Assembly (NCBI RefSeq): GCF_013280595.1
Contig: NZ_JAAATY010000001.1
Location: 501,987-565,986 of the forward strand
Reading direction: 5' to 3'
From: Kibdelosporangium persicum
Lineage (GTDB): Bacteria; Actinomycetota; Actinomycetes; Mycobacteriales; Pseudonocardiaceae
Length of the DNA stretch: 64,000 bases
Positions 1 through 64,000 of this stretch are shown here, in pieces. Every line of letters starts with the position of its first letter. Position 1 is the stretch's first letter. The notes beneath the pieces are model-generated. The model made no database searches. It was not told the origin of the DNA and saw only the letters and a program-made list of their open reading frames with translations. The position numbers and the translations under genes are program-made.

Positions 1-2184
1 GTCGCCGTTGTCCACCACCTGCCAGCGATGATCGGCCGTGCCGTTGTCGGCGTACTGGACGACCTGTGCCGAGTTGGCGGTGGACATCCCGTCGACACCG
101 AGAACCTTGCCCGACTGCTCGTTGCGAACCTTGACCTGACCGTTGCCCACGTCCACGATCCGCCACAGGTGACCAGGGGAGAACTGGACGACCCGGGACG
201 TGCCCTCGACGGCCAGTTCCCTGACACTGTGCTTGTTCTGGATCCGGCACAGCACCCCGGGCGTGCCCCACCCCTTCGAGCCGCCGGTCTGCGGGAAAGC
301 CGTGATCCTCAGCCGGGCCGCGGCCATCGGCACGAGCGTGACCTGCTGGACGGGTGCGTCAGTCGCCACCGGGCCGCTGTTCATGGTGCCGACCACGTTC
401 TCGCTGTCGACCGTCCAATCCGGAATGGCCTGCGCCCGTGCGGTGAGCTGGATCGGCGCGTTGGCCAGCGTGAACGGATCGTTGAGGTCGCCGCCCGTGC
501 TCACGGTGAACTGCTGGTTCGGGCGCAAGCCGTAGTTCCAGGCAGAGGCGGGTTTCACTTCGTATTCGGGCCAGTCGGCGGTGCCGGCGTAGCGGTTCCA
601 CCGTTCCTCGATGCGCAGTGAGAACGTCAACGCGCCGTAGTCCACGGATACCGCTTTGTTCTGCCAGATCCTGGTCCGTGGGCTCATCGGCAGCCTGAGC
701 CGCACGATGTCGCCGGTCTGCCAGGTCCGGGTGATGGTGGCGTACTTCGGTCCCGCGGGCGCGATCACCGCGGTGCCGTTCACGGTCAGCAGCGGGTTCG
801 CGCACCAGCTCGGAACCCTGACCGAGAACGGGAAACGCTTCGGCTGGGGAAGCGTCAGCCGGAACGTGATGGTGTCGCTGAACGGGTAATTGGTCTGCTG
901 TTCGATCTTCGTCGTGCCGACCGTGACCGTCGAAGGACCGTACAGCGAGGCCACGATGCCGCCGTCGCTGGTCGTGAGCCACATTTCCTCGACGTAGTAC
1001 GGCCAGCCCTGGCCGTAGTTGTGCGGGCAGCACCGGTACGCGTGGATGCCCGGCTTGTACGCCTGCATCGCGAAGCCGTTCTGGAACTGTCTCCTGGTTT
1101 TGGCGAAGTCGTCGAGCTGCACGCCGTTGGCGCTGGTGACGTAGTGCGTGACTTTGCCCTGGGGGTCAAGGCACGCGGGCAGCATGTTGAACGCCAGCTC
1201 TTCGGTCCGGTCGGCCCAGAGCGGGTCGCCGGTGATGCGGGTGAGCAGTTCGTGGCTCGCCATGAACTCGACGACACCACAGGTCTCGAAGCCTTGGCGT
1301 GGGTCACCGTAACCGGGGCGCGCGTTCTCGTCCCCGGCGAAGCCGCCGCCGGGGAACTGGCCGTACTGGGCCATGATCGCGTTGTAGACCCGGTAGACGG
1401 AATCCCGGTGCACGGGGTTCTTGCTCAGCTGCCAGTACTGCGCCGGCTCCCGGAAACCCTGGGCGAAGTTGACGTTGTGCAGGCTGGCTATGGTGTCGAC
1501 CCAGCTCGCGGCGTGCCGGTGGATCCGGTGGGTGAGATCCAGCAGCGCCTGGTCACCGGTGCGGCCGTGCAGCCATACGAGGACGTCGATGGTGTCGCCC
1601 CAGCGGGTCGTGCCCCAACCGTCCTTGAAGACCGCGTCCGGTTGCCGTGTCATGAAGTCGAAGTAGCGGGTGAGAGCGCTCTCAACTCGTGCGTCGTCCC
1701 GGTACTCGGCCCACGATCTCAGGGCGTGCAACATCGGCATGTGCGGCCACAGGTCGGCGTGGCCGTTCAGGGAAGTGCGCTGGGCGCGCGGACCGAAGTA
1801 ACCGTCCTGCGCCTGCGTGGCCAGGACCGCGTTGATCCAGCGCTCGGTGTCCGCGAGCACGCGGTCGTCCCCGGTGACGTAGCCGAGGTCGCCGTAGCCA
1901 CGCAGCCAGTACGGGACCTCTTCCCAGCCGTTGAGGTCGGGATGGACCCAGCCGGTCTGGTCGAACCTCAGGAAGGGCGAGATTTCCGGGAAGCGGCCGT
2001 TGAGGCCGGTCAGTTGGCGGTCCAGCTGGGTGGCCAGCCAGCCGTGCGGCTCGACCGCTCCGGGTCTCAGTCTTTCGTAGGCCGCGGGAGCCGGGGCCGC
2101 ATGGGCGGTGTGGTCCGGGAGCAGGGTGGTGGCTGCCGCCGCGGCGGTGGTTCTGAGCAGGGTTCTACGGCGGAACGACTTCAT
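1..2184 (-). CDS. Secreted GH127-type beta-L-arabinofuranosidase with ricin-type lectin domain (3' end outside window)
   Basis: Predicted extracellular glycosidase, at least 728 residues, open through base 1. Residues 1-32 form a Tat-type signal (FRRRTLLRTT, Ala-rich stretch, AHA). In the catalytic region ETCG gives Glu300 and Cys302, and RCCPHN gives Cys385 and Cys386. These match the four residues that in GH127 enzymes build the Zn-thiolate site with a nucleophilic Cys. From about residue 645 a ricin-like beta-trefoil starts (WRIVD, GKVLGVDG, DHRWQVVD), a sugar-binding module common on secreted actinomycete glycosidases. The ATG has GGAGG about 7 bases upstream. A double palindromic operator lies 52 bases before the start, so sugar-responsive control is likely. 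The exact arabinoside substrate is inferred from the family only. Confidence 0.85.
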   Translation of the reverse strand, partial: MKSFRRRTLLRTTAAAAATTLLPDHTAHAAPAPAAYERLRPGAVEPHGWLATQLDRQLTGLNGRFPEISPFLRFDQTGWVHPDLNGWEEVPYWLRGYGDLGYVTGDDRVLADTERWINAVLATQAQDGYFGPRAQRTSLNGHADLWPHMPMLHALRSWAEYRDDARVESALTRYFDFMTRQPDAVFKDGWGTTRWGDTIDVLVWLHGRTGDQALLDLTHRIHRHAASWVDTIASLHNVNFAQGFREPAQYWQLSKNPVHRDSVYRVYNAIMAQYGQFPGGGFAGDENARPGYGDPRQGFETCGVVEFMASHELLTRITGDPLWADRTEELAFNMLPACLDPQGKVTHYVTSANGVQLDDFAKTRRQFQNGFAMQAYKPGIHAYRCCPHNYGQGWPYYVEEMWLTTSDGGIVASLYGPSTVTVGTTKIEQQTNYPFSDTITFRLTLPQPKRFPFSVRVPSWCANPLLTVNGTAVIAPAGPKYATITRTWQTGDIVRLRLPMSPRTRIWQNKAVSVDYGALTFSLRIEERWNRYAGTADWPEYEVKPASAWNYGLRPNQQFTVSTGGDLNDPFTLANAPIQLTARAQAIPDWTVDSENVVGTMNSGPVATDAPVQQVTLVPMAAARLRITAFPQTGGSKGWGTPGVLCRIQNKHSVRELAVEGTSRVVQFSPGHLWRIVDVGNGQVKVRNEQSGKVLGVDGMSTANSAQVVQYADNGTADHRWQVVDNGD
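1671..1684. promoter_or_regulatory. Intragenic LacI-type operator-like palindrome
   Basis: TGAGAGCGCTCTCA is a perfect 14-bp palindrome that fits the LacI-family pattern TGnnAnCGnTnnCA and resembles the CebR/CelR-type operator. It lies inside the GH127 gene. The first ten bases recur at 10484. It may simply be coding sequence. Confidence 0.35.
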
Positions 2185-2235
2185 CGTCGGCCTCCAGGGT
2201 GCAGGGGAGTCCTGGTGCTTGCCGATCGTAGCGTG

Positions 2236-2262
2236 GTTACAACGTTGTGCCAACGTTGTAAC
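2236..2262. promoter_or_regulatory. Double palindromic operator upstream of the GH127 gene
   Basis: A 12-bp arm GTTACAACGTTG and its exact reverse complement are separated by 3 bases. The core is in fact two palindromes, ACAACGTTGT (2239-2248) and CAACGTTG (2251-2258), whose centres are 11 bp apart, one helical turn. A central CG is typical of LacI-family operators. The site ends 52 bases upstream of the glycosidase ATG, in the promoter region. Confidence 0.6.
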
Positions 2263-2313
2263 GGCGGGTTGTCGCTTGGGTGGGCTGCGGTGCGGGGGTG
2301 GGTGCTTCTTGAC

Positions 2314-2630
2314 CTTCCAGTCGCTTCGCGTCGGGCTTCTCGACCTTCTGGTCGGTTTCTGTTGTGGCTTCCGGTGCTTCCGGTCGCCTTGGTTTTGTGG
2401 CTTATAGGCCTTTTCGGTCGCTTTTGTTTTGTGGTTCTTGGCCTTCTGGTCGCCTTGGGATTGGCTCGAAAACCTTCCGGTTGCTTTGCGCTTGTAGTCC
2501 TTGACCTTCCGGTTGCCTGGTTCTGTGGCTCTTGACCTTCCGGTCGCCTTGCGCTTGGGCTTGGAATCTTTCGGTTGCTTTTGGGTTGGGGCTTCTGGCC
2601 TTTCTGTTGCTGTTGCGCTGGGGCTCCTTG
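2314..2630 (+). repeat. Left tract of degenerate 31-33-bp tandem repeats
   Basis: About ten head-to-tail units begin with CTTCCGGTCGC-like sequence and run through a T/G-rich stretch such as TTGTGGCTCTTGAC. Spacing is 30-33 bases. The whole unit drifts, so there is no constant-repeat/variable-spacer pattern and this is not CRISPR. The innermost two units match the right tract almost base for base. Frames across the tract give only low-complexity peptides. Confidence 0.75.
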
Positions 2631-2643
2631 TCGTGGGCGGGGC

Positions 2644-2793
2644 GGCTCGATTTGACAAAGGGGCCCTGGGGCGGCCTCGGGGAGGGAGCCGGGGAGACCC
2701 CCACAGCCATGCTCATGCCACTCCCTACAGGCAGTCGGGGCCTCCCCGCACCGGAGAGTTTCCGGCCGCCCCCACCCTTTGTAAAATCGAGCC
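2644..2793 (+). repeat. MITE-like 150-bp unit, left copy
   Basis: The unit begins GGCTCGATTTGACAAAGGG and ends with the near-exact reverse complement (CCCTTTGTAAAATCGAGCC), so it has 19-bp terminal inverted repeats. The inside is GC-rich and has no plausible gene. A second copy in opposite orientation lies at 4129-4279, and together they flank the HNH gene. Confidence 0.7.
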
Positions 2794-2824
2794 TTCGTCC
2801 GGGGATCGGTTGCTTCTCTTGCTG

Positions 2825-2857
2825 TTACACTTTATCTTTTTCTGCTATACTGAACTT
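2825..2857 (+). promoter_or_regulatory. Promoter of the HNH gene, leaderless
   Basis: This is an AT-rich pocket in otherwise GC-rich DNA. TATACT at 2846-2851 is a good -10 hexamer and TTACAC at 2825-2830 a weak -35. The -10 ends six bases before the ATG, so transcription should start at or next to the start codon. No ribosome binding site is present. Confidence 0.55.
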
Positions 2858-4000
2858 ATGTTCGATCCTCGGTCTTTGAGCTTGCCCCAGGCTGTTTCCC
2901 GACTCGCCGGGAACGCTCGGCTGCGTGCCGCCCTTGACGCCGAGGACGCTCGACTGCTCGCATGGATCGCCGAACTCTCCCCTCCCGAACGAGACGGGAC
3001 ACGCGTCGCCGACGGCGTCGCCGAGATGATCGCGGTCGAACTGAACATCAGCCCCCAGGACGCTCTCGCGAAGCTGCTGCTCGCCCAGGAAATGGTCAAT
3101 CGCCTGCCCGCAACCGTGGCCGCCCTGGCAGCCGGAGACATCGACGCCACACGCGCGGCCACGCTGACCCAGCAGACCACCGTCCTGCCCGACGACACAG
3201 CCCGATGGGTCGAACAACGCGTGCTGGAACGCGGGCCACGAGCAGACCACTCCCGGTTCCGCAACGCCATCCGCTACCACGTCACCCGCTCCGACCCCGA
3301 CGCCGCCGAACGACGACGACAAAAAGCCCAGCAAGAACGCGACGTCAAGACCATCGACCTGCCCGACGGCATGGCCCAACTCAACATCACCCTCGACGCC
3401 GCCGAAGCGATCACCGCGTTCAACCAGATCGACGCCCTGGCCAAACAACGCACAACCACAGACCGGTCACTGCGGCAATGCCGCGCAGACGTGTTCATGG
3501 ACCTCATACTCGGCAAAAACATCCGGCGCACCGCACTGACCACCAACGTGACAGTTCCGGTCACCACACTGGCAGGCCTCACCGACACTCCCGGCGAACT
3601 CTCCGGCTACGGGCCGATCACCGCCGAACACGCCCGCGAACTCGCCCAACACACCACCTGGCGACGCATCCTCACCGACCCCGCGGGCCACGTGCTGGAA
3701 GTCAGCCGATCCAGGTTCGCCCCACCATCCCTCAAGCGCCACATCCACCTACGCGACCGCACCTGCAGGCAACCCGGCTGCACCCAACCAGCCGAACGCA
3801 CCGAAATCGACCACACCCAACGCCACACCGACAACGGCCCCACCAGCCACACCAACCTCGCCGCCTTCTGCAAACCCCACAACCTCCTCAAAGAACGCAC
3901 CACCTGGAAAGTCACACAACCCACCCCCGGCACCCTCACCTTCACCACCCCCACCGGCAAAACCATCACCACCCACCCCACCCCCTACCCCCTCGAATAA
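2858..4000 (+). CDS. DUF222 / HNH endonuclease (13E12-repeat family type)
   Basis: A 380-residue protein with an N-terminal DUF222-like helical region (about 20-290) and a C-terminal HNH nuclease domain. Cys303 and Cys308 (CRQPGC), Asp318-His319 (EIDHTQRH) and the stretch NLAAFCKPHN give the zinc-finger and HNH catalytic pattern. Such proteins are predicted DNA-cutting enzymes; the 13E12 repeats of Mycobacterium tuberculosis encode relatives. The frame is open further upstream, but this ATG is chosen because it starts the family-like sequence and sits directly behind a -10 element. Codon use is rich in ACC/CAC/CCC toward the 3' end. The gene lies inside a composite inverted-repeat island, which suggests it is, or was, mobile. 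A hairpin terminator follows 31 bases after the stop. Confidence 0.85.
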   Translation: MFDPRSLSLPQAVSRLAGNARLRAALDAEDARLLAWIAELSPPERDGTRVADGVAEMIAVELNISPQDALAKLLLAQEMVNRLPATVAALAAGDIDATRAATLTQQTTVLPDDTARWVEQRVLERGPRADHSRFRNAIRYHVTRSDPDAAERRRQKAQQERDVKTIDLPDGMAQLNITLDAAEAITAFNQIDALAKQRTTTDRSLRQCRADVFMDLILGKNIRRTALTTNVTVPVTTLAGLTDTPGELSGYGPITAEHARELAQHTTWRRILTDPAGHVLEVSRSRFAPPSLKRHIHLRDRTCRQPGCTQPAERTEIDHTQRHTDNGPTSHTNLAAFCKPHNLLKERTTWKVTQPTPGTLTFTTPTGKTITTHPTPYPLE

Positions 4001-4031
4001 CCCCCCACCCCCACCAACCCCAGGTAAACCC

Positions 4032-4075
4032 TCGTGAGTGTTTATCAGGGTTAGAACCCGGATAAACACTCACGA
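4032..4075. terminator. Hairpin repeat, copy 1
   Basis: TCGTGAGTGTTTATC (4032-4046) pairs perfectly with 4061-4075. The loop contains a nested GGGTT/AACCC pairing (4048-4052 with 4055-4059). It lies between the ends of two convergent genes and is one of a dispersed family in this window. There is no T-tract. Confidence 0.7.
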
Positions 4076-4128
4076 CCCCCACCCAGCCAGGCTGGAAGGC
4101 GACAAGAAGGGAAAAGGCCCTGGACGAA

Positions 4129-4279
4129 GGCTCGATTTTACAAAGGGTGGGGGCGGCCGGAAACTCTCCGGTGCGGTGAGGCCCCGACTGCCTGCAGGGA
4201 GTGGCATGAGCATGGCTGTGGGGGGGCTCCCCGGCTCCCTCCCCGAGGCCGCCCCAGGGCCCCTTTGTCAAATCGAGCC
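4129..4279 (-). repeat. MITE-like 150-bp unit, right copy (inverted)
   Basis: Reverse-complement copy of the unit at 2644-2793 with about three base differences and a one-base length difference. Its ends are GGCTCGATTTTACAAAGGG and the matching inverted sequence. Similarity to the left copy continues outward into the tandem-repeat tract and inward to about base 4121. Confidence 0.7.
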
Positions 4280-4299
4280 GCCCCGCCCACGACAAGGAG

Positions 4300-4546
4300 C
4301 CCCAGCGCAACAGAAGGCCAAAGAACCACCAGCCACAACCCAAAAGCAACCCGAAGGCCCAGAAGCCAGACACCAAAGCGACCCGAAGGTCCAGAAGCCC
4401 AACCCAAAGCAACCGAAAGATTCCAAGCCCAAGCGCAAGGCGACCGGAAGATCAACAACCACAACCCAAAGCGACCAGAAGGACCAAGAACCACAGCGCA
4501 AGGCGGCCGGAAGGGGCAAGAGCCACAGCGCAAAGCAAGCTCGAAG
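4300..4546 (-). repeat. Right tract of degenerate 31-33-bp tandem repeats
   Basis: Read on the minus strand, about eight units begin with CTTCCGG/CTTCTGG-like sequence and have spacings of 31-33 bases (one of about 40). They mirror the left tract. The outermost unit ends about 20 bases from the stop codon of the truncated SARP gene. Confidence 0.7.
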
Positions 4547-4566
4547 ACCGCAAAGAACCACAAGAC

Positions 4567-6090
4567 CTAAACCAGAGACTGCCGAACCAACCCATGCCGA
4601 AACCGAAAGAGAAGTCCGGACTCGACAAGAAACCCGAAATCGACAGCCTCCTCAACAGCCCCCACCAGGGAAGTCACGGAAACTCCCATCACCGAAGCCA
4701 CGTCAGCCAGGTCAAAAGCCTCGCCAACCCCGGCCGCAGCCCGAAGCACTCGCTGAGCCGCCTCCGAAAGAAACCCGACCCACCGCACAACGACGTCCGT
4801 AACACTCGAACCGTCCCGAAGAGCCCTGGCGACGTCCAGGACGAACCCGGGGTTTCCCGCCGCGACGTCCACAAGCGACCCGGAAACCCCTGCCAGAGAA
4901 GCCAACTTCGAAGCCTCGTCGGAGGAAAGCCCGGAGAGCCGGAGAACTTCACCGCCGCCGGGCCCGACCCTGGCCCGAAGCCGGTCGACCTCGGTCCGCC
5001 GGGGAACCGGCCGGCACACCCCCACCACGAGCAGGGGCTCCCGTTGGGCGAGCTTGCTCAACCGATGCCAGGCCAGCAATCCTGTGTCGTCCACGTCCTG
5101 CAAGTCGTCGGCCACGATCACAGCAGGCCCGCTCAACTGATCAACCTCCCCCGGAGAGGCCCACACCACCGGAAACTCCACGTCAGCGAAAGCCGTGGCG
5201 AGCAGAGCCGACTTGCCCGCCCCCGGCCCGCCTTCGACCCACAAGGTCCCACCCCGCCCGCGCTCCAGATCGGCCAACCGCGCCCGGACGACGGCGAGCT
5301 CACGCTCCCGGCCCACGAGAACGTCAGGCACGGACGGCCGCACGGCCACCCGCGGAGCAGCGGCGATCTCCGAGTGAACGCGCCGCAGCGCGGCCCCAGG
5401 CTCAATTCCGAGTTCGTCGATCAACCGCCGCCGAGCTTCGGCGAAGACGGCCAGCGCCTCGTCATCCCGGCCGAACCGGTGCAAGGCGGTCATCAGCAGC
5501 CCTGTCAACGACTCCCGTAACGGGTATTCACGGACCAACCGCCGCAGTTCCGGCACGGCTTCCTGGTCCGAAGCCGCGATCAACGCCTCCGCCCGGCGTT
5601 CCAGGGCCGCCAGGCGCAGCTCCCCCAGCCGCTTGCGCTGCGAGGCCGCGAACGGCGATTCCACCCCGCCCAACGCGTCGCCCTGCCACAACGCGAGCGC
5701 CGAATCCAATGCCGTACGGGCCGCGGCGATGTCACGGCGGTTCCACGCCGACTGCGCGGCTTCTCGTAGCGCGTCGAATTCGTGCACGTCGAGCGCGCCG
5801 GGGTCGAGTTTCAACGAGTAGCCGGAGCGGGCCGAGACCAGGGTTTCGCTTGACCGGCCGAGCACGTGCCGCAGCCGGGAGATGTAGCTGTAGAGGCTGT
5901 TGCCCGCTCCGGCCGGGGCTTCGTCGCCCCAGACCGCGTCGATCAGGGCTTCCCGGGAGACCACCTGGTTGGCCCGGATGGCCAGGACCGCGAAGACGGC
6001 CCGCTGCCTGCCCGGACCCAGGTCCAGTTCCCCGTCGCCGCGCCACGCGGTGAGCGGCCCCAGCAACCGGACCCGCAGGGTTTGCCGCAT
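4567..6090 (-). CDS. SARP-family regulator, 3'-truncated (BTAD plus partial ATPase)
   Basis: 507 residues. The N-terminal OmpR-like winged helix (about 1-95) and BTAD domain (about 100-245) are complete. An ATPase region follows with Walker A GGPGAGKS near residue 286 and a Walker B-like VIVADDLQD. The protein then stops after FRFRHGLVRQSLV, exactly where its paralogue at 32379-35996 continues for several hundred residues through TPR-like repeats to a LuxR helix-turn-helix. The stop codon comes from the edge of the HNH island's repeat tract. Family members of this size activate antibiotic clusters. The DNA-binding half is intact, so the product may still bind DNA, but ATP-dependent control is probably lost. 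Confidence 0.8.
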   Translation of the reverse strand: MRQTLRVRLLGPLTAWRGDGELDLGPGRQRAVFAVLAIRANQVVSREALIDAVWGDEAPAGAGNSLYSYISRLRHVLGRSSETLVSARSGYSLKLDPGALDVHEFDALREAAQSAWNRRDIAAARTALDSALALWQGDALGGVESPFAASQRKRLGELRLAALERRAEALIAASDQEAVPELRRLVREYPLRESLTGLLMTALHRFGRDDEALAVFAEARRRLIDELGIEPGAALRRVHSEIAAAPRVAVRPSVPDVLVGRERELAVVRARLADLERGRGGTLWVEGGPGAGKSALLATAFADVEFPVVWASPGEVDQLSGPAVIVADDLQDVDDTGLLAWHRLSKLAQREPLLVVGVCRPVPRRTEVDRLRARVGPGGGEVLRLSGLSSDEASKLASLAGVSGSLVDVAAGNPGFVLDVARALRDGSSVTDVVVRWVGFLSEAAQRVLRAAAGVGEAFDLADVASVMGVSVTSLVGAVEEAVDFGFLVESGLLFRFRHGLVRQSLV

Positions 6091-6209
6091 CCGTGAATCC
6101 TACTGGGTGCATCCGGGCAACATTTGCCCGACGAATGGCCCTGAACTGGGTGTTCCTCTGGTGATCGGACAGTTGGCCGGGCACTCTCACGGTGAGCCCT
6201 GCGGTCGAC

Positions 6210-6240
6210 AAGACTTCGTTAAGACTTCTCGCACAGACTT
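6210..6240 (+). promoter_or_regulatory. Candidate SARP-box direct repeats upstream of the LuxR gene
   Basis: AAGACTT occurs at 6210-6216 and 6221-6227, an 11-bp period (heptamer plus four), and CAGACTT at 6234-6240. SARP proteins recognise heptamer direct repeats with this spacing. The repeats lie 34-64 bases before the ATG of the orphan LuxR gene, between two SARP genes. Confidence 0.45.
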
Positions 6241-6273
6241 GTCCGCACACCGATCCAGCGTGTGGAGGAGTCG

Positions 6274-6894
6274 ATGGAACAGGTGCGCGTGGCCGTCCAG
6301 ACATCGGACCCGATGTCCCACGTGGGGCTGGCCAGTTTTCTCGGGTCCCACCGGGAGTTGACCGTCGTCGACGGCACCGGGGAGCAGCCCGACGTGGTGG
6401 TGTTCTCGTCCGACCGGCTCGGCAGCGAGGCGATGGCCCGGTTGCGGCAGACCGCGGCCGAGTTCGCCAAGCCGACCGTGCTGATGACCGGGGATCTCGG
6501 CGATGCTCCGCTGTTGACCGTGGTCGAGTGCCATGTGGTGGCGATCCTGCCCAAGGCGACGGTGACCGGCACCCAGCTCGTGGACAGTGTGCTGGCTGCC
6601 GCCGAGGGTAACGGCGTCATGCCGCGCGACGTGCTGGGCCAGCTTCTGCGCCGGGTCGAGGTGTTGCAGCGTGAGGTGCTGGCGCCGAACGGGCTGAACG
6701 CGTCCGGTCTGCAGCCACGCGAGGTCGATGTGCTGCGGTTGATCGCGGACGGATGGGACACCGAGGAGATCGCGCAGGAGTTGAAGTACTCGGAACGGAC
6801 CGTCAAGAACGTCATCTACAACATGACCGCGCGCCTGCACCTGCGCAACCGGGCTCATGCCGTGGCGTACGCCCTGCGGGCGGGTGTGATCTAG
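6274..6894 (+). CDS. Orphan LuxR/NarL-type regulator with degenerate receiver (module 1)
   Basis: 206 residues. The N-terminal half looks like a response-regulator receiver but lacks the usual phosphoacceptor context: where DVVLLDxxMP is expected it reads PDVVVFSSDRLG. The C-terminal half is a LuxR helix-turn-helix (LQPREVDVLRLIADG, TEEIAQELKYSERTVKN). No histidine kinase is adjacent. GGAGGAG at 6264-6270 precedes the ATG; a GTG four codons earlier overlaps this SD and is less likely. Its stop shares the bases CTAG with the stop of the convergent SARP gene. A close paralogue with the same neighbours lies at 36434-37051. Confidence 0.85.
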   Translation: MEQVRVAVQTSDPMSHVGLASFLGSHRELTVVDGTGEQPDVVVFSSDRLGSEAMARLRQTAAEFAKPTVLMTGDLGDAPLLTVVECHVVAILPKATVTGTQLVDSVLAAAEGNGVMPRDVLGQLLRRVEVLQREVLAPNGLNASGLQPREVDVLRLIADGWDTEEIAQELKYSERTVKNVIYNMTARLHLRNRAHAVAYALRAGVI

Positions 6895-9800
6895 GAGGCC
6901 TGCCGGATCTCCGACCGCGAGCCCACGCCGAGCTTCGCCATGATCTGCCCGACGTGGGCCTGAACTGTCCGCCGGGGCAACGACATCCGGGTCGCTATTT
7001 CCGGATTGGACAGTCCATTCGCGACCATCGCGGCGATCTGCTGTTCCGCGGCCGACAGCGTCTCCCAGTGGTTGCCCCCGGCGCCGGGGACGGCGTGCAT
7101 GGGTTCGCGGATGCCGAACTCGCTCATCCGGGTCTTCGCGCGGGCACGGTCCCCATGGGCACCCAGGTCGACGTAGATCCGGATCGCTTCGCCGTACGCG
7201 GCCATCGCGTCGGTTCGCGCGTCGCGTGCGGCCAGCAGCACCGCCGCGTCCTCCAAGGCGGCGGCCAGTTCGACCGGACGCCCGACCGTCCGGTAGTGGT
7301 CCACGGCCACCAGCGCGGGTTCCGGATCGCGTGTGGCCAGGGCTCTGCAACGGTGCAAGGCCGCGTACGCACGGGCCGGCACCAGCTCACGGTCGGCTTC
7401 CATTTCGGCGATCGCCACGGCGTCGTCAACGAGCGCCGAATCGTGCGCCTGGGACAACCTGATGATCTCCGGGAGCCATTGGTGGCGCAGCATCATCTCC
7501 GCATAGGCCGGGTCGAGCACGGGCGCGAACTCCGCCAGCGCGCCCGGGATGTCGCCGCGCTGGGTCGCCGCCAACGCACGGGCCGCCAGCAGGAAGTCCT
7601 GGCTTTCCCGCTCCGAGTCGGTGATCACCAGGTAGCGTTCGGCCGCGTCGAGGTTCGCCACGAGCCCGGCGCGGTCGCCCCTGCGGCCCGCGATCAACGC
7701 CGACACGCCGTGCAGCAACAGCCCTGCCGGACCGGCGTCCATCAGGCCCGCGTACGTGATCGCCGGGCCGTCCTCGGTGATGGCGTCCAGTTCGTACAGT
7801 GCTTCGTCCCAGCGCCCGGTCCAGTAGTAGTGCACGGCCGCGGCGACCTGCGGACCGGCCGGCAACCGGTGCTCGACCATGAGTTCGTTGGCGGCGCGCA
7901 GGTTTTCGTCCGCGTCGGCCATCCGGTCGAGGTTCTGCAACGTGAAGAGCCGGTTGTCCAGCAGGTCGAAATGCATGCCCGCGAGGCCGGAATCGCCGCG
8001 CACCGCGTCGATCGCCGCGTCGACGTGCCGCAACGCTGTCTCGTGGTCGCGCCGGATCGTCGCCACGAGCCAGCGGCTCTGCAACGCGTGCGCGACGAGT
8101 CCCGCTTCGTCGTTCGCCTTGGCCTTCTCGTACGCCTCGCGGGCGGTGACCTCCAGAACGTCCAGGTCTGAGATGTCCCTGCGCACATGGGCGAGCATGA
8201 ACTTGCGCCGCTGCCGCCACTCCTCGGGCACCACTTCGTCCACTTCGGACTCTGTGAGGACGCGGATCGCGTCCTCACGTCGCCCGCCGCGGTAGATGAT
8301 CGCCGCGAGCAGTTGCCGGAGTTCCTCGGAGCGCACCGGGTCGGTCGAGATCGCCAGCGCTTCCCTGGTCTGGTCCTCCGAGTCCCGGGTGAGCCGGAAG
8401 TGCACCCGGACCAACGCGGCCAACAGGACCTCCCGCGCCGGGTCGGCCTGGTCCATCGCCGCGAGGACGGCTTCGAGCAGGTCGGACGCGATCAACGGCG
8501 CGTGGTTGGCGATCTCCGTGACGTGGGTGACCAGCCAGCCCGGCACCCAGGATTCGAGGCTGGACAAGGCGGCCACCAGTTGTTCGGCGACCCGGATCGC
8601 GGGCGCGTCCGCCGCCGCCAGCGCCTTGGCCGCCTCGCGGTGCAACACGACCCGCACGGCCGGGGAGATTCCACTGTGGATCGCCTCGCGCATCAACGGG
8701 TGCCGGAACACCAGGCGCGGTCCTTCGCCGAAGACCACGTTGGCGTCCACCGCGTCGACGAGCGCCTCGCGCAGATCCGCGGCCGGGCGGCCGGTCAGCG
8801 CCACCACGTTGTCCATTGTGGCCTCGGGACCGAGCACGGCCATCCACCGCAGGACTTCGTGTGTCCCTTGGGGCAGCGCGCCACAGGTGCGCTCGACGGC
8901 GTCCGCGAGTGATCTCGGCGCCGCCTCGACCCGCGACTGGTCGATGTGCGCGACGCCGTCGACCAGGTCGACCGCCGCGTCACGGACCAGTCCGTTGACC
9001 ATTTCCCTCAGGTAGAGCGGGTTTCCGCCGGCCCGGTCGGCGACCCGGCGCAGCAGTTTGCCCGGTGTGGCCCCGACCAGGTGGCCCGTCAGCGACTCGA
9101 CGTCGTCGGGCGGCAACGGCTCCATGGCGATCAGCTGGGCACGGGACCGCAACTGGTCGAGCTCCGCACGGCCGTGGCCGGTCCGCGAGCACGTCACCAG
9201 CAGCAGCGGCAACTGCCGGGTCGCCGCGGACAAGCGCCGCCAGACGTGCACGCTGGCCTCGTCGGCCCATTGCACGTCGTCGATCACCAGGACCACGGGT
9301 CCGTGCGCGCACATCCGGTCGACCAGCGCGAGCATCCGGTCGACGGCGCCGGAGATCGGGTCGTCCTCGTCGCGGCCGGTGTGGACCTGCAGATGGCGGG
9401 CCAGGTCCGCGCGGTCGCTGTCCGGGGACTTCACCGTGATGCCCAAGCATTCCATGATCAGCCGGAGCGGGAACCGGACGTCCGGCTCGTCGGCGATCGC
9501 CCAGCCGAGCTGGCAGCCCTGGCCCTGGACCTTGCCCACCGCCTCGATCAGCAGCTCCGACTTGCCGATGCCGGGATCGCCCTCGATCCAGACCATGCCG
9601 CCGCGTCCGGCGAGCACGTCGGTCACCCGGTCGCGCAGCTTCGCCACCTCGGTCGCACGGCCGACGAACAGCCGCGTCTCGCTGTTGGCGATGGCGGCGA
9701 CGTGCGCGGGCATCACCGACAACGGCACGACCGTGCGTTCGTTGCCCGCCAGAATCTCCGCATGCACCTGACGCAATCCCGGGCCCGGCCCGGTGCCCAG

Positions 9801-10463
9801 CTCGCGCAGGAGCGTCTCGCGGGTTTCCTGGAACACGGCCAGCGCCTCGGCGTGCCGTCCGCTGCGCGCGAGCGCCAGCATCAGCAGCTCCCGCAACGAT
9901 TCCCGCAACGGGTGCTCACGGACCAACGTGCCCAGGTCGGCGGCGAGTTCGACGTGCTGCCCCAGCTCGAGCCGCGCTTTGGCGGACGCTTCGGCCGCAC
10001 GCAGCCACGACTCCGTCAGCCTCGTCCGTTCCTGCGCGGCGAAGGGCCCGGGAATCCCGGCCAGCGCCTCGCCGCGCCACAGGCTCAGCGCTTCGCTCAG
10101 TGTCGCGGCGGCCTTGGCGGTGGCGGATTCCCGGCCGGCCCGGGCGGTCAACGTGTCGAAGATCGTGATGTCGACCCGGTCGGATGGCAGCCGCAGCGTG
10201 TAACCGTTGTCCGCGGACGCCAGCACGTCCTTGCCCAGGATCTTGCGCAGGTTCGAGATGTAGAGGTAGACGGCGCTGGCCGCGCTGTGCGGAGCGGCCT
10301 CGCCCCAGACCGCGTCGATCAGCTCCGCACGAGACACCACCTGGCCCGCGCGCACGGCCAGGACAGCGAGCACCGCTCGTTGCCGGGGCGGTCCCAGCTG
10401 AAGCTCGACGTCGCCGTCGACCGCGCTGACCGGGCCCAGCAACTGGACACGTAACCCCGACAC
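6891..10463 (-). CDS. SARP-STAND ATPase-LuxR hybrid regulator (module 1)
   Basis: About 1190 residues. Domains in order: OmpR-like winged helix (1-95; VYLYISNLRKIL), BTAD (about 100-250), ATPase with Walker A GDPGIGKS near 295 and Walker B VLVIDDVQWAD near 390, a long TPR-like helical region, and a C-terminal LuxR HTH (about 1125-1190; LSNPEIATRMSLPRRTVQAH). SARP-LAL hybrids of this size (PimR type) are cluster-situated activators of polyketide and other antibiotic pathways. The frame stays open upstream, so the GTG start is chosen from the conserved beginning LRVQLLGPV and a TAGCCT -10 element seven bases before it. It overlaps the stop of the LuxR gene tail to tail. Confidence 0.85.
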   Translation of the reverse strand: MSGLRVQLLGPVSAVDGDVELQLGPPRQRAVLAVLAVRAGQVVSRAELIDAVWGEAAPHSAASAVYLYISNLRKILGKDVLASADNGYTLRLPSDRVDITIFDTLTARAGRESATAKAAATLSEALSLWRGEALAGIPGPFAAQERTRLTESWLRAAEASAKARLELGQHVELAADLGTLVREHPLRESLRELLMLALARSGRHAEALAVFQETRETLLRELGTGPGPGLRQVHAEILAGNERTVVPLSVMPAHVAAIANSETRLFVGRATEVAKLRDRVTDVLAGRGGMVWIEGDPGIGKSELLIEAVGKVQGQGCQLGWAIADEPDVRFPLRLIMECLGITVKSPDSDRADLARHLQVHTGRDEDDPISGAVDRMLALVDRMCAHGPVVLVIDDVQWADEASVHVWRRLSAATRQLPLLLVTCSRTGHGRAELDQLRSRAQLIAMEPLPPDDVESLTGHLVGATPGKLLRRVADRAGGNPLYLREMVNGLVRDAAVDLVDGVAHIDQSRVEAAPRSLADAVERTCGALPQGTHEVLRWMAVLGPEATMDNVVALTGRPAADLREALVDAVDANVVFGEGPRLVFRHPLMREAIHSGISPAVRVVLHREAAKALAAADAPAIRVAEQLVAALSSLESWVPGWLVTHVTEIANHAPLIASDLLEAVLAAMDQADPAREVLLAALVRVHFRLTRDSEDQTREALAISTDPVRSEELRQLLAAIIYRGGRREDAIRVLTESEVDEVVPEEWRQRRKFMLAHVRRDISDLDVLEVTAREAYEKAKANDEAGLVAHALQSRWLVATIRRDHETALRHVDAAIDAVRGDSGLAGMHFDLLDNRLFTLQNLDRMADADENLRAANELMVEHRLPAGPQVAAAVHYYWTGRWDEALYELDAITEDGPAITYAGLMDAGPAGLLLHGVSALIAGRRGDRAGLVANLDAAERYLVITDSERESQDFLLAARALAATQRGDIPGALAEFAPVLDPAYAEMMLRHQWLPEIIRLSQAHDSALVDDAVAIAEMEADRELVPARAYAALHRCRALATRDPEPALVAVDHYRTVGRPVELAAALEDAAVLLAARDARTDAMAAYGEAIRIYVDLGAHGDRARAKTRMSEFGIREPMHAVPGAGGNHWETLSAAEQQIAAMVANGLSNPEIATRMSLPRRTVQAHVGQIMAKLGVGSRSEIRQAS

Positions 10464-10470
10464 AACGCAC

Positions 10471-10497
10471 AGGCTACCGGGAGTGAGAGCGCTTACA
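10471..10497 (-). promoter_or_regulatory. Probable leaderless promoter with LacI-type operator-like site
   Basis: On the minus strand TAGCCT (10476-10471) ends seven bases before the GTG of the SARP gene. Just upstream, 10484-10497 reads TGAGAGCGCTTACA on the plus strand, matching the LacI-family pattern TGnnAnCGnTnnCA and sharing its first ten bases with the perfect palindrome at 1671. Confidence 0.4.
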
Positions 10498-10504
10498 CCA
10501 ACGG

Positions 10505-11230
10505 TCAGCGGGCTGGTACGCCGGAAACGCCGCTTTCGTCCGGCCGGGTCGCGCTCGCCACGAACATGGGCAGCGCGAGGAACAGCCTGCCGGTCCGGGC
10601 CCGCTCGGCCTGCTCGGCCTGCCAGTCCTGGTCGTCGGTGAGGTTTCCGATCACCGGCAGCACGGCCGGATCCGTCCACACCATGGTGTGCACCTCCACG
10701 GCGACGTCCTGGAAGCCGTTGTCCAGCAGGTAGTTCCGGTAGTGGCGGGCCGCGTGGGGCGTGGCGATGGCGTCCGCGCGGTCGTGCACGACCTGCCGGG
10801 TCCGGGACGGGTCGTCCGAGGCGATCACGAACGTGTCCCAGTCCTGGCCCACCAGGACGATCCGGCCGCCGGGCGCGAGCACGCGGTACGCCTCGGCCAC
10901 CGCCCGTGCGGGGTCGTCGAGGGCGTGCAGCACCTTGTCCGCCCGGTAGCCCAGGACGTCGCGGACCGGCAGGTCGTAGGCGTCGCCCACGCGGAAGTCG
11001 TGCGGCCACCGGGCCTTGGCCGCCTCGATCATCTGCGGGCTGACGTCGACACCGATCGGGCCGGCCCCGAGGGCGGCCAGTTCGTCGACGGCACGGCCGG
11101 TGCCGCAGCCGACGTCCACGACGGGCGCGCCTTCGGGCAGGTCGAGCAGTTCGTACGTGCGGGCGCGCAGCTCGGGCGCACCGGGCAGGCTGTCGGCGAG
11201 GTCGAGGATGGGGATCAACGAAGTGGACAT
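10505..11230 (-). CDS. Class I SAM-dependent methyltransferase
   Basis: 241 residues. VVDVGCGTGRAVDEL is the glycine-rich SAM motif I, GPIGVDVSPQMIEAA the acidic motif, and RVLAPGGRIVLVG motif IV-like, so it is a Rossmann-fold methyltransferase of the UbiE/type 11 kind. The substrate is unknown. The ATG at 11230 is chosen because a MerR-type promoter places transcription start at this codon; an ATG three codons upstream is possible. It is divergent from a MerR regulator whose operator lies in the shared promoter, so expression is probably MerR-controlled. Confidence 0.8.
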   Translation of the reverse strand: MSTSLIPILDLADSLPGAPELRARTYELLDLPEGAPVVDVGCGTGRAVDELAALGAGPIGVDVSPQMIEAAKARWPHDFRVGDAYDLPVRDVLGYRADKVLHALDDPARAVAEAYRVLAPGGRIVLVGQDWDTFVIASDDPSRTRQVVHDRADAIATPHAARHYRNYLLDNGFQDVAVEVHTMVWTDPAVLPVIGNLTDDQDWQAEQAERARTGRLFLALPMFVASATRPDESGVSGVPAR

Positions 11231-11237
11231 GCCCGCC

Positions 11238-11268
11238 ATGCTGGGACTTAATGTCGACATGAAGTCAA
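11238..11268 (-). promoter_or_regulatory. MerR-type promoter and operator of the methyltransferase gene
   Basis: On the minus strand, -35 TTGACT (11268-11263) and -10 CAGCAT (11243-11238) are 19 bp apart, the long spacer typical of MerR-activated promoters. The spacer carries a 22-bp dyad (11245-11266; arms GACTT and AAGTC around ATGTCGACAT) with one mismatch. The dyad also covers the MerR start codon. Confidence 0.7.
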
Positions 11269-11648
11269 GCGAGATCGGGCCGGTCGCCGCGCGCTTCGGC
11301 CTGGCCACCCACGTTCTGCGGCACTGGGAGTCGGTGGGCCTGCTCGCGCCCGAGCGGCAGGGCGACCGCCGCCGCTACCGGCAGGACGATCTCGACCGGA
11401 TCGCGATCATCCTGCACGCGAAGGAAGCGGGGTTCAGCCTGGAGGACATCCGGGAGATGTTCGTCGACGGCGACCCGGCCGACCGCAAGGAGATCATGCG
11501 CCGGCACCGGGCCGACCTCGCCGAACGCATCGCCGCGCTGCAGGCGGCGCTCGCGCTGGTCGAGAAGGGATTGGCCTGCGAGCACGAGGACATCACCCAG
11601 TGCCCCACCTTCCTCAGGGCGATCGGGCTGGCTAGAAGTCCACGCTGA
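11259..11648 (+). CDS. MerR-family transcriptional regulator
   Basis: 129 residues with an N-terminal MerR winged helix (IGPVAARFGLATHVLRHWE, GDRRRYRQDDLDRI) and a dimerisation helix, then a short tail with two cysteines (ACEHEDITQC). The tail is too short for a drug-binding domain; the cysteines could sense metal or redox state, but this is inference. The ATG lies inside the operator of the divergent methyltransferase promoter, so the gene is probably leaderless and autoregulated. Its 3' end overlaps the convergent sodC-like gene by 17 bases. Confidence 0.8.
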   Translation: MKSSEIGPVAARFGLATHVLRHWESVGLLAPERQGDRRRYRQDDLDRIAIILHAKEAGFSLEDIREMFVDGDPADRKEIMRRHRADLAERIAALQAALALVEKGLACEHEDITQCPTFLRAIGLARSPR

Positions 11649-12192
11649 GGCACGCCAACCGGGCCCCGGCGGTGCCCGCGTGTCCCGGCTCGGTGTGCGT
11701 GTGCGTCTCGTGGATCACCACGGACGAGGCCTCCCGCCCGTCGAAGCGCCACGGCACCCGGGCCACCGCGAAGGCGTTGCCCTGGCGGTCGGTCGTGAAG
11801 TCGAGCCAGACCTCGTTGCGCGGGTTGGCGTAGGCCGGGTCGACGGACGGCTGGACGGGGTCCTTCTTGTCCTGGAAGTGCGGGCCTGAGTCGGCAGGCG
11901 CCGCCCCGCACGGCTTGACGTGCACGTGCGCGCCGTACTCACGTTCGGGCAGCAGTCCCCGCGTGGTCAGCAGCACGGTCGTGCCCTGCGGAGCCTCGAC
12001 GCCCACCACCGACAGCACGGCGCCTGCGGGAGCGAGTTCCTGGTTGTAGGTGACGCCTTCGGCGCCCGGGTGGTACGGCTGGATCTCCGACGACGCACTG
12101 GTCACCCGCAGGGACGGGATCTCCGCGGCGGACGCCGTGCCACCGAGCAGCACAGCAGCGGGAACGATCGCGGCCAAGGCCAGGTAACGCAT
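11632..12192 (-). CDS. sodC: Exported Cu-type superoxide dismutase (SodC family)
   Basis: 186 residues with an N-terminal signal peptide (about 1-24, ending ASAA). AHVHVKPCG supplies the two first copper histidines, SGPHFQD the bridging-type histidine and VVIHETHTH the last copper histidine. The C-terminal GARLACLSV carries the disulphide cysteine partner of KPCG. The loop that binds zinc in most SodC proteins (NPHGxxHG) is missing, a feature also known for the M. tuberculosis enzyme. GGAGGAG lies five bases before the ATG. The gene follows the nitrile hydratase genes on the same strand after about 100 bases. Confidence 0.8.
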   Translation of the reverse strand: MRYLALAAIVPAAVLLGGTASAAEIPSLRVTSASSEIQPYHPGAEGVTYNQELAPAGAVLSVVGVEAPQGTTVLLTTRGLLPEREYGAHVHVKPCGAAPADSGPHFQDKKDPVQPSVDPAYANPRNEVWLDFTTDRQGNAFAVARVPWRFDGREASSVVIHETHTHTEPGHAGTAGARLACLSVDF

Positions 12193-12291
12193 GGTCACTC
12201 CTCCACTGGGGACACTCTGTGTGGATAGTGCCCCATCCAGCGGCTCGGCGCCGAACAGCCGCCCGTTGTCCACCATCCGGAGTAACAGGAC

Positions 12292-12882
12292 CTAGACGGG
12301 CGCGGTGCCGATCAGGCCGTTGCGGGTGACCAGGGCGGCGAGTTGCTCCTCGGCCAGGTTCTCCGTCCCGGGTGGACGGTTGGGGACGACCAGGTAGCGG
12401 GTCTCCGCGTTGGCGTCCCACACCTTGATCTCGACCTCGGGCCGCAGCTCGAAGCCGAACTCACGGAGCACCTCCCTGGGCTCGCGGACCACTCGCGACC
12501 GGTAGCTCTCGCTCTTGTACCAGGTCGGCGACGGGCCGAGCAGCGCGAGCGGATAACACGAACACAGCGTGCACACGACCACGTTGTGCTCACGGTCGGT
12601 GTTGGCCACGACCTGGAGGTCCTGCACCTGAAGCCCGCCACGCATGGACAGGTCGAGCTCGGCGATCACGGCCGGGGCGTCGGCCAGCAGGCGGGCACCG
12701 AAATCCGGGTCCGTCCACGCCCTGGCGACTATGCGTGCGCCGTTGGCCGGTGACGCCCGGTTGAGGTACGCCGCCAGCGTCTCGTCGAGCGCGCCGGGGA
12801 TGACCAGGCCGCGTTCCTCCAGCAGGCGCTCCAGGTGGCGGACTCTCGCCGCGATCGGCGCGTCCGAGTGGTCCCCGCTCAC
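12292..12882 (-). CDS. Nitrile hydratase alpha subunit, cobalt type
   Basis: 196 residues. The metal-binding claw VCTLCSCYP gives Cys104, Cys107, Ser108 and Cys109; Thr after the first Cys is the signature of Co-type enzymes (Fe-type has Ser). It hydrates nitriles to amides, with two claw cysteines normally oxidised. The GTG at 12882 is chosen because it overlaps the stop of the upstream gene (GTGA), a translational coupling. A longer reading frame to 12906 is less likely. The beta subunit is encoded by two separate upstream genes, giving a three-gene layout like thiocyanate hydrolase and toyocamycin nitrile hydratase. Confidence 0.9.
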   Translation of the reverse strand: MSGDHSDAPIAARVRHLERLLEERGLVIPGALDETLAAYLNRASPANGARIVARAWTDPDFGARLLADAPAVIAELDLSMRGGLQVQDLQVVANTDREHNVVVCTLCSCYPLALLGPSPTWYKSESYRSRVVREPREVLREFGFELRPEVEIKVWDANAETRYLVVPNRPPGTENLAEEQLAALVTRNGLIGTAPV

Positions 12883-13142
12883 GGCCGCTCCAGGTAGCTC
12901 TGCCACATGCTGAGCGTCACCGAGTGGTCCCCCGTGCCGAACAGGTCCTGGGCCGCGAACCGGACCGCGTAGACCATCTCCTCCGGCGAGGAGATGCCCC
13001 GGATGACGTCGTCGGGCAGCCGGTGTGTGCCCTGGAACCGCACGACGGTGCCGACCACGCCGCGGGCGTACGCCGGCAGCCGCGTGTGGTGCGAGGGGTC
13101 GACGCTCTTCGCCCGGACCCGGTCACCCGTCGCGAAGGTCAT
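12879..13142 (-). CDS. Nitrile hydratase beta subunit, C-terminal half (SH3-like)
   Basis: 87 residues corresponding to the C-terminal SH3-like barrel of nitrile hydratase beta: FATGDRVRAK, HHTRLPAYARGVVGTVV, HRLPDD and VYAVRFAAQDLFG are the conserved elements. It starts inside the preceding half-gene (20-base overlap) and its stop overlaps the alpha start. All three should form one heteromeric enzyme. Confidence 0.85.
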   Translation of the reverse strand: MTFATGDRVRAKSVDPSHHTRLPAYARGVVGTVVRFQGTHRLPDDVIRGISSPEEMVYAVRFAAQDLFGTGDHSVTLSMWQSYLERP

Positions 13143-13416
13143 CCAGCTCCTCCTCGGTGAAGACGCCCTTCTCGATCAGCAGTGCGCGGATCGCCAGGAA
13201 CCAGCGCTGGTAGTAGGACGACGCGAGGTACTGACCGGGTGGCAGCCGCTCGACCGCGTCGCGGAACTCGTCGATCTGGTAGACGCCCTGCCGGACCAGC
13301 GTGCTGTTCAGCGCGAAGACGTGTGCCTCCCAGTCCGCGTGGAAGGGCGGCTCGTCCTGCTCGGCGACGATCTGGCCGAAGCCGTACATGCCCCCGACGT
13401 CGTTGATCCGGCTCAT
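13123..13416 (-). CDS. Nitrile hydratase beta subunit, N-terminal half (or activator-like)
   Basis: 97 residues beginning MSRINDVGGMYGFG, the conserved N-terminus of nitrile hydratase beta, followed by PPFHADWEAHVFAL and YYQRWFLAIRALL helices. Full-length beta subunits continue in one chain; here the other half is the next gene. Activator proteins of Co-type enzymes are homologous to the same N-terminal region and similar in size, and no other activator gene is visible, so this protein might also help cobalt insertion. First gene of the operon beta-N, beta-C, alpha. Confidence 0.85.
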   Translation of the reverse strand: MSRINDVGGMYGFGQIVAEQDEPPFHADWEAHVFALNSTLVRQGVYQIDEFRDAVERLPPGQYLASSYYQRWFLAIRALLIEKGVFTEEELDDLRDG

Positions 13417-13483
13417 GATTTGATGTTAACTCTGGGAACAAGACCCTCACGTCATTTCCGGGCCGCTGGGGTAACCTCGATGA

Positions 13484-13669
13484 ATGGCGACCAGATCACG
13501 GCTGCGCGAGGCACTGACCCTCACGGCGGTGCTCGGTTTCATTTACCTGGTCGCGATCTTCTTCGCGGCGACCGGCGGCCAGATCGACTACGTCTACGCC
13601 TGGATCACCGGGCCCGCCGCGATGGTGGTCGGTCTCGCCTTGATTCTGAGGTGCCGTCCCGGCCGGTGA
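13484..13669 (+). CDS. Small two-helix membrane protein
   Basis: 61 residues with two predicted membrane segments (about 12-31 and 39-56) and basic ends. No family recognised. It lies 19 bases upstream of a K+ channel gene on the same strand and may be co-transcribed with it. Divergent from the nitrile hydratase operon. Confidence 0.55.
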   Translation: MATRSRLREALTLTAVLGFIYLVAIFFAATGGQIDYVYAWITGPAAMVVGLALILRCRPGR

Positions 13670-13688
13670 CGGCGGTTAAAGTGGCGCG

Positions 13689-14447
13689 GTGACCGAGCAG
13701 CGACTGTCCACCTGGGAAACACGGACGGAATGGCCGATGGCCGTGCTCGCGGCGGCCTTCCTTGTCGCCTATGCCTGGCAGGTACTGCACCTGAGCGCGC
13801 CCGCGTGGCTGCACCTCGCGCTGGAGATCGCGCTGTGGGTGATCTGGCTGGTCTTCGCCGCGGACTACGTGATCAGGCTGATGCTGGCGGAGCGGAAACT
13901 GCGCTTCGTCTGGCGGCACCTGTTCGATTTGCTGGCCGTCGCGCTGCCGATGGTCCGCCAACTGCGGGCGTTGCGTGTCGTCACCGTGCTCCGGGTGCTC
14001 AACCGCAAGGCTTCGACGGCCTTCCGCGGCCGGGTGGCGATTTATGTCGGGATAGTGACGCTGTTGGTGAGTTTCGCGGCGGCGATCGCGGTGCTGGATG
14101 CCGAACGCGGCAATCCGGATGCCGGAATCGACTCGTTCGGGAAAGCGCTGTGGTGGACGCTCACCACGATCTCCACGGTCGGCTACGGCGATGTTTATCC
14201 GACGACATGGGAAGGCAGGCTGGTGGCGGCCAGCCTGATGATCGGCGGGATCGCGCTGCTCGGTGTGATCACCGGAATGATCGCGTCGTGGTTCCTGGAA
14301 CGCATCCAGCAAACCGAGGACACGGTGAACAAAACCGTGCGGGCCACCGTTCACCAGGAGACCGACGAACTGCACGTCGAACTGGTGACGCTGCGCGAGG
14401 AGGTCAGCAGGCTGCGCGAGCAGCTGGCGAACCAGAAACCTTCCTAA
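13689..14447 (+). CDS. Voltage-gated-like potassium channel
   Basis: 252 residues. An S1-S4-like bundle occupies about 15-110, with an Arg-rich S4-like stretch (RQLRALRVVTVLRVLNRK). The pore helix and selectivity filter TVGYGD (residues 163-168) are followed by the inner helix, then a C-terminal coiled coil (ELHVELVTLREEVSRLREQL). This layout matches prokaryotic Kv channels. Starts at GTG. The stop overlaps the convergent radical SAM gene by four bases. Confidence 0.9.
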   Translation: MTEQRLSTWETRTEWPMAVLAAAFLVAYAWQVLHLSAPAWLHLALEIALWVIWLVFAADYVIRLMLAERKLRFVWRHLFDLLAVALPMVRQLRALRVVTVLRVLNRKASTAFRGRVAIYVGIVTLLVSFAAAIAVLDAERGNPDAGIDSFGKALWWTLTTISTVGYGDVYPTTWEGRLVAASLMIGGIALLGVITGMIASWFLERIQQTEDTVNKTVRATVHQETDELHVELVTLREEVSRLREQLANQKPS

Positions 14448-16249
14448 CGGCCGCGGGTGGCCGGCAGTGCCAGCGCGAGGGCCAGTGACTCGTCCAGGAA
14501 CATCAGCCCGCGCTCGGCGAACTGGGCGAACGCGTCCTCGATCGCCCTGACCGGCACGTCCGGGCCGAGTTTGTCCTGGACGGCCCGTGCGGTGGTGGGG
14601 CGATCACCGCATGCCAGGTAGATGCGGGCGAGCGTGTCGCGGAACGTGTACGTGCCTTCGCGGCCCTCGTGCCTGCCGTCGTAGATCCGCAGGTAGCCCG
14701 GGGAAGACCAATAGGTGAGCACGGGCCGGTGCCGCGACTCCCACAGTCCGGTCCACGCCGCCACTTCGCGAGCGAGGTCGGCGTAGGTCTCGTCCGGTAG
14801 CGCGTCCTCCATTTCGTAGTCGAAGAAGTACGCGATCCTGTCGAGGTCCACTGTCTTCGGGTACACGTACTGATAGCTGCGTTCCGGGGCACGGTGCCGC
14901 ATCCGCATCCGCGTGTACATCGGGCTGAACCGCTCCAACCAGACGCGCGCGGCGCCTTCCGGCGGTTGCAGGTGGACCAGGTGCGGGATGACCGCGGCCT
15001 GCTGGGCGTAGTCCGCCGTGGTCTCGCCGGGGAATCCCCACAGGATGTTCCAGCCGACCTCGATTCCGTAGTACCTGGCCCAGCGCAGCAGGTTGACGTT
15101 CTGCGCGGCCCGCACGCCCTTGTCCATCAGCCGCAGCACGTGCGAGCTCAACGATTCCAGCCCTGGCTGAAGGCGGGTGACGCCGGCTTGGGCCAGCAGC
15201 TTCAGGTGGGCCCGGCTCAGGTTGGCCTTGACCTCGTAGAAGAACTCGTAGTCCGAGCCGTCCTCGACGACCGCCGGGAGGAGTTCCCTGACGTAGCGGG
15301 GATCCATGATGTTGTCGACGGCTTCGAACTGGAACGCGCCGTACCGCCGGGCCTGGCCGGCCAGCTCGGCGAGCACACGGTTCGGGGACTTAGCGCGGAA
15401 TCGCATGGTGGTGCCGTTGAGGCCGCAGAAGGTGCAGTGGTGTTTGGCGCCCCACCAGCAACCGCGGGCCGATTCGATCGGCAGCCACACCACGTCGGGC
15501 AGCAGCCCGAGGTTCGCGGCCCGCTCGAAGTACTCGTCATAGTTCGGTACCGGCAGCTCGTCGAGTGCCTCGATCGGCGGTTCGGCGGGCGTCATCCCGT
15601 CGCGGCTCGCGACACCGGGAACGGTCAGGGGATTCGCGCCTTCCGACAACGCCTTCAGCAACCGGGGAAAGGCGGTGTCCCCTTCCCCGATCACGACGTA
15701 GTCCACGCACTCCACCGAGCGGGCGAACTCCAGCCCCATCTCGCCGTCGAAACCGGCCCCGCCGAAGACCGTCACGATGTCCGGACGGCGCTGTCTGATC
15801 CTGCGGGCCAACGCGAACGACGCGGTGTTCTGCTGGAACGTGCAACTGAACCCGACCACGTCCACATCGGACCAGTCGATCCCGTCGGCCAGGTCGTCGA
15901 GGAACGCCGGGACGTCCCGATCCCGGGTACGCAGCAGCCGGTCACGAACCGGACCGCCACCGGCCAGATAGGACAGTTCCGGCTCGAACTCCCCGGGCAG
16001 CAGGGCATCCGGGTCGGGCGCGTCGGCCCCGAACGCCTCCACCGAGAACAGCCAGTCCCCGATCATCCGGCCACGCATGTCCGCGAGCGCGCGGTAGTAC
16101 TCGATCCCGATGCGCGCGGCGAAGTCCAGGTTCGCGTGCACCGTGCGCACCGGGAAACCGTTCGCCTCGCCGATCGCCCGGAGCAGTCCCAGTTGGATGG
16201 ACGGGCGATCGACGTGCGTGAACGGCATCGAGAGCAGAACAGTCCGCAC
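14444..16249 (-). CDS. B12-binding radical SAM enzyme, RiPP-maturase type
   Basis: 601 residues. An N-terminal cobalamin-binding-like Rossmann region (DVVGFSCTFQQNTASF, FGGAGFDGEMG) precedes a radical SAM barrel with an unusual Cys264-x7-Cys272-x2-Cys275 cluster motif in CWWGAKHHCTFCGLNG. CWWGxxHHCxFC is the hallmark of RiPP-maturation radical SAM C-methyltransferase-like enzymes, which alkylate unactivated carbons in ribosomal peptides. Conserved downstream elements include GLESLS and WNILWGFPGE. The GTG at 16249 leaves two bases after the upstream small gene, indicating tight coupling; a longer frame to 16306 would overlap it. The neighbouring 94-residue protein is the likely substrate. Confidence 0.85.
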   Translation of the reverse strand: MRTVLLSMPFTHVDRPSIQLGLLRAIGEANGFPVRTVHANLDFAARIGIEYYRALADMRGRMIGDWLFSVEAFGADAPDPDALLPGEFEPELSYLAGGGPVRDRLLRTRDRDVPAFLDDLADGIDWSDVDVVGFSCTFQQNTASFALARRIRQRRPDIVTVFGGAGFDGEMGLEFARSVECVDYVVIGEGDTAFPRLLKALSEGANPLTVPGVASRDGMTPAEPPIEALDELPVPNYDEYFERAANLGLLPDVVWLPIESARGCWWGAKHHCTFCGLNGTTMRFRAKSPNRVLAELAGQARRYGAFQFEAVDNIMDPRYVRELLPAVVEDGSDYEFFYEVKANLSRAHLKLLAQAGVTRLQPGLESLSSHVLRLMDKGVRAAQNVNLLRWARYYGIEVGWNILWGFPGETTADYAQQAAVIPHLVHLQPPEGAARVWLERFSPMYTRMRMRHRAPERSYQYVYPKTVDLDRIAYFFDYEMEDALPDETYADLAREVAAWTGLWESRHRPVLTYWSSPGYLRIYDGRHEGREGTYTFRDTLARIYLACGDRPTTARAVQDKLGPDVPVRAIEDAFAQFAERGLMFLDESLALALALPATRGR

Positions 16250-16251
16250 GG

Positions 16252-16536
16252 CTAGGGCTTGATGTAGCCGGGCTTGACGTGCATGTCGACGTGCTTGCCG
16301 AAGCACCGCCCGTCGACGGTCTCCTCGTCGTAGCTGAGACTCAGCGTGGTCTTGCCCGCCTTGAAGGCGGAGGAGAACTGGTCGGCGTACGCCCGGAAAC
16401 CGTCCATGATCGCCGTCGTGGCGCCGTAGACCAGGCCGCAGAACAGGTCCCGTTCCTTCTCGGGCAGGCTCTCCGAGAACTTGTCGAGCTTGCGCAGCAG
16501 CGTGGTGAACTCCGCCACCGTGACTTCCTCTGGCAT
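16252..16536 (-). CDS. Candidate RiPP precursor peptide
   Basis: 94 residues. The N-terminal part is an amphipathic, leader-like helix (FTTLLRKLDKFSESLPEKER), then a mixed middle (Cys33), then a C-terminal 35-40 residues rich in Thr, Ser, Tyr, His and Val with Cys78 (GRCFGKHVDMHVKPGYIKP). It sits directly upstream of a B12-radical SAM maturase (2-base gap) and 20 bases downstream of a SARP gene, as expected for a precursor. Start ATG 16536 follows GGGGAGGA at six bases; an in-frame ATG at 16560 is possible. The sequence is not assigned to any known precursor family, and it could instead be a small accessory protein. Confidence 0.6.
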   Translation of the reverse strand: MPEEVTVAEFTTLLRKLDKFSESLPEKERDLFCGLVYGATTAIMDGFRAYADQFSSAFKAGKTTLSLSYDEETVDGRCFGKHVDMHVKPGYIKP

Positions 16537-16556
16537 TTCCGTCCTCCCCTTGGTGT

Positions 16557-19250
16557 TCATCCCAGTCGTGCCCTGAGCTCCCCGGCTTCCGGCAGCCCGA
16601 TCTGCTCGAACCGCTCAGCGGCGCGGTGCCATGCGACGTGCGCGGAACTGACGTCGCCCGCGTTGTGGTGCGCGTCGCCCAACGACGTCAGGGCGATCGC
16701 CTCGGAGTGCCGGTTGCCCAGTTCACGGTTCACGTCGACCGACGACTGGTGGCACACGATCGCGCGCTCGTGATCGCCGAGGCGGCTGTACGCCAGACCG
16801 AGACTGTCCCAGGTCTGCGCGGCGCCCACGTCGTCACCGAGCTTGAGTTGCAGGTCGATCGCCTTCTGACAGTAGTTGAGCGCGTCGACGTGCGCACCGA
16901 GCAGCGCGTGCAGGAACCCGACCGCGTTGAGCGCACGGCCTTCCCCGGGTTTGTGGCCCGCGGCCCGGAACACGTCAAGACAGCGCTGGGCGTACCTGAG
17001 CGCTTCGGTGTGCCGGTTCTCCCGTTCGAGCATCCAGCAGAAACATTGCAGGACAAGGCCTTCGCCGAGCCGGTCGCCGGCCTCGCGGTACAGTTCGAGC
17101 GCGGTCCGCAGCAGCTCGGCGCCTTCGCCGGATCGTCCGAACAGGACGTGACAGCAGCCGATGAAACACTGCGCGTAGGCCTCTTTGGCGGGATCGCCGA
17201 GGCGCCGGGCCGCTTCGAGCGCGGGCAGGAGCGAGCGGAGCTGTTCGTGCCGCAGCCCGCTGCGCGTGAAGTAACGCCGCAAGGTCCAGGCGAGCAGCCA
17301 GACCTCCTCGTCGAACCCGGTTGTCCGGGTGATGGCCGCCACCATCACCCGGTGTTCGGCATGGAACCACGCCAACGCCTTCGCCTTGTCGGACATGGGT
17401 TCGACGACCACTCCGGCGGGCAACCCCGGCAGTTCGGGTGGTGTCTCCCGGAACGGGTCGAGCAGGCCGTCGGCGAGGTTTCCACTGTGGACGTAATAGG
17501 CCAGCATCCGTTGTGTCGCGGCGAACCGGTCGTCATCGTCCTGGGCCAGTTCGGCCGCGTACGTCCGGAGCAGGTCGTGCAACCCGTACCGGCCAGGGCT
17601 CTCCTCCGCGACCAGGTGCGCGCCGGCCAGCTCCGCCAGCAACGGCCGCACCTTCGCGACCGGCAGGCCGGCCGTGCTGGCCGCCGCCCGGGTGGTCACG
17701 TCCGGCCCGGGGTGCAGGCCGAGCAGCCGGAACAACCGGGCTGCTTCGGGCGTGAGCTGAAGGTAGGACCACGAGAAGACGGCACGGGGATCGGTCGCCG
17801 GATCGGCGCCGGATAACTCGCCCAGGCCCGGCCGCAGTTCGTCGGCCAACGCGGCGAGGCTGAACTTCGGGTGGGTCGCGGCCCGGGCCGCGACCACGGC
17901 CAGCGCCAGCGGGAGCCGGGCGCACAGCCGGATGATCTCGTCGACCGCCTCCGGCTCGGCCGCCACCCGGGCCGGGCCGATCCGGCCGGCCAGCAGCTGT
18001 CGTGCCTCGGCGAGGGTGAGCAGGTCGAGCATCAGCGGATGGGCCCCCTCGGCGACCAGCCCGGCGAGCTGGTCCCGGCTGGTGACCAGGACCAGGCACT
18101 GCGAGGCTCCGGGCAGCAACGGCCGGACCTGATCGGCGTCCCTGGCGTTGTCCAGCACGATCAGCACACGCCGGTCCGCCAGCAGGCTGCGGTACAACCC
18201 GACCTGTGCCTCGAACCCGGCGGGCACCCGTTCGCGCGGCACGTGGAACGCGTCGACGAACGCGCGCACCGCCTCGGCCGGGGACACCGGTGTCCCGGTT
18301 GGATCGAACCCGCGCAGGTTGAGGTACAGCTGGCCGTCGGGGAAGTCCGCGCGCGCCCGATGCGCCCAGTGCACGGCCAGCGACGTCTTGCCGACGCCCG
18401 CGGTCCCCGAGATCACGACGATCCGGGCCTTCTCCAGTCGCCCCAGCTGTCCCAGGTACTCGGCCCGGCCGGCGAACCCGTACACGTCCGGGGGCAGCTG
18501 CGCGGGCGCCGAACTGGTCCTGCGTGGCGGCGCGGGTTCGCCCCGCAGGATCAGGCTGTGCAGCGCCCGCAGCTCCGGCCCCGGGTCGGTGCCCAGTTCG
18601 TCGGACAGTCGTTGCCGGATGGCGCTGTAGCGGTCGAGCGCCTCCGCACCCCGGCCCGCCGCGTGCAGGGCCCGCATCAGGACCCGCTCGAACTGCTCGG
18701 CCAACGGGTGTTCGGCGGCCAGGTCGAGGAAGACGTCGATCACCTTGGCCGGGCGGGCGAGCCGCAGCTCCACCTCACCCCACTGGACGATCGCGTCCAG
18801 CCGCCTGCGGGACCAGCGGTCACGGACCTGGTCGACCCACTCGCCCTGGATGCCCGCCAGAGGCGTGCCCTGCCAGAGCGCCAACGCCTCGGCCAGCGCG
18901 GTGGCCCGCTCGTCGTCCGGCAGGTCCTTGCTTCGCTCGACCAGCCGCCAGAACCGGTGCACGTCCACCGAATCCGGTGGCACGTCCAGCACGTAGCCCG
19001 CGGGCCTGCGCTCCAGCGTCGCGATTCCCTTGAGCAGCCGCCGGATCCGGCTGAGGTGCGAGTACAGGACGTTGCGCGCCTCGGCGGGCGGCGCGTGGTC
19101 CCAGACCCGGTCGATCAGTGCCTCGATCGGGACGGGTCTGCCCACGTCGACGAGCAGCGCGGCCAGCACGGCCTGCTGGCGTGGGGTTCCCACGTCGAGC
19201 GGCCGATCCGCGGTCCGCAGCTGAACCTCCCCGAACAGCCGGAACTCCAT
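16557..19250 (-). CDS. AfsR-type SARP regulator with NB-ARC ATPase and TPR domains
   Basis: 897 residues: winged helix (1-90), BTAD (about 95-240), NB-ARC ATPase with Walker A GTAGVGKTS near 281 and Walker B VLIVLDNA, winged-helix and TPR-like repeats to the C-terminus (repeated A-x-x-x-LG-x-A-Y motifs). This is the classical AfsR layout, different from the LuxR-ended SARPs elsewhere in the window. Its own promoter carries a SARP box at the correct distance from a -10 element, so autoregulation is likely. It is the first gene of an apparent operon with the small peptide gene and the radical SAM maturase, and is probably their activator. Confidence 0.9.
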   Translation of the reverse strand: MEFRLFGEVQLRTADRPLDVGTPRQQAVLAALLVDVGRPVPIEALIDRVWDHAPPAEARNVLYSHLSRIRRLLKGIATLERRPAGYVLDVPPDSVDVHRFWRLVERSKDLPDDERATALAEALALWQGTPLAGIQGEWVDQVRDRWSRRRLDAIVQWGEVELRLARPAKVIDVFLDLAAEHPLAEQFERVLMRALHAAGRGAEALDRYSAIRQRLSDELGTDPGPELRALHSLILRGEPAPPRRTSSAPAQLPPDVYGFAGRAEYLGQLGRLEKARIVVISGTAGVGKTSLAVHWAHRARADFPDGQLYLNLRGFDPTGTPVSPAEAVRAFVDAFHVPRERVPAGFEAQVGLYRSLLADRRVLIVLDNARDADQVRPLLPGASQCLVLVTSRDQLAGLVAEGAHPLMLDLLTLAEARQLLAGRIGPARVAAEPEAVDEIIRLCARLPLALAVVAARAATHPKFSLAALADELRPGLGELSGADPATDPRAVFSWSYLQLTPEAARLFRLLGLHPGPDVTTRAAASTAGLPVAKVRPLLAELAGAHLVAEESPGRYGLHDLLRTYAAELAQDDDDRFAATQRMLAYYVHSGNLADGLLDPFRETPPELPGLPAGVVVEPMSDKAKALAWFHAEHRVMVAAITRTTGFDEEVWLLAWTLRRYFTRSGLRHEQLRSLLPALEAARRLGDPAKEAYAQCFIGCCHVLFGRSGEGAELLRTALELYREAGDRLGEGLVLQCFCWMLERENRHTEALRYAQRCLDVFRAAGHKPGEGRALNAVGFLHALLGAHVDALNYCQKAIDLQLKLGDDVGAAQTWDSLGLAYSRLGDHERAIVCHQSSVDVNRELGNRHSEAIALTSLGDAHHNAGDVSSAHVAWHRAAERFEQIGLPEAGELRARLG

Positions 19251-19258
19251 GTGACCCG

Positions 19259-19290
19259 ATGCTGGTCGGTCCGCAAGGTTGCTGCAAGGT
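19259..19290 (-). promoter_or_regulatory. SARP box and leaderless promoter of the RiPP-locus SARP
   Basis: On the minus strand ACCTTGC is repeated with a four-base spacer (19290-19284 and 19279-19273). Eight bases further is CAGCAT (19264-19259), and eight bases after that the ATG. Heptamer direct repeats spaced by four and placed eight bases before the -10 are the textbook layout of SARP-activated promoters. Confidence 0.65.
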
Positions 19291-19355
19291 CCGCGAGCAG
19301 GGCGTCGCGAAATCGTGAATCCGCTTGCCGGCTTTGCTCCAACAGGGGGACGACG

Positions 19356-19937
19356 ATGGCTCTTGCCGCTCTCGTGGACGACGCGGCTCGCGGTCGGGGC
19401 GAGGCGTGGACAACGCTGGTCCAGCGATATCGCCCGCTCGTGGCGGCGATCTGCCGCAACCTCGGCATCACCGGAGTGGACGCCGAGGACGTGGCCGGGA
19501 CGCTGTGGCTGCGCCTGGTGGCGAACGTGACGTCGATCCGCGACCCGGAAGCCCTGCCGGGCTGGATCGTCACCACCACGCGCCGCGAATGCCTGCACCT
19601 GCTGCGCGACCGCGCCCGGCACGTCGCGCAGGAGACCGAGGACCTGCCCGACCCGGCCGGCCAGGGGCCGGACAGCAGGCTGCTGGTGGACGAACGCCTG
19701 GCCGCGCTGCGCGCGGCCATCGACGGACTGTCCGACCGTGACCGGCGCCTGCTCACGCTGCTGTTCGCCGACCCGCCGCTGCCCTATTCGGAGATCAGCG
19801 CGCGCCTGGGCATGCCAGTTGGCGCGATCGGCCCGACGAGGCAGCGCTGCCTGGCCAGGGTCCGCAGCAACCCCGCCATCGCGGCTCTGCTGGTCAACGA
19901 ATGTCACGCCTCTCAGAGGCAGCACGAACCCGTTTGA
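19356..19937 (+). CDS. Sigma-70-family (ECF-like) sigma factor
   Basis: 193 residues. Region 2 reads AWTTLVQRYRPLVAAICRNL and AEDVAGTLWLRLVAN; region 4 reads LSDRDRRLLTLLF, YSEISARLGMPVGAIG and RQRCLARVR. This is the typical two-domain sigma factor that directs RNA polymerase to alternative promoters. AGGGGGA precedes the ATG by six bases. It is divergent from the SARP gene and shares its upstream region, so it may belong to the same regulatory unit. No anti-sigma gene is adjacent. Confidence 0.85.
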   Translation: MALAALVDDAARGRGEAWTTLVQRYRPLVAAICRNLGITGVDAEDVAGTLWLRLVANVTSIRDPEALPGWIVTTTRRECLHLLRDRARHVAQETEDLPDPAGQGPDSRLLVDERLAALRAAIDGLSDRDRRLLTLLFADPPLPYSEISARLGMPVGAIGPTRQRCLARVRSNPAIAALLVNECHASQRQHEPV

Positions 19938-19955
19938 TACACCCCGTGACGGCCG

Positions 19956-20333
19956 CTACATCGGTTCAGTGAACGGCTTGCGCCACTCGGGGATCGGATC
20001 CGAGCCGGGCGCAGTCCAGTACTCGCGGCCTGCCACGATCCTGCCGTCCCGGACTGTCCATAACGACACCGCACGGAAGTCGCCCATGGTCTCGTGCGGC
20101 ACGGCGCACTCGGACACCACCGAATCGTCCTGCTCGACCAGCCGCAACAGGTGGATCGACCAGCCTTCCGGATACTCGGAGTTGACGCGCAGGAAGTTCT
20201 CGCGGCCGACGATCCGCTCCCCGCTGACCGGCCACTCCACCACCACGTCGTCGGCGAGCAACGCACCCACCGCGGCCCAGTCCCGAGCCTGGATCCGGTC
20301 CCACAACCGCCGCACTGTCTCTCCTGACCGCAT
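19956..20333 (-). CDS. SnoaL-like (NTF2-fold) protein
   Basis: 125 residues with the NTF2/SnoaL pattern: helical start (RRLWDRIQARDWAAVGALLA), VVVEWPVSGERIVGRENFL, and closing strands RDGRIVAGREYW. Such proteins are small cyclases, hydrolases or ligand binders; the function here is unknown. Convergent with the sigma factor gene 18 bases away. Confidence 0.7.
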   Translation of the reverse strand: MRSGETVRRLWDRIQARDWAAVGALLADDVVVEWPVSGERIVGRENFLRVNSEYPEGWSIHLLRLVEQDDSVVSECAVPHETMGDFRAVSLWTVRDGRIVAGREYWTAPGSDPIPEWRKPFTEPM

Positions 20334-20434
20334 GACCGGATGATGGCAGGGGGCACCGACAGTTCCGGCGCGTTATGTTCGGGAGGGCTCCCAGCGGAAA
20401 GGGGTTAGCTGTGGTCATCGGAAGGAGCAAGCCA

Positions 20435-21211
20435 ATGACCGACACGCTCGCGCCCGGGCACAGCAGCCTCGCCCTCGGTGTGCCCGCCGCGGCACCCGGC
20501 ACGATCTACGCACTGGCGATCGCGGGCGGAATCGTGTTCGGACCGCGGGAGGGCCGCACGATCCTGTTCGGGCGCAACCGGCCGGAAGTGCACGTCTGCA
20601 TCGGTGAGGACGACCGCCGGGTCAGCAGGCAACACGGTCTGCTCACCCACCAGGGCAGCCAGTGGTGGGTCCGCAACACCGGCAGGCTGCCGATCCGCCT
20701 GCCGAACTCGCGGTTGCTGTTCACCGACGAGGAACCGATCCCGCTGGTCGAGGGCTACACACCGTTGTTCGTGGGCGGATCGGGCGGGCGCGAGCACCTG
20801 CTGGAGCTGTACGTGACCGGTTCGGAGGCCCAGGCGCCGACGTCACGGCACCTCGATCCGACACATCCGCCGAGGACCTGGCGCCTGGACCCGACCGAGC
20901 GGCTGGCGCTGGTCGTGCTCGGGCAGCGTTACCTGTTGCACGAGGCCCGGCCGCAGCCGTTGTCGTGGACGCAGGCGGCGAACCAGCTCGCCCAGCTCGA
21001 ACCGGACGCGAAGTGGACACCGAAGAAGGTCGAGCACCTGGTGGTCAAGGTGCGCACCCGGCTGTCCAGGGACGGCGTGGCCGGGCTGACCCGCGAGGAG
21101 ATGGACGAGCCGGTCGGCAACTCGTTGAACCACAACCTGATCCGTGAGCTGTTGACCAGCACGACGCTGGTTCCGCCGGACCTACGCCTGCTCAACCAGC
21201 CCGACGACTGA
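20435..21211 (+). CDS. FHA-domain protein
   Basis: 258 residues. The forkhead-associated domain (about 35-130) shows [23 protein letters not shown] and [10 protein letters not shown], the phosphothreonine-binding core. The C-terminal part (about 150-258) is helical with charged segments and may be a winged-helix-like domain ([17 protein letters not shown]). It may read Ser/Thr kinase signals. GGAAGGAG seven bases upstream supports this ATG; frames open further upstream are less likely. The 3' end overlaps the convergent dehydrogenase by 30 bases. Confidence 0.75.
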
Positions 21212-22075
21212 ACGCGCTTCGATCGCCTTGACCACCGCGGCCATGTCGGCGCCGGAGTACCCGAGCGCCGACGTCTCGCTGAACAACGCCTCGCAGACGT
21301 CCATCAGCGGCGCGGGAATGCCCGCCGCCCTGGCGGCGGCGGTGATCAGCCGGGTGTTCATCCACACGTCGTCGATCGCGGCCTGCACCTCGAAGTCCTC
21401 GGCCAGCAGCTTCGGCGCCTTGACGCGCAGGATCGGGCTGGACATCTGGCCACCGGCGAGCACGTCGGCGAAGGTGCGAAGGTCGAGGCCCAGCCGTTTG
21501 GCGAACTGGAACGACTCGGCCAGCCCGGTCACCGTGGCGATCAGGAAGATGTTGACCGACAGCTTCATCCGCAGGCCGTTCGGAACGGCACCGCAGTCGA
21601 CCGTGTCCCGGCACATCGGCGCGATCACCTGCCGGACCACGGTCACGGCCTCCGGCTCACCGGCCACCATCGCGACCAGTTGACCGTTCTCCGCCGGGAC
21701 ACGCGATCCGGACACCGGCGCTTCGACGTAACTCCCGCCCGCGGCCACGATGTCCGCCTCAAGCCCCTGGGAGTACTCCGCATCGGTCGTTCCCATGTGG
21801 ACGATGGTCTTCCCGGCGACGCGCCCGGCGAACTCCGGTGTGCCCCTCGTGAGGACCTCGTCGATCGCTTTTCCGTTGGCCAGCATGAGGATGACCAGGT
21901 CCGACCGGGCGAAGACCGTGGCCGCGTCGGGCGCCACCCCGGCACCGGGCAGGGCGGCGGCCTTGGCCGGGGTCCGGTTCCAGACCACGAGCGGAGTTCC
22001 GGCCTTCAGGAGGTTGAGTGCCATGGGGGTGCCCATGACGCCCAGCCCGATGAAACCCACAGCAGGTGTTCGCAT
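21182..22075 (-). CDS. NAD(P)-dependent 3-hydroxyisobutyrate dehydrogenase-like oxidoreductase
   Basis: 297 residues. The N-terminal NAD(P)-binding motif [16 protein letters not shown], the substrate loop [16 protein letters not shown], and the catalytic-Lys context [12 protein letters not shown] identify the beta-hydroxyacid dehydrogenase family. The substrate is probably a short beta-hydroxyacid; the specific one cannot be read. Overlaps the FHA gene tail to tail. Confidence 0.85.
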
Positions 22076-22129
22076 TCCGCCAGTGTGGCACCGGCCCGCC
22101 GCCGATGTGGTCTGTGAACCGGGGGCCAA

Positions 22130-23308
22130 TCAGTCGGCCAGCGCCAGTTCGGGTGCCGCCTTGCGGTCCGGCTTGGACGGACGCGAGGCCAGCACCAGCA
22201 ACACGACGGCCACCGCGGCCACGATCGCCGCGATCGGCGGCAGTGCCGTCAGCCCGGCCGAGTTGATCACGACGCCACCGAAGACGCCGGACAGGCCGAC
22301 ACCGAGGTAGATCGCGGACGCGTTGAGCGACAACAACAAGCCGCTGTTCGCGGGGGACAGCTCGATCAGCCAGTTCTGGATCGGCGGGTTCACCGACCAC
22401 GTGAACAGGCCCCACAGGAACAGCACCACACCGGCGGCCACGGCCGAGACCGCGGTCCACGGCAGCGTCGCCAGCAGCGCCACGAACACGCCGAAGATCA
22501 CCAGCAACGGCTTCTGGCTGCCGAACCTGTCGGTCACCCGGCCGCCCAGGTTGTTGCCGATCGCCCCGCCGAGGCCGTAGACCAGCAGCAACACGCTCAC
22601 AGTCACCCCGTGCACGCCGGCCGTCTCGCCGAGCAGCGGCGCGATGAACGTGAACACGCTGAACGCGGCCAGGCAGCCGAGCACGGTCATGCCGAGCACG
22701 TACTGGACGCGACGGTCAGCGGCGATGGCGAACCGGTCCCGCAGCCCGACAGGAGGCGGCGCGGCGACCGTCGGAATGCCCACCCACACCGCCACGGCAC
22801 CCAGCAGAGACGCCAGCGTGACCAAGGCGAACACTCCTTGGTACCCGAGGCTGCCGCCGAGCAGGCTGCCCGCCGGTACGCCGATGATCAGGGCGAAGGT
22901 CAGTCCGCCGAACACGATCGCGACCGCCCTGCCCCGGCGTTCCGGCGGGTTCAGGATCGTGGCCACGGCCGTCGCGGCAGGCGTGAACACGGCCGCGCCG
23001 AGGGCGCTGACCACGCGGGACGCGAGCAGCAGTTCGTACGTCGGAGCGACCGCGGCGAGGGCGTTGCCCAGGGCACTGACCAGAAGTGCGACGGCCATCA
23101 GCCGACGCCGTTCCCAGCGTCCGGTGGCTGCGGCCAGCAGCGGTGAGGCGATCGCGTAGGCGATGGCGAAGGCGGTCACGAGCTGTCCGGCTGTCGCGGA
23201 CGAGACGTTCAGGTCCCGGCTCACCGCGGGTAGCACGCCAGAAACGATGTATCCGCTCGTCCCGACGGCGAAGGCACCCGCGGCGAGCAGATAGGTGCGT
23301 GGCGACAT
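22130..23308 (-). CDS. MFS drug-efflux-type transporter
   Basis: 392 residues with 12 predicted membrane segments. Motif A-like GRWERRRLM follows TM2, and the start LLAAGAFAVGTSGYIVSGVL is typical of AraJ/CmlR-type drug:H+ antiporters. It is divergent from an ArsR-family regulator with repeated operator sequences in between, so export is probably induced by release of that repressor. Confidence 0.85.
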   Translation of the reverse strand: MSPRTYLLAAGAFAVGTSGYIVSGVLPAVSRDLNVSSATAGQLVTAFAIAYAIASPLLAAATGRWERRRLMAVALLVSALGNALAAVAPTYELLLASRVVSALGAAVFTPAATAVATILNPPERRGRAVAIVFGGLTFALIIGVPAGSLLGGSLGYQGVFALVTLASLLGAVAVWVGIPTVAAPPPVGLRDRFAIAADRRVQYVLGMTVLGCLAAFSVFTFIAPLLGETAGVHGVTVSVLLLVYGLGGAIGNNLGGRVTDRFGSQKPLLVIFGVFVALLATLPWTAVSAVAAGVVLFLWGLFTWSVNPPIQNWLIELSPANSGLLLSLNASAIYLGVGLSGVFGGVVINSAGLTALPPIAAIVAAVAVVLLVLASRPSKPDRKAAPELALAD

Positions 23309-23328
23309 GACTCTCCCAGTGGACGACT

Positions 23329-23382
23329 AGTTCGATGACTACCGTACTACGAGTTTCATCGAACTACGATAGTCATCGAACT
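23329..23382. promoter_or_regulatory. ArsR operator cluster between MFS and ArsR genes
   Basis: AGTTCGATGACTA at 23329-23341 is the exact reverse complement of 23370-23382. A third ATCGAACTA copy lies at 23358-23366. The core ATCGAACT thus occurs three times in 54 bases between divergent genes. Confidence 0.6.
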
Positions 23383-23391
23383 TCCATTACC

Positions 23392-23712
23392 ATGGACGTC
23401 ATGACCGATTTGCCGCATCCAGCGCGCGACGAGATCCGCATCGAGGCGGTGCTGCACGCGCTCGCCGATCCGGTGCGGTTGCAGATGGTCCGGGTGCTCG
23501 CCCAACTCCCGGACGACGGGGGGATCGCGTGCGGTGCCATCGAGCTGCCGATCAGCAAGTCGACCAGGACGCACCACATCCGGACCCTGCGGGAAGCGGG
23601 CGTGGTGTGGGTACGCCCGGAAGGCACGGCGCGACTGACCACATTGCGCCGCGACGACCTCGACGCGCTCTACCCCGGCATGCTCGACGGCATCCTGAAG
23701 GCGCCGCGTTAG
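23392..23712 (+). CDS. ArsR-family winged-helix regulator
   Basis: 106 residues. The winged helix includes [38 protein letters not shown] and a wing ending in the degraded [14 protein letters not shown]. No metal-binding CxC motif is present, so it is not an arsenic sensor. It probably represses the divergent MFS gene and itself. A start at the ATG at 23401 is possible. Confidence 0.8.
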
Positions 23713-23722
23713 GTTTGCTCAT

Positions 23723-24925
23723 GTGACCGGGATCGAGCGTGTCTTCACCGAGGAGTACGGGCGCGCGGTCGCGGTGCTCGTGCGCGTCTTCGGTGACATC
23801 GACATCGCCGAGGAGGCAGTGCAGGACGCGTTCGCCGAGGCAGTGAAGCGCTGGCCGCTGACAGGCACGCCACCGAGCCCGGCCGGGTGGATCATCACGA
23901 CGGCCCGCAACCGGGCGATCGACCGGCTCCGCCGGGAAGCCAACCGCGCGGACAAGCACGCCCAGGCAGCACTGCTGCACGCACAGGACGAACCTGGGGA
24001 TCAAAGCCCGGTCCAGGACGACCGGCTACGACTCATCTTCACGTGCTGCCACCCGGCACTGGCCACGGCCGCACAGGTCGCGCTCACCCTCAAACTGCTC
24101 GGCGGGCTGACCACGGCCGAGATCGCGCACGCGTTCCTGGTGCCCGAGACAACCATGGCGCAACGCCTCGTCCGGGCGAAAGGCAAGATCCGCGACGCCC
24201 GGATCCCGTACCGCGTGCCGTCCGGCGCCGACCTGCCCGAGCGGCTGAAATCCGTGCTCGCGGTCGTGTACCTGATCTTCAACGAGGGCTACACGGCCAG
24301 TTCCGGCGAGCGGCTCGTGCGCGAGGACCTGTGCGCCGAGGCGATCCGGCTCGGCCGTCTGCTCGTGGAACTCATGCCCGGCGAGCCGGAAGTCCACGGC
24401 CTGCTCGGCCTGATGCTGCTGATCGAGGCCCGCGGGCCGGCGAGGACCACGCCGGACGGCCGGCTGGTGCGGCTCGCCGACCAGGACCGATCGCTGTGGG
24501 ACGCGGGCCTTCTGGCGGAAGGGCGCGCGATCGTCCGGGAATGCCTGCGCCGCGACGAACCCGGGCCGTACCAGATCCAGGCCGCGATCGCCGCCGTGCA
24601 CAGCGAGGACCCGGCCGACTGGAAGCAGATCGTCCAGCTGTACGACCACTTGCTGACGTTCACTCCGACTACGGTCGTCGCGCTCAACCGTGCCGTCGCA
24701 GTGGCCGAAGTGGACGGACCAGCCACCGCCCTGGCCTTGGTGGACGAGCTCAAGCTCGGCAAGTTCCACCTGTTCCACGCGATCCGGGCGGACCTGCTGC
24801 GCAGGCTCGGCCGCCACGACGAGGCCGCGGCGGCGTACGAGTCGGCGATCGAACGCGCCGAGAACGCCTCGGAGCGTGACCATCTGCGGCGGGCGAAAGC
24901 GAGCCTGTCCGGATCGACAGGCTGA
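23723..24925 (+). CDS. ECF42-type sigma factor with C-terminal extension
   Basis: 400 residues, about twice a normal ECF sigma. Region 2 (about 8-75, [36 protein letters not shown]) and region 4 ([32 protein letters not shown]) are followed by a TPR-like extension with [26 protein letters not shown] and [13 protein letters not shown], the signature of ECF42 proteins. ECF42 genes usually neighbour a YCII/DGPF gene; this copy lacks one, unlike the second copy at 42485-43762. GTG start. Confidence 0.85.
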
Positions 24926-24965
24926 CGACAGCTCATCCTCAGCTTCGTCGGTCACTCTGGAAGGC

Positions 24966-26021
24966 GTGTCCCCACGCATCGCCGGAGTCGACCTGGCCAG
25001 AGGCCTGGCCGTGTTCGGCATGTTCGCCGCGCACGTCGGCCCCGAGCCGGCCAGGACCAGCGGTTTGCTCGGCGACGTGATGCAGGCCGCGCATGGCCGT
25101 TCGTCGGTGTTGTTCGCGACCCTGGCCGGGCTTTCCCTGGCTTTGACCACCGGGCGCCAGCGGCCTGCCGCGACCGCACGGGACTACTTCAGGATCGCCA
25201 TCAGGGCCGTCGTCCTGATCGCGCTCGGCACGTCCCTGACCTTGCTCGGCACGCCCATCGCGGTGATCCTCGCGTACTACGGCACTTACTTCGTTCTGGC
25301 GCTGCCGTTCCTGCGGCTTCGGGCGCCGTGGTTGCTCGCGACCGCCGCGGTCCTCGCGATCGCGGGGCCGTACGTGTCCATTGTGGCCAAACAGGAGTGG
25401 AGTTCCTGGGGCGATCCGCTCGAACAGATCAGCCGGGAGGGGTTTCTGCAGTTCCTGCTGACCGGCTACTACCCGGCCGTGACGTGGATGCCCTACGTGC
25501 TCGCCGGTATGGCGTTGGGCAGGCTCGACCTGACGTCCGTGCGGCTACGGCTGACGTTGCTGGTCACCGGCCCGGTGATGGCGCTGGCCGGCTACGGCGG
25601 CTCGGCCATCGCCGTCCGGGAGTACGGCGGAAGTGTGGTACCGGCCAGGGATTCGCTGCCTTGGCTGCTTGAGTCCTCACCGCACAGCAACACGTCGTTC
25701 GAGATCGTGGGTGCGCTCGGGGTGGCGATGTTCGTGCTGGCGTGCGCGCTGTTCGTGGCCGAACGCCTGCCCAAGCCGGTCTGGCCGGTGACCGCGGTCG
25801 GGACGATGTCGTTGTCGGTGTACACCGGGCACTTGTTCCTGATCGCCTGGCTGGCCGCGGCGGACGTCCGGATCAGCCCGGTGCCGGAACTGGCCCTGTT
25901 CGTCGTGCTCGCGAGCCTGTTCGCGATGGTGTGGCTGGCCGCGTTCCGCCGCGGGCCGCTCGAATACGTGCTCTACGGGCTGGCCAGGCTGGTCCCGGCG
26001 AGGCAGCTGACCAGGGCTTAA
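24966..26021 (+). CDS. DUF418/DUF1624-like integral membrane protein
   Basis: About 351 residues with roughly ten hydrophobic segments. The start RIAGVDLARGLAVFGMFAAH is the conserved opening of the heparan-alpha-glucosaminide acetyltransferase-like/DUF418 membrane families, which are putative acyltransferases. The ending LYGLARLVPARQL is also typical. The GTG start is chosen from this motif; the SD is weak and very close, so the start is uncertain. Confidence 0.7.
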   Translation: MSPRIAGVDLARGLAVFGMFAAHVGPEPARTSGLLGDVMQAAHGRSSVLFATLAGLSLALTTGRQRPAATARDYFRIAIRAVVLIALGTSLTLLGTPIAVILAYYGTYFVLALPFLRLRAPWLLATAAVLAIAGPYVSIVAKQEWSSWGDPLEQISREGFLQFLLTGYYPAVTWMPYVLAGMALGRLDLTSVRLRLTLLVTGPVMALAGYGGSAIAVREYGGSVVPARDSLPWLLESSPHSNTSFEIVGALGVAMFVLACALFVAERLPKPVWPVTAVGTMSLSVYTGHLFLIAWLAAADVRISPVPELALFVVLASLFAMVWLAAFRRGPLEYVLYGLARLVPARQLTRA

Positions 26022-26061
26022 TCGGTTGCCGGGACCGCCGGGCTTTTGCTGGGATGATCGA

Positions 26062-26694
26062 ATGGAGCTGTCCGTTCTGCTGGCGTTCGCCGTCGCCTCC
26101 GCCCTGATCAGCCTCGCGCCCGGGCCGGACATGATGTTCATCATCGCCAACGGGATCGCCCGGGGCCGGCGAGCCGGGGTGATCGCCGCCCTCGGGATGT
26201 CCACCGGGATCGCGATCCACACCGTCGCGGCCGCCGCGGGCCTCGGCGCGTTGCTGGCCGCCGCGCCCGCGGTACTGGACGTCATGCGCGTTCTCGGTGC
26301 GGTCTTCTTGGTCTACCTGGCCGTCACCACGTTGCGGGCGTCGCGCAAGGCCGCTGCGGCACCAGCGGAAACGCCTGTGCCGCAACGGTCCCTGCGCAGG
26401 ATGTACACGATGGCCGTGCTGACCAATCTGTCCAACCCGAAGGTGATCCTGTTCTACCTGGCCTTCTTCCCGCAGTTCATCAGCCAGGACGGCTGGCCGG
26501 CGTGGGCCCAGTTCCTCCTGCTCGGCGCGATCCTGATCTGCGTAGGCCTGAGCGTCGACGCGACCGTCGGGTTCCTCTCCGGCGCGTTGTCGGAGTTCCT
26601 GGTCCGCCGCCCGGCGATCCGGCGCTGGATGGACCGGGTGTCCGCGGCGATCTTCGGCGCGCTAGCGGTTCGGCTCGTCGCCGATCCCCACTAG
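26062..26694 (+). CDS. LysE-family exporter
   Basis: 210 residues, six membrane segments. The start SVLLAFAVASALISLAPGPDM and the motif TNLSNPKVILFYLAFFPQF are hallmarks of the LysE/RhtB amino-acid efflux family. The substrate is unknown. Its 3' end overlaps the convergent SDR gene by 33 bases. Confidence 0.9.
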   Translation: MELSVLLAFAVASALISLAPGPDMMFIIANGIARGRRAGVIAALGMSTGIAIHTVAAAAGLGALLAAAPAVLDVMRVLGAVFLVYLAVTTLRASRKAAAAPAETPVPQRSLRRMYTMAVLTNLSNPKVILFYLAFFPQFISQDGWPAWAQFLLLGAILICVGLSVDATVGFLSGALSEFLVRRPAIRRWMDRVSAAIFGALAVRLVADPH

Positions 26695-27486
26695 CCGCTC
26701 GCTCACCTCCCACAGCCGTGCGGCGAGTTCGGGGTTCGTGCGCCTGGGCGTGCGCCGGCCCCTCCTGGTGAAGTACGCGCCGTTCACCGACTGCGCGTCG
26801 GCCACGGTTGCCAAGTGCACCAACGGTTTCGCGCCTTCGTCCGGTGTGATCGCGAACCTGCCGACCGGCGAACGCAGTACCTTCGTGACGAAACTGTTGT
26901 CCCGGAAGAACTCGGAGGCGACCGGGCCGGGATGGAACGCGCTGGCCGTCACGCTCGTTCCCTGAGCGCGGCGCGCGAGTTCCTGCGTGAACAGGATGTT
27001 GGCCAGTTTGCTGGTGGCGTACGCATCGTTCGCCCGGTACCGGCGTTCGCCGAAGCCGAGGTCGTCGAGATCGAGCCGCGCGAAGGCGTGCGCCGCGCTC
27101 GCTGTGGAGATCACCCGCGCGTCCGGCGCCGCCTTGAGGCGGTCCATCAGCAGCGACGTCAGCAGGAACGGCGCCAGGTGGTTGACCTGGAAGGTCATCT
27201 CGTGACCGTCGCGGGTGACCTGCCTGCCCCGGTTCATCAGCCCGGCGTTGTTCGCCAGCACGTCGATCCTCGGGCAGTCCAGTTCGTCAGCCAGTCTCCG
27301 GACGTCGTCAAGACTGGCGAAGTCCACAAAGTACGGTGTGCCGCCGATCCGGCGGGCGACCTCGGTCGTCTTCTCCTTCGACCGCCCGACCACCGCGACG
27401 TTCGCGCCCAAGTCGGCGAGTGCGGCCGCCGCGGCCGCGCCGACACCGGCACTCGCGCCGGTCACCACCACTGTTCTGCCGTGCAT
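26662..27486 (-). CDS. Short-chain dehydrogenase/reductase
   Basis: 274 residues. TGASAGVGA is the nucleotide-binding motif, LANNAG the structural motif, and YATSK carries the catalytic Tyr and Lys. The size and the motif HPGPVASEFF resemble retinol-dehydrogenase-like SDRs. It lies directly downstream of a TetR gene on the same strand with operator-like repeats in the 53-base gap, so it is probably the TetR target. Confidence 0.9.
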   Translation of the reverse strand: MHGRTVVVTGASAGVGAAAAAALADLGANVAVVGRSKEKTTEVARRIGGTPYFVDFASLDDVRRLADELDCPRIDVLANNAGLMNRGRQVTRDGHEMTFQVNHLAPFLLTSLLMDRLKAAPDARVISTASAAHAFARLDLDDLGFGERRYRANDAYATSKLANILFTQELARRAQGTSVTASAFHPGPVASEFFRDNSFVTKVLRSPVGRFAITPDEGAKPLVHLATVADAQSVNGAYFTRRGRRTPRRTNPELAARLWEVSERLVGIGDEPNR

Positions 27487-27493
27487 GAAGCCC

Positions 27494-27539
27494 CCTATCC
27501 GGATGACGTATCCGGAAGAGTATCAGAGAAACGGATAGG
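27494..27539. promoter_or_regulatory. TetR operator-like inverted repeat upstream of the SDR gene
   Basis: CCTATCCG at 27494-27501 is the reverse complement of CGGATAGG at 27532-27539, with further TATCCGGA copies between them (27510-27516 region). The repeats fill the whole gap between the TetR stop and the SDR start. Confidence 0.5.
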
Positions 27540-28097
27540 TTATCCGCTCTGATTCGCCCGCAGGCCCGCGAGCAGCACGGACAGGTAGACGTCGGCTCGC
27601 CCGGGATCTTGTTTGACGGCCTGTTCCAGCCCCACCATCAGGTTGAGGATGTCCTCGGCGCTGATGTCCCGCCTTACCACCCCGGCCTGGTACGCCCGGC
27701 CCAGCAGTTCGTCGGTCGCGCCCCGCATCTCGTGCTTGGCCTGGGTGGTCTGCTCCTGGGCGTCCTCGACGGCCGCGACGATCGCAGCGAGCCCGCCGTC
27801 GGTCTTGAGCTGCAGCTCCAGGATCGACCGCAACAGGAAGGTGAACGCCTCCCCGGGGTCGTCGATGCCCAGCGCGTCGTCGGCGATCCGCGCCATCGCC
27901 GCCAGCTCCTGGCCGAAGACCGCCTCGAGCAGGGCGTGCGGCGTCGGAAAATGGCGGTAGACCGTGCCGACGCCGACACCGGCCTTGCGCGCGATGTCGT
28001 TGAGCTGCAACCGGTTCCCGTTCGCCAGCTCGTTCCTGGCGACTTCCAGCACTCGTTCCCGGTTGCGCGCCGCATCCGCCCGGAGGTTCCCCGCCAC
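27540..28097 (-). CDS. TetR-family repressor
   Basis: 185 residues. The N-terminal HTH reads NRERVLEVARNELANG, LQLNDIARKAGVGVGTVYRHF; the remainder is a helical ligand-binding domain. GTG start. Probably controls itself and the SDR gene downstream. The upstream HExxH gene ends only nine bases before it, so the three may be one transcription unit. Confidence 0.85.
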   Translation of the reverse strand: MAGNLRADAARNRERVLEVARNELANGNRLQLNDIARKAGVGVGTVYRHFPTPHALLEAVFGQELAAMARIADDALGIDDPGEAFTFLLRSILELQLKTDGGLAAIVAAVEDAQEQTTQAKHEMRGATDELLGRAYQAGVVRRDISAEDILNLMVGLEQAVKQDPGRADVYLSVLLAGLRANQSG

Positions 28098-28106
28098 ACG
28101 ATCAGC

Positions 28107-29255
28107 CTAACGCGGCATGCCGCCGACCGGCGGCCCAGCCGGCCAGAGCTCGTGCAGGTCGCGCGGGGTGAGTGGGCTGCGGTACGCGGCTTCGAGGACA
28201 GTCGCGATGGTGTGCCCGTCGGCGGACTCGGCGAGGTTGGCGAACCAGTCCACTCCGGCCGGATACGCCCATTGGTAGGACCGGAGCAGCGGGTCGGTGC
28301 CGCGGTCGGCGAGCATCCGCCCGATCGCCTCGTCCGTCCAGAACGGCACCCGGTCCTTGGCTTGGCTGAGGCAGTCCGCGACACTCCGGCCGCTGTTGAT
28401 CGCGACGTGCATCTCCGCCCGGACCAACTGCAGGTAATGGTCCAGTTTGACGTGCGCCACCAACGCCTCGTCATCCGGCGCGACGAACAGCGGGAGGGTC
28501 TGCGCGAGCCCTTCGAGCAGAACCTGGTGGTCCGCGTGCACGCAGAGGATACGCACCCACGGAACGTCCTCCGTGCGGCACCTCGCCGAATAACTGGCGC
28601 TCTGCAAAGCATGGCCGAGGATCTCGTGCAGAGCGAACTGCCGTGCCTGCACGTCGGTGAACCCGGCGTTGCGCATGTTCAAGCGCAGCCGGGCGTTCTC
28701 GCCAGCACCGTCAAGCCAGTACGACCAGTACGCGTCCACATTCGCCGTCTCGACCGTGAGGTTGTAGGCCGCTGTCGTGCCCGTTGCCTTCCGGACCAAC
28801 GGTTCGAACCGCGCGGCGGCTGCCCGTAAGGCATCCGGAACCTCGTCGGCGGTCAGATTGTGTTCGGAGTCAAGGAGATCCCGCCGCGTGTCCGGGCCCC
28901 ACCCGATACCCAGGCCCTCAACGGCTTTCCGCGCCTCCGCGCACCGCCACGCCACGTACTCGTCGTTCCACCCGATCACCCGGCACCCTTGCGTGCGCTG
29001 GACGAACTCGTCGAGCCCCTGCCGTTCCCCCAGCAATGCCCCGACATACGCGAGGTGACAGTCAATCCGGCGCGCGAGCTCGTCCGGGGCGTCCGCCCGT
29101 AAGCGTTCCAGCCGCTGGTACACGTCGACCCGACCGTTGACCTCACCAACGGCCACTGTGGCCGGACGGCAGTCGTAATCGATGACCGGCGGCGCCCCCA
29201 CCGAGATCTCGTGGGCGTTCCAGCCGTCCAGAACTCGCTCGATCTCCTCGCGCAC
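28107..29255 (-). CDS. Putative HExxH metallopeptidase-like protein
   Basis: 382 residues, no family assigned with confidence. LHEILGHALQSASY contains HExxH, and LLEGLAQTLPLF about 35 residues later supplies a Glu in a helix, the arrangement of gluzincin zinc peptidases (DUF885-like). The protein has no signal peptide, so it would act in the cytoplasm. GTG start. Upstream of TetR and SDR genes on the same strand. Confidence 0.55.
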   Translation of the reverse strand: MREEIERVLDGWNAHEISVGAPPVIDYDCRPATVAVGEVNGRVDVYQRLERLRADAPDELARRIDCHLAYVGALLGERQGLDEFVQRTQGCRVIGWNDEYVAWRCAEARKAVEGLGIGWGPDTRRDLLDSEHNLTADEVPDALRAAAARFEPLVRKATGTTAAYNLTVETANVDAYWSYWLDGAGENARLRLNMRNAGFTDVQARQFALHEILGHALQSASYSARCRTEDVPWVRILCVHADHQVLLEGLAQTLPLFVAPDDEALVAHVKLDHYLQLVRAEMHVAINSGRSVADCLSQAKDRVPFWTDEAIGRMLADRGTDPLLRSYQWAYPAGVDWFANLAESADGHTIATVLEAAYRSPLTPRDLHELWPAGPPVGGMPR

Positions 29256-29495
29256 GAGTCAACCCTAGCGAGCCGGACCGCCCGCAACCCCCGCCGTAAG
29301 TGGGCCATCCGGCCGGCCAACACACCGGGATCGACCTTCCTTACCCGAGCAACAGCCCTCGATCCCGCCAGGCGAGCCGCAGAAGGGTCAGCGCACTCGC
29401 CGACAGTCGCGGGTTGAGCCGGTCGATCGCCTCACCGGTGAACGGCATGTCCGCTCTGCCGTTCCCCCGACGACCCTGCCCTCGTCGTTGGCTGG
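29256..29495. other. Intergenic stretch, nothing recognised
   Basis: 240 bases between the start of the HExxH gene and the end of the 100-residue hypothetical gene. No strong reading frame with a ribosome binding site, palindrome or terminator was seen. Confidence 0.4.
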
Positions 29496-29798
29496 CTAGA
29501 TTTCGGGTGGGATCGGGCGGCCGCCGAGGCGGGCGCGCAGTTCGTCGAGGAACGACGGGTCGTCCCGTTGCAGGCCGGCCAGGTCGATCTCCGGCGGCAG
29601 CTCGGTGTTGCGTTCGCGTTCGAGCAGGTAGTTCACCGCCTCGGTGACGAGGTTGTCCCGGTCCACGCCGGGGATCACGAGATCGTCGAGCACGGAGTCA
29701 GGCACGGTGACCTGGTGGTGGGTCGTCACGTCGCCCTCGCGGACTTCCACGGCGTAACGGTGCGCGTCCATGTCCAGCACCCGGACGTCCTGTGGCAT
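29496..29798 (-). CDS. Hypothetical 100-residue protein
   Basis: Not recognised. The sequence begins MPQDVRVLDMDAHRYAVEVR, is acidic, and ends with a helical, Arg/Glu-rich segment (PSFLDELRARLGGRP). An antitoxin-like or regulatory small protein would fit, but no partner gene is adjacent. GGAGG lies upstream of the ATG. Confidence 0.55.
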   Translation of the reverse strand: MPQDVRVLDMDAHRYAVEVREGDVTTHHQVTVPDSVLDDLVIPGVDRDNLVTEAVNYLLERERNTELPPEIDLAGLQRDDPSFLDELRARLGGRPIPPEI

Positions 29799-29977
29799 GC
29801 GAGCCTCCTTCCCTCCTCGCCCCCAAGTACCCGGTCAGGCCCGTGGCAATCACCCCGGCCGGGTGAAGCCCGCCTGATGCACACCATCGGGGCAGGTAGA
29901 CCGGGCGAATCTGGGTAGTCCGCGGGAATCCGGGTACACGACGGGTGAGACATCCCGCGAACAAGAGAGGAGAGCCC

Positions 29978-30208
29978 GTGTCGCACGACACCGAGACCGG
30001 ACAGGTCACCGGTACCAAGGACAAGGACTACAACATCATCTGGTTCACCGAGGCGTGCCTGAGCAACGTCCTGCGTCTGGAGACCTACATCAAGGACGCG
30101 GAGCGGGACGGCGACACCGAGCTGGCCGAGTTCTTCCGCAAGGCGCAGGGCGAGAGCCGCAAGGGCGCCGAGCAGGCCAAGCAGATGCTGAGCAAGCGCC
30201 TCGCCTAA
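29978..30208 (+). CDS. Small helical protein, unknown function
   Basis: 76 residues. DYNIIWFTEACLSNVLRLET and the following Glu/Lys-rich helix ending MLSKRL suggest a two-helix bundle resembling one half of a ferritin-like four-helix bundle; this is inference. GTG start after GAGAGGAG. Confidence 0.55.
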   Translation: MSHDTETGQVTGTKDKDYNIIWFTEACLSNVLRLETYIKDAERDGDTELAEFFRKAQGESRKGAEQAKQMLSKRLA

Positions 30209-30290
30209 GTAATACGTATTAGCCTCTTGTCACCACGCTCCACCGCGCCTACCGTCCCGAAAGGGACTTCAACGGCGAAGGAGCGTGGAG

Positions 30291-31277
30291 ATGACTGTCA
30301 GCCGCCGTCAGCTGTTGGCCGGCACAGCGGCCGTGACACTGGGGCTGCCCGTCGGCGGCCCCACTGTCACAGCCACGGCCGCACCCGCGGGCTTTCCCGA
30401 CTACCAGTACCTCCGGCTCGCCCTGGTCAAGAGCAAGCTGAGGTACAACCCGACGAACGAGCTGATCTTCCCGTGCATCCGCGGCACCGCCGGGCGCATC
30501 CCCAACGCCCGGGGCGCGTACTACCTCTACTACGCGCCGCATGACACCCCCGGCGGGATCTGCCTGGCCTACGCGAACTCACTGGACGAGGAATTCACCG
30601 AGTATCCCGGCAACCCGATCATCTCGCGGAACTGGCCGGGCGAGTACTCCGTCTCCCACGTCTCCTCACCGCACGCGCTGTGGAACGCCGACGCCCGCCG
30701 GATGTACCTGTACTTCCACGGCGAGAACACGGTCACGCGGCTGGCCAGTTCGGCGGACGGCATCCACTTCCGCTACGAGAAGGAAGTCCTGTCGACCCGC
30801 CTGGTTCCAGGCAGCACCGAGACGTCGTATGCGCGCGTGTTCCGCTACGACCTCCCGTCGCACAACGCGCGCTACATCATGGTCTTCATGATCAACACCA
30901 GCGCGAACCACCGGGACATCGGCTGGGGCTGGTCGCCGGACGCACTGAACTGGACCTTCGCGCAGACCCCGCTGATCAGGCACAGCGACGTGAACGCCAC
31001 GGACATCTCCGGCCCGCACCTGTTGTTCCGCAACGGCAGTGCGTACGTCGTCTACCACACCGACATCGCCAGCGGCGGCAACATCCTGATCACCGAACTC
31101 GGCGCCGGCTTCACCAAGCGAAACCATTTCGGCGTCTTCCACGACTCCCTGCCCGGCGCACCCGACAACGGCCGCAGCGCCGCCCCGAGTTTCGGCACGT
31201 ACAACGGCCGCGAGTACATGATCTACGAGGCGGGCTCGCGCCTGTCCGGCAACATCGCCATCGCACGGGCCGTCTAG
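30291..31277 (+). CDS. Tat-exported beta-propeller protein, glycosidase-like
   Basis: 328 residues. A Tat signal (SRRQLLAGTAAVTLG) occupies about 1-35. The mature part has repeated propeller-type strands (GAYYLYYAPHD, RRMYLYFHGEN, HLLFRNGSAYVVYH, YNGREYMIYEAG) as in the GH43/GH62/GH117 folds. Acidic residues suitable for catalysis exist but the family cannot be fixed by eye. GAAGGAG precedes the ATG. Probably degrades or binds extracellular polysaccharide. Confidence 0.65.
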   Translation: MTVSRRQLLAGTAAVTLGLPVGGPTVTATAAPAGFPDYQYLRLALVKSKLRYNPTNELIFPCIRGTAGRIPNARGAYYLYYAPHDTPGGICLAYANSLDEEFTEYPGNPIISRNWPGEYSVSHVSSPHALWNADARRMYLYFHGENTVTRLASSADGIHFRYEKEVLSTRLVPGSTETSYARVFRYDLPSHNARYIMVFMINTSANHRDIGWGWSPDALNWTFAQTPLIRHSDVNATDISGPHLLFRNGSAYVVYHTDIASGGNILITELGAGFTKRNHFGVFHDSLPGAPDNGRSAAPSFGTYNGREYMIYEAGSRLSGNIAIARAV

Positions 31278-31303
31278 GAGCGTGTCCGGCGGATCGCCAC
31301 GAG

Positions 31304-32260
31304 TCAGAACGTGGCGATCGGGTTGACCGGGCTGCCGGACGTCCCGGCGAAGCGGACCGGCACGACTGCGAACTGGAAGTCCCACTGGCCGAGTTCGGCA
31401 GCCGTCGTCGCGCACGCCTCCAGGTCGCAGTTGTCGAGCAGCCACAGACCCATCGCGACGAGGCTCACGGCGTGAACCGGCATCAACACGTCGTCGTACC
31501 CCGACGGCTGGACCTCCTGCGGCGTGTCAGCACCGATCAGCGCGACCTCCCGGTCATGCAGCCACGGCAGGCAGGACGCGTGCCAGCCGGCCTGCGTGAA
31601 ACCGCCGGTCTCACCGGCTTCGTGCCGGACGCGGCCATAGCCGGTCCGCAGGAGTACCGCGTCGCCGGGCCGCACCCGCACACCCTGGCGACGCTCGGCC
31701 TCCTCGAGATCCTCGGGAAACACCCCCTGTCCCGGTTCCAGCCACGGCACATCGCGGACCTTCGCGATGTCCAGCAGGACACCACGCGTGATGATCCCGT
31801 TCGCCGCCGCCGTGACGGCCGCCCACGCCGATCCCGTTGCGGCGTCGACCAACGAGTGCGACCGCCCGTTGTACATCGTGCCGTCCCAGTAGACGTGGCA
31901 CGGCGAGTCGATGTGGGTGATGGTGTTGCCGTGGAACGTGATGCCGAGCCGTTCGTTCGAAAAGCCCCAGCGCCGGTCATTGTGGAACGCGGCCACCGGC
32001 ATGTTCTCGGCCCCCGGCATGTCGGCGGCGCACGGGCACGTGGTCGTCGACCGCTCCATGTCCTGCGGTACGGCAACGTCCCACGCGCACGACACGCTCC
32101 TGCCGTGGCGCACGGCCCGCGCCGCCGCCAGCCGGACGTCGTCGGTGATGTGGTTCAGAGTGCCGAGCTCGTCGTCGTCGCCCCACCGCCCCCAGTTCGA
32201 CAGCGTGTCGAAGTACCCGAGCACGTCGTCCTGTGTGGGCATCGATCGCTCTGCCGTCAT
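31304..32260 (-). CDS. Cyclase-family metal-dependent hydrolase (kynurenine formamidase-like)
   Basis: 318 residues. The metal-binding motif of this family, usually HxGTHxDxPxH, appears as HGNTITHIDSPCH, with further conserved PGDAVLLRTGYG and GADTPQEVQPSG. Family members hydrolyse cyclic amides or formamides or close rings in polyketide pathways. The start is uncertain: GGAGGAG lies 11 bases before this ATG, and an internal ATG at 32242 also fits. Confidence 0.75.
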   Translation of the reverse strand: MTAERSMPTQDDVLGYFDTLSNWGRWGDDDELGTLNHITDDVRLAAARAVRHGRSVSCAWDVAVPQDMERSTTTCPCAADMPGAENMPVAAFHNDRRWGFSNERLGITFHGNTITHIDSPCHVYWDGTMYNGRSHSLVDAATGSAWAAVTAAANGIITRGVLLDIAKVRDVPWLEPGQGVFPEDLEEAERRQGVRVRPGDAVLLRTGYGRVRHEAGETGGFTQAGWHASCLPWLHDREVALIGADTPQEVQPSGYDDVLMPVHAVSLVAMGLWLLDNCDLEACATTAAELGQWDFQFAVVPVRFAGTSGSPVNPIATF

Positions 32261-32378
32261 CCCAGCATCGACTCCTCCGGTTTCGCGGTTCGAGCACCAG
32301 GGCCCGCTCGCCTGGCATGACACTAGATCAGTCGGCCGGGCCGGGAGGTACGGTACGCCACATCTGCCTGATCGGCCT

Positions 32379-35300
32379 TCAGCCGGGACCGATCAGCTCG
32401 TTGGTGATGGCCAGCCGGGAATCGACCCCCAGCTTGCGCAGGATTCGGGCCACGTGCATCTGCACTGTGCTGCGGGACAACGAAAGCTGGGTGGCGATGT
32501 CCGCGTTCGGCCAGCCCGCCGCGACCAGCCTGGCGATTCTCAGCTCCACTTTGGACAAGGGACCGGCCGGCACGGTGACCGGCCGCAGGCCGAACGGGGC
32601 CAGCCTGGACTCGGCGCGGCGGACGTCCCAGGCCGCGCCGAGTTCGGTGAAGACGATGATCGCGTCGTGCAGGGCGTCGCGGGCCTCGTCCAGCCTGCGG
32701 TCGGCCGCCAGCAGGATCGCGGCGTCCTCGGCGGCCAGCCCGTGCTCGATCTTCCGGCCCACCACCGAGAAGTGCTTGGCCACCGTCAGCAGCGCGCCGG
32801 GGTCCTGTTCGATCAGGCCACGGCACCACTGCGCCGCCGCGGCGGCACGGGCGGGCCAGACCTCCCTCTCGGCCTCGGCCTCACAGACCCGCAACGCGTC
32901 CGCGGCCAGGTCGTGCTCGCCGAGGTCGATCGCCAGCCGGACGAGTTTGGGCAACCACTGGTGCCGCAGCATCATCCGGGAGTAGCCCTGGTCGAGCATC
33001 GGTGTCAGCAACCGTAACGCCTCGGCCGGGCGGCCGCGCTGTTCGGCGGCCAGTGCCTCGGCCATCAACAGGAAGTCGGTGTTGTCCTTGGCTTCCGGCG
33101 TCGGGTCCGGCAGCTCGGCGGCCATCTTGAGGTGCCGTTCCAGGCGGACGGAGTCGTCCCGGTGCGCGGCGATCAACGCGGCCGTGCCGTGCAGCAACCG
33201 GATCACGCCGTGCTGGCGCAGGCCGTAGAAGGTGATCTCCGGGCCGTCGCGCATCACCGAGTCCAGATCGGCCAGGGCCTCGTCCCACCGGCCGAGCCAG
33301 AAGTAGTGCACGGCCGCGGCGATGTGCGGCCCGCTCGGCAGGTTCAGCCTGGTGACCAGGTGCCGTGCCGCGTCCAGGGTCTGGCCCGCGTCGTCCAGCC
33401 GGTCGAGGTTCTGCAGCGTGAACATCTTGTTGTCCAGCAGGCTCAGCAGCAGGTCGGCCAGTTCGGCCCGGCCGGAGATCGCCGCGATGGCCGAGTTGAT
33501 GTGCTCAAGCGCCTCCGAGTGCTTGCGCAGCATGGACGCGGTCACCCAGAGGTACTGCGACCACTGCGCCACAGCGAAGGAATCCTTCGCCACCGCCGCC
33601 TTCGCCAGCTGCGCCAACGCGTCCGGCTCGGTCGACGCGGGGTCGTTCAGCCCGCTGCGGTTCACCATCGCGCGCAGCGCCTGGTGCCGGGCCCGCCAGT
33701 GCTCGGGCACGTCCGGGTCGCCGATCACCTGGTCGAGCGCCTCGACCGCCCGGGCGTTGTCGTGCCTGAGGTAGTCCAGGTACGCCAGGACGAGCCGCAT
33801 CTCCGCGGACCGCTCGGGATCACCGGTCATCGCGAGCACGGCCCGCGCCTGCGTCTCCGGCATGCGGCCCAACCAGAACAGGAGCCGGGTCAGCCGGGCG
33901 GTCAAGGTTTCCCTTGCCTCGTCCCGCAGGCCCGGGCTGGCGATGGCGCACTCGAGCAGATCCGCCGCGCTGGTCGGGGAACGCCGGGCGACCGCGTTGG
34001 TGTTGGCCACGAGCCAGCGCGTGACCCACGCGTCCACCGGCACGCCCGCGCCCTGTAACTGCGCTGCCACCAACGAAACCGGCGCTCCTGCTTCGTCGAG
34101 CGTCTCGGCTGCCTGACGGTGCAACGCGACCCGCACGGCTTCCGGCATCGCCTCGTACAAAGCCCGGCGCACCAACGGATGCCGGAACGCGAACCGCTGC
34201 CCCGCCTCGCGCAGCACGCCCGCGGCCGTGGCCTCCTCGATCGCCCTGATCAGTTCGGACGCCGGCCGGGTCATCACGGTCGCCAGGTCGCCGAGGTCGA
34301 ACTCGACGCCGAGCAGCGCCGCCCAGCGCAACGCGTCCTTGGTCAGGTTCGCGAGGTGACCGGTCCGCCGGGTCACGACGGAGGCCAGCGTCGGCTGTGC
34401 CGTGGCGAGCCCTTCGGTGTCGATGTCGTCGACGTCGGCCACGCCGTCCGCGATCGTGATGGCCTTGTCCCGCACCAGGGCGTGCACGATCTCGCGGATG
34501 AACGCCGGGTTGCCCGCCGCGCTGTCGGTCAGCCCCAGCAGGGCCGGTCCCGGTTCGGCACCGATCAGTCTGCCCGCGAGCTCGGCCGTGCCCGCCTCGT
34601 CGAGCGGTTCGAGCAGATGGAGGTCGCCGCCCCAGGTCGAGACCACCGACCTGAGCTGGTCCAGCTCGGCACGCCGCGGCAGCGGCCGGGCGGAACCGAC
34701 GAGCAGCAACGGTAACTGCCGGGTCATCCGAACGAGCCGGTGCCACACCAGCAGGCTGGCGTCGTCCGCCCACTGCAGGTCGTCGAGCACGAGCACCACC
34801 GGCCCGTCGGCGCAGAGCTGATCGACCAGGTCGACCAGCGACTCGACCGCCGCCAGCAGGGGGTCCTCGACGGAGTCCCCCGCGCGCAGGGCCTCCGCGA
34901 CCGCCGCCCGCCGGGAGTCGGCCGAGCGCACCTCGACGCCGAGACAGGAGGTGATGAGTCCCAACGGGAAACGCCTGCCCACCTCGTCACCCGCCGCCCA
35001 CAGCAGCTGGCCGCCGCGATCGGCCGCGTCCCCCAGCGCCGCGGAGAGCAGCGCTGACTTGCCGATGCCCGACTCGCCTTCGACCCACACCGAGGCACCG
35101 GCGCCGTGCAGGACGTCGGCGAGCCGGTTGCGCAGCGTCGACAGCTCGCCGCCACGGCCGACGAACACGTCCGGCATCGCGACTTTCGCCAGTGAGGGCG
35201 TCCGCGACGGGGGCGTTCCGGCCGTCGGACGGGCGACGATCTCGTTGTACACCCGGCGCAGGTTCGCGCCCGGCTCGATGCCGAGCTGCTCGATCAGGAT

Positions 35301-35996
35301 CTGTTTGGTCTCCTCGTACACCTCAAGGGCCTCCGGATCGCGGCCGCCCCGGTGCAGTGCGGTCATCAGCAGGCCGCGCAGGCTCTCCCGCAGCGGGTGC
35401 GCGCTGGCCAGCCGGTATAATTCCGTCACCGCGCCGTTGATGTCGCCGGCGGCGAGCATGATCTCGGCCCGCCGTTCCAGCGCGGCCAGCCTCAGCTCGG
35501 CCAGCCGCTTGCGGTGCAGCGCCGCGGACGGGCCCTGGATGCCCGCGAGGGCCTCGCCCTGCCAGAGCGCCAGTGCCGCGTCCATCGCCGCCCTGGCGGC
35601 GGACAGGTCACGGCGGTTCCACAGCTCGTTGCCGGATTCCCTGAGCCGGTCGAACTCGACCACGTCCAGCCGGCCGTCTTCGAGTTGCAGCGAGTAACCC
35701 GAGCCTGCCGAGACGAGCGTCTGCCCGCCGGACCACCGCGACCGATCGGGTTCGAGTACGCGCCGCAGCCGGGACACGTATGTATAGAGGCTGCCGCTGG
35801 CCCCACTCGGGGCGTTGTCGCCCCACACCGAAGCGACAAGATCCTCCCGCGAGACGACACGGTTGGCGCGCATCGCCAGTGCGGCGAACACCGCGCGTTG
35901 CCGTCCTGAGCCGAGGTCAAGCTGTTCCTCGCCCCGCCACGCGCTCACTGTCCCGAGCAGCTGGACGCGCAGGGGCTCAACCGGCTCCGCCGCCAT
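32379..35996 (-). CDS. SARP-STAND ATPase-LuxR hybrid regulator (module 2, full length)
   Basis: 1205 residues: winged helix (about 8-105), BTAD (about 110-260), ATPase with Walker A GESGIGKS near 306 and Walker B VLVLDDLQWAD, TPR-like region, and a C-terminal LuxR HTH (LSKVELRIARLVAAGWPNAD, LSLSRSTVQMHVARILRKLG). It is the intact counterpart of the truncated gene at 4567-6090: both share RVxLLGxxxAWRG, WNRRDxxAAR and FRHxLVR. A GTG one codon upstream is an alternative start. Divergent from the module 2 LuxR gene across a 434-base regulatory region. Confidence 0.9.
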   Translation of the reverse strand: MAAEPVEPLRVQLLGTVSAWRGEEQLDLGSGRQRAVFAALAMRANRVVSREDLVASVWGDNAPSGASGSLYTYVSRLRRVLEPDRSRWSGGQTLVSAGSGYSLQLEDGRLDVVEFDRLRESGNELWNRRDLSAARAAMDAALALWQGEALAGIQGPSAALHRKRLAELRLAALERRAEIMLAAGDINGAVTELYRLASAHPLRESLRGLLMTALHRGGRDPEALEVYEETKQILIEQLGIEPGANLRRVYNEIVARPTAGTPPSRTPSLAKVAMPDVFVGRGGELSTLRNRLADVLHGAGASVWVEGESGIGKSALLSAALGDAADRGGQLLWAAGDEVGRRFPLGLITSCLGVEVRSADSRRAAVAEALRAGDSVEDPLLAAVESLVDLVDQLCADGPVVLVLDDLQWADDASLLVWHRLVRMTRQLPLLLVGSARPLPRRAELDQLRSVVSTWGGDLHLLEPLDEAGTAELAGRLIGAEPGPALLGLTDSAAGNPAFIREIVHALVRDKAITIADGVADVDDIDTEGLATAQPTLASVVTRRTGHLANLTKDALRWAALLGVEFDLGDLATVMTRPASELIRAIEEATAAGVLREAGQRFAFRHPLVRRALYEAMPEAVRVALHRQAAETLDEAGAPVSLVAAQLQGAGVPVDAWVTRWLVANTNAVARRSPTSAADLLECAIASPGLRDEARETLTARLTRLLFWLGRMPETQARAVLAMTGDPERSAEMRLVLAYLDYLRHDNARAVEALDQVIGDPDVPEHWRARHQALRAMVNRSGLNDPASTEPDALAQLAKAAVAKDSFAVAQWSQYLWVTASMLRKHSEALEHINSAIAAISGRAELADLLLSLLDNKMFTLQNLDRLDDAGQTLDAARHLVTRLNLPSGPHIAAAVHYFWLGRWDEALADLDSVMRDGPEITFYGLRQHGVIRLLHGTAALIAAHRDDSVRLERHLKMAAELPDPTPEAKDNTDFLLMAEALAAEQRGRPAEALRLLTPMLDQGYSRMMLRHQWLPKLVRLAIDLGEHDLAADALRVCEAEAEREVWPARAAAAAQWCRGLIEQDPGALLTVAKHFSVVGRKIEHGLAAEDAAILLAADRRLDEARDALHDAIIVFTELGAAWDVRRAESRLAPFGLRPVTVPAGPLSKVELRIARLVAAGWPNADIATQLSLSRSTVQMHVARILRKLGVDSRLAITNELIGPG

Positions 35997-36120
35997 CACT
36001 CACCCCCGAATCCCCCCGGGAGGATACCGTGCGGCACGGCATTCCGGCACAGCCGGAAGTCGGGAAAACAACCGGCAGCGGCATATGTGGGAGTTTTTCC
36101 AGACCCTCTATGAAATTCCC

Positions 36121-36142
36121 TAGTGTGACGCCGTTCACACTA
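36121..36142. promoter_or_regulatory. Crp-family consensus site
   Basis: TAGTGTGA and TCACACTA flank six bases. The core TGTGA-N6-TCACA (36124-36139) is an exact Crp/GlxR consensus. It lies in the 434-base gap (36000-36433) between the divergent SARP and LuxR genes, 125 bases from the SARP start. The rest of that gap holds 11-bp-spaced repeats at 36366-36394 and no gene. Confidence 0.5.
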
Positions 36143-36365
36143 CTTTATGACGCTGCGTGACCGTCCACCCGGTGTCCAACCGGGCAGACCTGACTGACCA
36201 AAAGACGCCGAACAGGTGAAACGCCTTCTGCTTTCCCTCTCGATGGGCTTCAATACGTCCACCAGTCGCGGAGACCGTTCCGGACCGAACCGGACATTCC
36301 GCCAGACGGGTGACCCCTGTCACCCTCGCCGTCAAGGTTACTTGCGGGTTCGTCCAAATCGCGGC

Positions 36366-36394
36366 AAGAGTTTATGAAGGCCTTTGGCCAAGAC
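36366..36394 (+). promoter_or_regulatory. Candidate SARP-box repeats upstream of module 2 LuxR gene
   Basis: AAGAGTT (36366), AAGGCCT (36377) and CCAAGAC (36388) are spaced by 11 bp. They are weaker than the AAGACTT repeats in the same place in module 1, but CAAGACTT occurs in both regions. Confidence 0.3.
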
Positions 36395-36433
36395 TTAATC
36401 CCATTCCACAGGCGAGCATGTCGGGAAGGCGCG

Positions 36434-37051
36434 ATGGAACGGGTAAAGGTCGTCATCCAAGCAGGCGATCCCATCACCTACGTTGGGCTGTCCAGCTACC
36501 TCCAGCAGAGACCGGAGGTGGTCGTGGTCGAGCAGCGGGACCAGGCCGACGTGCAGGTCCTGTCGACCGAGCGGGTGGGGCCGGAGGCGTTGGCCCGGTT
36601 GCGGAACTCGGCCGCCGACGGGGGGCTGCCGACCGTCCTGATGACCGGGGAACTGGGCGAGGCACCCCTGTTGACGCTGGTCGAGTGCCACGTCGTCGCG
36701 ATCCTGCCGAAGAACTCCGTCACCGGTGACCAGCTGGTCGACTGCGTCGTCGCCGCGGCGGCGGGCAACGGCGTGATGCCGCGCGACGTGCTCGGCACCC
36801 TGTTGCGCCGGATCAAGGTGCTACAGCAGGAAGTGCTGGCGCCCAACGGGTTGAGCGCCTCCGGCCTGGAACCGCGCGAGGTCGACGTGCTGCGGCTGAT
36901 CGCCGAGGGCTGGGGAACCGAGGAGATCGCCAAGGAGCTGGCTTACTCCGAGCGGACCGTCAAGAACGTCATCTTCAACATGACGACCAGGCTGCACCTG
37001 CGCAACCGGGCACACGCCGTGGCGTACGCCCTGCGCGCGGGCGTGATCTAG
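36434..37051 (+). CDS. Orphan LuxR/NarL-type regulator with degenerate receiver (module 2)
   Basis: 205 residues, closely similar to the protein at 6274-6894 along its full length (shared LLTxVECHVVAILPK, GNGVMPRDVLG, EVLAPNGL, and the last 20 residues nearly identical). The receiver-like half again lacks a phosphoacceptor Asp in the usual position (ADVQVLSTERVG). The C-terminal LuxR HTH is intact. The ATG is aligned with the paralogue; the SD (GGAAGG) is moderate. Ends 18 bases from the convergent SARP gene. Confidence 0.85.
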   Translation: MERVKVVIQAGDPITYVGLSSYLQQRPEVVVVEQRDQADVQVLSTERVGPEALARLRNSAADGGLPTVLMTGELGEAPLLTLVECHVVAILPKNSVTGDQLVDCVVAAAAGNGVMPRDVLGTLLRRIKVLQQEVLAPNGLSASGLEPREVDVLRLIAEGWGTEEIAKELAYSERTVKNVIFNMTTRLHLRNRAHAVAYALRAGVI

Positions 37052-37069
37052 TCCGCCCTGGCGGTGGCG

Positions 37070-40000
37070 TCAGAGGCCCAGTCCGGCCAGCCTGGCCGAC
37101 GTGAAGTCCAGGTCCCACTGCGCCCCGGCTTCCGCGAAGATCGCCGTGGCCTCGGCGAAGGCGGCGCGGGCCTCGGCCATCAGCCCGCGTTCGGCGAACA
37201 GCTCGGCGACATCGCCCAGCGTGGACGCCAGCTCGATCGGCCGGCCGACCCGCCGGTAGTGGTCGGCCGCGACCAGCCCGGGTTCCGGATCGCGGGTCAG
37301 CAGGGCCTTACACCGGTGCATCGCGCAGAAAGCCCGTGCGGGCACGGGTTCTCTGGCGGCCTCCAGATCAAGGATCTCGACGGCCTGTTCCACGGTCTGT
37401 CTGTCACCCAGCTTGACGGCCACGCGCACGAGACCGGGCAACCACTGGTGGCGCAACATCATCCCGGCGTACCCGGGCCGCAGGATCGGCGCCAGTTCCG
37501 CGTAGCCGCGCCGCATGTCGCCGAGCTGGGCCGCGGCCAGCGCGCGGGCGGCGAGCACGAAGTCGACGTTCTCCATCTCGGCCTTGGTGATCACCAGGTA
37601 GTGCTCGGCCATGTCGAGATGCGCGGTCGCCTCCACCGGATTGCCGCGGCGCCCCTCGATCAGTGAGAACAGCCCGTGCAACAACAACCTCGCCGGGCCC
37701 GCGTCGATCAGACCGGCGTAGGTGATCGACGGGCCGTCACCGGTGACCGTGCTGAGCGACTGCAACGCCTCGTCCCAGCGGCCACGCCAGTAGTGTTGCA
37801 CGGCCGCGGTCACGTGCAGCTGGATGGGCATGCCGTCGACCGAGCTCAGTTCGTGCGCCACTCCCAGCACGGCGTCGGCCTCGTCGAGCCGGTCCAGGTT
37901 CTGCAGCGTGTAGATCTTGTTGTCCAGCAGGTCGAAGTGCATGCCGGTGAGGTCATGACGGCCGCGCACCAGGTCGATCGCCTCGTCGACGTGCCGCAAC
38001 GCGGCGATGTGGTCGCGGCGCGTGGAATCGACCAGCCACCTGGTTTGCAGGGCGTGTGCGGCGGAGAAGACGTCACCCGCTCCGACGGCCTCCTCGTACG
38101 CGTCCTTCGCGGCCACCTCGGCCGTGTCGACGTTGCTCATGTCGCGCCTGAGGTACGCCAGCAACGCCTTGTGCCGCAACCGCCATTGCTCGGGCAGCGC
38201 CGAATCCACCGGCACCTCGGTCAGTGTCGCGATCGCCTCCCCCCGTCTGCCCTGCCGGTAGACGATCGCCGCGAGCAGCTGCCGCATCTCCGCGGACCGC
38301 ACCGGGTCGGTCGACACCGCCAGCGCGTGCCGTGCCTTGGCCTCCGGGTCACGGGAAAGCTGGAACTGCACCCGGACCTCGGCCGCCTGCAACACTTCCC
38401 GGTACGGGTCGCCGACGTCCAGGGTGTCGATCACCTGGGCGAGCAGCTCGGCCGCGACCTGCGGGGCACGTCCGGCGAGCTCGGTGACGTGCTCGGCCAG
38501 CCAGCCGGCCACCCACGGTTCGGCGTCTCCGCCGGCGGCCACCAGCTGTTCGGACACCCGGTACGGCGGAGCGCCTGCTTCGGCAAGCACTTTCGCGGCC
38601 TGCCGGTGCAGTACGCCGCGGGTCGGGCCCGCGATGCCGCCGTACACCGTGTCGCGCATGAGCTGGTGCCGGAAGACGAGTTTCGGGCCGTCCTCGACGA
38701 GCACGTTGGCGTTCACCGCGTCGGTCACCGCGCGCACGAGATACCACACCGGACGTTCGGAGACCGTCGCGATGTTGCCGATGGTCGCCTCGGAGCCGAG
38801 CACGGCCACCCACACGAGCATCTCCTTCGTGCTGTCGGACAACGACTTCGACGACCGCTCCAGCGCGGCCACCAGCGAACGGGGCGCGTCCTCGGCCTTC
38901 GACTCGTCGACGTGGGCGACACCGTCGACCGTCTCGACCGCGCCGTCGGCCAGCAACGCGCTGACGACTTCGTTGATGTACAGCGGGTTTCCGTCGGCAC
39001 GGGCGGTGATCCGGCGCAGGATCCGGCCAGGGCGCGCGCCCACCAGCCCGCTCAGCAGTTCGTCACTCTCCATAAAGGACAGCGGGTGCATCGGGATCGT
39101 GGTGCCCCGGCCCGGGTCGCCCTCGATGGACCGGCGCAGCTCCAGCAGGTCCGCCCGCTGGTGGCCGGTGTTGACCGCGCAGATCACCAGCAGCGGCAGG
39201 CGTTTGACCGCTTCGCAGAGCCTGCGCCACGTCTGCACCGTTTCGACGTCCGCCCAGTGCATGTCGTCGATGACGAGCACGACGGGCGCCACCGCGCACA
39301 ACCGCTCCACGATCGACCCGACCGACTCGCCAGCGGGCAGCTTGCGGTCCATGCCCAGGCATTCCAGCATGACCTGCAACGGGAACCGGCCGGCGAGCTC
39401 GTCCGCGACCGCCCAGCCGATCTGCACGCCGCTCGTCTCGATGTCCCGCAACGCCGCGGAGATCAGTTCGGACTTGCCGATCCCCGGCTCGCCTTCGATC
39501 CAGACCGCGCCGCCGTGGCCCTGCCGGACCTCGTCCAGCCGCTCGCGCAACGACTTCAGTTCCGCCCGCCTGCCGACGAACCGGCGCCCGGCCCGTTTGG
39601 ACGTGCACGGCCGGACCAGCAGACGCGGGATCTCCTCGCGTGCCGACGACATGTCGTTGCCCGCCAGGACATCGGCGTGCACCTGACGCAACGCGGGCCC
39701 AGGTTCCGCGCTCAGTTCCCGCAACAGGGTCGCCCGCGCGTCGGCGAAGACCTCCAGCGCCTCGGCGTGCCTGCCACCGCGGGCGAGCGCGATCATCAGC
39801 AGTTCCCGCAACGATTCCTGCAGCGGGTGGTCGCGCACCAGCACGTCGAGATCCGCGGCCACCTCGACGTGGTCGCCGAGTTCCAGCCGCGCCCGCGCCG
39901 ACATCTCCACCGCCCGCAGCCAGGACTGTTCGAGCCGCGTGCGCTCCTGTTCGGCGAACGGACCCGGCACACCGGCGAACGCCTCGCCGCGCCACAACAG

Positions 40001-40441
40001 CAGTGCGTCGCCGAGCTTTTCGGTCACGCCCCGGTGATCCCCGCGCGCGGCGAGCGCGTTCGCCTGCTCGCAGAGCTCGTCGAACACCGTGACGTCCACC
40101 TGGTGGGAGTCCACACGCAACGAATAACCGTTTCCGGCGGACACAATCAGGTCGCGGCCCAGCCCGCCCAACGCCCGGCGCAGGCCGGAAACGTAGGTGT
40201 AGACGCTGCCGTCCGCGCTGGCAGGCGCGGAGCGGCCCCACACCGCTTCGACCAGCTCAGCACGCGACACCGCCTGCCCGGCCCGCATCGCCAGCACCAC
40301 GAACACGGCCCGTTGCCTGCCGGGCCCGAGCCCGACCTCCTCGCCGGCGTTGATCACCCTGACCGGGCCGAGCAGCTCGACCCTCGGCAGAGTTCGCCGA
40401 CCTTCTTCCCCCAGTGCACTCGTCCTGATCCCGAGAGGCAC
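37070..40441 (-). CDS. SARP-STAND ATPase regulator without LuxR domain (module 2)
   Basis: 1123 residues. Winged helix (about 15-110; VYTYVSGLRRAL), BTAD, ATPase with Walker A GEPGIGKS near 316 and Walker B VLVIDDMHWAD, and a TPR-like region. It is the paralogue of 6891-10463 but stops after the last TPR (SARLAGLGL), where the module 1 protein continues into a LuxR HTH. DNA binding would therefore rest only on the SARP domain. GTG start with an inverted repeat beginning three bases upstream. Confidence 0.88.
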   Translation of the reverse strand: MPLGIRTSALGEEGRRTLPRVELLGPVRVINAGEEVGLGPGRQRAVFVVLAMRAGQAVSRAELVEAVWGRSAPASADGSVYTYVSGLRRALGGLGRDLIVSAGNGYSLRVDSHQVDVTVFDELCEQANALAARGDHRGVTEKLGDALLLWRGEAFAGVPGPFAEQERTRLEQSWLRAVEMSARARLELGDHVEVAADLDVLVRDHPLQESLRELLMIALARGGRHAEALEVFADARATLLRELSAEPGPALRQVHADVLAGNDMSSAREEIPRLLVRPCTSKRAGRRFVGRRAELKSLRERLDEVRQGHGGAVWIEGEPGIGKSELISAALRDIETSGVQIGWAVADELAGRFPLQVMLECLGMDRKLPAGESVGSIVERLCAVAPVVLVIDDMHWADVETVQTWRRLCEAVKRLPLLVICAVNTGHQRADLLELRRSIEGDPGRGTTIPMHPLSFMESDELLSGLVGARPGRILRRITARADGNPLYINEVVSALLADGAVETVDGVAHVDESKAEDAPRSLVAALERSSKSLSDSTKEMLVWVAVLGSEATIGNIATVSERPVWYLVRAVTDAVNANVLVEDGPKLVFRHQLMRDTVYGGIAGPTRGVLHRQAAKVLAEAGAPPYRVSEQLVAAGGDAEPWVAGWLAEHVTELAGRAPQVAAELLAQVIDTLDVGDPYREVLQAAEVRVQFQLSRDPEAKARHALAVSTDPVRSAEMRQLLAAIVYRQGRRGEAIATLTEVPVDSALPEQWRLRHKALLAYLRRDMSNVDTAEVAAKDAYEEAVGAGDVFSAAHALQTRWLVDSTRRDHIAALRHVDEAIDLVRGRHDLTGMHFDLLDNKIYTLQNLDRLDEADAVLGVAHELSSVDGMPIQLHVTAAVQHYWRGRWDEALQSLSTVTGDGPSITYAGLIDAGPARLLLHGLFSLIEGRRGNPVEATAHLDMAEHYLVITKAEMENVDFVLAARALAAAQLGDMRRGYAELAPILRPGYAGMMLRHQWLPGLVRVAVKLGDRQTVEQAVEILDLEAAREPVPARAFCAMHRCKALLTRDPEPGLVAADHYRRVGRPIELASTLGDVAELFAERGLMAEARAAFAEATAIFAEAGAQWDLDFTSARLAGLGL

Positions 40442-40443
40442 AA

Positions 40444-40498
40444 GGTCAACCCTACCCCAGGTTGACCGGACCCCCTTGTGCCCAGTTCAATGGCACAA
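40444..40498. promoter_or_regulatory. Two dyads between divergent SARP and GntR genes
   Basis: GGTCAACC (40444-40451) pairs with GGTTGACC (40460-40467), and TTGTGCC (40476-40482) with GGCACAA (40492-40498). The first dyad touches the SARP start codon. Both could be operators in the 259-base gap; the remainder of the gap shows no gene. Confidence 0.4.
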
Positions 40499-40700
40499 CT
40501 GGAGCACCTTTGAAACCTTTCGCCGCAACAAGATCATTTACGACCCGGCGGCACACCGGTTGCATCGTCCACTGTGGACGAATTCGGTGTTTCGCGCACG
40601 CCTGTGGAGTCTTTCGGGCAGAAAGCGATCAGAACGGCCCGGCGCGCGGCGCGGGCGGGTCATCCTGTCGGCAGTAGTCGTCAGGTTCAAGGAGATTCCC

Positions 40701-41708
40701 GTGTCGCTCACTCTCTCCGAAGCAGCAGGCGCGGCGGACACCGGCCGGCCGCCCGCGCTCGGCCTGTGGTCGACCGCCGATCGTGGCCGCACGCTGCTCG
40801 TGCACGTCCCGCACAAGCAGAACGAGCGGATCGCCGACCTCTCAGTATCCGAGAACAGCCGGGCGGTCGCCGTCGAGGTGATCCGGATCGGCGTGCCCGG
40901 ACGCGACAACGTGCGCCTGGTCCGGTCCACCCGCAGCGTGCCGCTGGCCGCGCCGCTGGGCAACCGCAAGCTCACCATGACGTGGGACGGGGTCAAGGTC
41001 CCCCTGTTGCAGGCCGTCCCGGCGGGCGGGCAGGACGCCGAGGAGTCGGCGGCCGAGCGGGCCAAGAAGGAACTCGTCTCCCTGATCGACACCCTGGAGC
41101 CGGGGTCGGCGCTGCCGTCCGAGCGGGTGCTGTCCGAGCGCCTGGAGATCGCCAGGATGACCCTGCGCCACGCGGTGGACGAACTGACCCTGGCGGGCAA
41201 GGTCTCGCGGCGCCGGGGCAGCGGCACCTACGTGGCCGAATCCAAGCTGCTGTGCCGGATCACCCCCGACGGCCTCGACCTCGACCCGGCCGCGCCGGGC
41301 GCGGGATTCGGGCACGTGCACGTGGTCCGGGACGTCGTGGCCGCCGACGAGCAGGTGGCCGGGGACCTCGGGATCGAGCCCGGCGACCTGGTGCTGCACA
41401 TCGGCAGGCTGCTGCTGGTCGACCACCGGCCCTTCGGCCTGGTGTCCCGGCACATCCCGATCGCCCGGCTGGCCGAGACACCGGGAGCGCCCAGCGCACT
41501 GCGGTGGTTCTCCGAACGGACGTCCAGGGTGGACACGCGGATCCAGCTGTCCACCGCGACGCCCGCCGAGGCGCGGTTGCTCGACCTCAGCCAGGTGCAG
41601 CCGATGCTGGCGTGGCACCGGATCGCGGTGGACAAAAAGGACATCCCGCTCGAGCGGACCAGGGTGCTGGCCCGCGGCGACCGTGTCGTGATCGACCTTC
41701 CAAGCTGA
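40701..41708 (+). CDS. GntR/HutC-type regulator with extra N-terminal region
   Basis: 335 residues. A GntR winged helix sits unusually far in (about 115-185; EPGSALPSERVLSERL, ARMTLRHAVDELTLAGKVSR) and is followed by a UTRA ligand-binding domain (about 190-335). The first 110 residues form a strand-rich region (TLLVHVPHKQNERIADLSVS, RAVAVEVIRIG) not seen in ordinary HutC proteins and not recognised. GGAGA lies five bases before the GTG. Divergent from the module 2 SARP gene and followed by a hairpin terminator. Confidence 0.8.
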   Translation: MSLTLSEAAGAADTGRPPALGLWSTADRGRTLLVHVPHKQNERIADLSVSENSRAVAVEVIRIGVPGRDNVRLVRSTRSVPLAAPLGNRKLTMTWDGVKVPLLQAVPAGGQDAEESAAERAKKELVSLIDTLEPGSALPSERVLSERLEIARMTLRHAVDELTLAGKVSRRRGSGTYVAESKLLCRITPDGLDLDPAAPGAGFGHVHVVRDVVAADEQVAGDLGIEPGDLVLHIGRLLLVDHRPFGLVSRHIPIARLAETPGAPSALRWFSERTSRVDTRIQLSTATPAEARLLDLSQVQPMLAWHRIAVDKKDIPLERTRVLARGDRVVIDLPS

Positions 41709-41721
41709 CCGGGACCCCAAC

Positions 41722-41773
41722 CCCCTCGTGAGTGTTTATCGGTGTTCTAACCCGGATAAACACTCACGAGGGG
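41722..41773. terminator. Hairpin repeat, copy 2
   Basis: A perfect 19-bp stem: 41722-41740 (CCCCTCGTGAGTGTTTATC) pairs with 41755-41773; the loop is 14 bases. It lies between the convergent GntR and CopC genes. Confidence 0.75.
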
Positions 41774-41842
41774 TGACGAGGGCCGGTCACTGTCCATTCC
41801 GGACACACGGGGCGTTCACGGGCCCCGCTCCTTGGAAACCGC

Positions 41843-42442
41843 TCAGGCCTTTGGCGTGTTCGGCTTTCCCGCCCTGAGGCCGACGAAGACGCCCAGACCG
41901 GCGAGCACGACGGCGCCGACAATCCACAGCCAGGTCGGGATTCCGCCGCTGTCCTCACTTTGCTGGGACGCGGGGGTCGCCGTCGCGGTCGCCACCGCCG
42001 AAGCGCTCTGCTGCGGCGCGCTCGACGACGTTGTGGGCGGGGCACTGGTGGTCGTCGGCGTCGGCGTACCGGCGGCGACGGTCAGGGTGAACGGGATCTT
42101 TCCGCTCACCGGGTCGCCGTCCGCCGAGATGACCCGCCAGCTGATGGTGTACTGGCCCGCCGGTCCCACCGGGGTGACCGGGGCGGTCACCACTTCCGCG
42201 GCCACGGTCACCTGGCCGACGGTCCACTGCTCCCCGCCGGGCCCGGCCACCGAGATGGCGCCCGGTTCGACCTGCACGGTCTCGCTGAAGGTGAGCTGGA
42301 TCTGCGTCGGCGGGGCGGCCAGTGCGGCGTCCTTCGCCGGGTTGCTGCCCTTCAGCTCGGTGTGGGCGAGCGCGGGCACGGCGGTGGACAGCAGCGCGGT
42401 CGCGCTGAGCAACAGTGCGGCGGACATGCGCCTGACGAACAT
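41843..42442 (-). CDS. CopC-domain exported, membrane-anchored protein
   Basis: 199 residues: signal peptide (1-26), mature N-terminus His27 (HTELKGSNPAKDA), a CopC beta-barrel (about 27-125), a Thr/Ser/Pro-rich linker, one C-terminal membrane helix (about 170-190) and a basic tail. This layout is that of actinobacterial CopC-like proteins of the cell surface. The usual second copper ligand in DGHPVSG is Asp here (DGDPVSG), so Cu(II) binding may be weakened. AAGGG lies seven bases before the chosen ATG. Confidence 0.85.
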   Translation of the reverse strand: MFVRRMSAALLLSATALLSTAVPALAHTELKGSNPAKDAALAAPPTQIQLTFSETVQVEPGAISVAGPGGEQWTVGQVTVAAEVVTAPVTPVGPAGQYTISWRVISADGDPVSGKIPFTLTVAAGTPTPTTTSAPPTTSSSAPQQSASAVATATATPASQQSEDSGGIPTWLWIVGAVVLAGLGVFVGLRAGKPNTPKA

Positions 42443-42484
42443 AAGGTGGCCCTTCACGGTCACGTAGTCGGTCAGCAGAGCACT

Positions 42485-43762
42485 CTAGTTCCCGGTGGTT
42501 CTCCGAAAATCTCCGTGGAACCGCTGATTGGCCCGATCGGCGGAGCCGGCCAGGTCCGCCGGACCGCTCAGGCAGTTCGCGGCCTTGGCCGACAGGTAGC
42601 GCTGCTCGGGGATGCTGCTCGTCCGCTTGGCTGCCCGCACGTAGGCCGCGTGCGCCGCTTCCCGGTCGCCCGCCATCTCGAGCAGGTGGGCGCGGACCGC
42701 GTCCAACCGGTGATGCCCGGACAGCCGGCTGTCGTCGTCCAATGTGGCCAGCATGGCCAGCCCGGCTCCTGGACCGTCCACCATGGACAGCGCGATGGCG
42801 TGGTTCAGGGTGACCATCGGGTTGGGCCGCATCCGGGACAGGATCTTGTAGAGCACGAGGATCTGCGGCCAGTCGGTGTCCTCGGGGGTCCTGGCGTCGT
42901 CGTGCAGTGCGGCGATGGCGGCTTGCAGCTGGTAGGGACCGATCGGGAACCGGGACATGGCGTCGTCGACCAGCCTGGTGCCTTCGTCGATCTCGCGCCG
43001 GTTCCAGAGCGTGCGGTCCTGCTCCGCCAGCGGGACCAGCCCGCCGTCCGCGGTGGTCCGCGCCGGCATGCGGGCGTCGGTGAGCAGCATCAACGCGAGC
43101 AGCCCGGCGACTTCGCCGTCGTCCGGCAGCAGGGCGTGCACTGTCCTGGTCAGCCGGATCGCCTCGGCCGTGAGCTCGACACTCTGCAGGTCGGGACCGG
43201 AGGACGCGGTGTAGCCCTCGTTGAAGATCAGGTACAGCACGTGCAGGACGACCTGCAGGCGCCGGCCCCATTCCGGCTCGGGGATGCCGGTGGCCCTGAT
43301 CTTCTGTTTGGCGCGGCTGATCCGCTGGCCCATCGTGGCCTCAGGGACCATGAACGCCGTCGCGATCTGGGCCGTGGTCAGCCCGCCCACGGCCCGCAAC
43401 GTCAGGGCGACCTGCGAGGACGGTGACAGGTCCGGGTGGCAGCAGAGGAACAGCAGCTCCAGCGTGTCGTCGTGGTCCTGGGGTTCGGCCGGCGTGCTCG
43501 GCTCCTGGCTGGCCGCGAGCGTCTCGCGGTTGCGTCTGGCCTGCTCATTGCGCCACTGGTCGGTCAGCCTGCGCGAGGCCACCGTGATCAGCCAGGACTT
43601 CGGGTGGTCCGGCATCCCGCCGGTACGCCACTGCATGCTGGCCGCCAGCAGTGCCTCCTGCACGGCGTCCTCGCACGCGTCGAACTGGCCGTACTTGCGG
43701 ACGAGCACGCCGAGGACCTGCGGCGCCAGCTGACGCAGCAGGTCCTCAAGGCGAGCGGTCAC
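42485..43762 (-). CDS. ECF42-type sigma factor with C-terminal extension
   Basis: 425 residues. Sigma regions 2 (CEDAVQEALLAASMQW, PKSWLITVASRRLTDQWR) and 4 (LELLFLCCHPDL, GGLTTAQIATAFMVPEATM) precede the ECF42 extension ([41 protein letters not shown]). The GTG start overlaps the stop of the upstream YCII/DGPF gene (GTGA), the conserved ECF42 arrangement in which the small protein is thought to act with the sigma factor. Confidence 0.9.
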   Translation of the reverse strand: MTARLEDLLRQLAPQVLGVLVRKYGQFDACEDAVQEALLAASMQWRTGGMPDHPKSWLITVASRRLTDQWRNEQARRNRETLAASQEPSTPAEPQDHDDTLELLFLCCHPDLSPSSQVALTLRAVGGLTTAQIATAFMVPEATMGQRISRAKQKIRATGIPEPEWGRRLQVVLHVLYLIFNEGYTASSGPDLQSVELTAEAIRLTRTVHALLPDDGEVAGLLALMLLTDARMPARTTADGGLVPLAEQDRTLWNRREIDEGTRLVDDAMSRFPIGPYQLQAAIAALHDDARTPEDTDWPQILVLYKILSRMRPNPMVTLNHAIALSMVDGPGAGLAMLATLDDDSRLSGHHRLDAVRAHLLEMAGDREAAHAAYVRAAKRTSSIPEQRYLSAKAANCLSGPADLAGSADRANQRFHGDFRRTTGN

Positions 43763-44127
43763 ATCTCCAGGCCGGCGGAGAACATCACCGGCCTGACCTC
43801 GACGGCGAAGCCGTCGTGCCGGACGTCCGGGATCATCGTGGCGAGCTCGACCGCCCGGTCCTTGCTCTCCACCTCGACCAGGTAGAAGCCGCCCATGAAC
43901 TCCTTGGACTCGACGAACGGGCCGTCGGTCACCACGGGCGCGCCCTGACCGGCCCTGACCACCACGGTGTTCGACGGATCGGCCAGCGCCTGGGTGACGA
44001 TCAGCTCGCCGGTCTGCTTGATCGTGTCCATGAACTTCTGGTGCCCGTTACCGATCGCCTCGCGCTCCTCGTCGGTGAGGGCCGCCATCGTCTCCTGGTT
44101 GACGTTCATGATCAGCAGGTACTTCAT
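43759..44127 (-). CDS. YCII/DGPF-domain protein, partner of ECF42 sigma factor
   Basis: 122 residues. MKYLLIMN opens the ferredoxin-like YCII fold and VTDGPFVESKEFMGGFYLVEV contains the DGPF motif (read VTDGPF and GGFYLVEV). GGAGAG precedes the ATG. It is the first gene of a two-gene operon with a coupled sigma factor. Confidence 0.9.
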   Translation of the reverse strand: MKYLLIMNVNQETMAALTDEEREAIGNGHQKFMDTIKQTGELIVTQALADPSNTVVVRAGQGAPVVTDGPFVESKEFMGGFYLVEVESKDRAVELATMIPDVRHDGFAVEVRPVMFSAGLEM

Positions 44128-44254
44128 GTGATCTCTCCTCTCGGCGGCGCCGCGTGCCGGGCGCCTTCGCGGATGAGTCGGTGCCCGCTGACAGCTTTCG
44201 ACATTCCGCCCCCGGAAACTTTCGCGACCGCCGCGACCGCGGCCGGACTCGCGA

Positions 44255-44875
44255 TCAGGAGAAACGGGACAAATCGCCCGCGCCCTCCCGGACGATCTCG
44301 GGCTCACCCTGCGAGAAGTCGATCACCGTGGTCGGGATCGTGCCGCACTCGCCGGAGTCGATCACCGCGTCGATCACGTTGTCCAGGCGTTCCTTGATCT
44401 CCCAGCCCTGCGTCATCGGTTCGTCCTGGTCGGGCAGCAGCAACGTGCTGGACAGCAGGGGTTCGCCGAGTTCCGCGAGCAGGGCCTGGGCCACGGTGTG
44501 GTCCGGGATGCGCACGCCGACGGTCTTCTTCTTGGCGTGCTGCATGCGGCGCGGGACTTCCTTCGTCGCCGGCAGGATGAACGTGTAGCTGCCCGGCGTG
44601 ACGGCCTTGATCGCCCGGAACACGTCGTTGTCGACGTAGACGAACTGGCCGAGCTGGGCGAAGTCCTGGCACACGAGGGTGAAGTGGTGCCGGTCGTCGA
44701 GCTGGCGGATCTGCCGGATGCGGTCGATCCCCTCGCGGTTGCCGAGCTGGCAGCCCAGTGCGAAACAGGAGTCGGTCGGGTACGCGATCAGGCCGTCCTG
44801 TCGCAACAACTCGACCACCTGCAGGATGGATCGCCGCTGGGGGTTGTCGGGGTGCACATCGAAATACCTCGCCAT
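44255..44875 (-). CDS. Sua5/YciO/YrdC-family protein (threonylcarbamoyl-AMP synthase-like)
   Basis: 206 residues. The nucleotide-binding elements GLIAYPTDSCFALGC, YTFILPATKEVP, TVGVRIPDH and LLSSTLLLPD are characteristic. YrdC proteins make threonylcarbamoyl-AMP for tRNA t6A; the short, YciO-like form lacks the C-terminal Sua5 domain and may have a related role. The stop lies downstream of the YCII gene's start region, with a 127-base gap. Confidence 0.85.
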   Translation of the reverse strand: MARYFDVHPDNPQRRSILQVVELLRQDGLIAYPTDSCFALGCQLGNREGIDRIRQIRQLDDRHHFTLVCQDFAQLGQFVYVDNDVFRAIKAVTPGSYTFILPATKEVPRRMQHAKKKTVGVRIPDHTVAQALLAELGEPLLSSTLLLPDQDEPMTQGWEIKERLDNVIDAVIDSGECGTIPTTVIDFSQGEPEIVREGAGDLSRFS

Positions 44876-44892
44876 GCACCCCGACCTTACCT

Positions 44893-44940
44893 CCTCGTGA
44901 GTGGTTATCAGGGTTCTAACCCCGATAACCACTCACGAGG
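44893..44940. terminator. Hairpin repeat, copy 3
   Basis: CCTCGTGAGTGGTTATC (44893-44909) pairs perfectly over 17 bp with 44924-44940. Compared with the other copies one stem position has changed on both sides (TGTTTATC to TGGTTATC with matching CC), a compensatory change. It follows the DUF1772 gene. Confidence 0.75.
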
Positions 44941-44944
44941 GTTT

Positions 44945-45436
44945 TCAGGCGCTGAAGTGGGCGACCAGCGCCCAGATCGCGGCACCGAACCCCAGGGTCG
45001 CGGCCCAGGCCCGCAGCCCGTTGAGGCGGTTCCACGGCTCTTCGAACTGCTTGCGGACCGCCGCGATGTCGGCGATCTCCTCCGGCGGCCCGTACTGATC
45101 GAGCCGGACGTTCATCGGCACGTTCCCCCGGACCGTGATCCCGAAGCAGACCAGGTACAGCACCAGGCTCAACACCACCGGCAGGAACACCGCAAGCGGC
45201 TGCCCGATGAACAGGATCACCGTGAGCACGCCGAACAGCGCCGACCCCACGAAGGTCAGGAAGAACCTGGGATTCAGCACATCTCTGTTGATCTTCTGCA
45301 TCACGTCGACGAACGTGCGGTCGTCCGTGCTCCGCAGACTGACCATCACCGAGATGCAAAAAGTGTAGAAAAAGCCGGAGACCAGTCCGAGCAAGAGCGT
45401 TGTCACGATCAGTGACGCGGCCCTGACCACATCCAT
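44945..45436 (-). CDS. DUF1772 / anthrone-oxygenase-like membrane protein
   Basis: 163 residues with four predicted membrane segments (about 5-27, 55-72, 78-98, 143-160). TVRGNVPMNVRLDQY and EEPWNRLNGLRAWAA carry the conserved NxPxN and Trp-Arg features of the DUF1772 family, which includes anthrone oxygenases of polyketide pathways, but most members are uncharacterised. GGGAGGA six bases upstream supports this ATG. Confidence 0.75.
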   Translation of the reverse strand: MDVVRAASLIVTTLLLGLVSGFFYTFCISVMVSLRSTDDRTFVDVMQKINRDVLNPRFFLTFVGSALFGVLTVILFIGQPLAVFLPVVLSLVLYLVCFGITVRGNVPMNVRLDQYGPPEEIADIAAVRKQFEEPWNRLNGLRAWAATLGFGAAIWALVAHFSA

Positions 45437-45630
45437 TGTCATTCCTCCCTGCCCCCAGACGCCCCCAGTCGGCCCGGACAGTATCAGGATGACCGGGCCG
45501 CCCGGCCTCCTTCGGATGCGGCACCCCGAACCGGCCTCCCCGCGAAGATCGATTTGCGTCTCGGCCAGGAAACCCTTTGGATCTGGGTACGTCAGGACAC
45601 CGAGCCGGGGATCCACCCAGGAGTGATGAC

Positions 45631-46095
45631 ATGTTCCGGAAATCGGCAACTCTGGCCGTGGCAGTGTTATTGGCGGCCTTGGCGTCCGGCTCCTCCGCGT
45701 CGGCGGCGCAACAGCGACTGGAAGTCCAGCTGGAACCGGGCTTCTTCATCACCGAGCGGGACGGGATCTGGTACGGCAGCGACTACGTCTCCTACAACGA
45801 GTTCACGGTCCGGGCGAAAGCCCCGCACGGCCGGGGCAACGTGCGCCTGTTCCTGTCACTGCCCCACCAAATCCACGTTCTCGGGCACGAGGGCGACGGC
45901 TGGACGTGCCGGGACGTCACCGGCGGCATCGAATGCGACCACCACCGGCCCATCGCACCGGGCGCGGAGTGGCCGACGCTGCTGGTGCGGATCGATCCCG
46001 ACTGCGAGCGCACCATCCGGGACTCGTTCGACGCCTACGCGGACGGCAACCACCACTTCGGCGTGCCGTTCATCTGTTACCCGACAGGGACATAA
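45631..46095 (+). CDS. Secreted hypothetical protein
   Basis: 154 residues with a Sec signal peptide (about 1-25, ending ASAA). The mature part is strand-rich with three cysteines (WTCRDV, IECDHH, PDCERT) and a C-terminal FICYP. It resembles small extracellular actinomycete proteins of unknown role. AGGAG precedes the ATG by seven bases. Confidence 0.65.
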   Translation: MFRKSATLAVAVLLAALASGSSASAAQQRLEVQLEPGFFITERDGIWYGSDYVSYNEFTVRAKAPHGRGNVRLFLSLPHQIHVLGHEGDGWTCRDVTGGIECDHHRPIAPGAEWPTLLVRIDPDCERTIRDSFDAYADGNHHFGVPFICYPTGT

Positions 46096-46466
46096 GCTCG
46101 ACCGAGGCGGCGGCGTACCGGGTTTTTCGCCGGATCGGCGTCATTCCATTCTGGCCGGTCGGCGGTTATCGTGGGAGACCGGGACGACGCGGAAACAGCA
46201 CCACCGGGCCGGGCGAACGCCAGGCCCGGCCGCGGACGGCCCTGGCACAACTGGCGCTGGCACAAGCGATCGCGGCACGAGGACCCTCGAACCGCATCCG
46301 CGGTCAGCGTGATCGACGGCCCTCTCGTGAGTTGGTTCGGTCACACAACTTCCTCGCGAGGGGGCCGCTGCGCGTGCCGTCCCCCGAATCCCCGGGATCG
46401 ATCGTGAGACCCCTCGTGGGTACCCGGCCGCAGCTCATTTTTAGACCGAGTACCCACGAGGAAGGC
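46096..46466. other. Gene-free convergent region with two hairpins
   Basis: 371 bases between the convergent secreted protein and sahH genes. It holds an imperfect hairpin related to the dispersed family (46319-46365, beginning GCCCTCTCGTGAG) and the sahH terminator at 46412-46461. A basic, Trp-containing frame from a GTG at 46171 has no RBS and is not called. Confidence 0.5.
46412..46461. terminator. Hairpin downstream of sahH
   Basis: CCTCGTGGGTAC (46412-46423) pairs perfectly with 46450-46461; the 26-base loop includes a short T-run. It starts with the same CCTCGTG as the dispersed hairpin family but has a different stem and loop. Six bases separate it from the sahH stop. Confidence 0.65.
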
Positions 46467-47918
46467 TTAGTAGCGGTAGTGCTCCGGCTTGAACGGGCCT
46501 TCCACGTCCACGCCGATGTACTCCGCCTGCTCCTTGGTCAGCTTGGTCAGCTTGACGCCAAGGGCATCCAGGTGCAGCCGGGCGACCTTCTCGTCCAGGT
46601 GCTTCGGCAGCCGGTAGACGTCCTTTTCGTACTCTCCCGGCTTGGTGAAGAGCTCGATCTGGGCGATCGCCTGGTTGGTGAAGGAGTTCGACATCACGAA
46701 CGACGGGTGCCCGGTCGCGTTGCCCAGGTTGAGCAGACGACCCTCGGACAGCACGATCACGGAGTGCCCGTCGGGGAACTTCCACTCGTGCACCTGGGGC
46801 TTGATCTCGATCTTCTGGATGCCGGGGATCTTCGCCAGGCCGGCCATGTCGATCTCGTTGTCGAAGTGACCGACGTTGCCGACGATCGCGTTGTGCTTCA
46901 TCCGCGACATCTGCGCCGCGGAGATGATGCCGAAGTTGCCGGTCGTGGTGATGAAGAGATCACCCTTGTGCACCACGTCGTCCAGCTCGACGACCTCAAG
47001 GCCTTCCATCGCGGCCTGCAGTGCGCAGATCGGGTCGATCTCCGTCACGACCACGCGGGCGCCCTGGCCGCGCAACGACTCCGCCGCGCCCTTGCCGACG
47101 TCGCCGTACCCGCAGATGACCGCGAGCTTCCCGCCGAGCATCACGTCGGTGGCCCGGTTGATGCCGTCGGCCAGCGAGTGCCGGATCCCGTACTTGTTGT
47201 CGAACTTCGACTTGGTGACCGAGTCGTTCACATTGATCGCCGGGAACAGCAGTTCGCCGTCCTGTGCCAGCTTGTACAGGCGCTTGACGCCGTTGGTCGT
47301 CTCCTCGGTGACGCCCCGGATCTCCGCGGCGACCTTCGTGAAGCGCTTCGGGTCGCGGGCCAGGCTGTCCGCCAGCGTCTTGAGGATGAGCTGGTATTCC
47401 TCGTTGTCGTCGGCCGTGGGCTGCGGGACGGCACCGGCCGCTTCGAACTCCGCGCCCTTGTGGACCAGCAGTGTCGCGTCGCCGCCGTCGTCGACGATCA
47501 TGTTGGGCAACAGGCCACCGGGGAACTGGAACAGCTGGTCGGTGCACCACCAGTACTCCGCCAGGGTTTCGCCCTTCCAGGCGAACACCGAGGTGCCCGC
47601 GGGCGCCTCCGGGGTGCCGTTCCGGCCGACCACGACCGCGGCCGCCGCGTGGTCCTGGGTGGAGAAGATGTTGCAGGACACCCAGCGGACCTCGGCGCCC
47701 AGGTCGACCAGGGTCTCGATCAGCACAGCGGTCTGGATCGTCATGTGCAGCGAGCCGGCGACACGGGCTCCCTTGAGCGGCTTCGTGTCCGCGTACTGCC
47801 GGCGGATGGCCATCAGACCAGGCATTTCGTGCTCGGCGAGCTCGATCTCCTTGCGGCCGAACGGCGCCAGCGAGAGGTCTTTGACAGCGAACTCGAGACC
47901 GTTCACGGTCTGCAACAC
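46467..47918 (-). CDS. ahcY: S-adenosylhomocysteine hydrolase
   Basis: 483 residues. It converts S-adenosylhomocysteine to adenosine and homocysteine, relieving inhibition of methyltransferases. [18 protein letters not shown] is the NAD+ binding motif, the start region has [14 protein letters not shown], and the C-terminus ends KPEHYRY as in all long-form enzymes. GTG 47918 is chosen because AGGAGG ends eight bases upstream; the frame's earlier GTG (47927) overlaps this SD. A SAH riboswitch in the leader controls expression. The window also encodes adenosine deaminase, which could remove the adenosine product. Confidence 0.95.
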
Positions 47919-47940
47919 AGGACACACCTCCTAGTGAAAG

Positions 47941-48020
47941 GAGGCGCCCTTGCAGTCGGGTGGATCAGGCCGAGCGTGGCGGACGGAGTCGAACCGTCCG
48001 TTGCAGCGCCTCTCGGCCTG
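47941..48020 (-). promoter_or_regulatory. SAH riboswitch
   Basis: Read on the minus strand, AGGCCGAG begins at about 48018 and pairs with CTCGGCCT ending near 47967. Inside are the conserved GAGGCGCTGCAACGG and a second stem GGACGG/CCGTCC. A downstream GCGCCTC (47941-47947) pairs exactly with GAGGCGC, forming the pseudoknot typical of SAH riboswitches. The pseudoknot ends about eight bases before the SD of sahH. SAH binding is known to turn such genes on. Confidence 0.9.
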
Positions 48021-48025
48021 AATCC

Positions 48026-48055
48026 AGGTTGGCAGACCTTCCGCGAGGCTGTCAA
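48026..48055 (-). promoter_or_regulatory. Promoter of sahH
   Basis: On the minus strand TTGACA (48055-48050) and CAACCT (48031-48026) are 18 bp apart, a housekeeping-type promoter placed just upstream of the riboswitch. The -35 overlaps the stop codon region of the upstream multicopper oxidase gene. Confidence 0.6.
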
Positions 48056-49482
48056 CCGACGAAGAAGTTGGCCATCATCGCCATGTCCTCGTGTTCGAGG
48101 TTGTGGCAGTGCATCATGTACCGGCCGCGGTATCCGTCGAACCGGGCGAGCACCTCGACCACCTCGTACGGGCGTACGTCCACAGTGTCCTTCCAGCCGA
48201 CGTCCTGCGCCGCCGGCCCCTTGCCGCCGCGGGACACCACCTGGAAGTGCGCGAGGTGCAGGTGCACCGGATGATGGAAGTCACTCGACAGCCGCCACCG
48301 TTCCACCGTGCCGAGCTGAGGCGTGGCAAGGGATTTCGCCGGGTCGAACATCTCACCGTTGATCGTCCACATGCGCGCACCGTGATGCTCCATTGTGGTC
48401 CGGAAGTCGAACGTCCTGGTCGCCACCGGGTCGCCGAGCCGCTCCAGGCCGGCCAGTTTCTCCGGCAGGGGCGGGCTTTCCGGGCCCGGGCGCACCACCT
48501 TGAACCGAACCAGCGATCCGAGGGTGATCTCCGTTCCGACGGGATAGCCGGCGAAGTCCACCAGGACGTCGAACCGCTCGCCGGGTGAGACGGTCAGTTT
48601 CCGGTGCTTCCTGGGCCGGTCGAGCAGTCCCGCGTCACTGCCGATCTGGATCAGGTCTCCGCCCGGCTCCAGGGCCAGGTCGTACCTGCGGGCGTTGGAG
48701 CCGTTGACGATCCGGAACCGGTATCGCGTCTGCTCGACTTCGTGCACCGGCCACGGCACGCCGTTCACCAGCATCACGTCTCCCAGAACGCCGTTCGCGT
48801 ATTCCTTCTCCACCCCGGGGCCATGGTGCAGTGCCGGGTACAGAAAAGATCCGTCTTCGTCGAACGCACGGTCGGTCAGCAGCAACGGCACGTCGTACCG
48901 GCCCGTCGGCAGCCCGAGGTTCTCCTCCTCCGCGTCGCTCACCAGGCACAGGCCCGCCAGCCCACGCCACACTTGTGGTGCCGTGTAATCCATCCGGTGG
49001 TCGTGGTACCACAGCGTGGCGGCGCGTTGCCGCATCGGATACGTGTATTCCTTGGTGGCCGCCGGCTTCACGAGATCGGTCGGGTAGCCGTCGGACTCCG
49101 GCGGTGTGACACCGCCGTGCAGATGCATCGATGTCGGCGCGTCGAGTTCGTTGCGCAGTTCGACGACCGCCTGGCGTCCGTGTCGCAAGTGGAATGTCGG
49201 GCCCGGGAAAGTCCCGTCATACCCCCAGATCCGCGTCCGGACGCCAGGCAGGATCTCGACGTCGGCGGTCCGCTGCACGAGCGTGTAGTACTCCGTGGTG
49301 CCGTCGACCCGCGTCGGCTTGGCGGCCTGCGGAATCGGCAAGGGCACAGTGAACCGTTGGGGCAAGGGCCTCTTGCTGCGCAGCAAACCGTTGTTCCCTG
49401 CCTGACTGCCCACGACAAAGCCAGTCGTGCCGATCACGGCCGCGCCCGCGAGCAAGCCGAGGAAACGCCGTCTCGAAGTCAT
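48052..49482 (-). CDS. Tat-exported multicopper oxidase
   Basis: 476 residues. A Tat signal (SRRRFLGLLAGAA) is followed by three cupredoxin domains with all four copper-binding motifs: SMHLHGG (His120, His122), LWYHDHRMD, HPVHLHLAHF and MHCHNLEHEDM, giving T1 and trinuclear T2/T3 sites. Members oxidise metals or phenols (CueO, CotA, bilirubin-oxidase-like); the substrate is not evident. The ATG overlaps the stop of the upstream membrane-protein gene (ATGA), so the two are coupled. Confidence 0.92.
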   Translation of the reverse strand: MTSRRRFLGLLAGAAVIGTTGFVVGSQAGNNGLLRSKRPLPQRFTVPLPIPQAAKPTRVDGTTEYYTLVQRTADVEILPGVRTRIWGYDGTFPGPTFHLRHGRQAVVELRNELDAPTSMHLHGGVTPPESDGYPTDLVKPAATKEYTYPMRQRAATLWYHDHRMDYTAPQVWRGLAGLCLVSDAEEENLGLPTGRYDVPLLLTDRAFDEDGSFLYPALHHGPGVEKEYANGVLGDVMLVNGVPWPVHEVEQTRYRFRIVNGSNARRYDLALEPGGDLIQIGSDAGLLDRPRKHRKLTVSPGERFDVLVDFAGYPVGTEITLGSLVRFKVVRPGPESPPLPEKLAGLERLGDPVATRTFDFRTTMEHHGARMWTINGEMFDPAKSLATPQLGTVERWRLSSDFHHPVHLHLAHFQVVSRGGKGPAAQDVGWKDTVDVRPYEVVEVLARFDGYRGRYMMHCHNLEHEDMAMMANFFVG

Positions 49483-49844
49483 TTCGGCTCCGTGCGATAC
49501 GAGAACGCCAGCGTGGTCAACGTGATGCCCGCGCCGAACAGCGCCACTCCCAGCGGGATGTGCAACCCCAGGCCCCGCGCGTGACCGAGACCGATCTGAG
49601 CGCCCGTGGCCAGCAGGGCGGCGACTCCCACCAGAACCATCCGCAACGGCGCCTTCAGCACGATCGACGCGATGATCCAGGCGATCGCCGCCAGTCCGAC
49701 GACGGTCGAGTTGATCTCGTGCACGTCCAGGAAACCGGTGTCCCCCGTCACGAACAGGCCCGCCAGCACCGCCTGTCCCAGAACGGCCACCAAGAACAGC
49801 ACACCCGCCGTCCGTAACAACCACACCATCGGTTTCTTCTTCAC
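49479..49844 (-). CDS. Small four-helix membrane protein coupled to the multicopper oxidase
   Basis: 121 residues with four predicted membrane segments and a basic N-terminus (MKKKPMVWLLRTAG). VHEINSTVVGLAAIAWI and HIPLGVALFGAGITL have conserved His positions that could bind haem or metal. No family name is certain. First gene of the operon with the oxidase; divergent from the histidine kinase gene. Confidence 0.65.
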   Translation of the reverse strand: MKKKPMVWLLRTAGVLFLVAVLGQAVLAGLFVTGDTGFLDVHEINSTVVGLAAIAWIIASIVLKAPLRMVLVGVAALLATGAQIGLGHARGLGLHIPLGVALFGAGITLTTLAFSYRTEPK

Positions 49845-49987
49845 AGCACGGAATCCTGGCTTTTCCGGGCCCTGCCGGCGTCCTGCCGAGGATGTCTTCC
49901 CGCGCTACTCCCCGGGAAGTAGTCAGGGCCGCTCGTACATCGACTGAAGTACAGCCGGCGACGGCGTCACCCGGATAGTCTGCGCAG

Positions 49988-51082
49988 GTGAGCAGCACTC
50001 GACAGTGGATCGTGGACATCGGTGTGACCGTCGCCGTCACAGCGCTGCTGGTCGCCACGATGGAAGCGTCACCGAAACAGATGAGTGTGACCGGCTACAC
50101 ACTCGTACTCACCAGTGCGCTGACGCTCGTGCTGCGTCGCCGTTACCCGGTCGCTGTCCTGCTGCTGTGCGCGGTCTGCACCATCAACGTCTACTTCGTC
50201 GACAAGCCGGACGTCGCGATCGAACTGCCGTTGCTGTGCGCGCTTTACTCCACGTTGCGGTTCGGCCATCGGGTGATCGGCATCGGCACCGGCGTCACGT
50301 ACCTGCTGACTCTGGTGATCATGAACGTCTTCGTGCTGCCGGGGCATCCGGCCCGTGAGGACATCCAGGACCGGATCTTGCTGCTCGGCTGGTTCGTCGC
50401 GGCGATGGTCCTCGGCGAAGCGACCCGGCTGCGCGAGAAGCGCGTCGCCGACCAAGCCCGTAACCACGAGGAGACGCTGCGTCGCCGGGGCAGCGAGGAA
50501 CGGCTCCGCATCGCCCGCGAGCTGCACGACTCCTTGACACACAGCATCTCGGTCATCAAGGTCCAGGCCGGGGTGGCCGTGCACCTGGCGCGCAAACGCG
50601 GCGAGGAGGTGCCCGAAGCCCTGGTCGCGATCCAGGAAGCCAGCGGTGACGCGATGCGTGAACTGAGGCAGACGCTGGATGTCCTTCGTGGCGAACCGGA
50701 CACCAGCGGCCTGGACCGGCTGGACGACCTGGTCGAACGGACTCGGAGCACCGGGCTGCCCGTACGGCTGACGATCACCGGGCACCGGCGCCCGTTGCCG
50801 ACCGAGATCGATCGCACGGCGTACCGGATCGTGCAGGAGTCGTTGACGAACGTGACCCGGCATGCCTCGGCGACGTCGGCCGCCGTCCACCTTGGATTCG
50901 GGGCGCACTCGTTGACCGTGCAGATAGACGATGACGGCACGGCTTCCCCTTCGGCGCAGCCGGTCCCCGGGGTCGGGCTGATCGGTATGCGCGAGCGCAT
51001 CACCGCGTTGGGTGGCGCGTTGTCGGCGGCGCCTCGTTCGTCGGGTGGGTTCACTGTCCGAGCGGAGTTGCCGGTCTCATGA
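49988..51082 (+). CDS. NarL-type sensor histidine kinase
   Basis: 364 residues. Four or five membrane helices (about 8-140) are followed by a HisKA_3 dimerisation helix with RELHDSLTHS (His180 as phosphoacceptor) and a HATPase domain (YRIVQESLTNVTRHA, GVGLIGMRERI). GTG start. The stop overlaps the start of the response regulator (ATGA). The pair resembles orphan-input actinomycete two-component systems; the signal is unknown. Confidence 0.9.
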   Translation: MSSTRQWIVDIGVTVAVTALLVATMEASPKQMSVTGYTLVLTSALTLVLRRRYPVAVLLLCAVCTINVYFVDKPDVAIELPLLCALYSTLRFGHRVIGIGTGVTYLLTLVIMNVFVLPGHPAREDIQDRILLLGWFVAAMVLGEATRLREKRVADQARNHEETLRRRGSEERLRIARELHDSLTHSISVIKVQAGVAVHLARKRGEEVPEALVAIQEASGDAMRELRQTLDVLRGEPDTSGLDRLDDLVERTRSTGLPVRLTITGHRRPLPTEIDRTAYRIVQESLTNVTRHASATSAAVHLGFGAHSLTVQIDDDGTASPSAQPVPGVGLIGMRERITALGGALSAAPRSSGGFTVRAELPVS

Positions 51083-51735
51083 TCCGTGTCCTTCTCGTCG
51101 ACGACCAGGCCCTGATCCGGGCGGGTTTCCGCGCTTTGCTGGCCGCGGAGGACGACATCACCGTCGTCGCGGACGCTTCCGACGGCGCACAAGGCGTCTC
51201 GCTGGCTCGGCGGCACAAGCCGGATGTCGTGTTGCTGGACGTCCAAATGCCTGTGATGGACGGGATCGAGGCCACCCGGCAGATCGCGTCCGATCCCGAA
51301 CTGGCTTCGGCGCACGTCGTGATCCTGACCAACTACGGCTTCGACGAGTACGTCTTCAACGCGTTGCGCGCCGGGGCCAGCGGCTTCCTGGTGAAGGACA
51401 CCGATCCCGCGGACCTGCTCACGGCCGTCCGGGTCGCCGCCCGCGGGGACGCCTTGCTGTCTCCTGCCATCACCCGCCGGCTGATCAGCGAGTTCGTGTC
51501 CCGCACGCCGCAGGCGGGGCCGGTCGTGGGACTGGACCAGCTGACCAACCGTGAGCGGGAGGTCATGGCGCTGGTGGCGAAAGGGCTGACCAACGACGAG
51601 ATCGCGGCCCGCATGGTGATCAGCCCGACGACCGCCAAGACGCACGTCAGCCGGGCGATGACGAAGCTCGGTGCTCGTGACCGCGCGCAGCTGGTCGTGT
51701 TCGCCTACGAGTCCGGCCTGGTCAGGGTCGGCTGA
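51079..51735 (+). CDS. NarL-family response regulator
   Basis: 218 residues. Receiver with phosphoacceptor Asp54 (VVLLDVQMPVMDG), then LTNYGFDEYVFNALRAGASG and a conserved Lys (LVKDT), then LuxR HTH (LTNREREVMALVAKGLTNDE, VISPTTAKTHVSR). Coupled to the kinase gene. Unlike the orphan LuxR proteins elsewhere in the window, its receiver is canonical. Confidence 0.92.
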   Translation: MIRVLLVDDQALIRAGFRALLAAEDDITVVADASDGAQGVSLARRHKPDVVLLDVQMPVMDGIEATRQIASDPELASAHVVILTNYGFDEYVFNALRAGASGFLVKDTDPADLLTAVRVAARGDALLSPAITRRLISEFVSRTPQAGPVVGLDQLTNREREVMALVAKGLTNDEIAARMVISPTTAKTHVSRAMTKLGARDRAQLVVFAYESGLVRVG

Positions 51736-51846
51736 CGAGGCGCCGCGCCGTCCACAATAGACACACGGGCCGCTTGCCGGGAAAGATCGTGTCACCGGCC
51801 CGCGAGCCCGGCGCGACCCGCGCGGCGGGACGTCTAGGATCACCGG

Positions 51847-53661
51847 GTGGCTTCGCTCGAGACCGCGAGCCCGGCGTTGGAGGTCCTGCGCCGGGTGTTC
51901 GGCTACGACTCCTTCCGCGGTGAGCAAGAGGCGATCATCGAGCACGTGGCCGGGGGCGGTGACGCGCTCGTCCTGATGCCCACCGGTGGCGGCAAGTCGC
52001 TCTGCTACCAGATCCCGGCGCTGGTCCGGCCGGGTGTCGGGGTCGTCATCTCCCCGCTGATCGCGCTGATGCAGGACCAGGTCGACGCGCTGAACGCGCT
52101 CGGCGTGCGCGCGGGCTTCCTGAACTCCTCGCAGGACTTCGAGGAACGCAGGCTGACCGAGGCGATGTACCAGGCCGGCGAGCTCGACCTGCTGTACCTC
52201 GCGCCCGAACGGCTGCGCGTGCCCGCGACGCTGGAGCTGCTCGACCGCGGCCGGATCGCGCTGTTCGCGATCGACGAGGCCCACTGCGTGGCCCAGTGGG
52301 GACACGACTTCCGGCCCGACTACCTGGGCCTTTCCGACCTGCACGAACGCTGGCCGCAGGTGCCGAGGATCGCGTTGACCGCGACCGCCACCCAGGCCAC
52401 GCACGCCGAGATCGCCACCCGGCTCAAGCTGGACGAGGCCCGGCACTTCGTGGCCAGCTTCGACCGGCCGAACATCCAGTACCGGATCGTGCCGAAGGCC
52501 GACCCGAAGCGTCAGCTGCTGGACCTGCTGCGTACCGAGCACGACGGCGACGCGGGCATCGTCTACTGCCTGTCCCGCTCGTCGGTGGAGAAAACGGCCG
52601 AGTTCCTCGTGGCCAACGGCATCGACGCGGTGCCGTACCACGCGGGCCTCGACGCGCGGACCCGTGCGCAGAACCAAGCGCGGTTCCTGCGTGAGGACGG
52701 TCTGATCGTGGTCGCCACGATCGCGTTCGGAATGGGCATCGACAAGCCGGATGTCCGGTTCGTCGCACATCTCGACCTGCCGAAGTCGGTCGAGGGCTAC
52801 TACCAGGAGACGGGACGTGCGGGCCGCGACGGCCTGCCGTCGACCGCCTGGCTTGCGTACGGCCTGCAGGACGTCGTACAGCAGCGCAAGTTGATCGACA
52901 CGTCCGAAGGCGACGACGCACACCGCCGTCGGCAGAGTCAGCACCTGGACGCGATGCTCGCGCTGTGCGAGACCGTCGAATGCCGCCGGGTGCAGCTGCT
53001 CGCGTACTTCGGGCAGGAATCCACGCCGTGCGGCAACTGCGACACGTGCCTGAACCCGCCGGAGTCCTGGGACGGCACGATCGCCGCGCAGAAGCTGCTG
53101 TCGACGATCTACCGGTTGCAGCGTGAACGGCGGCAGAAGTTCGGCGCCGGGCAACTGATCGACATCCTGCTCGGCCGCAAGACCGCGAAGGTCATCCAGC
53201 ACGACCACGACACGCTGACAGTGTTCGGCATCGGCGAGGAACTGACTGAGAGCGGCTGGCGTGGCGTCGTCCGGCAACTGCTCGCCCAAGGCCTGGTGGC
53301 TGTCGAGGGCGACTACGGCACGTTGGTGCTCACTGACGCCAGCGCCTCGGTGCTGCGCAAGGAACGCACCGTGCTGATGCGGCGTGAGCAGGCCACCAAG
53401 GCCGCGTCCAAGCCCGCCAAGAAAGCGGCCGTGGAGATGCCCGAAGAGGCGGCGCCGGTGTTCGAACGCCTCCGGGCGTGGCGTGCGGCGACGGCCAAGG
53501 AGCAGGGCGTCCCCGCGTATGTGATCTTCCACGACGCGACACTTCGGGAGATCGCGACGTCGTCCCCGGGGACGCTCGCGGAACTCGGCCGGGTCAACGG
53601 GGTCGGCGAGAACAAGCTCGCCAAGTACGGCCAGCAGGTTCTCGACACCCTGGCGGAGTGA
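51847..53661 (+). CDS. recQ: RecQ-family ATP-dependent DNA helicase
   Basis: 604 residues. Helicase motifs: Walker A TGGGKS (46-51), DEAH (143-146), TATATQ, and motif [13 protein letters not shown] zinc-binding RQC region follows (CGNCDTC), then a winged helix and a C-terminal HRDC domain (about 530-604). An Ala/Lys-rich linker precedes HRDC. Unwinds DNA in recombination and repair. The start is GTG. Stands alone. Confidence 0.95.
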
Positions 53662-53718
53662 GAACCAGCGATTTTCGGGGTACCCGGGCGCCAGATGACG
53701 ACGCCCGGGAGCCCCGAA

Positions 53719-53982
53719 ATGTTCACACCGTACGAGCGCAGACAACTCCGCTTGATCGAAGAATGGTTCGAGCAGGACGACCCCGAACTCGCGCGCACCC
53801 TGCGTTCCGGCCCGGCGAAGAATCCTTCTTCGGCGCTTCAGGTGATCGCGGTGACCGTCGCGCTGGCTCTCGGCCTGCTCGGCATCCTCACAGGCGCTTT
53901 CATGCTCATCGTCAGTGCGCTGATCGCCGGGGTCATCGGCGGTTGCATGATCAGTTCACGGCGGAAGCAGAACAACGCCTGA
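53719..53982 (+). CDS. DUF3040-type small membrane protein
   Basis: 87 residues. The start FTPYERRQLRLIEEWFEQDD followed by DPELARTL is the conserved DUF3040 opening; two membrane helices follow (about 43-62 and 66-80). Function unknown; widespread in actinobacteria. GGGAG eight bases upstream supports this ATG over one at 53695. Confidence 0.8.
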   Translation: MFTPYERRQLRLIEEWFEQDDPELARTLRSGPAKNPSSALQVIAVTVALALGLLGILTGAFMLIVSALIAGVIGGCMISSRRKQNNA

Positions 53983-54000
53983 CCGGCGTACGATGAGCGC

Positions 54001-54390
54001 ATGCCCGGCGACGACGCCGTGCCCGTCACGAACATGCTGCTGTACCTGGTGATCGCGACAGTTCCGACAGCAGCGTGCTGGGCGGTGCTGCGCCTGCCCC
54101 GGCTGATCCGGCGTTTCCGGCGAAGCCGTGCCACCGCCACGAACCTCCCGATCGAACGCATCGCCGCGGATCTCCGCCGCGTCCACCGCGTCCTCACTGC
54201 CTACGGGCCAGGCACCCCGATGGTCCGCCGCATGGGCACGCTCCAGGCGTACGACGCTCTGCTGATGCAGGCGTGCCGCGCGGTCGACGTACCGCACCGC
54301 CTTGACGCCGTCGGCCTCGGCACGCCTCTGGAGATCGAACGGCTCCGTGTCGAACAGTCACTGATGTCCGCCGGCCTCGTCATCCGCTAG
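54001..54390 (+). CDS. Hypothetical membrane-anchored protein
   Basis: 129 residues: one N-terminal membrane helix (about 11-30), an Arg-rich segment (RLPRLIRRFRRSRA), and a cytoplasmic helical part containing RMGTLQAYDALLMQACRAVD. This resembles a widely conserved actinobacterial hypothetical family. 18 bases downstream of the DUF3040 gene, likely co-transcribed. Confidence 0.7.
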   Translation: MPGDDAVPVTNMLLYLVIATVPTAACWAVLRLPRLIRRFRRSRATATNLPIERIAADLRRVHRVLTAYGPGTPMVRRMGTLQAYDALLMQACRAVDVPHRLDAVGLGTPLEIERLRVEQSLMSAGLVIR

Positions 54391-54615
54391 GGCGCGTTCG
54401 ACCGGCGGATGAGGGTGATGGCGCCCCACGCCGCCATCACCCCTGCACCGGGTCACCCAAGTGACGCTCCGGACAGGGCCAGCCTCCGTCGACACCCCTG
54501 TCCGGTCAGGCGGGACCGAAGCAGGTGGTGACGACAGAAGCCGACGTCCGCCCCCTCGGCATCACACCGTATGCGACGCCACCACACGGAACATCCACAG
54601 AACCAGCCCACCCAC

Positions 54616-54667
54616 CCCCTCGTGAGTGTTTATCGGCGTTCTAACCCTGATAAACGCTCACGAGGGG
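54616..54667. terminator. Hairpin repeat, copy 4
   Basis: 54616-54634 pairs with 54649-54667 over 19 bp, with one G.U-type pair. It lies between convergent genes and contains the last codons and the stop of the methyltransferase gene (54658-54667). Confidence 0.75.
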
Positions 54668-55482
54668 TGGGTGGCCTGGATGAGCCAGGAGGCGGAGTCG
54701 TACTCCACTCCGCGTGCGGTCATGTGGTCTGCCATGTCGGTGCGGAGTGCGGCGAGCACGGAGGCTCGCCGCTCCGGCTCGATCAGCTTGGCGAACTGGC
54801 CGGCGATGAACTCGGCCGCGTCCCCGGGATCGCGGCCGAAGTACATCGGCTTCGACAACGCGGTCATCCGTACGTCCTGGAAACCCGCCTTGTCCAGTAG
54901 CGGATGAACCCGGCCGGGGTCGCTCAGCGAGAACGCGTGCGCCCCGTCCGGCGGCGGCTTCGGCAGATCACGACCGGCCGCCATGATCCCGCGGAACGTG
55001 GTGAGCCACACGTTGTCGTCCATCGGCTGCCACGCCAGCAGCACCAGCCTGCCGCCCGGCTTCAGCGCCCGCCGGATGTTGCCGAAGGCCGCGACCGGGT
55101 CCTCGAAGAACATCGAGCCGTTACGGCTGACGGCGACGTCGAACTCGCCTTCGGCGAAGGGATGCACCTGGGCGTCCGCCTGCTCGAACCGGACGTTCGT
55201 GAGGCCCGCCGAACGCTGCCGCGCCAGCGCGATCATCTGCCCGGAGAGATCGACGCCCAGAACCTCGTTGGCACACGCGGCCGCCTCGCGGGTCGTCGTG
55301 CCGGTACCGCACCCGACGTCGAGCACGTGGTCCGTCGGCTGGATCGCGGCCGCGGCGAGGAAGGGCTCCATGTAGTTCGCGATGCCCTCGTCGAGCCGGT
55401 CGGCCCGCTCCACCCAGAAGTCGCCGTCGTCGCCGTTCCAGGACTTCCACTGCTCGACATTGGTCTCAACCATGCCGGTCAT
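54658..55482 (-). CDS. SAM-dependent methyltransferase
   Basis: 274 residues. VLDVGCGTGTTTREAA is SAM motif I, VLGVDLSGQMIALAR motif II, RALKPGGRLVLLAW motif IV-like. The start with QWKSWNGDDGDFWVERADRL is typical of a family of actinobacterial class I methyltransferases of unknown substrate. The ATG overlaps the TetR stop (ATGA), so it is co-translated with the regulator. Its final codons are part of the hairpin repeat. Confidence 0.85.
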   Translation of the reverse strand: MTGMVETNVEQWKSWNGDDGDFWVERADRLDEGIANYMEPFLAAAAIQPTDHVLDVGCGTGTTTREAAACANEVLGVDLSGQMIALARQRSAGLTNVRFEQADAQVHPFAEGEFDVAVSRNGSMFFEDPVAAFGNIRRALKPGGRLVLLAWQPMDDNVWLTTFRGIMAAGRDLPKPPPDGAHAFSLSDPGRVHPLLDKAGFQDVRMTALSKPMYFGRDPGDAAEFIAGQFAKLIEPERRASVLAALRTDMADHMTARGVEYDSASWLIQATHPS

Positions 55483-56048
55483 CGTGGCATGCCGATATCC
55501 AGCAGGTCTTCCAGATAACGACGCAGCGCGGCCGGGTCGTCGGTGCGGATCGTGCCGGGCGTGGTGATCAACGACAGGATCAGCCGGCAGCACCACTCGA
55601 CGATCACCCTCGGGTCGACGGCCGGGAACTCGCCGTCCGCGATGGCCTGCTTGACGTGCGGGCCGAACAGGCCGATGCCCATCTCGATGACCGGCTCGGA
55701 GTTCACCGTGAACCACGGCAGGATCGACGCCGGGTCCTCCCGCAGCGCCTTCTGCAGCAACCGGTGGTCACGGGCGTAGCCGACGACGAAGACGATCGTG
55801 TCGAGGAACCGCTCCCGCAGCGATCCCGACCGGGTCACCACGGACGCGGCGGCGGCGTGCATCCGGGCGATGTCCCGCTCCATCAACGCCATCACGATGG
55901 CGTCCTGGTCACCGACGTACTTGTAGACCGTCGGCCGGGAGACGCCGGCCCGCTCGGCGATCGCCGCGTGGACCCGCGCGCCGGGATGGCTCTCCAGCAA
56001 GCACTCCACGGCGGCGTCGAGGATCCGGTCCTTCAGATCGTCCGCCAC
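55479..56048 (-). CDS. TetR-family regulator
   Basis: 189 residues. The HTH reads LKDRILDAAVECLLE, VHAAIAERAGVSRPTVYKYV; the remainder is a helical effector domain. Coupled to the methyltransferase and divergent from the AurF-like oxygenase, with an inverted repeat in the 80-base gap. It probably controls both directions. Confidence 0.88.
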   Translation of the reverse strand: MADDLKDRILDAAVECLLESHPGARVHAAIAERAGVSRPTVYKYVGDQDAIVMALMERDIARMHAAAASVVTRSGSLRERFLDTIVFVVGYARDHRLLQKALREDPASILPWFTVNSEPVIEMGIGLFGPHVKQAIADGEFPAVDPRVIVEWCCRLILSLITTPGTIRTDDPAALRRYLEDLLDIGMPR

Positions 56049-56093
56049 GAGGAGAAGCTTATCGAGCCTGGTTGACCTGTCCCACCCGTCAGG

Positions 56094-56118
56094 TTTACGT
56101 TTGAGGCCCAGACGTAAA
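56094..56118. promoter_or_regulatory. TetR operator-like dyad
   Basis: TTTACGT (56094-56100) is the reverse complement of ACGTAAA (56112-56118). A second short dyad, ACCTG/CAGGT (56075-56094), adjoins it. Both lie between the divergent TetR and oxygenase genes. Confidence 0.5.
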
Positions 56119-56128
56119 GAGGTGCGCG

Positions 56129-57010
56129 ATGAGGGACACCGAGCAGGACGCCCAGCGGTTGCTCAACGGTTCGGTCCGGCGCTCGTACGACTCGGCCGTG
56201 GACATCGACTGGGACGCGCCGCTGGAGGACGGCAAGTACTTCCTGCCGCCGGACCTGTCCGCGCTCTACGACACCCCGCTGTGGCACCGGATGACGCCAC
56301 GGCAGCGGATCGAACTGTCCAGACAGGAACTGGCGAACCTGCTCAGCGTCGGGCACTGGTTCGAGAACGTGCTCAACCAGGCCCTGCTGCGGATGATCTT
56401 CGACGCGGACCCGGGCGCGCGGCACACGCACTACGCGCTGACCGAGATCGGCGACGAGTGCCGTCACATGCTGATGTTCGGCAGGCTGATCGACAAGATC
56501 GGCGCCCGGTACTACCGGCAACCCAAGGCCCAGCTCGCGATCACCAGGTCACTGCCGCGCCGGCTGCGCGGGCTGCACCTGTGGGTCGGGGCCCTGATCG
56601 GCGAGGAAATCTTCGACACCTGGCAGCGGCGGATCATGGACGATCCCGGCATGCAGCCGGTCGTCCGGCGGATGATGCGGATCCACGTCGTCGAGGAGGC
56701 CCGGCACATCCAGTGGGCGCGGGAAGGTGTCGCACGGCGGATGCGCTACGCGTCCTGGTGGGAGAAGGAGAGCATCGGCCGGATGGTCGGCTACGGCGGC
56801 CAGTTCTTCAGCGACCAGCTCGTGCACCGCCGGATCTACGCCCGCGCCGGGCTGGACGCGGACGAGGCCTACCGGCAGGCCGTGGCCAACCCGCACTACC
56901 GCAAGGTCAAGCAGGAGGGCTTCGACAAGCTGCGCCGGTTCTTCGACGAACAGGGCATCTTCCGCGGCAGGGCCAGGGAACGCTGGCGGGCGGCCGGGTT
57001 CATCGCATGA
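56129..57010 (+). CDS. AurF-like diiron oxygenase
   Basis: 293 residues. Two E-x-x-H motifs typical of ferritin-like diiron N-oxygenases are visible: EIGDECRH (Glu110, His113) and VVEEARH (Glu190, His193), with an additional Glu in ALIGEEIFD. AurF-type enzymes oxidise aryl amines to nitro groups or hydroxylate related substrates; the substrate here is unknown. AGAGG precedes the ATG by seven bases. The stop overlaps the next gene (ATGA). Confidence 0.8.
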   Translation: MRDTEQDAQRLLNGSVRRSYDSAVDIDWDAPLEDGKYFLPPDLSALYDTPLWHRMTPRQRIELSRQELANLLSVGHWFENVLNQALLRMIFDADPGARHTHYALTEIGDECRHMLMFGRLIDKIGARYYRQPKAQLAITRSLPRRLRGLHLWVGALIGEEIFDTWQRRIMDDPGMQPVVRRMMRIHVVEEARHIQWAREGVARRMRYASWWEKESIGRMVGYGGQFFSDQLVHRRIYARAGLDADEAYRQAVANPHYRKVKQEGFDKLRRFFDEQGIFRGRARERWRAAGFIA

Positions 57011-57645
57011 GGGTCGCGCTGATCGGCGTGCCCGACCGGATGGCCCGCAAACTGCCCGGCTTCGACGTCGTGCTGCTCGACGAGGTCGTCAGCCACGAGT
57101 TCGACCCACGCACTGACATGTGGACGGTCACCGCGCCCAACGGCCGGACCACAACGGCGCGCGTTATCGTGACGACGTTCCCGGTGACCGGGCCGAACGC
57201 CTTCCGCTTCGAGGACGGCAACTTCCGCTACATCGCCCGCTGCCTGCGGATGATGGGCCTGCAGGACGCGAGACGCATCGAGGTCCAGCCGCACGCCCGG
57301 ATCTCTTACCGGCGCAAACCGGATCCGCACGACTACATCTTCACGCCGTACGAAAGCGAGCTCGACGAAACGCATCGCGGCCCGGCCGTACTGACCGTCG
57401 ACGGCGCGGAGATCGACGTCGAAGTGCACCTGATGGGCCATTTGCAGCCGATCGACGGCAGTTACCGCTGGTACGGCCGGATCACCGCACATCCCGACGT
57501 CACCGCGCTGTACAAGCGCGGCCACAACGACGTCACAGTAAGGCTTCCCGGTGGCAGCCCGCGCCGCGGACGCCTCGCCGAACTCGACCCGTGGGGCAAC
57601 GCCCGGATCACCGGGACCGGCCGTCCCCCGTTTCCTTACCCCTGA
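57007..57645 (+). CDS. DUF4873-domain protein
   Basis: 212 residues. The C-terminal half (about 120-212) is a DUF4873-like domain (GPAVLTVDGAEIDVEVHLMG, YRWYGRITA, GNARITGTGRPPFP), usually found at the C-terminus of flavin monooxygenases. The N-terminal part is short and lacks an FAD-binding GxGxxG, so this is not a full monooxygenase. Translation is coupled to the AurF-like gene, suggesting a partner or reductase-interaction role (inference). Confidence 0.7.
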   Translation: MRVALIGVPDRMARKLPGFDVVLLDEVVSHEFDPRTDMWTVTAPNGRTTTARVIVTTFPVTGPNAFRFEDGNFRYIARCLRMMGLQDARRIEVQPHARISYRRKPDPHDYIFTPYESELDETHRGPAVLTVDGAEIDVEVHLMGHLQPIDGSYRWYGRITAHPDVTALYKRGHNDVTVRLPGGSPRRGRLAELDPWGNARITGTGRPPFPYP

Positions 57646-58547
57646 CCGAGAGCGCGGACGAGCTGCTCGGCGAGCTTCGGATCGGTGTCCCCGATCATCA
57701 GGTCGAGCAGCGCGTCGTCCCGCAGGCGGACCGTGATGGTGGATTCGCCGAAGCGCGCGGGACGTCCGGCGACCTTCTCGGTGAGCTGCTCCGAGCCCAC
57801 CGAGTCCACCACGACCAGTGCCAGCGTCCGGCCGTCCGGGCGGCGCAGGGTGCACGTGCCGGTGTCGATCGCCCTGACCACCTCCAAGTGCAGTACCTGC
57901 TCGGCGACAGTGCACAACTGGAGCACCTGCATCGGCCTGGGCAGGTCGACGAACTCGTCGGCGGTCAGCGGTGTCGAGGAGAACGCGACCGTGCCGTCCT
58001 CGTCCACCTGGGGCAGTTCGTCGGTCTGTTCGGCCAGTACCGGGACCAGTTCGTCGAGCAGGCCGCGGACCATCATGTCGATACTGACCGGGCCCTGGGC
58101 CCGCAGGATCGGCGTCCGCTTGCTCGCCGTGCGGTAGCCGTCGGTCTCGGCGATGGCCACGTCGATGACGACCTTGGTGTTCACGTTGATCTGCGCGGGC
58201 CGCCCGGCGATCCGGGCGCTCGGCGCGAACCTGTCCCACACCCCGTGCAGCGACAGGTCGATCGCCTTCGACCCGCGGTCGTCGCGGATCCGGCACGTTC
58301 CCTTGGCACCGTCGGGATGCCGCTCACGCACCACCGCGGTGGCGGCCAGCACCCGGCGCAGCTTCTCGTCCGGCAGGGCCGAGCACAACACCTGCGACGC
58401 GGTGTCCGAGTGCACGTAACTGAGCGCCTCACCGCCGGACATGCGCACGACCCGGTCGTGGTTCCGCTTCTCCGGTCGAGGTTGTTCGGATGCGGCGGTA
58501 CCACATCCAGCCAGCACCAACGCGCACACAATCAGAACGCGAACCAT
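57636..58547 (-). CDS. Lipoprotein of unknown function
   Basis: 303 residues with a lipoprotein signal and lipobox LAGC (Cys15). The mature part has two similar halves, each with a Cys in SQVLCSAL / LQLCTVAE and a Cys near GTCRIRDD / GTCTLRRPDG, resembling actinobacterial DUF3558-like surface lipoproteins. Overlaps the convergent DUF4873 gene by 10 bases. Confidence 0.7.
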   Translation of the reverse strand: MVRVLIVCALVLAGCGTAASEQPRPEKRNHDRVVRMSGGEALSYVHSDTASQVLCSALPDEKLRRVLAATAVVRERHPDGAKGTCRIRDDRGSKAIDLSLHGVWDRFAPSARIAGRPAQINVNTKVVIDVAIAETDGYRTASKRTPILRAQGPVSIDMMVRGLLDELVPVLAEQTDELPQVDEDGTVAFSSTPLTADEFVDLPRPMQVLQLCTVAEQVLHLEVVRAIDTGTCTLRRPDGRTLALVVVDSVGSEQLTEKVAGRPARFGESTITVRLRDDALLDLMIGDTDPKLAEQLVRALGQG

Positions 58548-58713
58548 GGTCCCCTAGTTTCGGCCGAGCGCCTGCACAGGACGGGGTCATCTCCGCGGCG
58601 AGCCCGAGGCCGATGATCACCACCCGATTTCCGCACAGTACACGCATCCGCACGGCCGGTTCATCCGGCCCATGGCGCACGAAAGTGCACAGTGGCAACC
58701 GTTTCGGCGTCGG

Positions 58714-59679
58714 TCACGGGACAGCGGCGCACCAGGTCGCGATGGCGTCGGCAGTGCGCTGTTTGACGTCCTCAGGAGCTGTCGACACGGCGATGGAATG
58801 CTTCGCGACGGCGGCGAGTTCGATGTCCGACAGGCCGATGACGTCGCGCGCGATCGTGTACTGGGCGGTGACGTCCGCGCCGAAGAGGAGCGGATCGTCG
58901 GAGGCCAACGCGACCGGCACACCGGCATCGAGCAGATCGCGGATCGGCAGGGATTCGTAAGACGCTACGCCGAAAGGCGGATACGACGTTGGGCAGACCT
59001 CGAGCGCGACCTGCTTCTCCGCCAGGTAAGCCACTGTGTCCCGGTCGCGCATCGCCGTGATGCCGTGCCCGATTCGCCGGGCGTTCAGCGTGTCGACACA
59101 TGCTCGTACGTGCCACGCCTCCTCGAAGAAACCCGCATGCGGCACGGAGATCAGGCCCGCGTCGGTGGCGATCCGGAACGCCTCGGCGAAGTCCGCGACG
59201 TCACCGCGGCGCTCGTCATTGGACAGACCGAACCCGGCCACGTTGGTATACCGGGCCGCCACCTTCGCCAACGCGGTCGCGTGCGCACCGGACCGGGCCC
59301 AGCTGGACGCGATGATCAGTCCGCACGGACGGCCCGCCATGGCGTCCAGCGCGACCTCGACCACCGGCTCGTACCCGCCCAGCAGTGGCGCGTACGAGGT
59401 CGGGTCGACCTGGATCTCCAGCCACGTGCACCCGTCGGCCAGGTTGTCCTCGATCGACTCGGTGATCACGCGGTGAATGTCCTCGGCGCCGCGGATGGCG
59501 GCACGCCTGGCGTCGTACCTCGCCTGGAACGCCTCCCACGGCTGGACCTCCCCCATCGGCAGCGGAGGAGGCACCGTCATCCCGTGGACCGCGGTGAGCT
59601 CGACCAGCGTGGCGTGCCGCATCCCGCCGGTCAGGTGCAGGTGCAGGTTCGCCTTGGGCAGCTCCCGGAGATCACGCAC
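58714..59679 (-). CDS. add: Adenosine deaminase
   Basis: 321 residues. The metal-binding start is PKANLHLHLTGG (His13, His15); further hallmarks are HAGFF with the catalytic Glu context, RIGHG, LEVCPTS and VALASDDPLLFG. It hydrolyses adenosine to inosine. It stands alone; the preceding 166 bases up to the lipoprotein gene show no feature. Confidence 0.88.
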   Translation of the reverse strand: MRDLRELPKANLHLHLTGGMRHATLVELTAVHGMTVPPPLPMGEVQPWEAFQARYDARRAAIRGAEDIHRVITESIEDNLADGCTWLEIQVDPTSYAPLLGGYEPVVEVALDAMAGRPCGLIIASSWARSGAHATALAKVAARYTNVAGFGLSNDERRGDVADFAEAFRIATDAGLISVPHAGFFEEAWHVRACVDTLNARRIGHGITAMRDRDTVAYLAEKQVALEVCPTSYPPFGVASYESLPIRDLLDAGVPVALASDDPLLFGADVTAQYTIARDVIGLSDIELAAVAKHSIAVSTAPEDVKQRTADAIATWCAAVP

Positions 59680-59937
59680 ACCGGTAGCCTAGTGTTCAGG
59701 GGCACACGTCGAAACACCGAGCGTACCTCCCCACGTCGAGTCACTTGTGGACAGTCGAACGGCGTACGCCCTGCCGTAAGCGACTTTCCGGTAACCCGAC
59801 CATGGGACGTTTACCCGAAATCCTACGCCCGAGTACCGAACAGTTCCGTCCAGCGGACAGTCACGTGGTATGTCAGACTGCAAACGCGCACGTGCTGCGC
59901 CATCACTCCCGGTTTCCTGCGACTGGAGGAGAGCACC

Positions 59938-61422
59938 GTGACGCGCGCACATCCCCCGTCAGTCCACAAGGGAGCGACGTGCACGCCGGTCGGGACGCTG
60001 CACGGACCGCCATGGCGGCACACCGAGGACATGCGGTTGCTCGACCGGGCGGGCGGCGGCCTGGCGGTGCGGGCGGACCTGCTCGGTGACATCCACCCGG
60101 CCGTGTTGCGTGACCACATGTCCGGTGAACTGATCTACAGTCTGCGCACCACAGGCTCGGGCGGGGTGTACGCCGGCAGCACCGAACAGCGCGAACGCAG
60201 GCTACTGGCCGCGGCGAAGCGCTACGACCTCGTGGAACTGGAGATCGGCCGGGACACCACGCCGGCGATCCTCGCCGCGATCCCGCCACATCACCGGCTG
60301 CTCGCGTGGTACGGGCCGAGTACCACGAGCACGTCGCTCACCGCGTTGCTGGCCAGGTTCAGCCAGATGGCCGGAATCCCGGCACGGCACTACTCCTTGA
60401 CGACACACGCCGCGACGGCCGAACAGGCGCTGGCGCCCTTACGCCTGCTGCACAAGCTCAACCGGACCAACGTCACCGCGTTCAGCGTCGGCGAGACCGG
60501 CCCATGTGGACGGTTGCTGGCGCCTTGGCTCGGCGCTCCCATGGTGTACGGGCGCATCGGCGGCCGGACCGACGAGGTCCCGTCGATCAACCGGCTGTTA
60601 CGCGACTACCCGTTCCCGGCCGTGCCACAGGTCCGGCACCTGTTCGGTCTCGCAGGCCGGTCGGTCGCCGGGTCGTTCTCGCCGAGGCTGCACAACCGGG
60701 CCTACCGGGCTCTCGGCTACCCAGGGCTGTACCTGCCCATTCCGACAACGGACTTCCTGTCCACCTGGCGGACCTTCGCCGACGGCCTGGCCGCGCTCGG
60801 CTTCCCGCTGGTGGGTGGAACCATTGAGGCGCCGTACAAAGAGGCGGCGTTACGGCTGGCCGAGGTGGCTAGCGGCGCGGCGGCCCGGGCCGGCGCGGCG
60901 AACGTGCTGGTTCGCACGGAGTCCGGCTGGCGGGCGCACACCACTGATCCGATCGGCGTCGTCGGCGCGCTTGGCCGGGCCGGCATCCAGCTCACCGGCA
61001 GGAAAGCGGCGGTCGTCGGGTGCGGCGGCGCCGGGCGCGGCGCGGCCGCCGGACTGCTGCGGTTCGGCGTGACACCGACGCTGGTGAACCGGGGCCAGGA
61101 CCGTGGCGGGCGAGCGGCCCGGCTGCTCGGCCTTGACTACGTGCCGCTGCACCGATTCACCCCCGAGGACTACTCGTTGATCGTGCACGCGACGCCGGTC
61201 CGCGAGGATCTGGTGTTCAGTCTGGGGCAGCTCCCCCGCGACACGATTCTGGTCGACCTGGCGTACGGGCGTCGGCCGACCGCACTGGTGGATGCCGCCC
61301 GACGGCTGCGGCTGCGGGTGATCGACGGCTGGGAGGTGCTGCGGATCGTGGCCGCCCGGCAGTTCCGGTTGATGACCGGCCGGTCGATGCCGAATTTCCC
61401 CGCACCGGAACACCTTCGCTGA
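59938..61422 (+). CDS. AroD-AroE-like fusion (dehydroquinate dehydratase-like plus shikimate dehydrogenase-like)
   Basis: 494 residues. Residues about 40-215 follow the type I dehydroquinase pattern (ELIYSLRTTGSGG, YDLVELEI, FSVGETGPCGRLLAPWLGAP), but the catalytic His (SyH motif) is replaced by WYGPS near 126 and the Schiff-base Lys by Arg/His near 150. Residues about 235-494 are shikimate-dehydrogenase-like with SFSPRLHNRAY, the catalytic Lys301 (APYKEAA) and Asp337 (HTTDPIG), and the NADP motif VVGCGGAGRGAA. The first half looks inactive and the second possibly active. GGAGG lies eight bases before the GTG. Probably serves a special shikimate-type pathway. Confidence 0.75.
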   Translation: MTRAHPPSVHKGATCTPVGTLHGPPWRHTEDMRLLDRAGGGLAVRADLLGDIHPAVLRDHMSGELIYSLRTTGSGGVYAGSTEQRERRLLAAAKRYDLVELEIGRDTTPAILAAIPPHHRLLAWYGPSTTSTSLTALLARFSQMAGIPARHYSLTTHAATAEQALAPLRLLHKLNRTNVTAFSVGETGPCGRLLAPWLGAPMVYGRIGGRTDEVPSINRLLRDYPFPAVPQVRHLFGLAGRSVAGSFSPRLHNRAYRALGYPGLYLPIPTTDFLSTWRTFADGLAALGFPLVGGTIEAPYKEAALRLAEVASGAAARAGAANVLVRTESGWRAHTTDPIGVVGALGRAGIQLTGRKAAVVGCGGAGRGAAAGLLRFGVTPTLVNRGQDRGGRAARLLGLDYVPLHRFTPEDYSLIVHATPVREDLVFSLGQLPRDTILVDLAYGRRPTALVDAARRLRLRVIDGWEVLRIVAARQFRLMTGRSMPNFPAPEHLR

Positions 61423-61519
61423 TTTCCGGGACTTTCTTGTCATTTCGGCCCCGCCGCGGCCGGTGGCGTATTCGCGGTGCGTGCGAAAACGGGACGCAAT
61501 TCCCACGAACGGCGCCGTC

Positions 61520-62767
61520 TCATTCGTCCAACAGTCCCAGTTCGTGCGCGACCGCCAGTGCCGCCGCCTTGCGGTGCACCCGCAGCTTGCGAAACAGATT
61601 CCCTTGCAGGTTCTCGACAGTGCGGACCGAGATGCCGAGCAGCCGCGCGGTCTGTTTGGTGGTGTGCCCCTGCGCGATAGCCGACAGGATCTCCTGTTCG
61701 CGCGGGGTGAGCGCGAGCTGCCAACGGCGCCACTCGACGTCCTGTGGACCAAGCACGGCCCGCGAGTGAGCCGCGCTGAGCAGGACGTATCCCACGTTCG
61801 CGGCCTCGACGGCCGGTGCGAGCAGATCGTCCACCCCGGACACGGGCAGGACGGTCACACCGGTGGCGACGGCCTGCGCCACGAGGTGGTGTTTGGGTTC
61901 CTGGCTGGTGATCACCACGACGCCCCGGCCACGCCGGCCGCGCCATTCGGACGTCGGCGGATCGATCAGGACGGTCACCGCCGACTCGTCCACGGTGTCG
62001 CACTCCGCGCGCCGCTTCGGGACGTTTTCCTTGTCCAGCACGATGATGTGGTGCTTGTCGAGCACCTGCCTCGCGCGGCCGGCGATCGGGCCGCCGGTCT
62101 TGGCCAGCACCACCCGGAGGCCGGGTCTTCGTTCCGCGGTCCCGCCGTCCGGCCGGGCGGGCTGGGCATGGGAAAGCAGTCCCAGGCGCACGGCGCTCGC
62201 CGCGGCGTGCGCCTGGCTGTGCACACCGAGTTTGGTGAAGATGCGCTGTTTGTGGTTCTCGACCGTGTGCGGGCTGATGCCCAGTTCCAGGCCGATCTGC
62301 CGAGGCGGGTAACCGGCGCAGACGAGGTAGAGGACTTCGAGTTCGCGCTGGGTGAGCGCGTCCCCGCCGCCGCGCTTGGCCCGCGCTGTCTCGATCGCCG
62401 ATGACGGCGCCCTGATCGCGGCCAGCAACGGTTCCAGGCCGCCGGAGTACGGCACCAACGCGCTGACTCCGGCCTCATAGGCCCGGATCACGTGCGCGGT
62501 GGTCAAGGACTGGTGCAGGCCGATCATTCGCATGAGCCTGCCCGGCGGCAGCAGCAGCGAGACGAGGCGTTCGTTGCTCCACCTGGGCGCGTCGGCTTCG
62601 AACAGCGCGACGGCAGGCCGTCGCAGATCACAGAGCTGAACCAGTTCCGGACCTGAGGCCGCCGTGCCGAGCACGGTGATATCCGGCTCGCGCGCCAGGT
62701 GCGCCGCCAGCATTTCGCGGAACAACCGGTTGTGGTGCTGCAGGACGATACTGAGAACGGTAGCCAT
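61520..62767 (-). CDS. LuxR-type regulator with duplicated receiver-like and HTH domains
   Basis: 415 residues: receiver-like domain 1 (about 1-125), LuxR HTH 1 (about 133-190; LTQRELEVLYLVCAGYPPRQ, ISPHTVENHKQRIF), receiver-like domain 2 (about 215-335), LuxR HTH 2 (about 350-405; LTPREQEILSAIAQGHTTKQ, ISVRTVENLQGNLF). Ordinary NarL proteins are half this length. Neither receiver has a clear phosphoacceptor Asp (AVALFEADAPRW; TVLIDPPTSEW is the nearest). It may bind two sites or loop DNA (inference). Confidence 0.8.
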   Translation of the reverse strand: MATVLSIVLQHHNRLFREMLAAHLAREPDITVLGTAASGPELVQLCDLRRPAVALFEADAPRWSNERLVSLLLPPGRLMRMIGLHQSLTTAHVIRAYEAGVSALVPYSGGLEPLLAAIRAPSSAIETARAKRGGGDALTQRELEVLYLVCAGYPPRQIGLELGISPHTVENHKQRIFTKLGVHSQAHAAASAVRLGLLSHAQPARPDGGTAERRPGLRVVLAKTGGPIAGRARQVLDKHHIIVLDKENVPKRRAECDTVDESAVTVLIDPPTSEWRGRRGRGVVVITSQEPKHHLVAQAVATGVTVLPVSGVDDLLAPAVEAANVGYVLLSAAHSRAVLGPQDVEWRRWQLALTPREQEILSAIAQGHTTKQTARLLGISVRTVENLQGNLFRKLRVHRKAAALAVAHELGLLDE

Positions 62768-62981
62768 GGCCCGACCCCCGGTCCGTTCCCCCCTGTGCGC
62801 ATCATGGCACAACAACGCGTTCACGAACAGCTCGGAACATTCCCGCCAATCGCGTACGCCGAACGGACGGAATGCCGGACGACTATCCTGTTTGATCTTG
62901 ACCGGGTGGAACGCGGTCCGTTTGTATATCACGTGGTTCATGGTTGTCAGTCGTTGTCCCTTTCCCGCACCAGGAGACCCG

Positions 62982-63983
62982 ATGAAGCGCTTGGCGCTGA
63001 CGCTGGCCACGGCCGCCCTGATCGCAGCTCCGACGCCCGCGCACGCGGCCGATGCCTCGATCGCGGGCATCACCGGAGTGGGCGTGCACAACGCCTACGA
63101 ACAAGCCACATTTCCCTGGCTGGCCGACGCGCTGGAGTCCGGCGCGTCGATGATCGAAATCGACCTCTGGCAGAACTTCCTGGGCAGCGGCCGTTATCAG
63201 GTGAGCCACGAGCCGTGGGCGGCGGCCAACAACTGCTCGTCCGCGACGAGTTTCGCCGCTTTACGGACCGGCTCACGCAACCAGGGTTTCGAAGCGTGTC
63301 TGCGCAACATCAAGCTGTGGCACGACCAGAACCCCACCCACGCGCCGCTGATCATCAAGCTGGAAGCGAAGAACGGGTACGACGGTCGTGGTGGATACGG
63401 GCCTGATCGTCTCGACGCGCTGATCGCGTCGGTGTTGGGTGCGGCCAACGTGGTGAAACCCGCTGACGTCAAGGGAAGTCACGCGACGCTGGACGCGGCC
63501 GTGCGGGCGGGCGCTTGGCCAAGCCGGGAGAGTCTGCGCGGGAAGTTCCTGTTCACGTTGATCACCGGCGCGTTCGAGGCAGGCAATCCCTTTGACAACT
63601 ACGACACTCACCACGAGTACGCCGACTATCTGACCTCGCTCGGCGCCAACCTCGGCTCGGCGATGATGTTCCCGACCATCAACGGAGCGTCCTCAGTGGA
63701 CCCGCGGACCGGCGGCAACGGCGGGACCCGAGCCCAGTGGTACGTCACCTTCGACGGGGATGCCGGCGGCTGGTTCAGCGGCGACACCAGCTTCTACACC
63801 AACGGGAACTACCTGGTGACGATGGCGAGTGTGCACAGTGTCGCCCCGGCCATCGACGGTCGCAACCCCACCGTGCAACAGGCCCAGGACCGGGTCCGGC
63901 AGGCGGCGGCGAAGGGCGCGACGGTGGCTTCGAGCGACTGGAACAACCCCGCCATCGTGGGCTTCACAGTCCCCCGTGGCTGA
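62982..63983 (+). CDS. Secreted phosphatidylinositol-specific phospholipase C-like protein
   Basis: 333 residues with a Sec signal (about 1-23, ending AHAA). GVGVHNAYEQ and YQVSHEPW place the two histidines expected in the PI-PLC X-type TIM barrel, and MIEIDLWQN and LIIKLEAKNG the acidic metal/catalytic residues. It resembles Ca2+-dependent bacterial PI-PLC. AGGAG precedes the ATG. A hairpin-repeat half follows at the window edge. Confidence 0.75.
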   Translation: MKRLALTLATAALIAAPTPAHAADASIAGITGVGVHNAYEQATFPWLADALESGASMIEIDLWQNFLGSGRYQVSHEPWAAANNCSSATSFAALRTGSRNQGFEACLRNIKLWHDQNPTHAPLIIKLEAKNGYDGRGGYGPDRLDALIASVLGAANVVKPADVKGSHATLDAAVRAGAWPSRESLRGKFLFTLITGAFEAGNPFDNYDTHHEYADYLTSLGANLGSAMMFPTINGASSVDPRTGGNGGTRAQWYVTFDGDAGGWFSGDTSFYTNGNYLVTMASVHSVAPAIDGRNPTVQQAQDRVRQAAAKGATVASSDWNNPAIVGFTVPRG

Positions 63984-63989
63984 CAACGA

Positions 63990-64000
63990 CTCGTGAGTGT
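63990..64000. repeat. Hairpin repeat, copy 5 (cut by window end)
   Basis: CTCGTGAGTGT, seven bases after the PI-PLC stop, matches the left arm start of the dispersed hairpin family. The right arm would lie outside the window. Confidence 0.6.

Follow-up and report, generated by a model that had tools for sequence, protein, structure and literature searches.

A SARP-linked candidate RiPP cassette with a cobalamin-binding radical SAM enzyme and a precursor-like peptide in Kibdelosporangium persicum

Organization of the locus and its putative operator

Three genes lie on the minus strand of the window (the 64,000-nucleotide stretch of K. persicum DNA analysed here), transcribed in the order SARP, peptide, radical SAM enzyme and separated by intergenic gaps of 20 and 2 bases, in agreement with an earlier sequence-only reading. 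The first gene of this presumed operon (16557-19250) encodes an AfsR-type SARP with Trans_reg_C, BTAD, NB-ARC and TPR domains, including the Trans_reg_C and BTAD pair by which SARPs are recognized (PF00486, 29.2 bits, cut-off 26.2; PF03704, 118 bits, cut-off 22.1). Its type had been correctly assigned from the sequence, but its extent had been drawn to 19290, and the start is most likely at 19250. The peptide gene (16252-16536) encodes a precursor-like product of 94 amino acids, with a leader (residues 1-53), an FSSAFK junction (54-59) and a putative core (60-94; 16255-16359) that ends in HVKPGYIKP. A Shine-Dalgarno-like GGGGAGGA (16542-16549, minus strand) is positioned 5 bases ahead of the ATG, and an alternative upstream ATG at 16560 would yield a 102-residue product. 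The third gene (14444-16249) encodes a cobalamin-binding radical SAM enzyme of the TIGR03975 family, the RiPP maturation radical SAM C-methyltransferases, within which lie a CX7CX2C cluster motif (C264, C272 and C275; 15425-15460) and a C-terminal winged-helix, possibly RRE-like, domain (residues 486-601; 14447-14794), both on the minus strand. An ECF-type sigma factor gene (19356-19937, plus strand) is divergent from the SARP gene, as also read previously (TIGR02937, 74.3 bits, cut-off 42.9; Sigma70_r2 and r4 both over cut-off).

The gap between the SARP and ECF genes holds CTTGCAGCAACCTTGCGG (19271-19288, minus strand), a CTTGC-containing direct repeat in which the two heptamers agree at 7/7 positions with an 11-bp period, and this is likely the SARP operator. 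SARPs bind direct heptamers at 11-bp spacing. When the upstream regions of the window SARP and of 34 other loci were scanned with simple shuffles as control, a period-11 repeat (at least 6 of 7 matching) was present in 19 of the 35, versus 6.4 expected. Other periods (9, 10, 12 and 13) were present in 10, 8, 11 and 5 regions respectively; periods 9 and 12 are also above their shuffles (10 versus 6.4, and 11 versus 6.6), with period 11 the highest. The CTTGC box is common to the window and 15/34 of the other regions, including all 14 that have the ECF gene. This operator-like repeat ahead of the SARP gene supports the proposed link of the regulator to the peptide and enzyme.

In the 10.35 Mb genome there is one exact copy of this putative operator, at the cassette, with zero sites at one mismatch and fourteen at two mismatches, compared with 14 for a reversed control. 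In five of the eight genomes of the genus an exact site is present, always at the cassette, and one-mismatch sites number nine over the eight genomes versus 6 for the control. A SARP regulon extending beyond the cassette was rejected on these counts. Most likely, then, the SARP regulates the unit to which it belongs and has no further target recognizable by this box.

Recurrence of the cassette and properties of the peptide family

TIGR03975 enzymes (E <= 1e-60) are found in 59 of 390 genomes of the window's bacterial family, with 81 matches in all. We examined the neighbourhoods of 44 of these, mostly the better-scoring, and gene calling gave 43 enzymes (that of locus L046 was missed). All 21 of the enzymes closest to that of the window (at least 785 bits) have a same-strand SARP gene upstream. 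Two of the 22 others (at most 490 bits) are preceded by a SARP-like ORF, at a distance of 111 nt in L077 (a weak match, 155 bits) and of 3.7 kb in L062 (326 bits). When species genomes were scanned and the best 80 of 134 relatives taken, 76 loci resulted, or 75 after a fragment (L132) was dropped; the nearest relatives of the enzyme, both among these 80 and in the tree, are from Kibdelosporangium species. A SARP is encoded in 38 of the 75 loci: in 35 it lies on the same strand within 900 nt upstream of the enzyme gene, and in the 3 others at another place in the locus. Because the gene order recurs in many genomes, those of numerous actinobacteria included, and an ECF homologue occupies the same divergent place in 14/75 loci, the locus is not a chance arrangement.

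A relative of the peptide (E < 0.01) precedes the enzyme in 41/75 loci, as detected with a profile seeded by nine peptides, eight of them from the same 75 loci; the first pass recovered 34 loci and later passes, which include the profile's own hits, 41. All of the SARP-carrying loci but one (L102) have such a relative (37/38), and 4 of the 41 loci with both peptide and enzyme have no SARP in the examined DNA (L104, L105, L112 and L133, from Sorangium, Mesorhizobium, Blastococcus and Sphingopyxis). In a tree of 98 enzymes, 39 SARP-linked rows fall within one group of 40 (SH-aLRT 99), and the SARP-less Blastococcus enzyme lies inside this group. Searching the 390 genomes with a profile built from 47 peptides yielded 23 strong matches (E <= 1e-14), all about 160 bases or less before a TIGR03975 enzyme; strong homologues away from such an enzyme were found in none of the genomes, which answers the main part of the refuting condition named by the sequence-only reading, homologues lacking a radical SAM gene. 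A further eleven matches are weak (E 1.9e-4 to 0.0067), lie away from the enzyme and are read as noise. As the profile holds peptides of many of the genomes searched, and the named loci overlap, detection in this set is not independent of the profile, and only the absence of strong matches elsewhere counts as a test; the window peptide alone as query is found in 5/390 genomes. A short precursor-like gene beside a maturase is conserved across genomes, as is characteristic of RiPP clusters.

ORF clustering of 38 loci revealed no broadly conserved protease or exporter, judged from at most five examples listed per cluster. On the examples listed, clusters present in more than 7 loci lie only within the coordinates of the enzyme, SARP and ECF genes (shadow frames included), and the widest outside these comprise 7 loci, one being scattered and one a small protein encoded some 2 kb beyond the start of the enzyme.

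The peptides have a common plan, with a helical-looking start, a [FIY]..[ASCG]F junction and a variable end. The junction pattern is present in 38/47 and missing in 9, including four Streptomyces peptides with other tails. For the window peptide, NCBIfam gives no match at E <= 1, and its sole Pfam match, to DUF7809 (E 0.26), is below the cut-off. The 47 members likewise give no convincing family match in NCBIfam or Pfam; at E <= 0.05 there are weak matches to eight NCBIfam and three Pfam models, each in one or two members, with a best E of 0.0021 ('DynW-associated RiPP peptide' is among them, at E 0.021). Identity of the 46 relatives to the window peptide is 14-40%. The description of the C-terminus as rich in Cys, His and Thr was overstated, with a single Cys that is absent in K. 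philippinense, and Ile or Val adjoining Lys or Arg describes this end better. The four Kibdelosporangium-group peptides keep a Y-[IV]-K-P site, which is doubled in K. philippinense (RYIKPRYIKP), and Ile and Val exchange there, which fits a chemistry needing a beta-branched residue. The peptide evolves fast over its whole length: comparison of the window with the three other Kibdelosporangium-group loci gives dN values of about 0.6 for the leader, about 0.5 for the core and 0.10 for the enzyme. With such similar values for leader and core, a conserved leader against a variable core is not clean as proof; in the closest pair (L121/L080) dN is 0.21 for the core and 0.09 for the leader. Six of the 47 peptides, mostly from Micromonosporaceae, have a signal-like hydrophobic N-terminus, two with twin arginines (L089 and L092), suggesting direct export in those lineages.

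We counted I[KR] in the cores of the 38 peptides that fit the junction pattern and found it in 17, versus a shuffled mean of 5.4; 0/5000 shuffles reached this value. Since these cores are related they were thinned by identity, which is the only treatment of relatedness applied: at 50% the dipeptide is in 9/19 cores versus 2.6 (0/5000 shuffles reach this), and at 40% the enrichment is weaker, with 4/11 cores versus 1.0 (51/5000). The dipeptide is missing from 21/38 cores, and the looser [IV].?[KR] from 11/38. Sites of this kind include YIKP and HVKP in the Kibdelosporangium group, FIKADFIKPHFIR in Amycolatopsis vastitatis, whose peptide has three such sites, and MIRSFIRS, LISR, IIRS and KIGR in others.

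The radical SAM enzyme compared with known systems

The sequence-only assignment of the enzyme as a B12-binding radical SAM protein of the RiPP C-methyltransferase type holds up well. It scores 628.1 bits against TIGR03975 (cut-off 281.85), covering profile positions 2-606 of 606, and both the B12-binding and the radical SAM domain expected of class B (cobalamin-dependent) radical SAM methyltransferases are over their Pfam cut-offs (PF02310, 43.8 bits, cut-off 32.1; PF04055, 56.8 bits, cut-off 29.5). It also has the CX7CX2C motif expected of PoyC-like Cbeta-methyltransferases, the three cysteines being invariant in 22/22 aligned enzymes. No other recognized RiPP-maturation enzyme was found among the 10 window proteins scanned. 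The C-terminal domain is possibly a RiPP recognition element, with an RRE match that is within 1 Z unit of Fur-type winged helices and barely above the level that the tool calls common. A Foldseek search with this domain gave no match at E <= 0.001, a PDB sequence search nothing meaningful (best E 0.35), and PqqD is absent among the 50 structural matches listed. A weak resemblance to DUF5825 is seen in the C-terminal domains of 15/22 relatives, and the window enzyme's own domain has no DUF5825 match. The domain is not special to the SARP-linked group, because its profile also matches other TIGR03975 enzymes (L060-L062, L066, L070 and L073).

The nearest solved folds to the modelled enzyme are TokK, CysS, OxsB and TsrM. 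TokK and CysS have small-molecule substrates, OxsB is not a methyltransferase, and none of the four is known to be linked to such a peptide. TsrM is reported to act on a small molecule as well. According to PMC5682303 and PMC11285071, the CX7CX2C motif is present in PoyB and PoyC of the polytheonamide (proteusin) pathway, and PoyC methylates the beta carbons of Val and Ile. The window enzyme is likewise a cobalamin-dependent radical SAM protein with this motif, and the ribosomal precursor that is the known substrate of PoyB and PoyC has a presumed counterpart here. Unlike in that pathway, SARP and ECF genes adjoin the enzyme gene, and the precursor has no NHLP-type leader: TIGR03793 is unmatched by the 47 peptides at E <= 0.05 and by the window peptide at E <= 1, and a proteusin assignment was rejected for this reason.

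A clavusporin-type pairing of a B12 radical SAM enzyme with a DUF5825 protein is reported to C-methylate (PMC12257519), and at least six other loci of the window's bacterial family have a TIGR03975 enzyme beside a DUF5825 gene. The window differs in having no separate DUF5825 gene (PF19142 is unmatched at E <= 1 by 10 window proteins, 12295-21208) and in its precursor family of about 90-120 amino acids, and a clavusporin-type assignment was rejected for want of that gene. A further comparison is with three Chloroflexota enzymes (L108, L111 and L124) on a neighbouring branch of the tree, which are 50-51% identical to that of the window and are encoded behind small Nif11-leader precursors (TIGR03798, 42-46 bits, cut-off 32) with cores of Ile/Val/Thr runs such as ISITVTIKF. 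Their leader matches TIGR03798 and has a GG end, whereas the window leader matches no model, and neither TIGR03798 nor PF07862 is matched by the window peptide or by the 47 members at E <= 0.05. It thus seems that, among related enzymes, one leader was replaced by another and cores of Ile/Val/Thr were retained.

The enzyme belongs to a family already known, and the precursor family, its junction and the SARP/ECF control appear undescribed; we found no description of the cassette in the open-licence papers searched on TIGR03975, PoyC, clavusporin/DUF5825, and SARP-linked or Kibdelosporangium radical SAM RiPPs.

Proposed pathway and alternative interpretations

Computation shows the order of the genes, their co-occurrence, the enzyme family with its motif, the enrichment in the cores and the single operator, and the RiPP-type reading of the locus gains support from the confinement of the peptide to one enzyme group, the maturase family, the motif and the possible recognition domain. 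We favour the interpretation that this is probably a RiPP cassette that regulates itself and in which the enzyme methylates beta-branched residues of the core, with the chemistry, cleavage, export and activity as predictions. The SARP would bind the 11-bp-period repeat between its own gene and the ECF gene, and would then drive one transcript for SARP, peptide and enzyme. The C-terminal domain of the enzyme would hold the peptide through its leader and F..(A/S)F junction, positioning the core for methylation of an unactivated carbon at the cobalamin/[4Fe-4S] centre, the target most likely being the beta carbon of an Ile or Val before Lys or Arg, here in HVKPGYIKP. Cleavage and export would be supplied by genes elsewhere. 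A broader proposal, which we advance tentatively and with less than even confidence, is that the cassette represents a distinct actinobacterial RiPP class: precursors with a novel kind of helical leader and the F..(A/S)F junction would be matured by just one B12 radical SAM enzyme, which carries its own recognition domain and would iteratively build beta-methylated (tert-leucine-like) residues beside Lys/Arg, so that basic peptides are protected from proteases. Control would lie with a dedicated SARP that has one operator in the genome, and in some lineages a signal peptide would export the modified precursor directly. Methylation of an unactivated peptide carbon is difficult for chemists, and protease-resistant residues would be expected from it. 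The locus joins the large and little-characterized TIGR03975 family to a defined substrate family in what appears to be a two-gene system, making the function of these enzymes testable by co-expression, and the single operator offers a handle with which to switch the cassette on.

An enzyme of this kind might instead carry out other radical chemistry on the core, such as formation of a C-C cross-link. There is precedent in PbsB, a B12-dependent radical SAM enzyme from a RiPP cluster that cross-links ortho-Tyr side chains (PMC12257519), and Tyr and Lys are retained next to Ile/Val in the Kibdelosporangium cores. Nonetheless, we consider this unlikely, as the enzyme's CX7CX2C motif and its place in TIGR03975 indicate methylation of the PoyB/PoyC type, the cores lack constant aromatic residues, and it is Ile before Lys or Arg that is enriched.

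The favoured interpretation also has to be weighed against two readings, one in which no natural product is released and one in which the peptide is no substrate. That the modified small protein acts intracellularly, or as a signal tuning a SARP/ECF switch, would account for a unit in which only regulators and enzyme are broadly conserved, with neither exporter nor protease, in which SARP and ECF sit together and the genome has just one exact operator, and in which divergence extends across the whole peptide rather than the core alone. We regard it as improbable: four of the 41 peptide and enzyme loci show no SARP in the DNA examined, and the signal-like N-termini of six of the 47 peptides suggest export. 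The peptide could also be an unrelated small protein, or else a subunit partnering the enzyme, which we consider very improbable; its failure to match any RiPP precursor model and its poor conservation (14-40% identity in the 46 relatives) would agree with this reading. Enzymes 62-84% identical to that of the window accompany strongly varying peptides, and a subunit of such enzymes should vary less; the position of the peptide gene, the junction motif, the core enrichment and the different leader found with neighbouring enzymes all fit a substrate.

Proteins encoded before related enzymes

Among the relatives of the 94-residue peptide, those at loci L089 (5435-5929) and L092 (5670-5903) have twin-arginine, Tat-like N-termini; Tat export of a modified precursor would be unusual for a RiPP. 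At two Acidobacteria loci, L142 (3835-5595) and L147 (4309-5970), a larger protein precedes the related enzyme and carries PIKPI/PISVGPP-type repeats close to its end; these repeats may be the modified part. The repeat-bearing protein of L142 is a subtilase (PF00082, 84 bits).

Related enzymes in this and other genomes

The genome that holds the window encodes one more TIGR03975 enzyme (L079; contig C51, 35175-36980), which scores 503 bits for that family but only 237 bits to the enzyme in the window. It is adjoined by a 1017-residue open reading frame that, judged by eye, looks like an NRPS condensation protein. The enzyme of L121 (JOAA01000001.1, a record titled Rhodococcus rhodnii NRRL B-16535) clusters with Kibdelosporangium enzymes, and the Rhodococcus rhodnii label looks wrong.

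Genes flanking the enzymes

Clustering of open reading frames from 38 loci placed a small protein downstream of the enzyme at seven loci, of which four or more belong to Amycolatopsis; in examples L083, L084, L085, L086 and L098 it lies about 2 kb past the enzyme start. In the two loci where it was read, L043 and L044, its N-terminus is MDPSVIV.TANA. Near the cassette in the window, nitrile hydratase alpha and beta genes occupy 12292-13416 on the minus strand, and in the profile search of 10 window proteins the alpha subunit matched TIGR01323 at 252.6 bits against a cut-off of 249.85. The adjacent beta subunit is encoded as two small overlapping genes, one for the N-terminal half and one for the C-terminal half.
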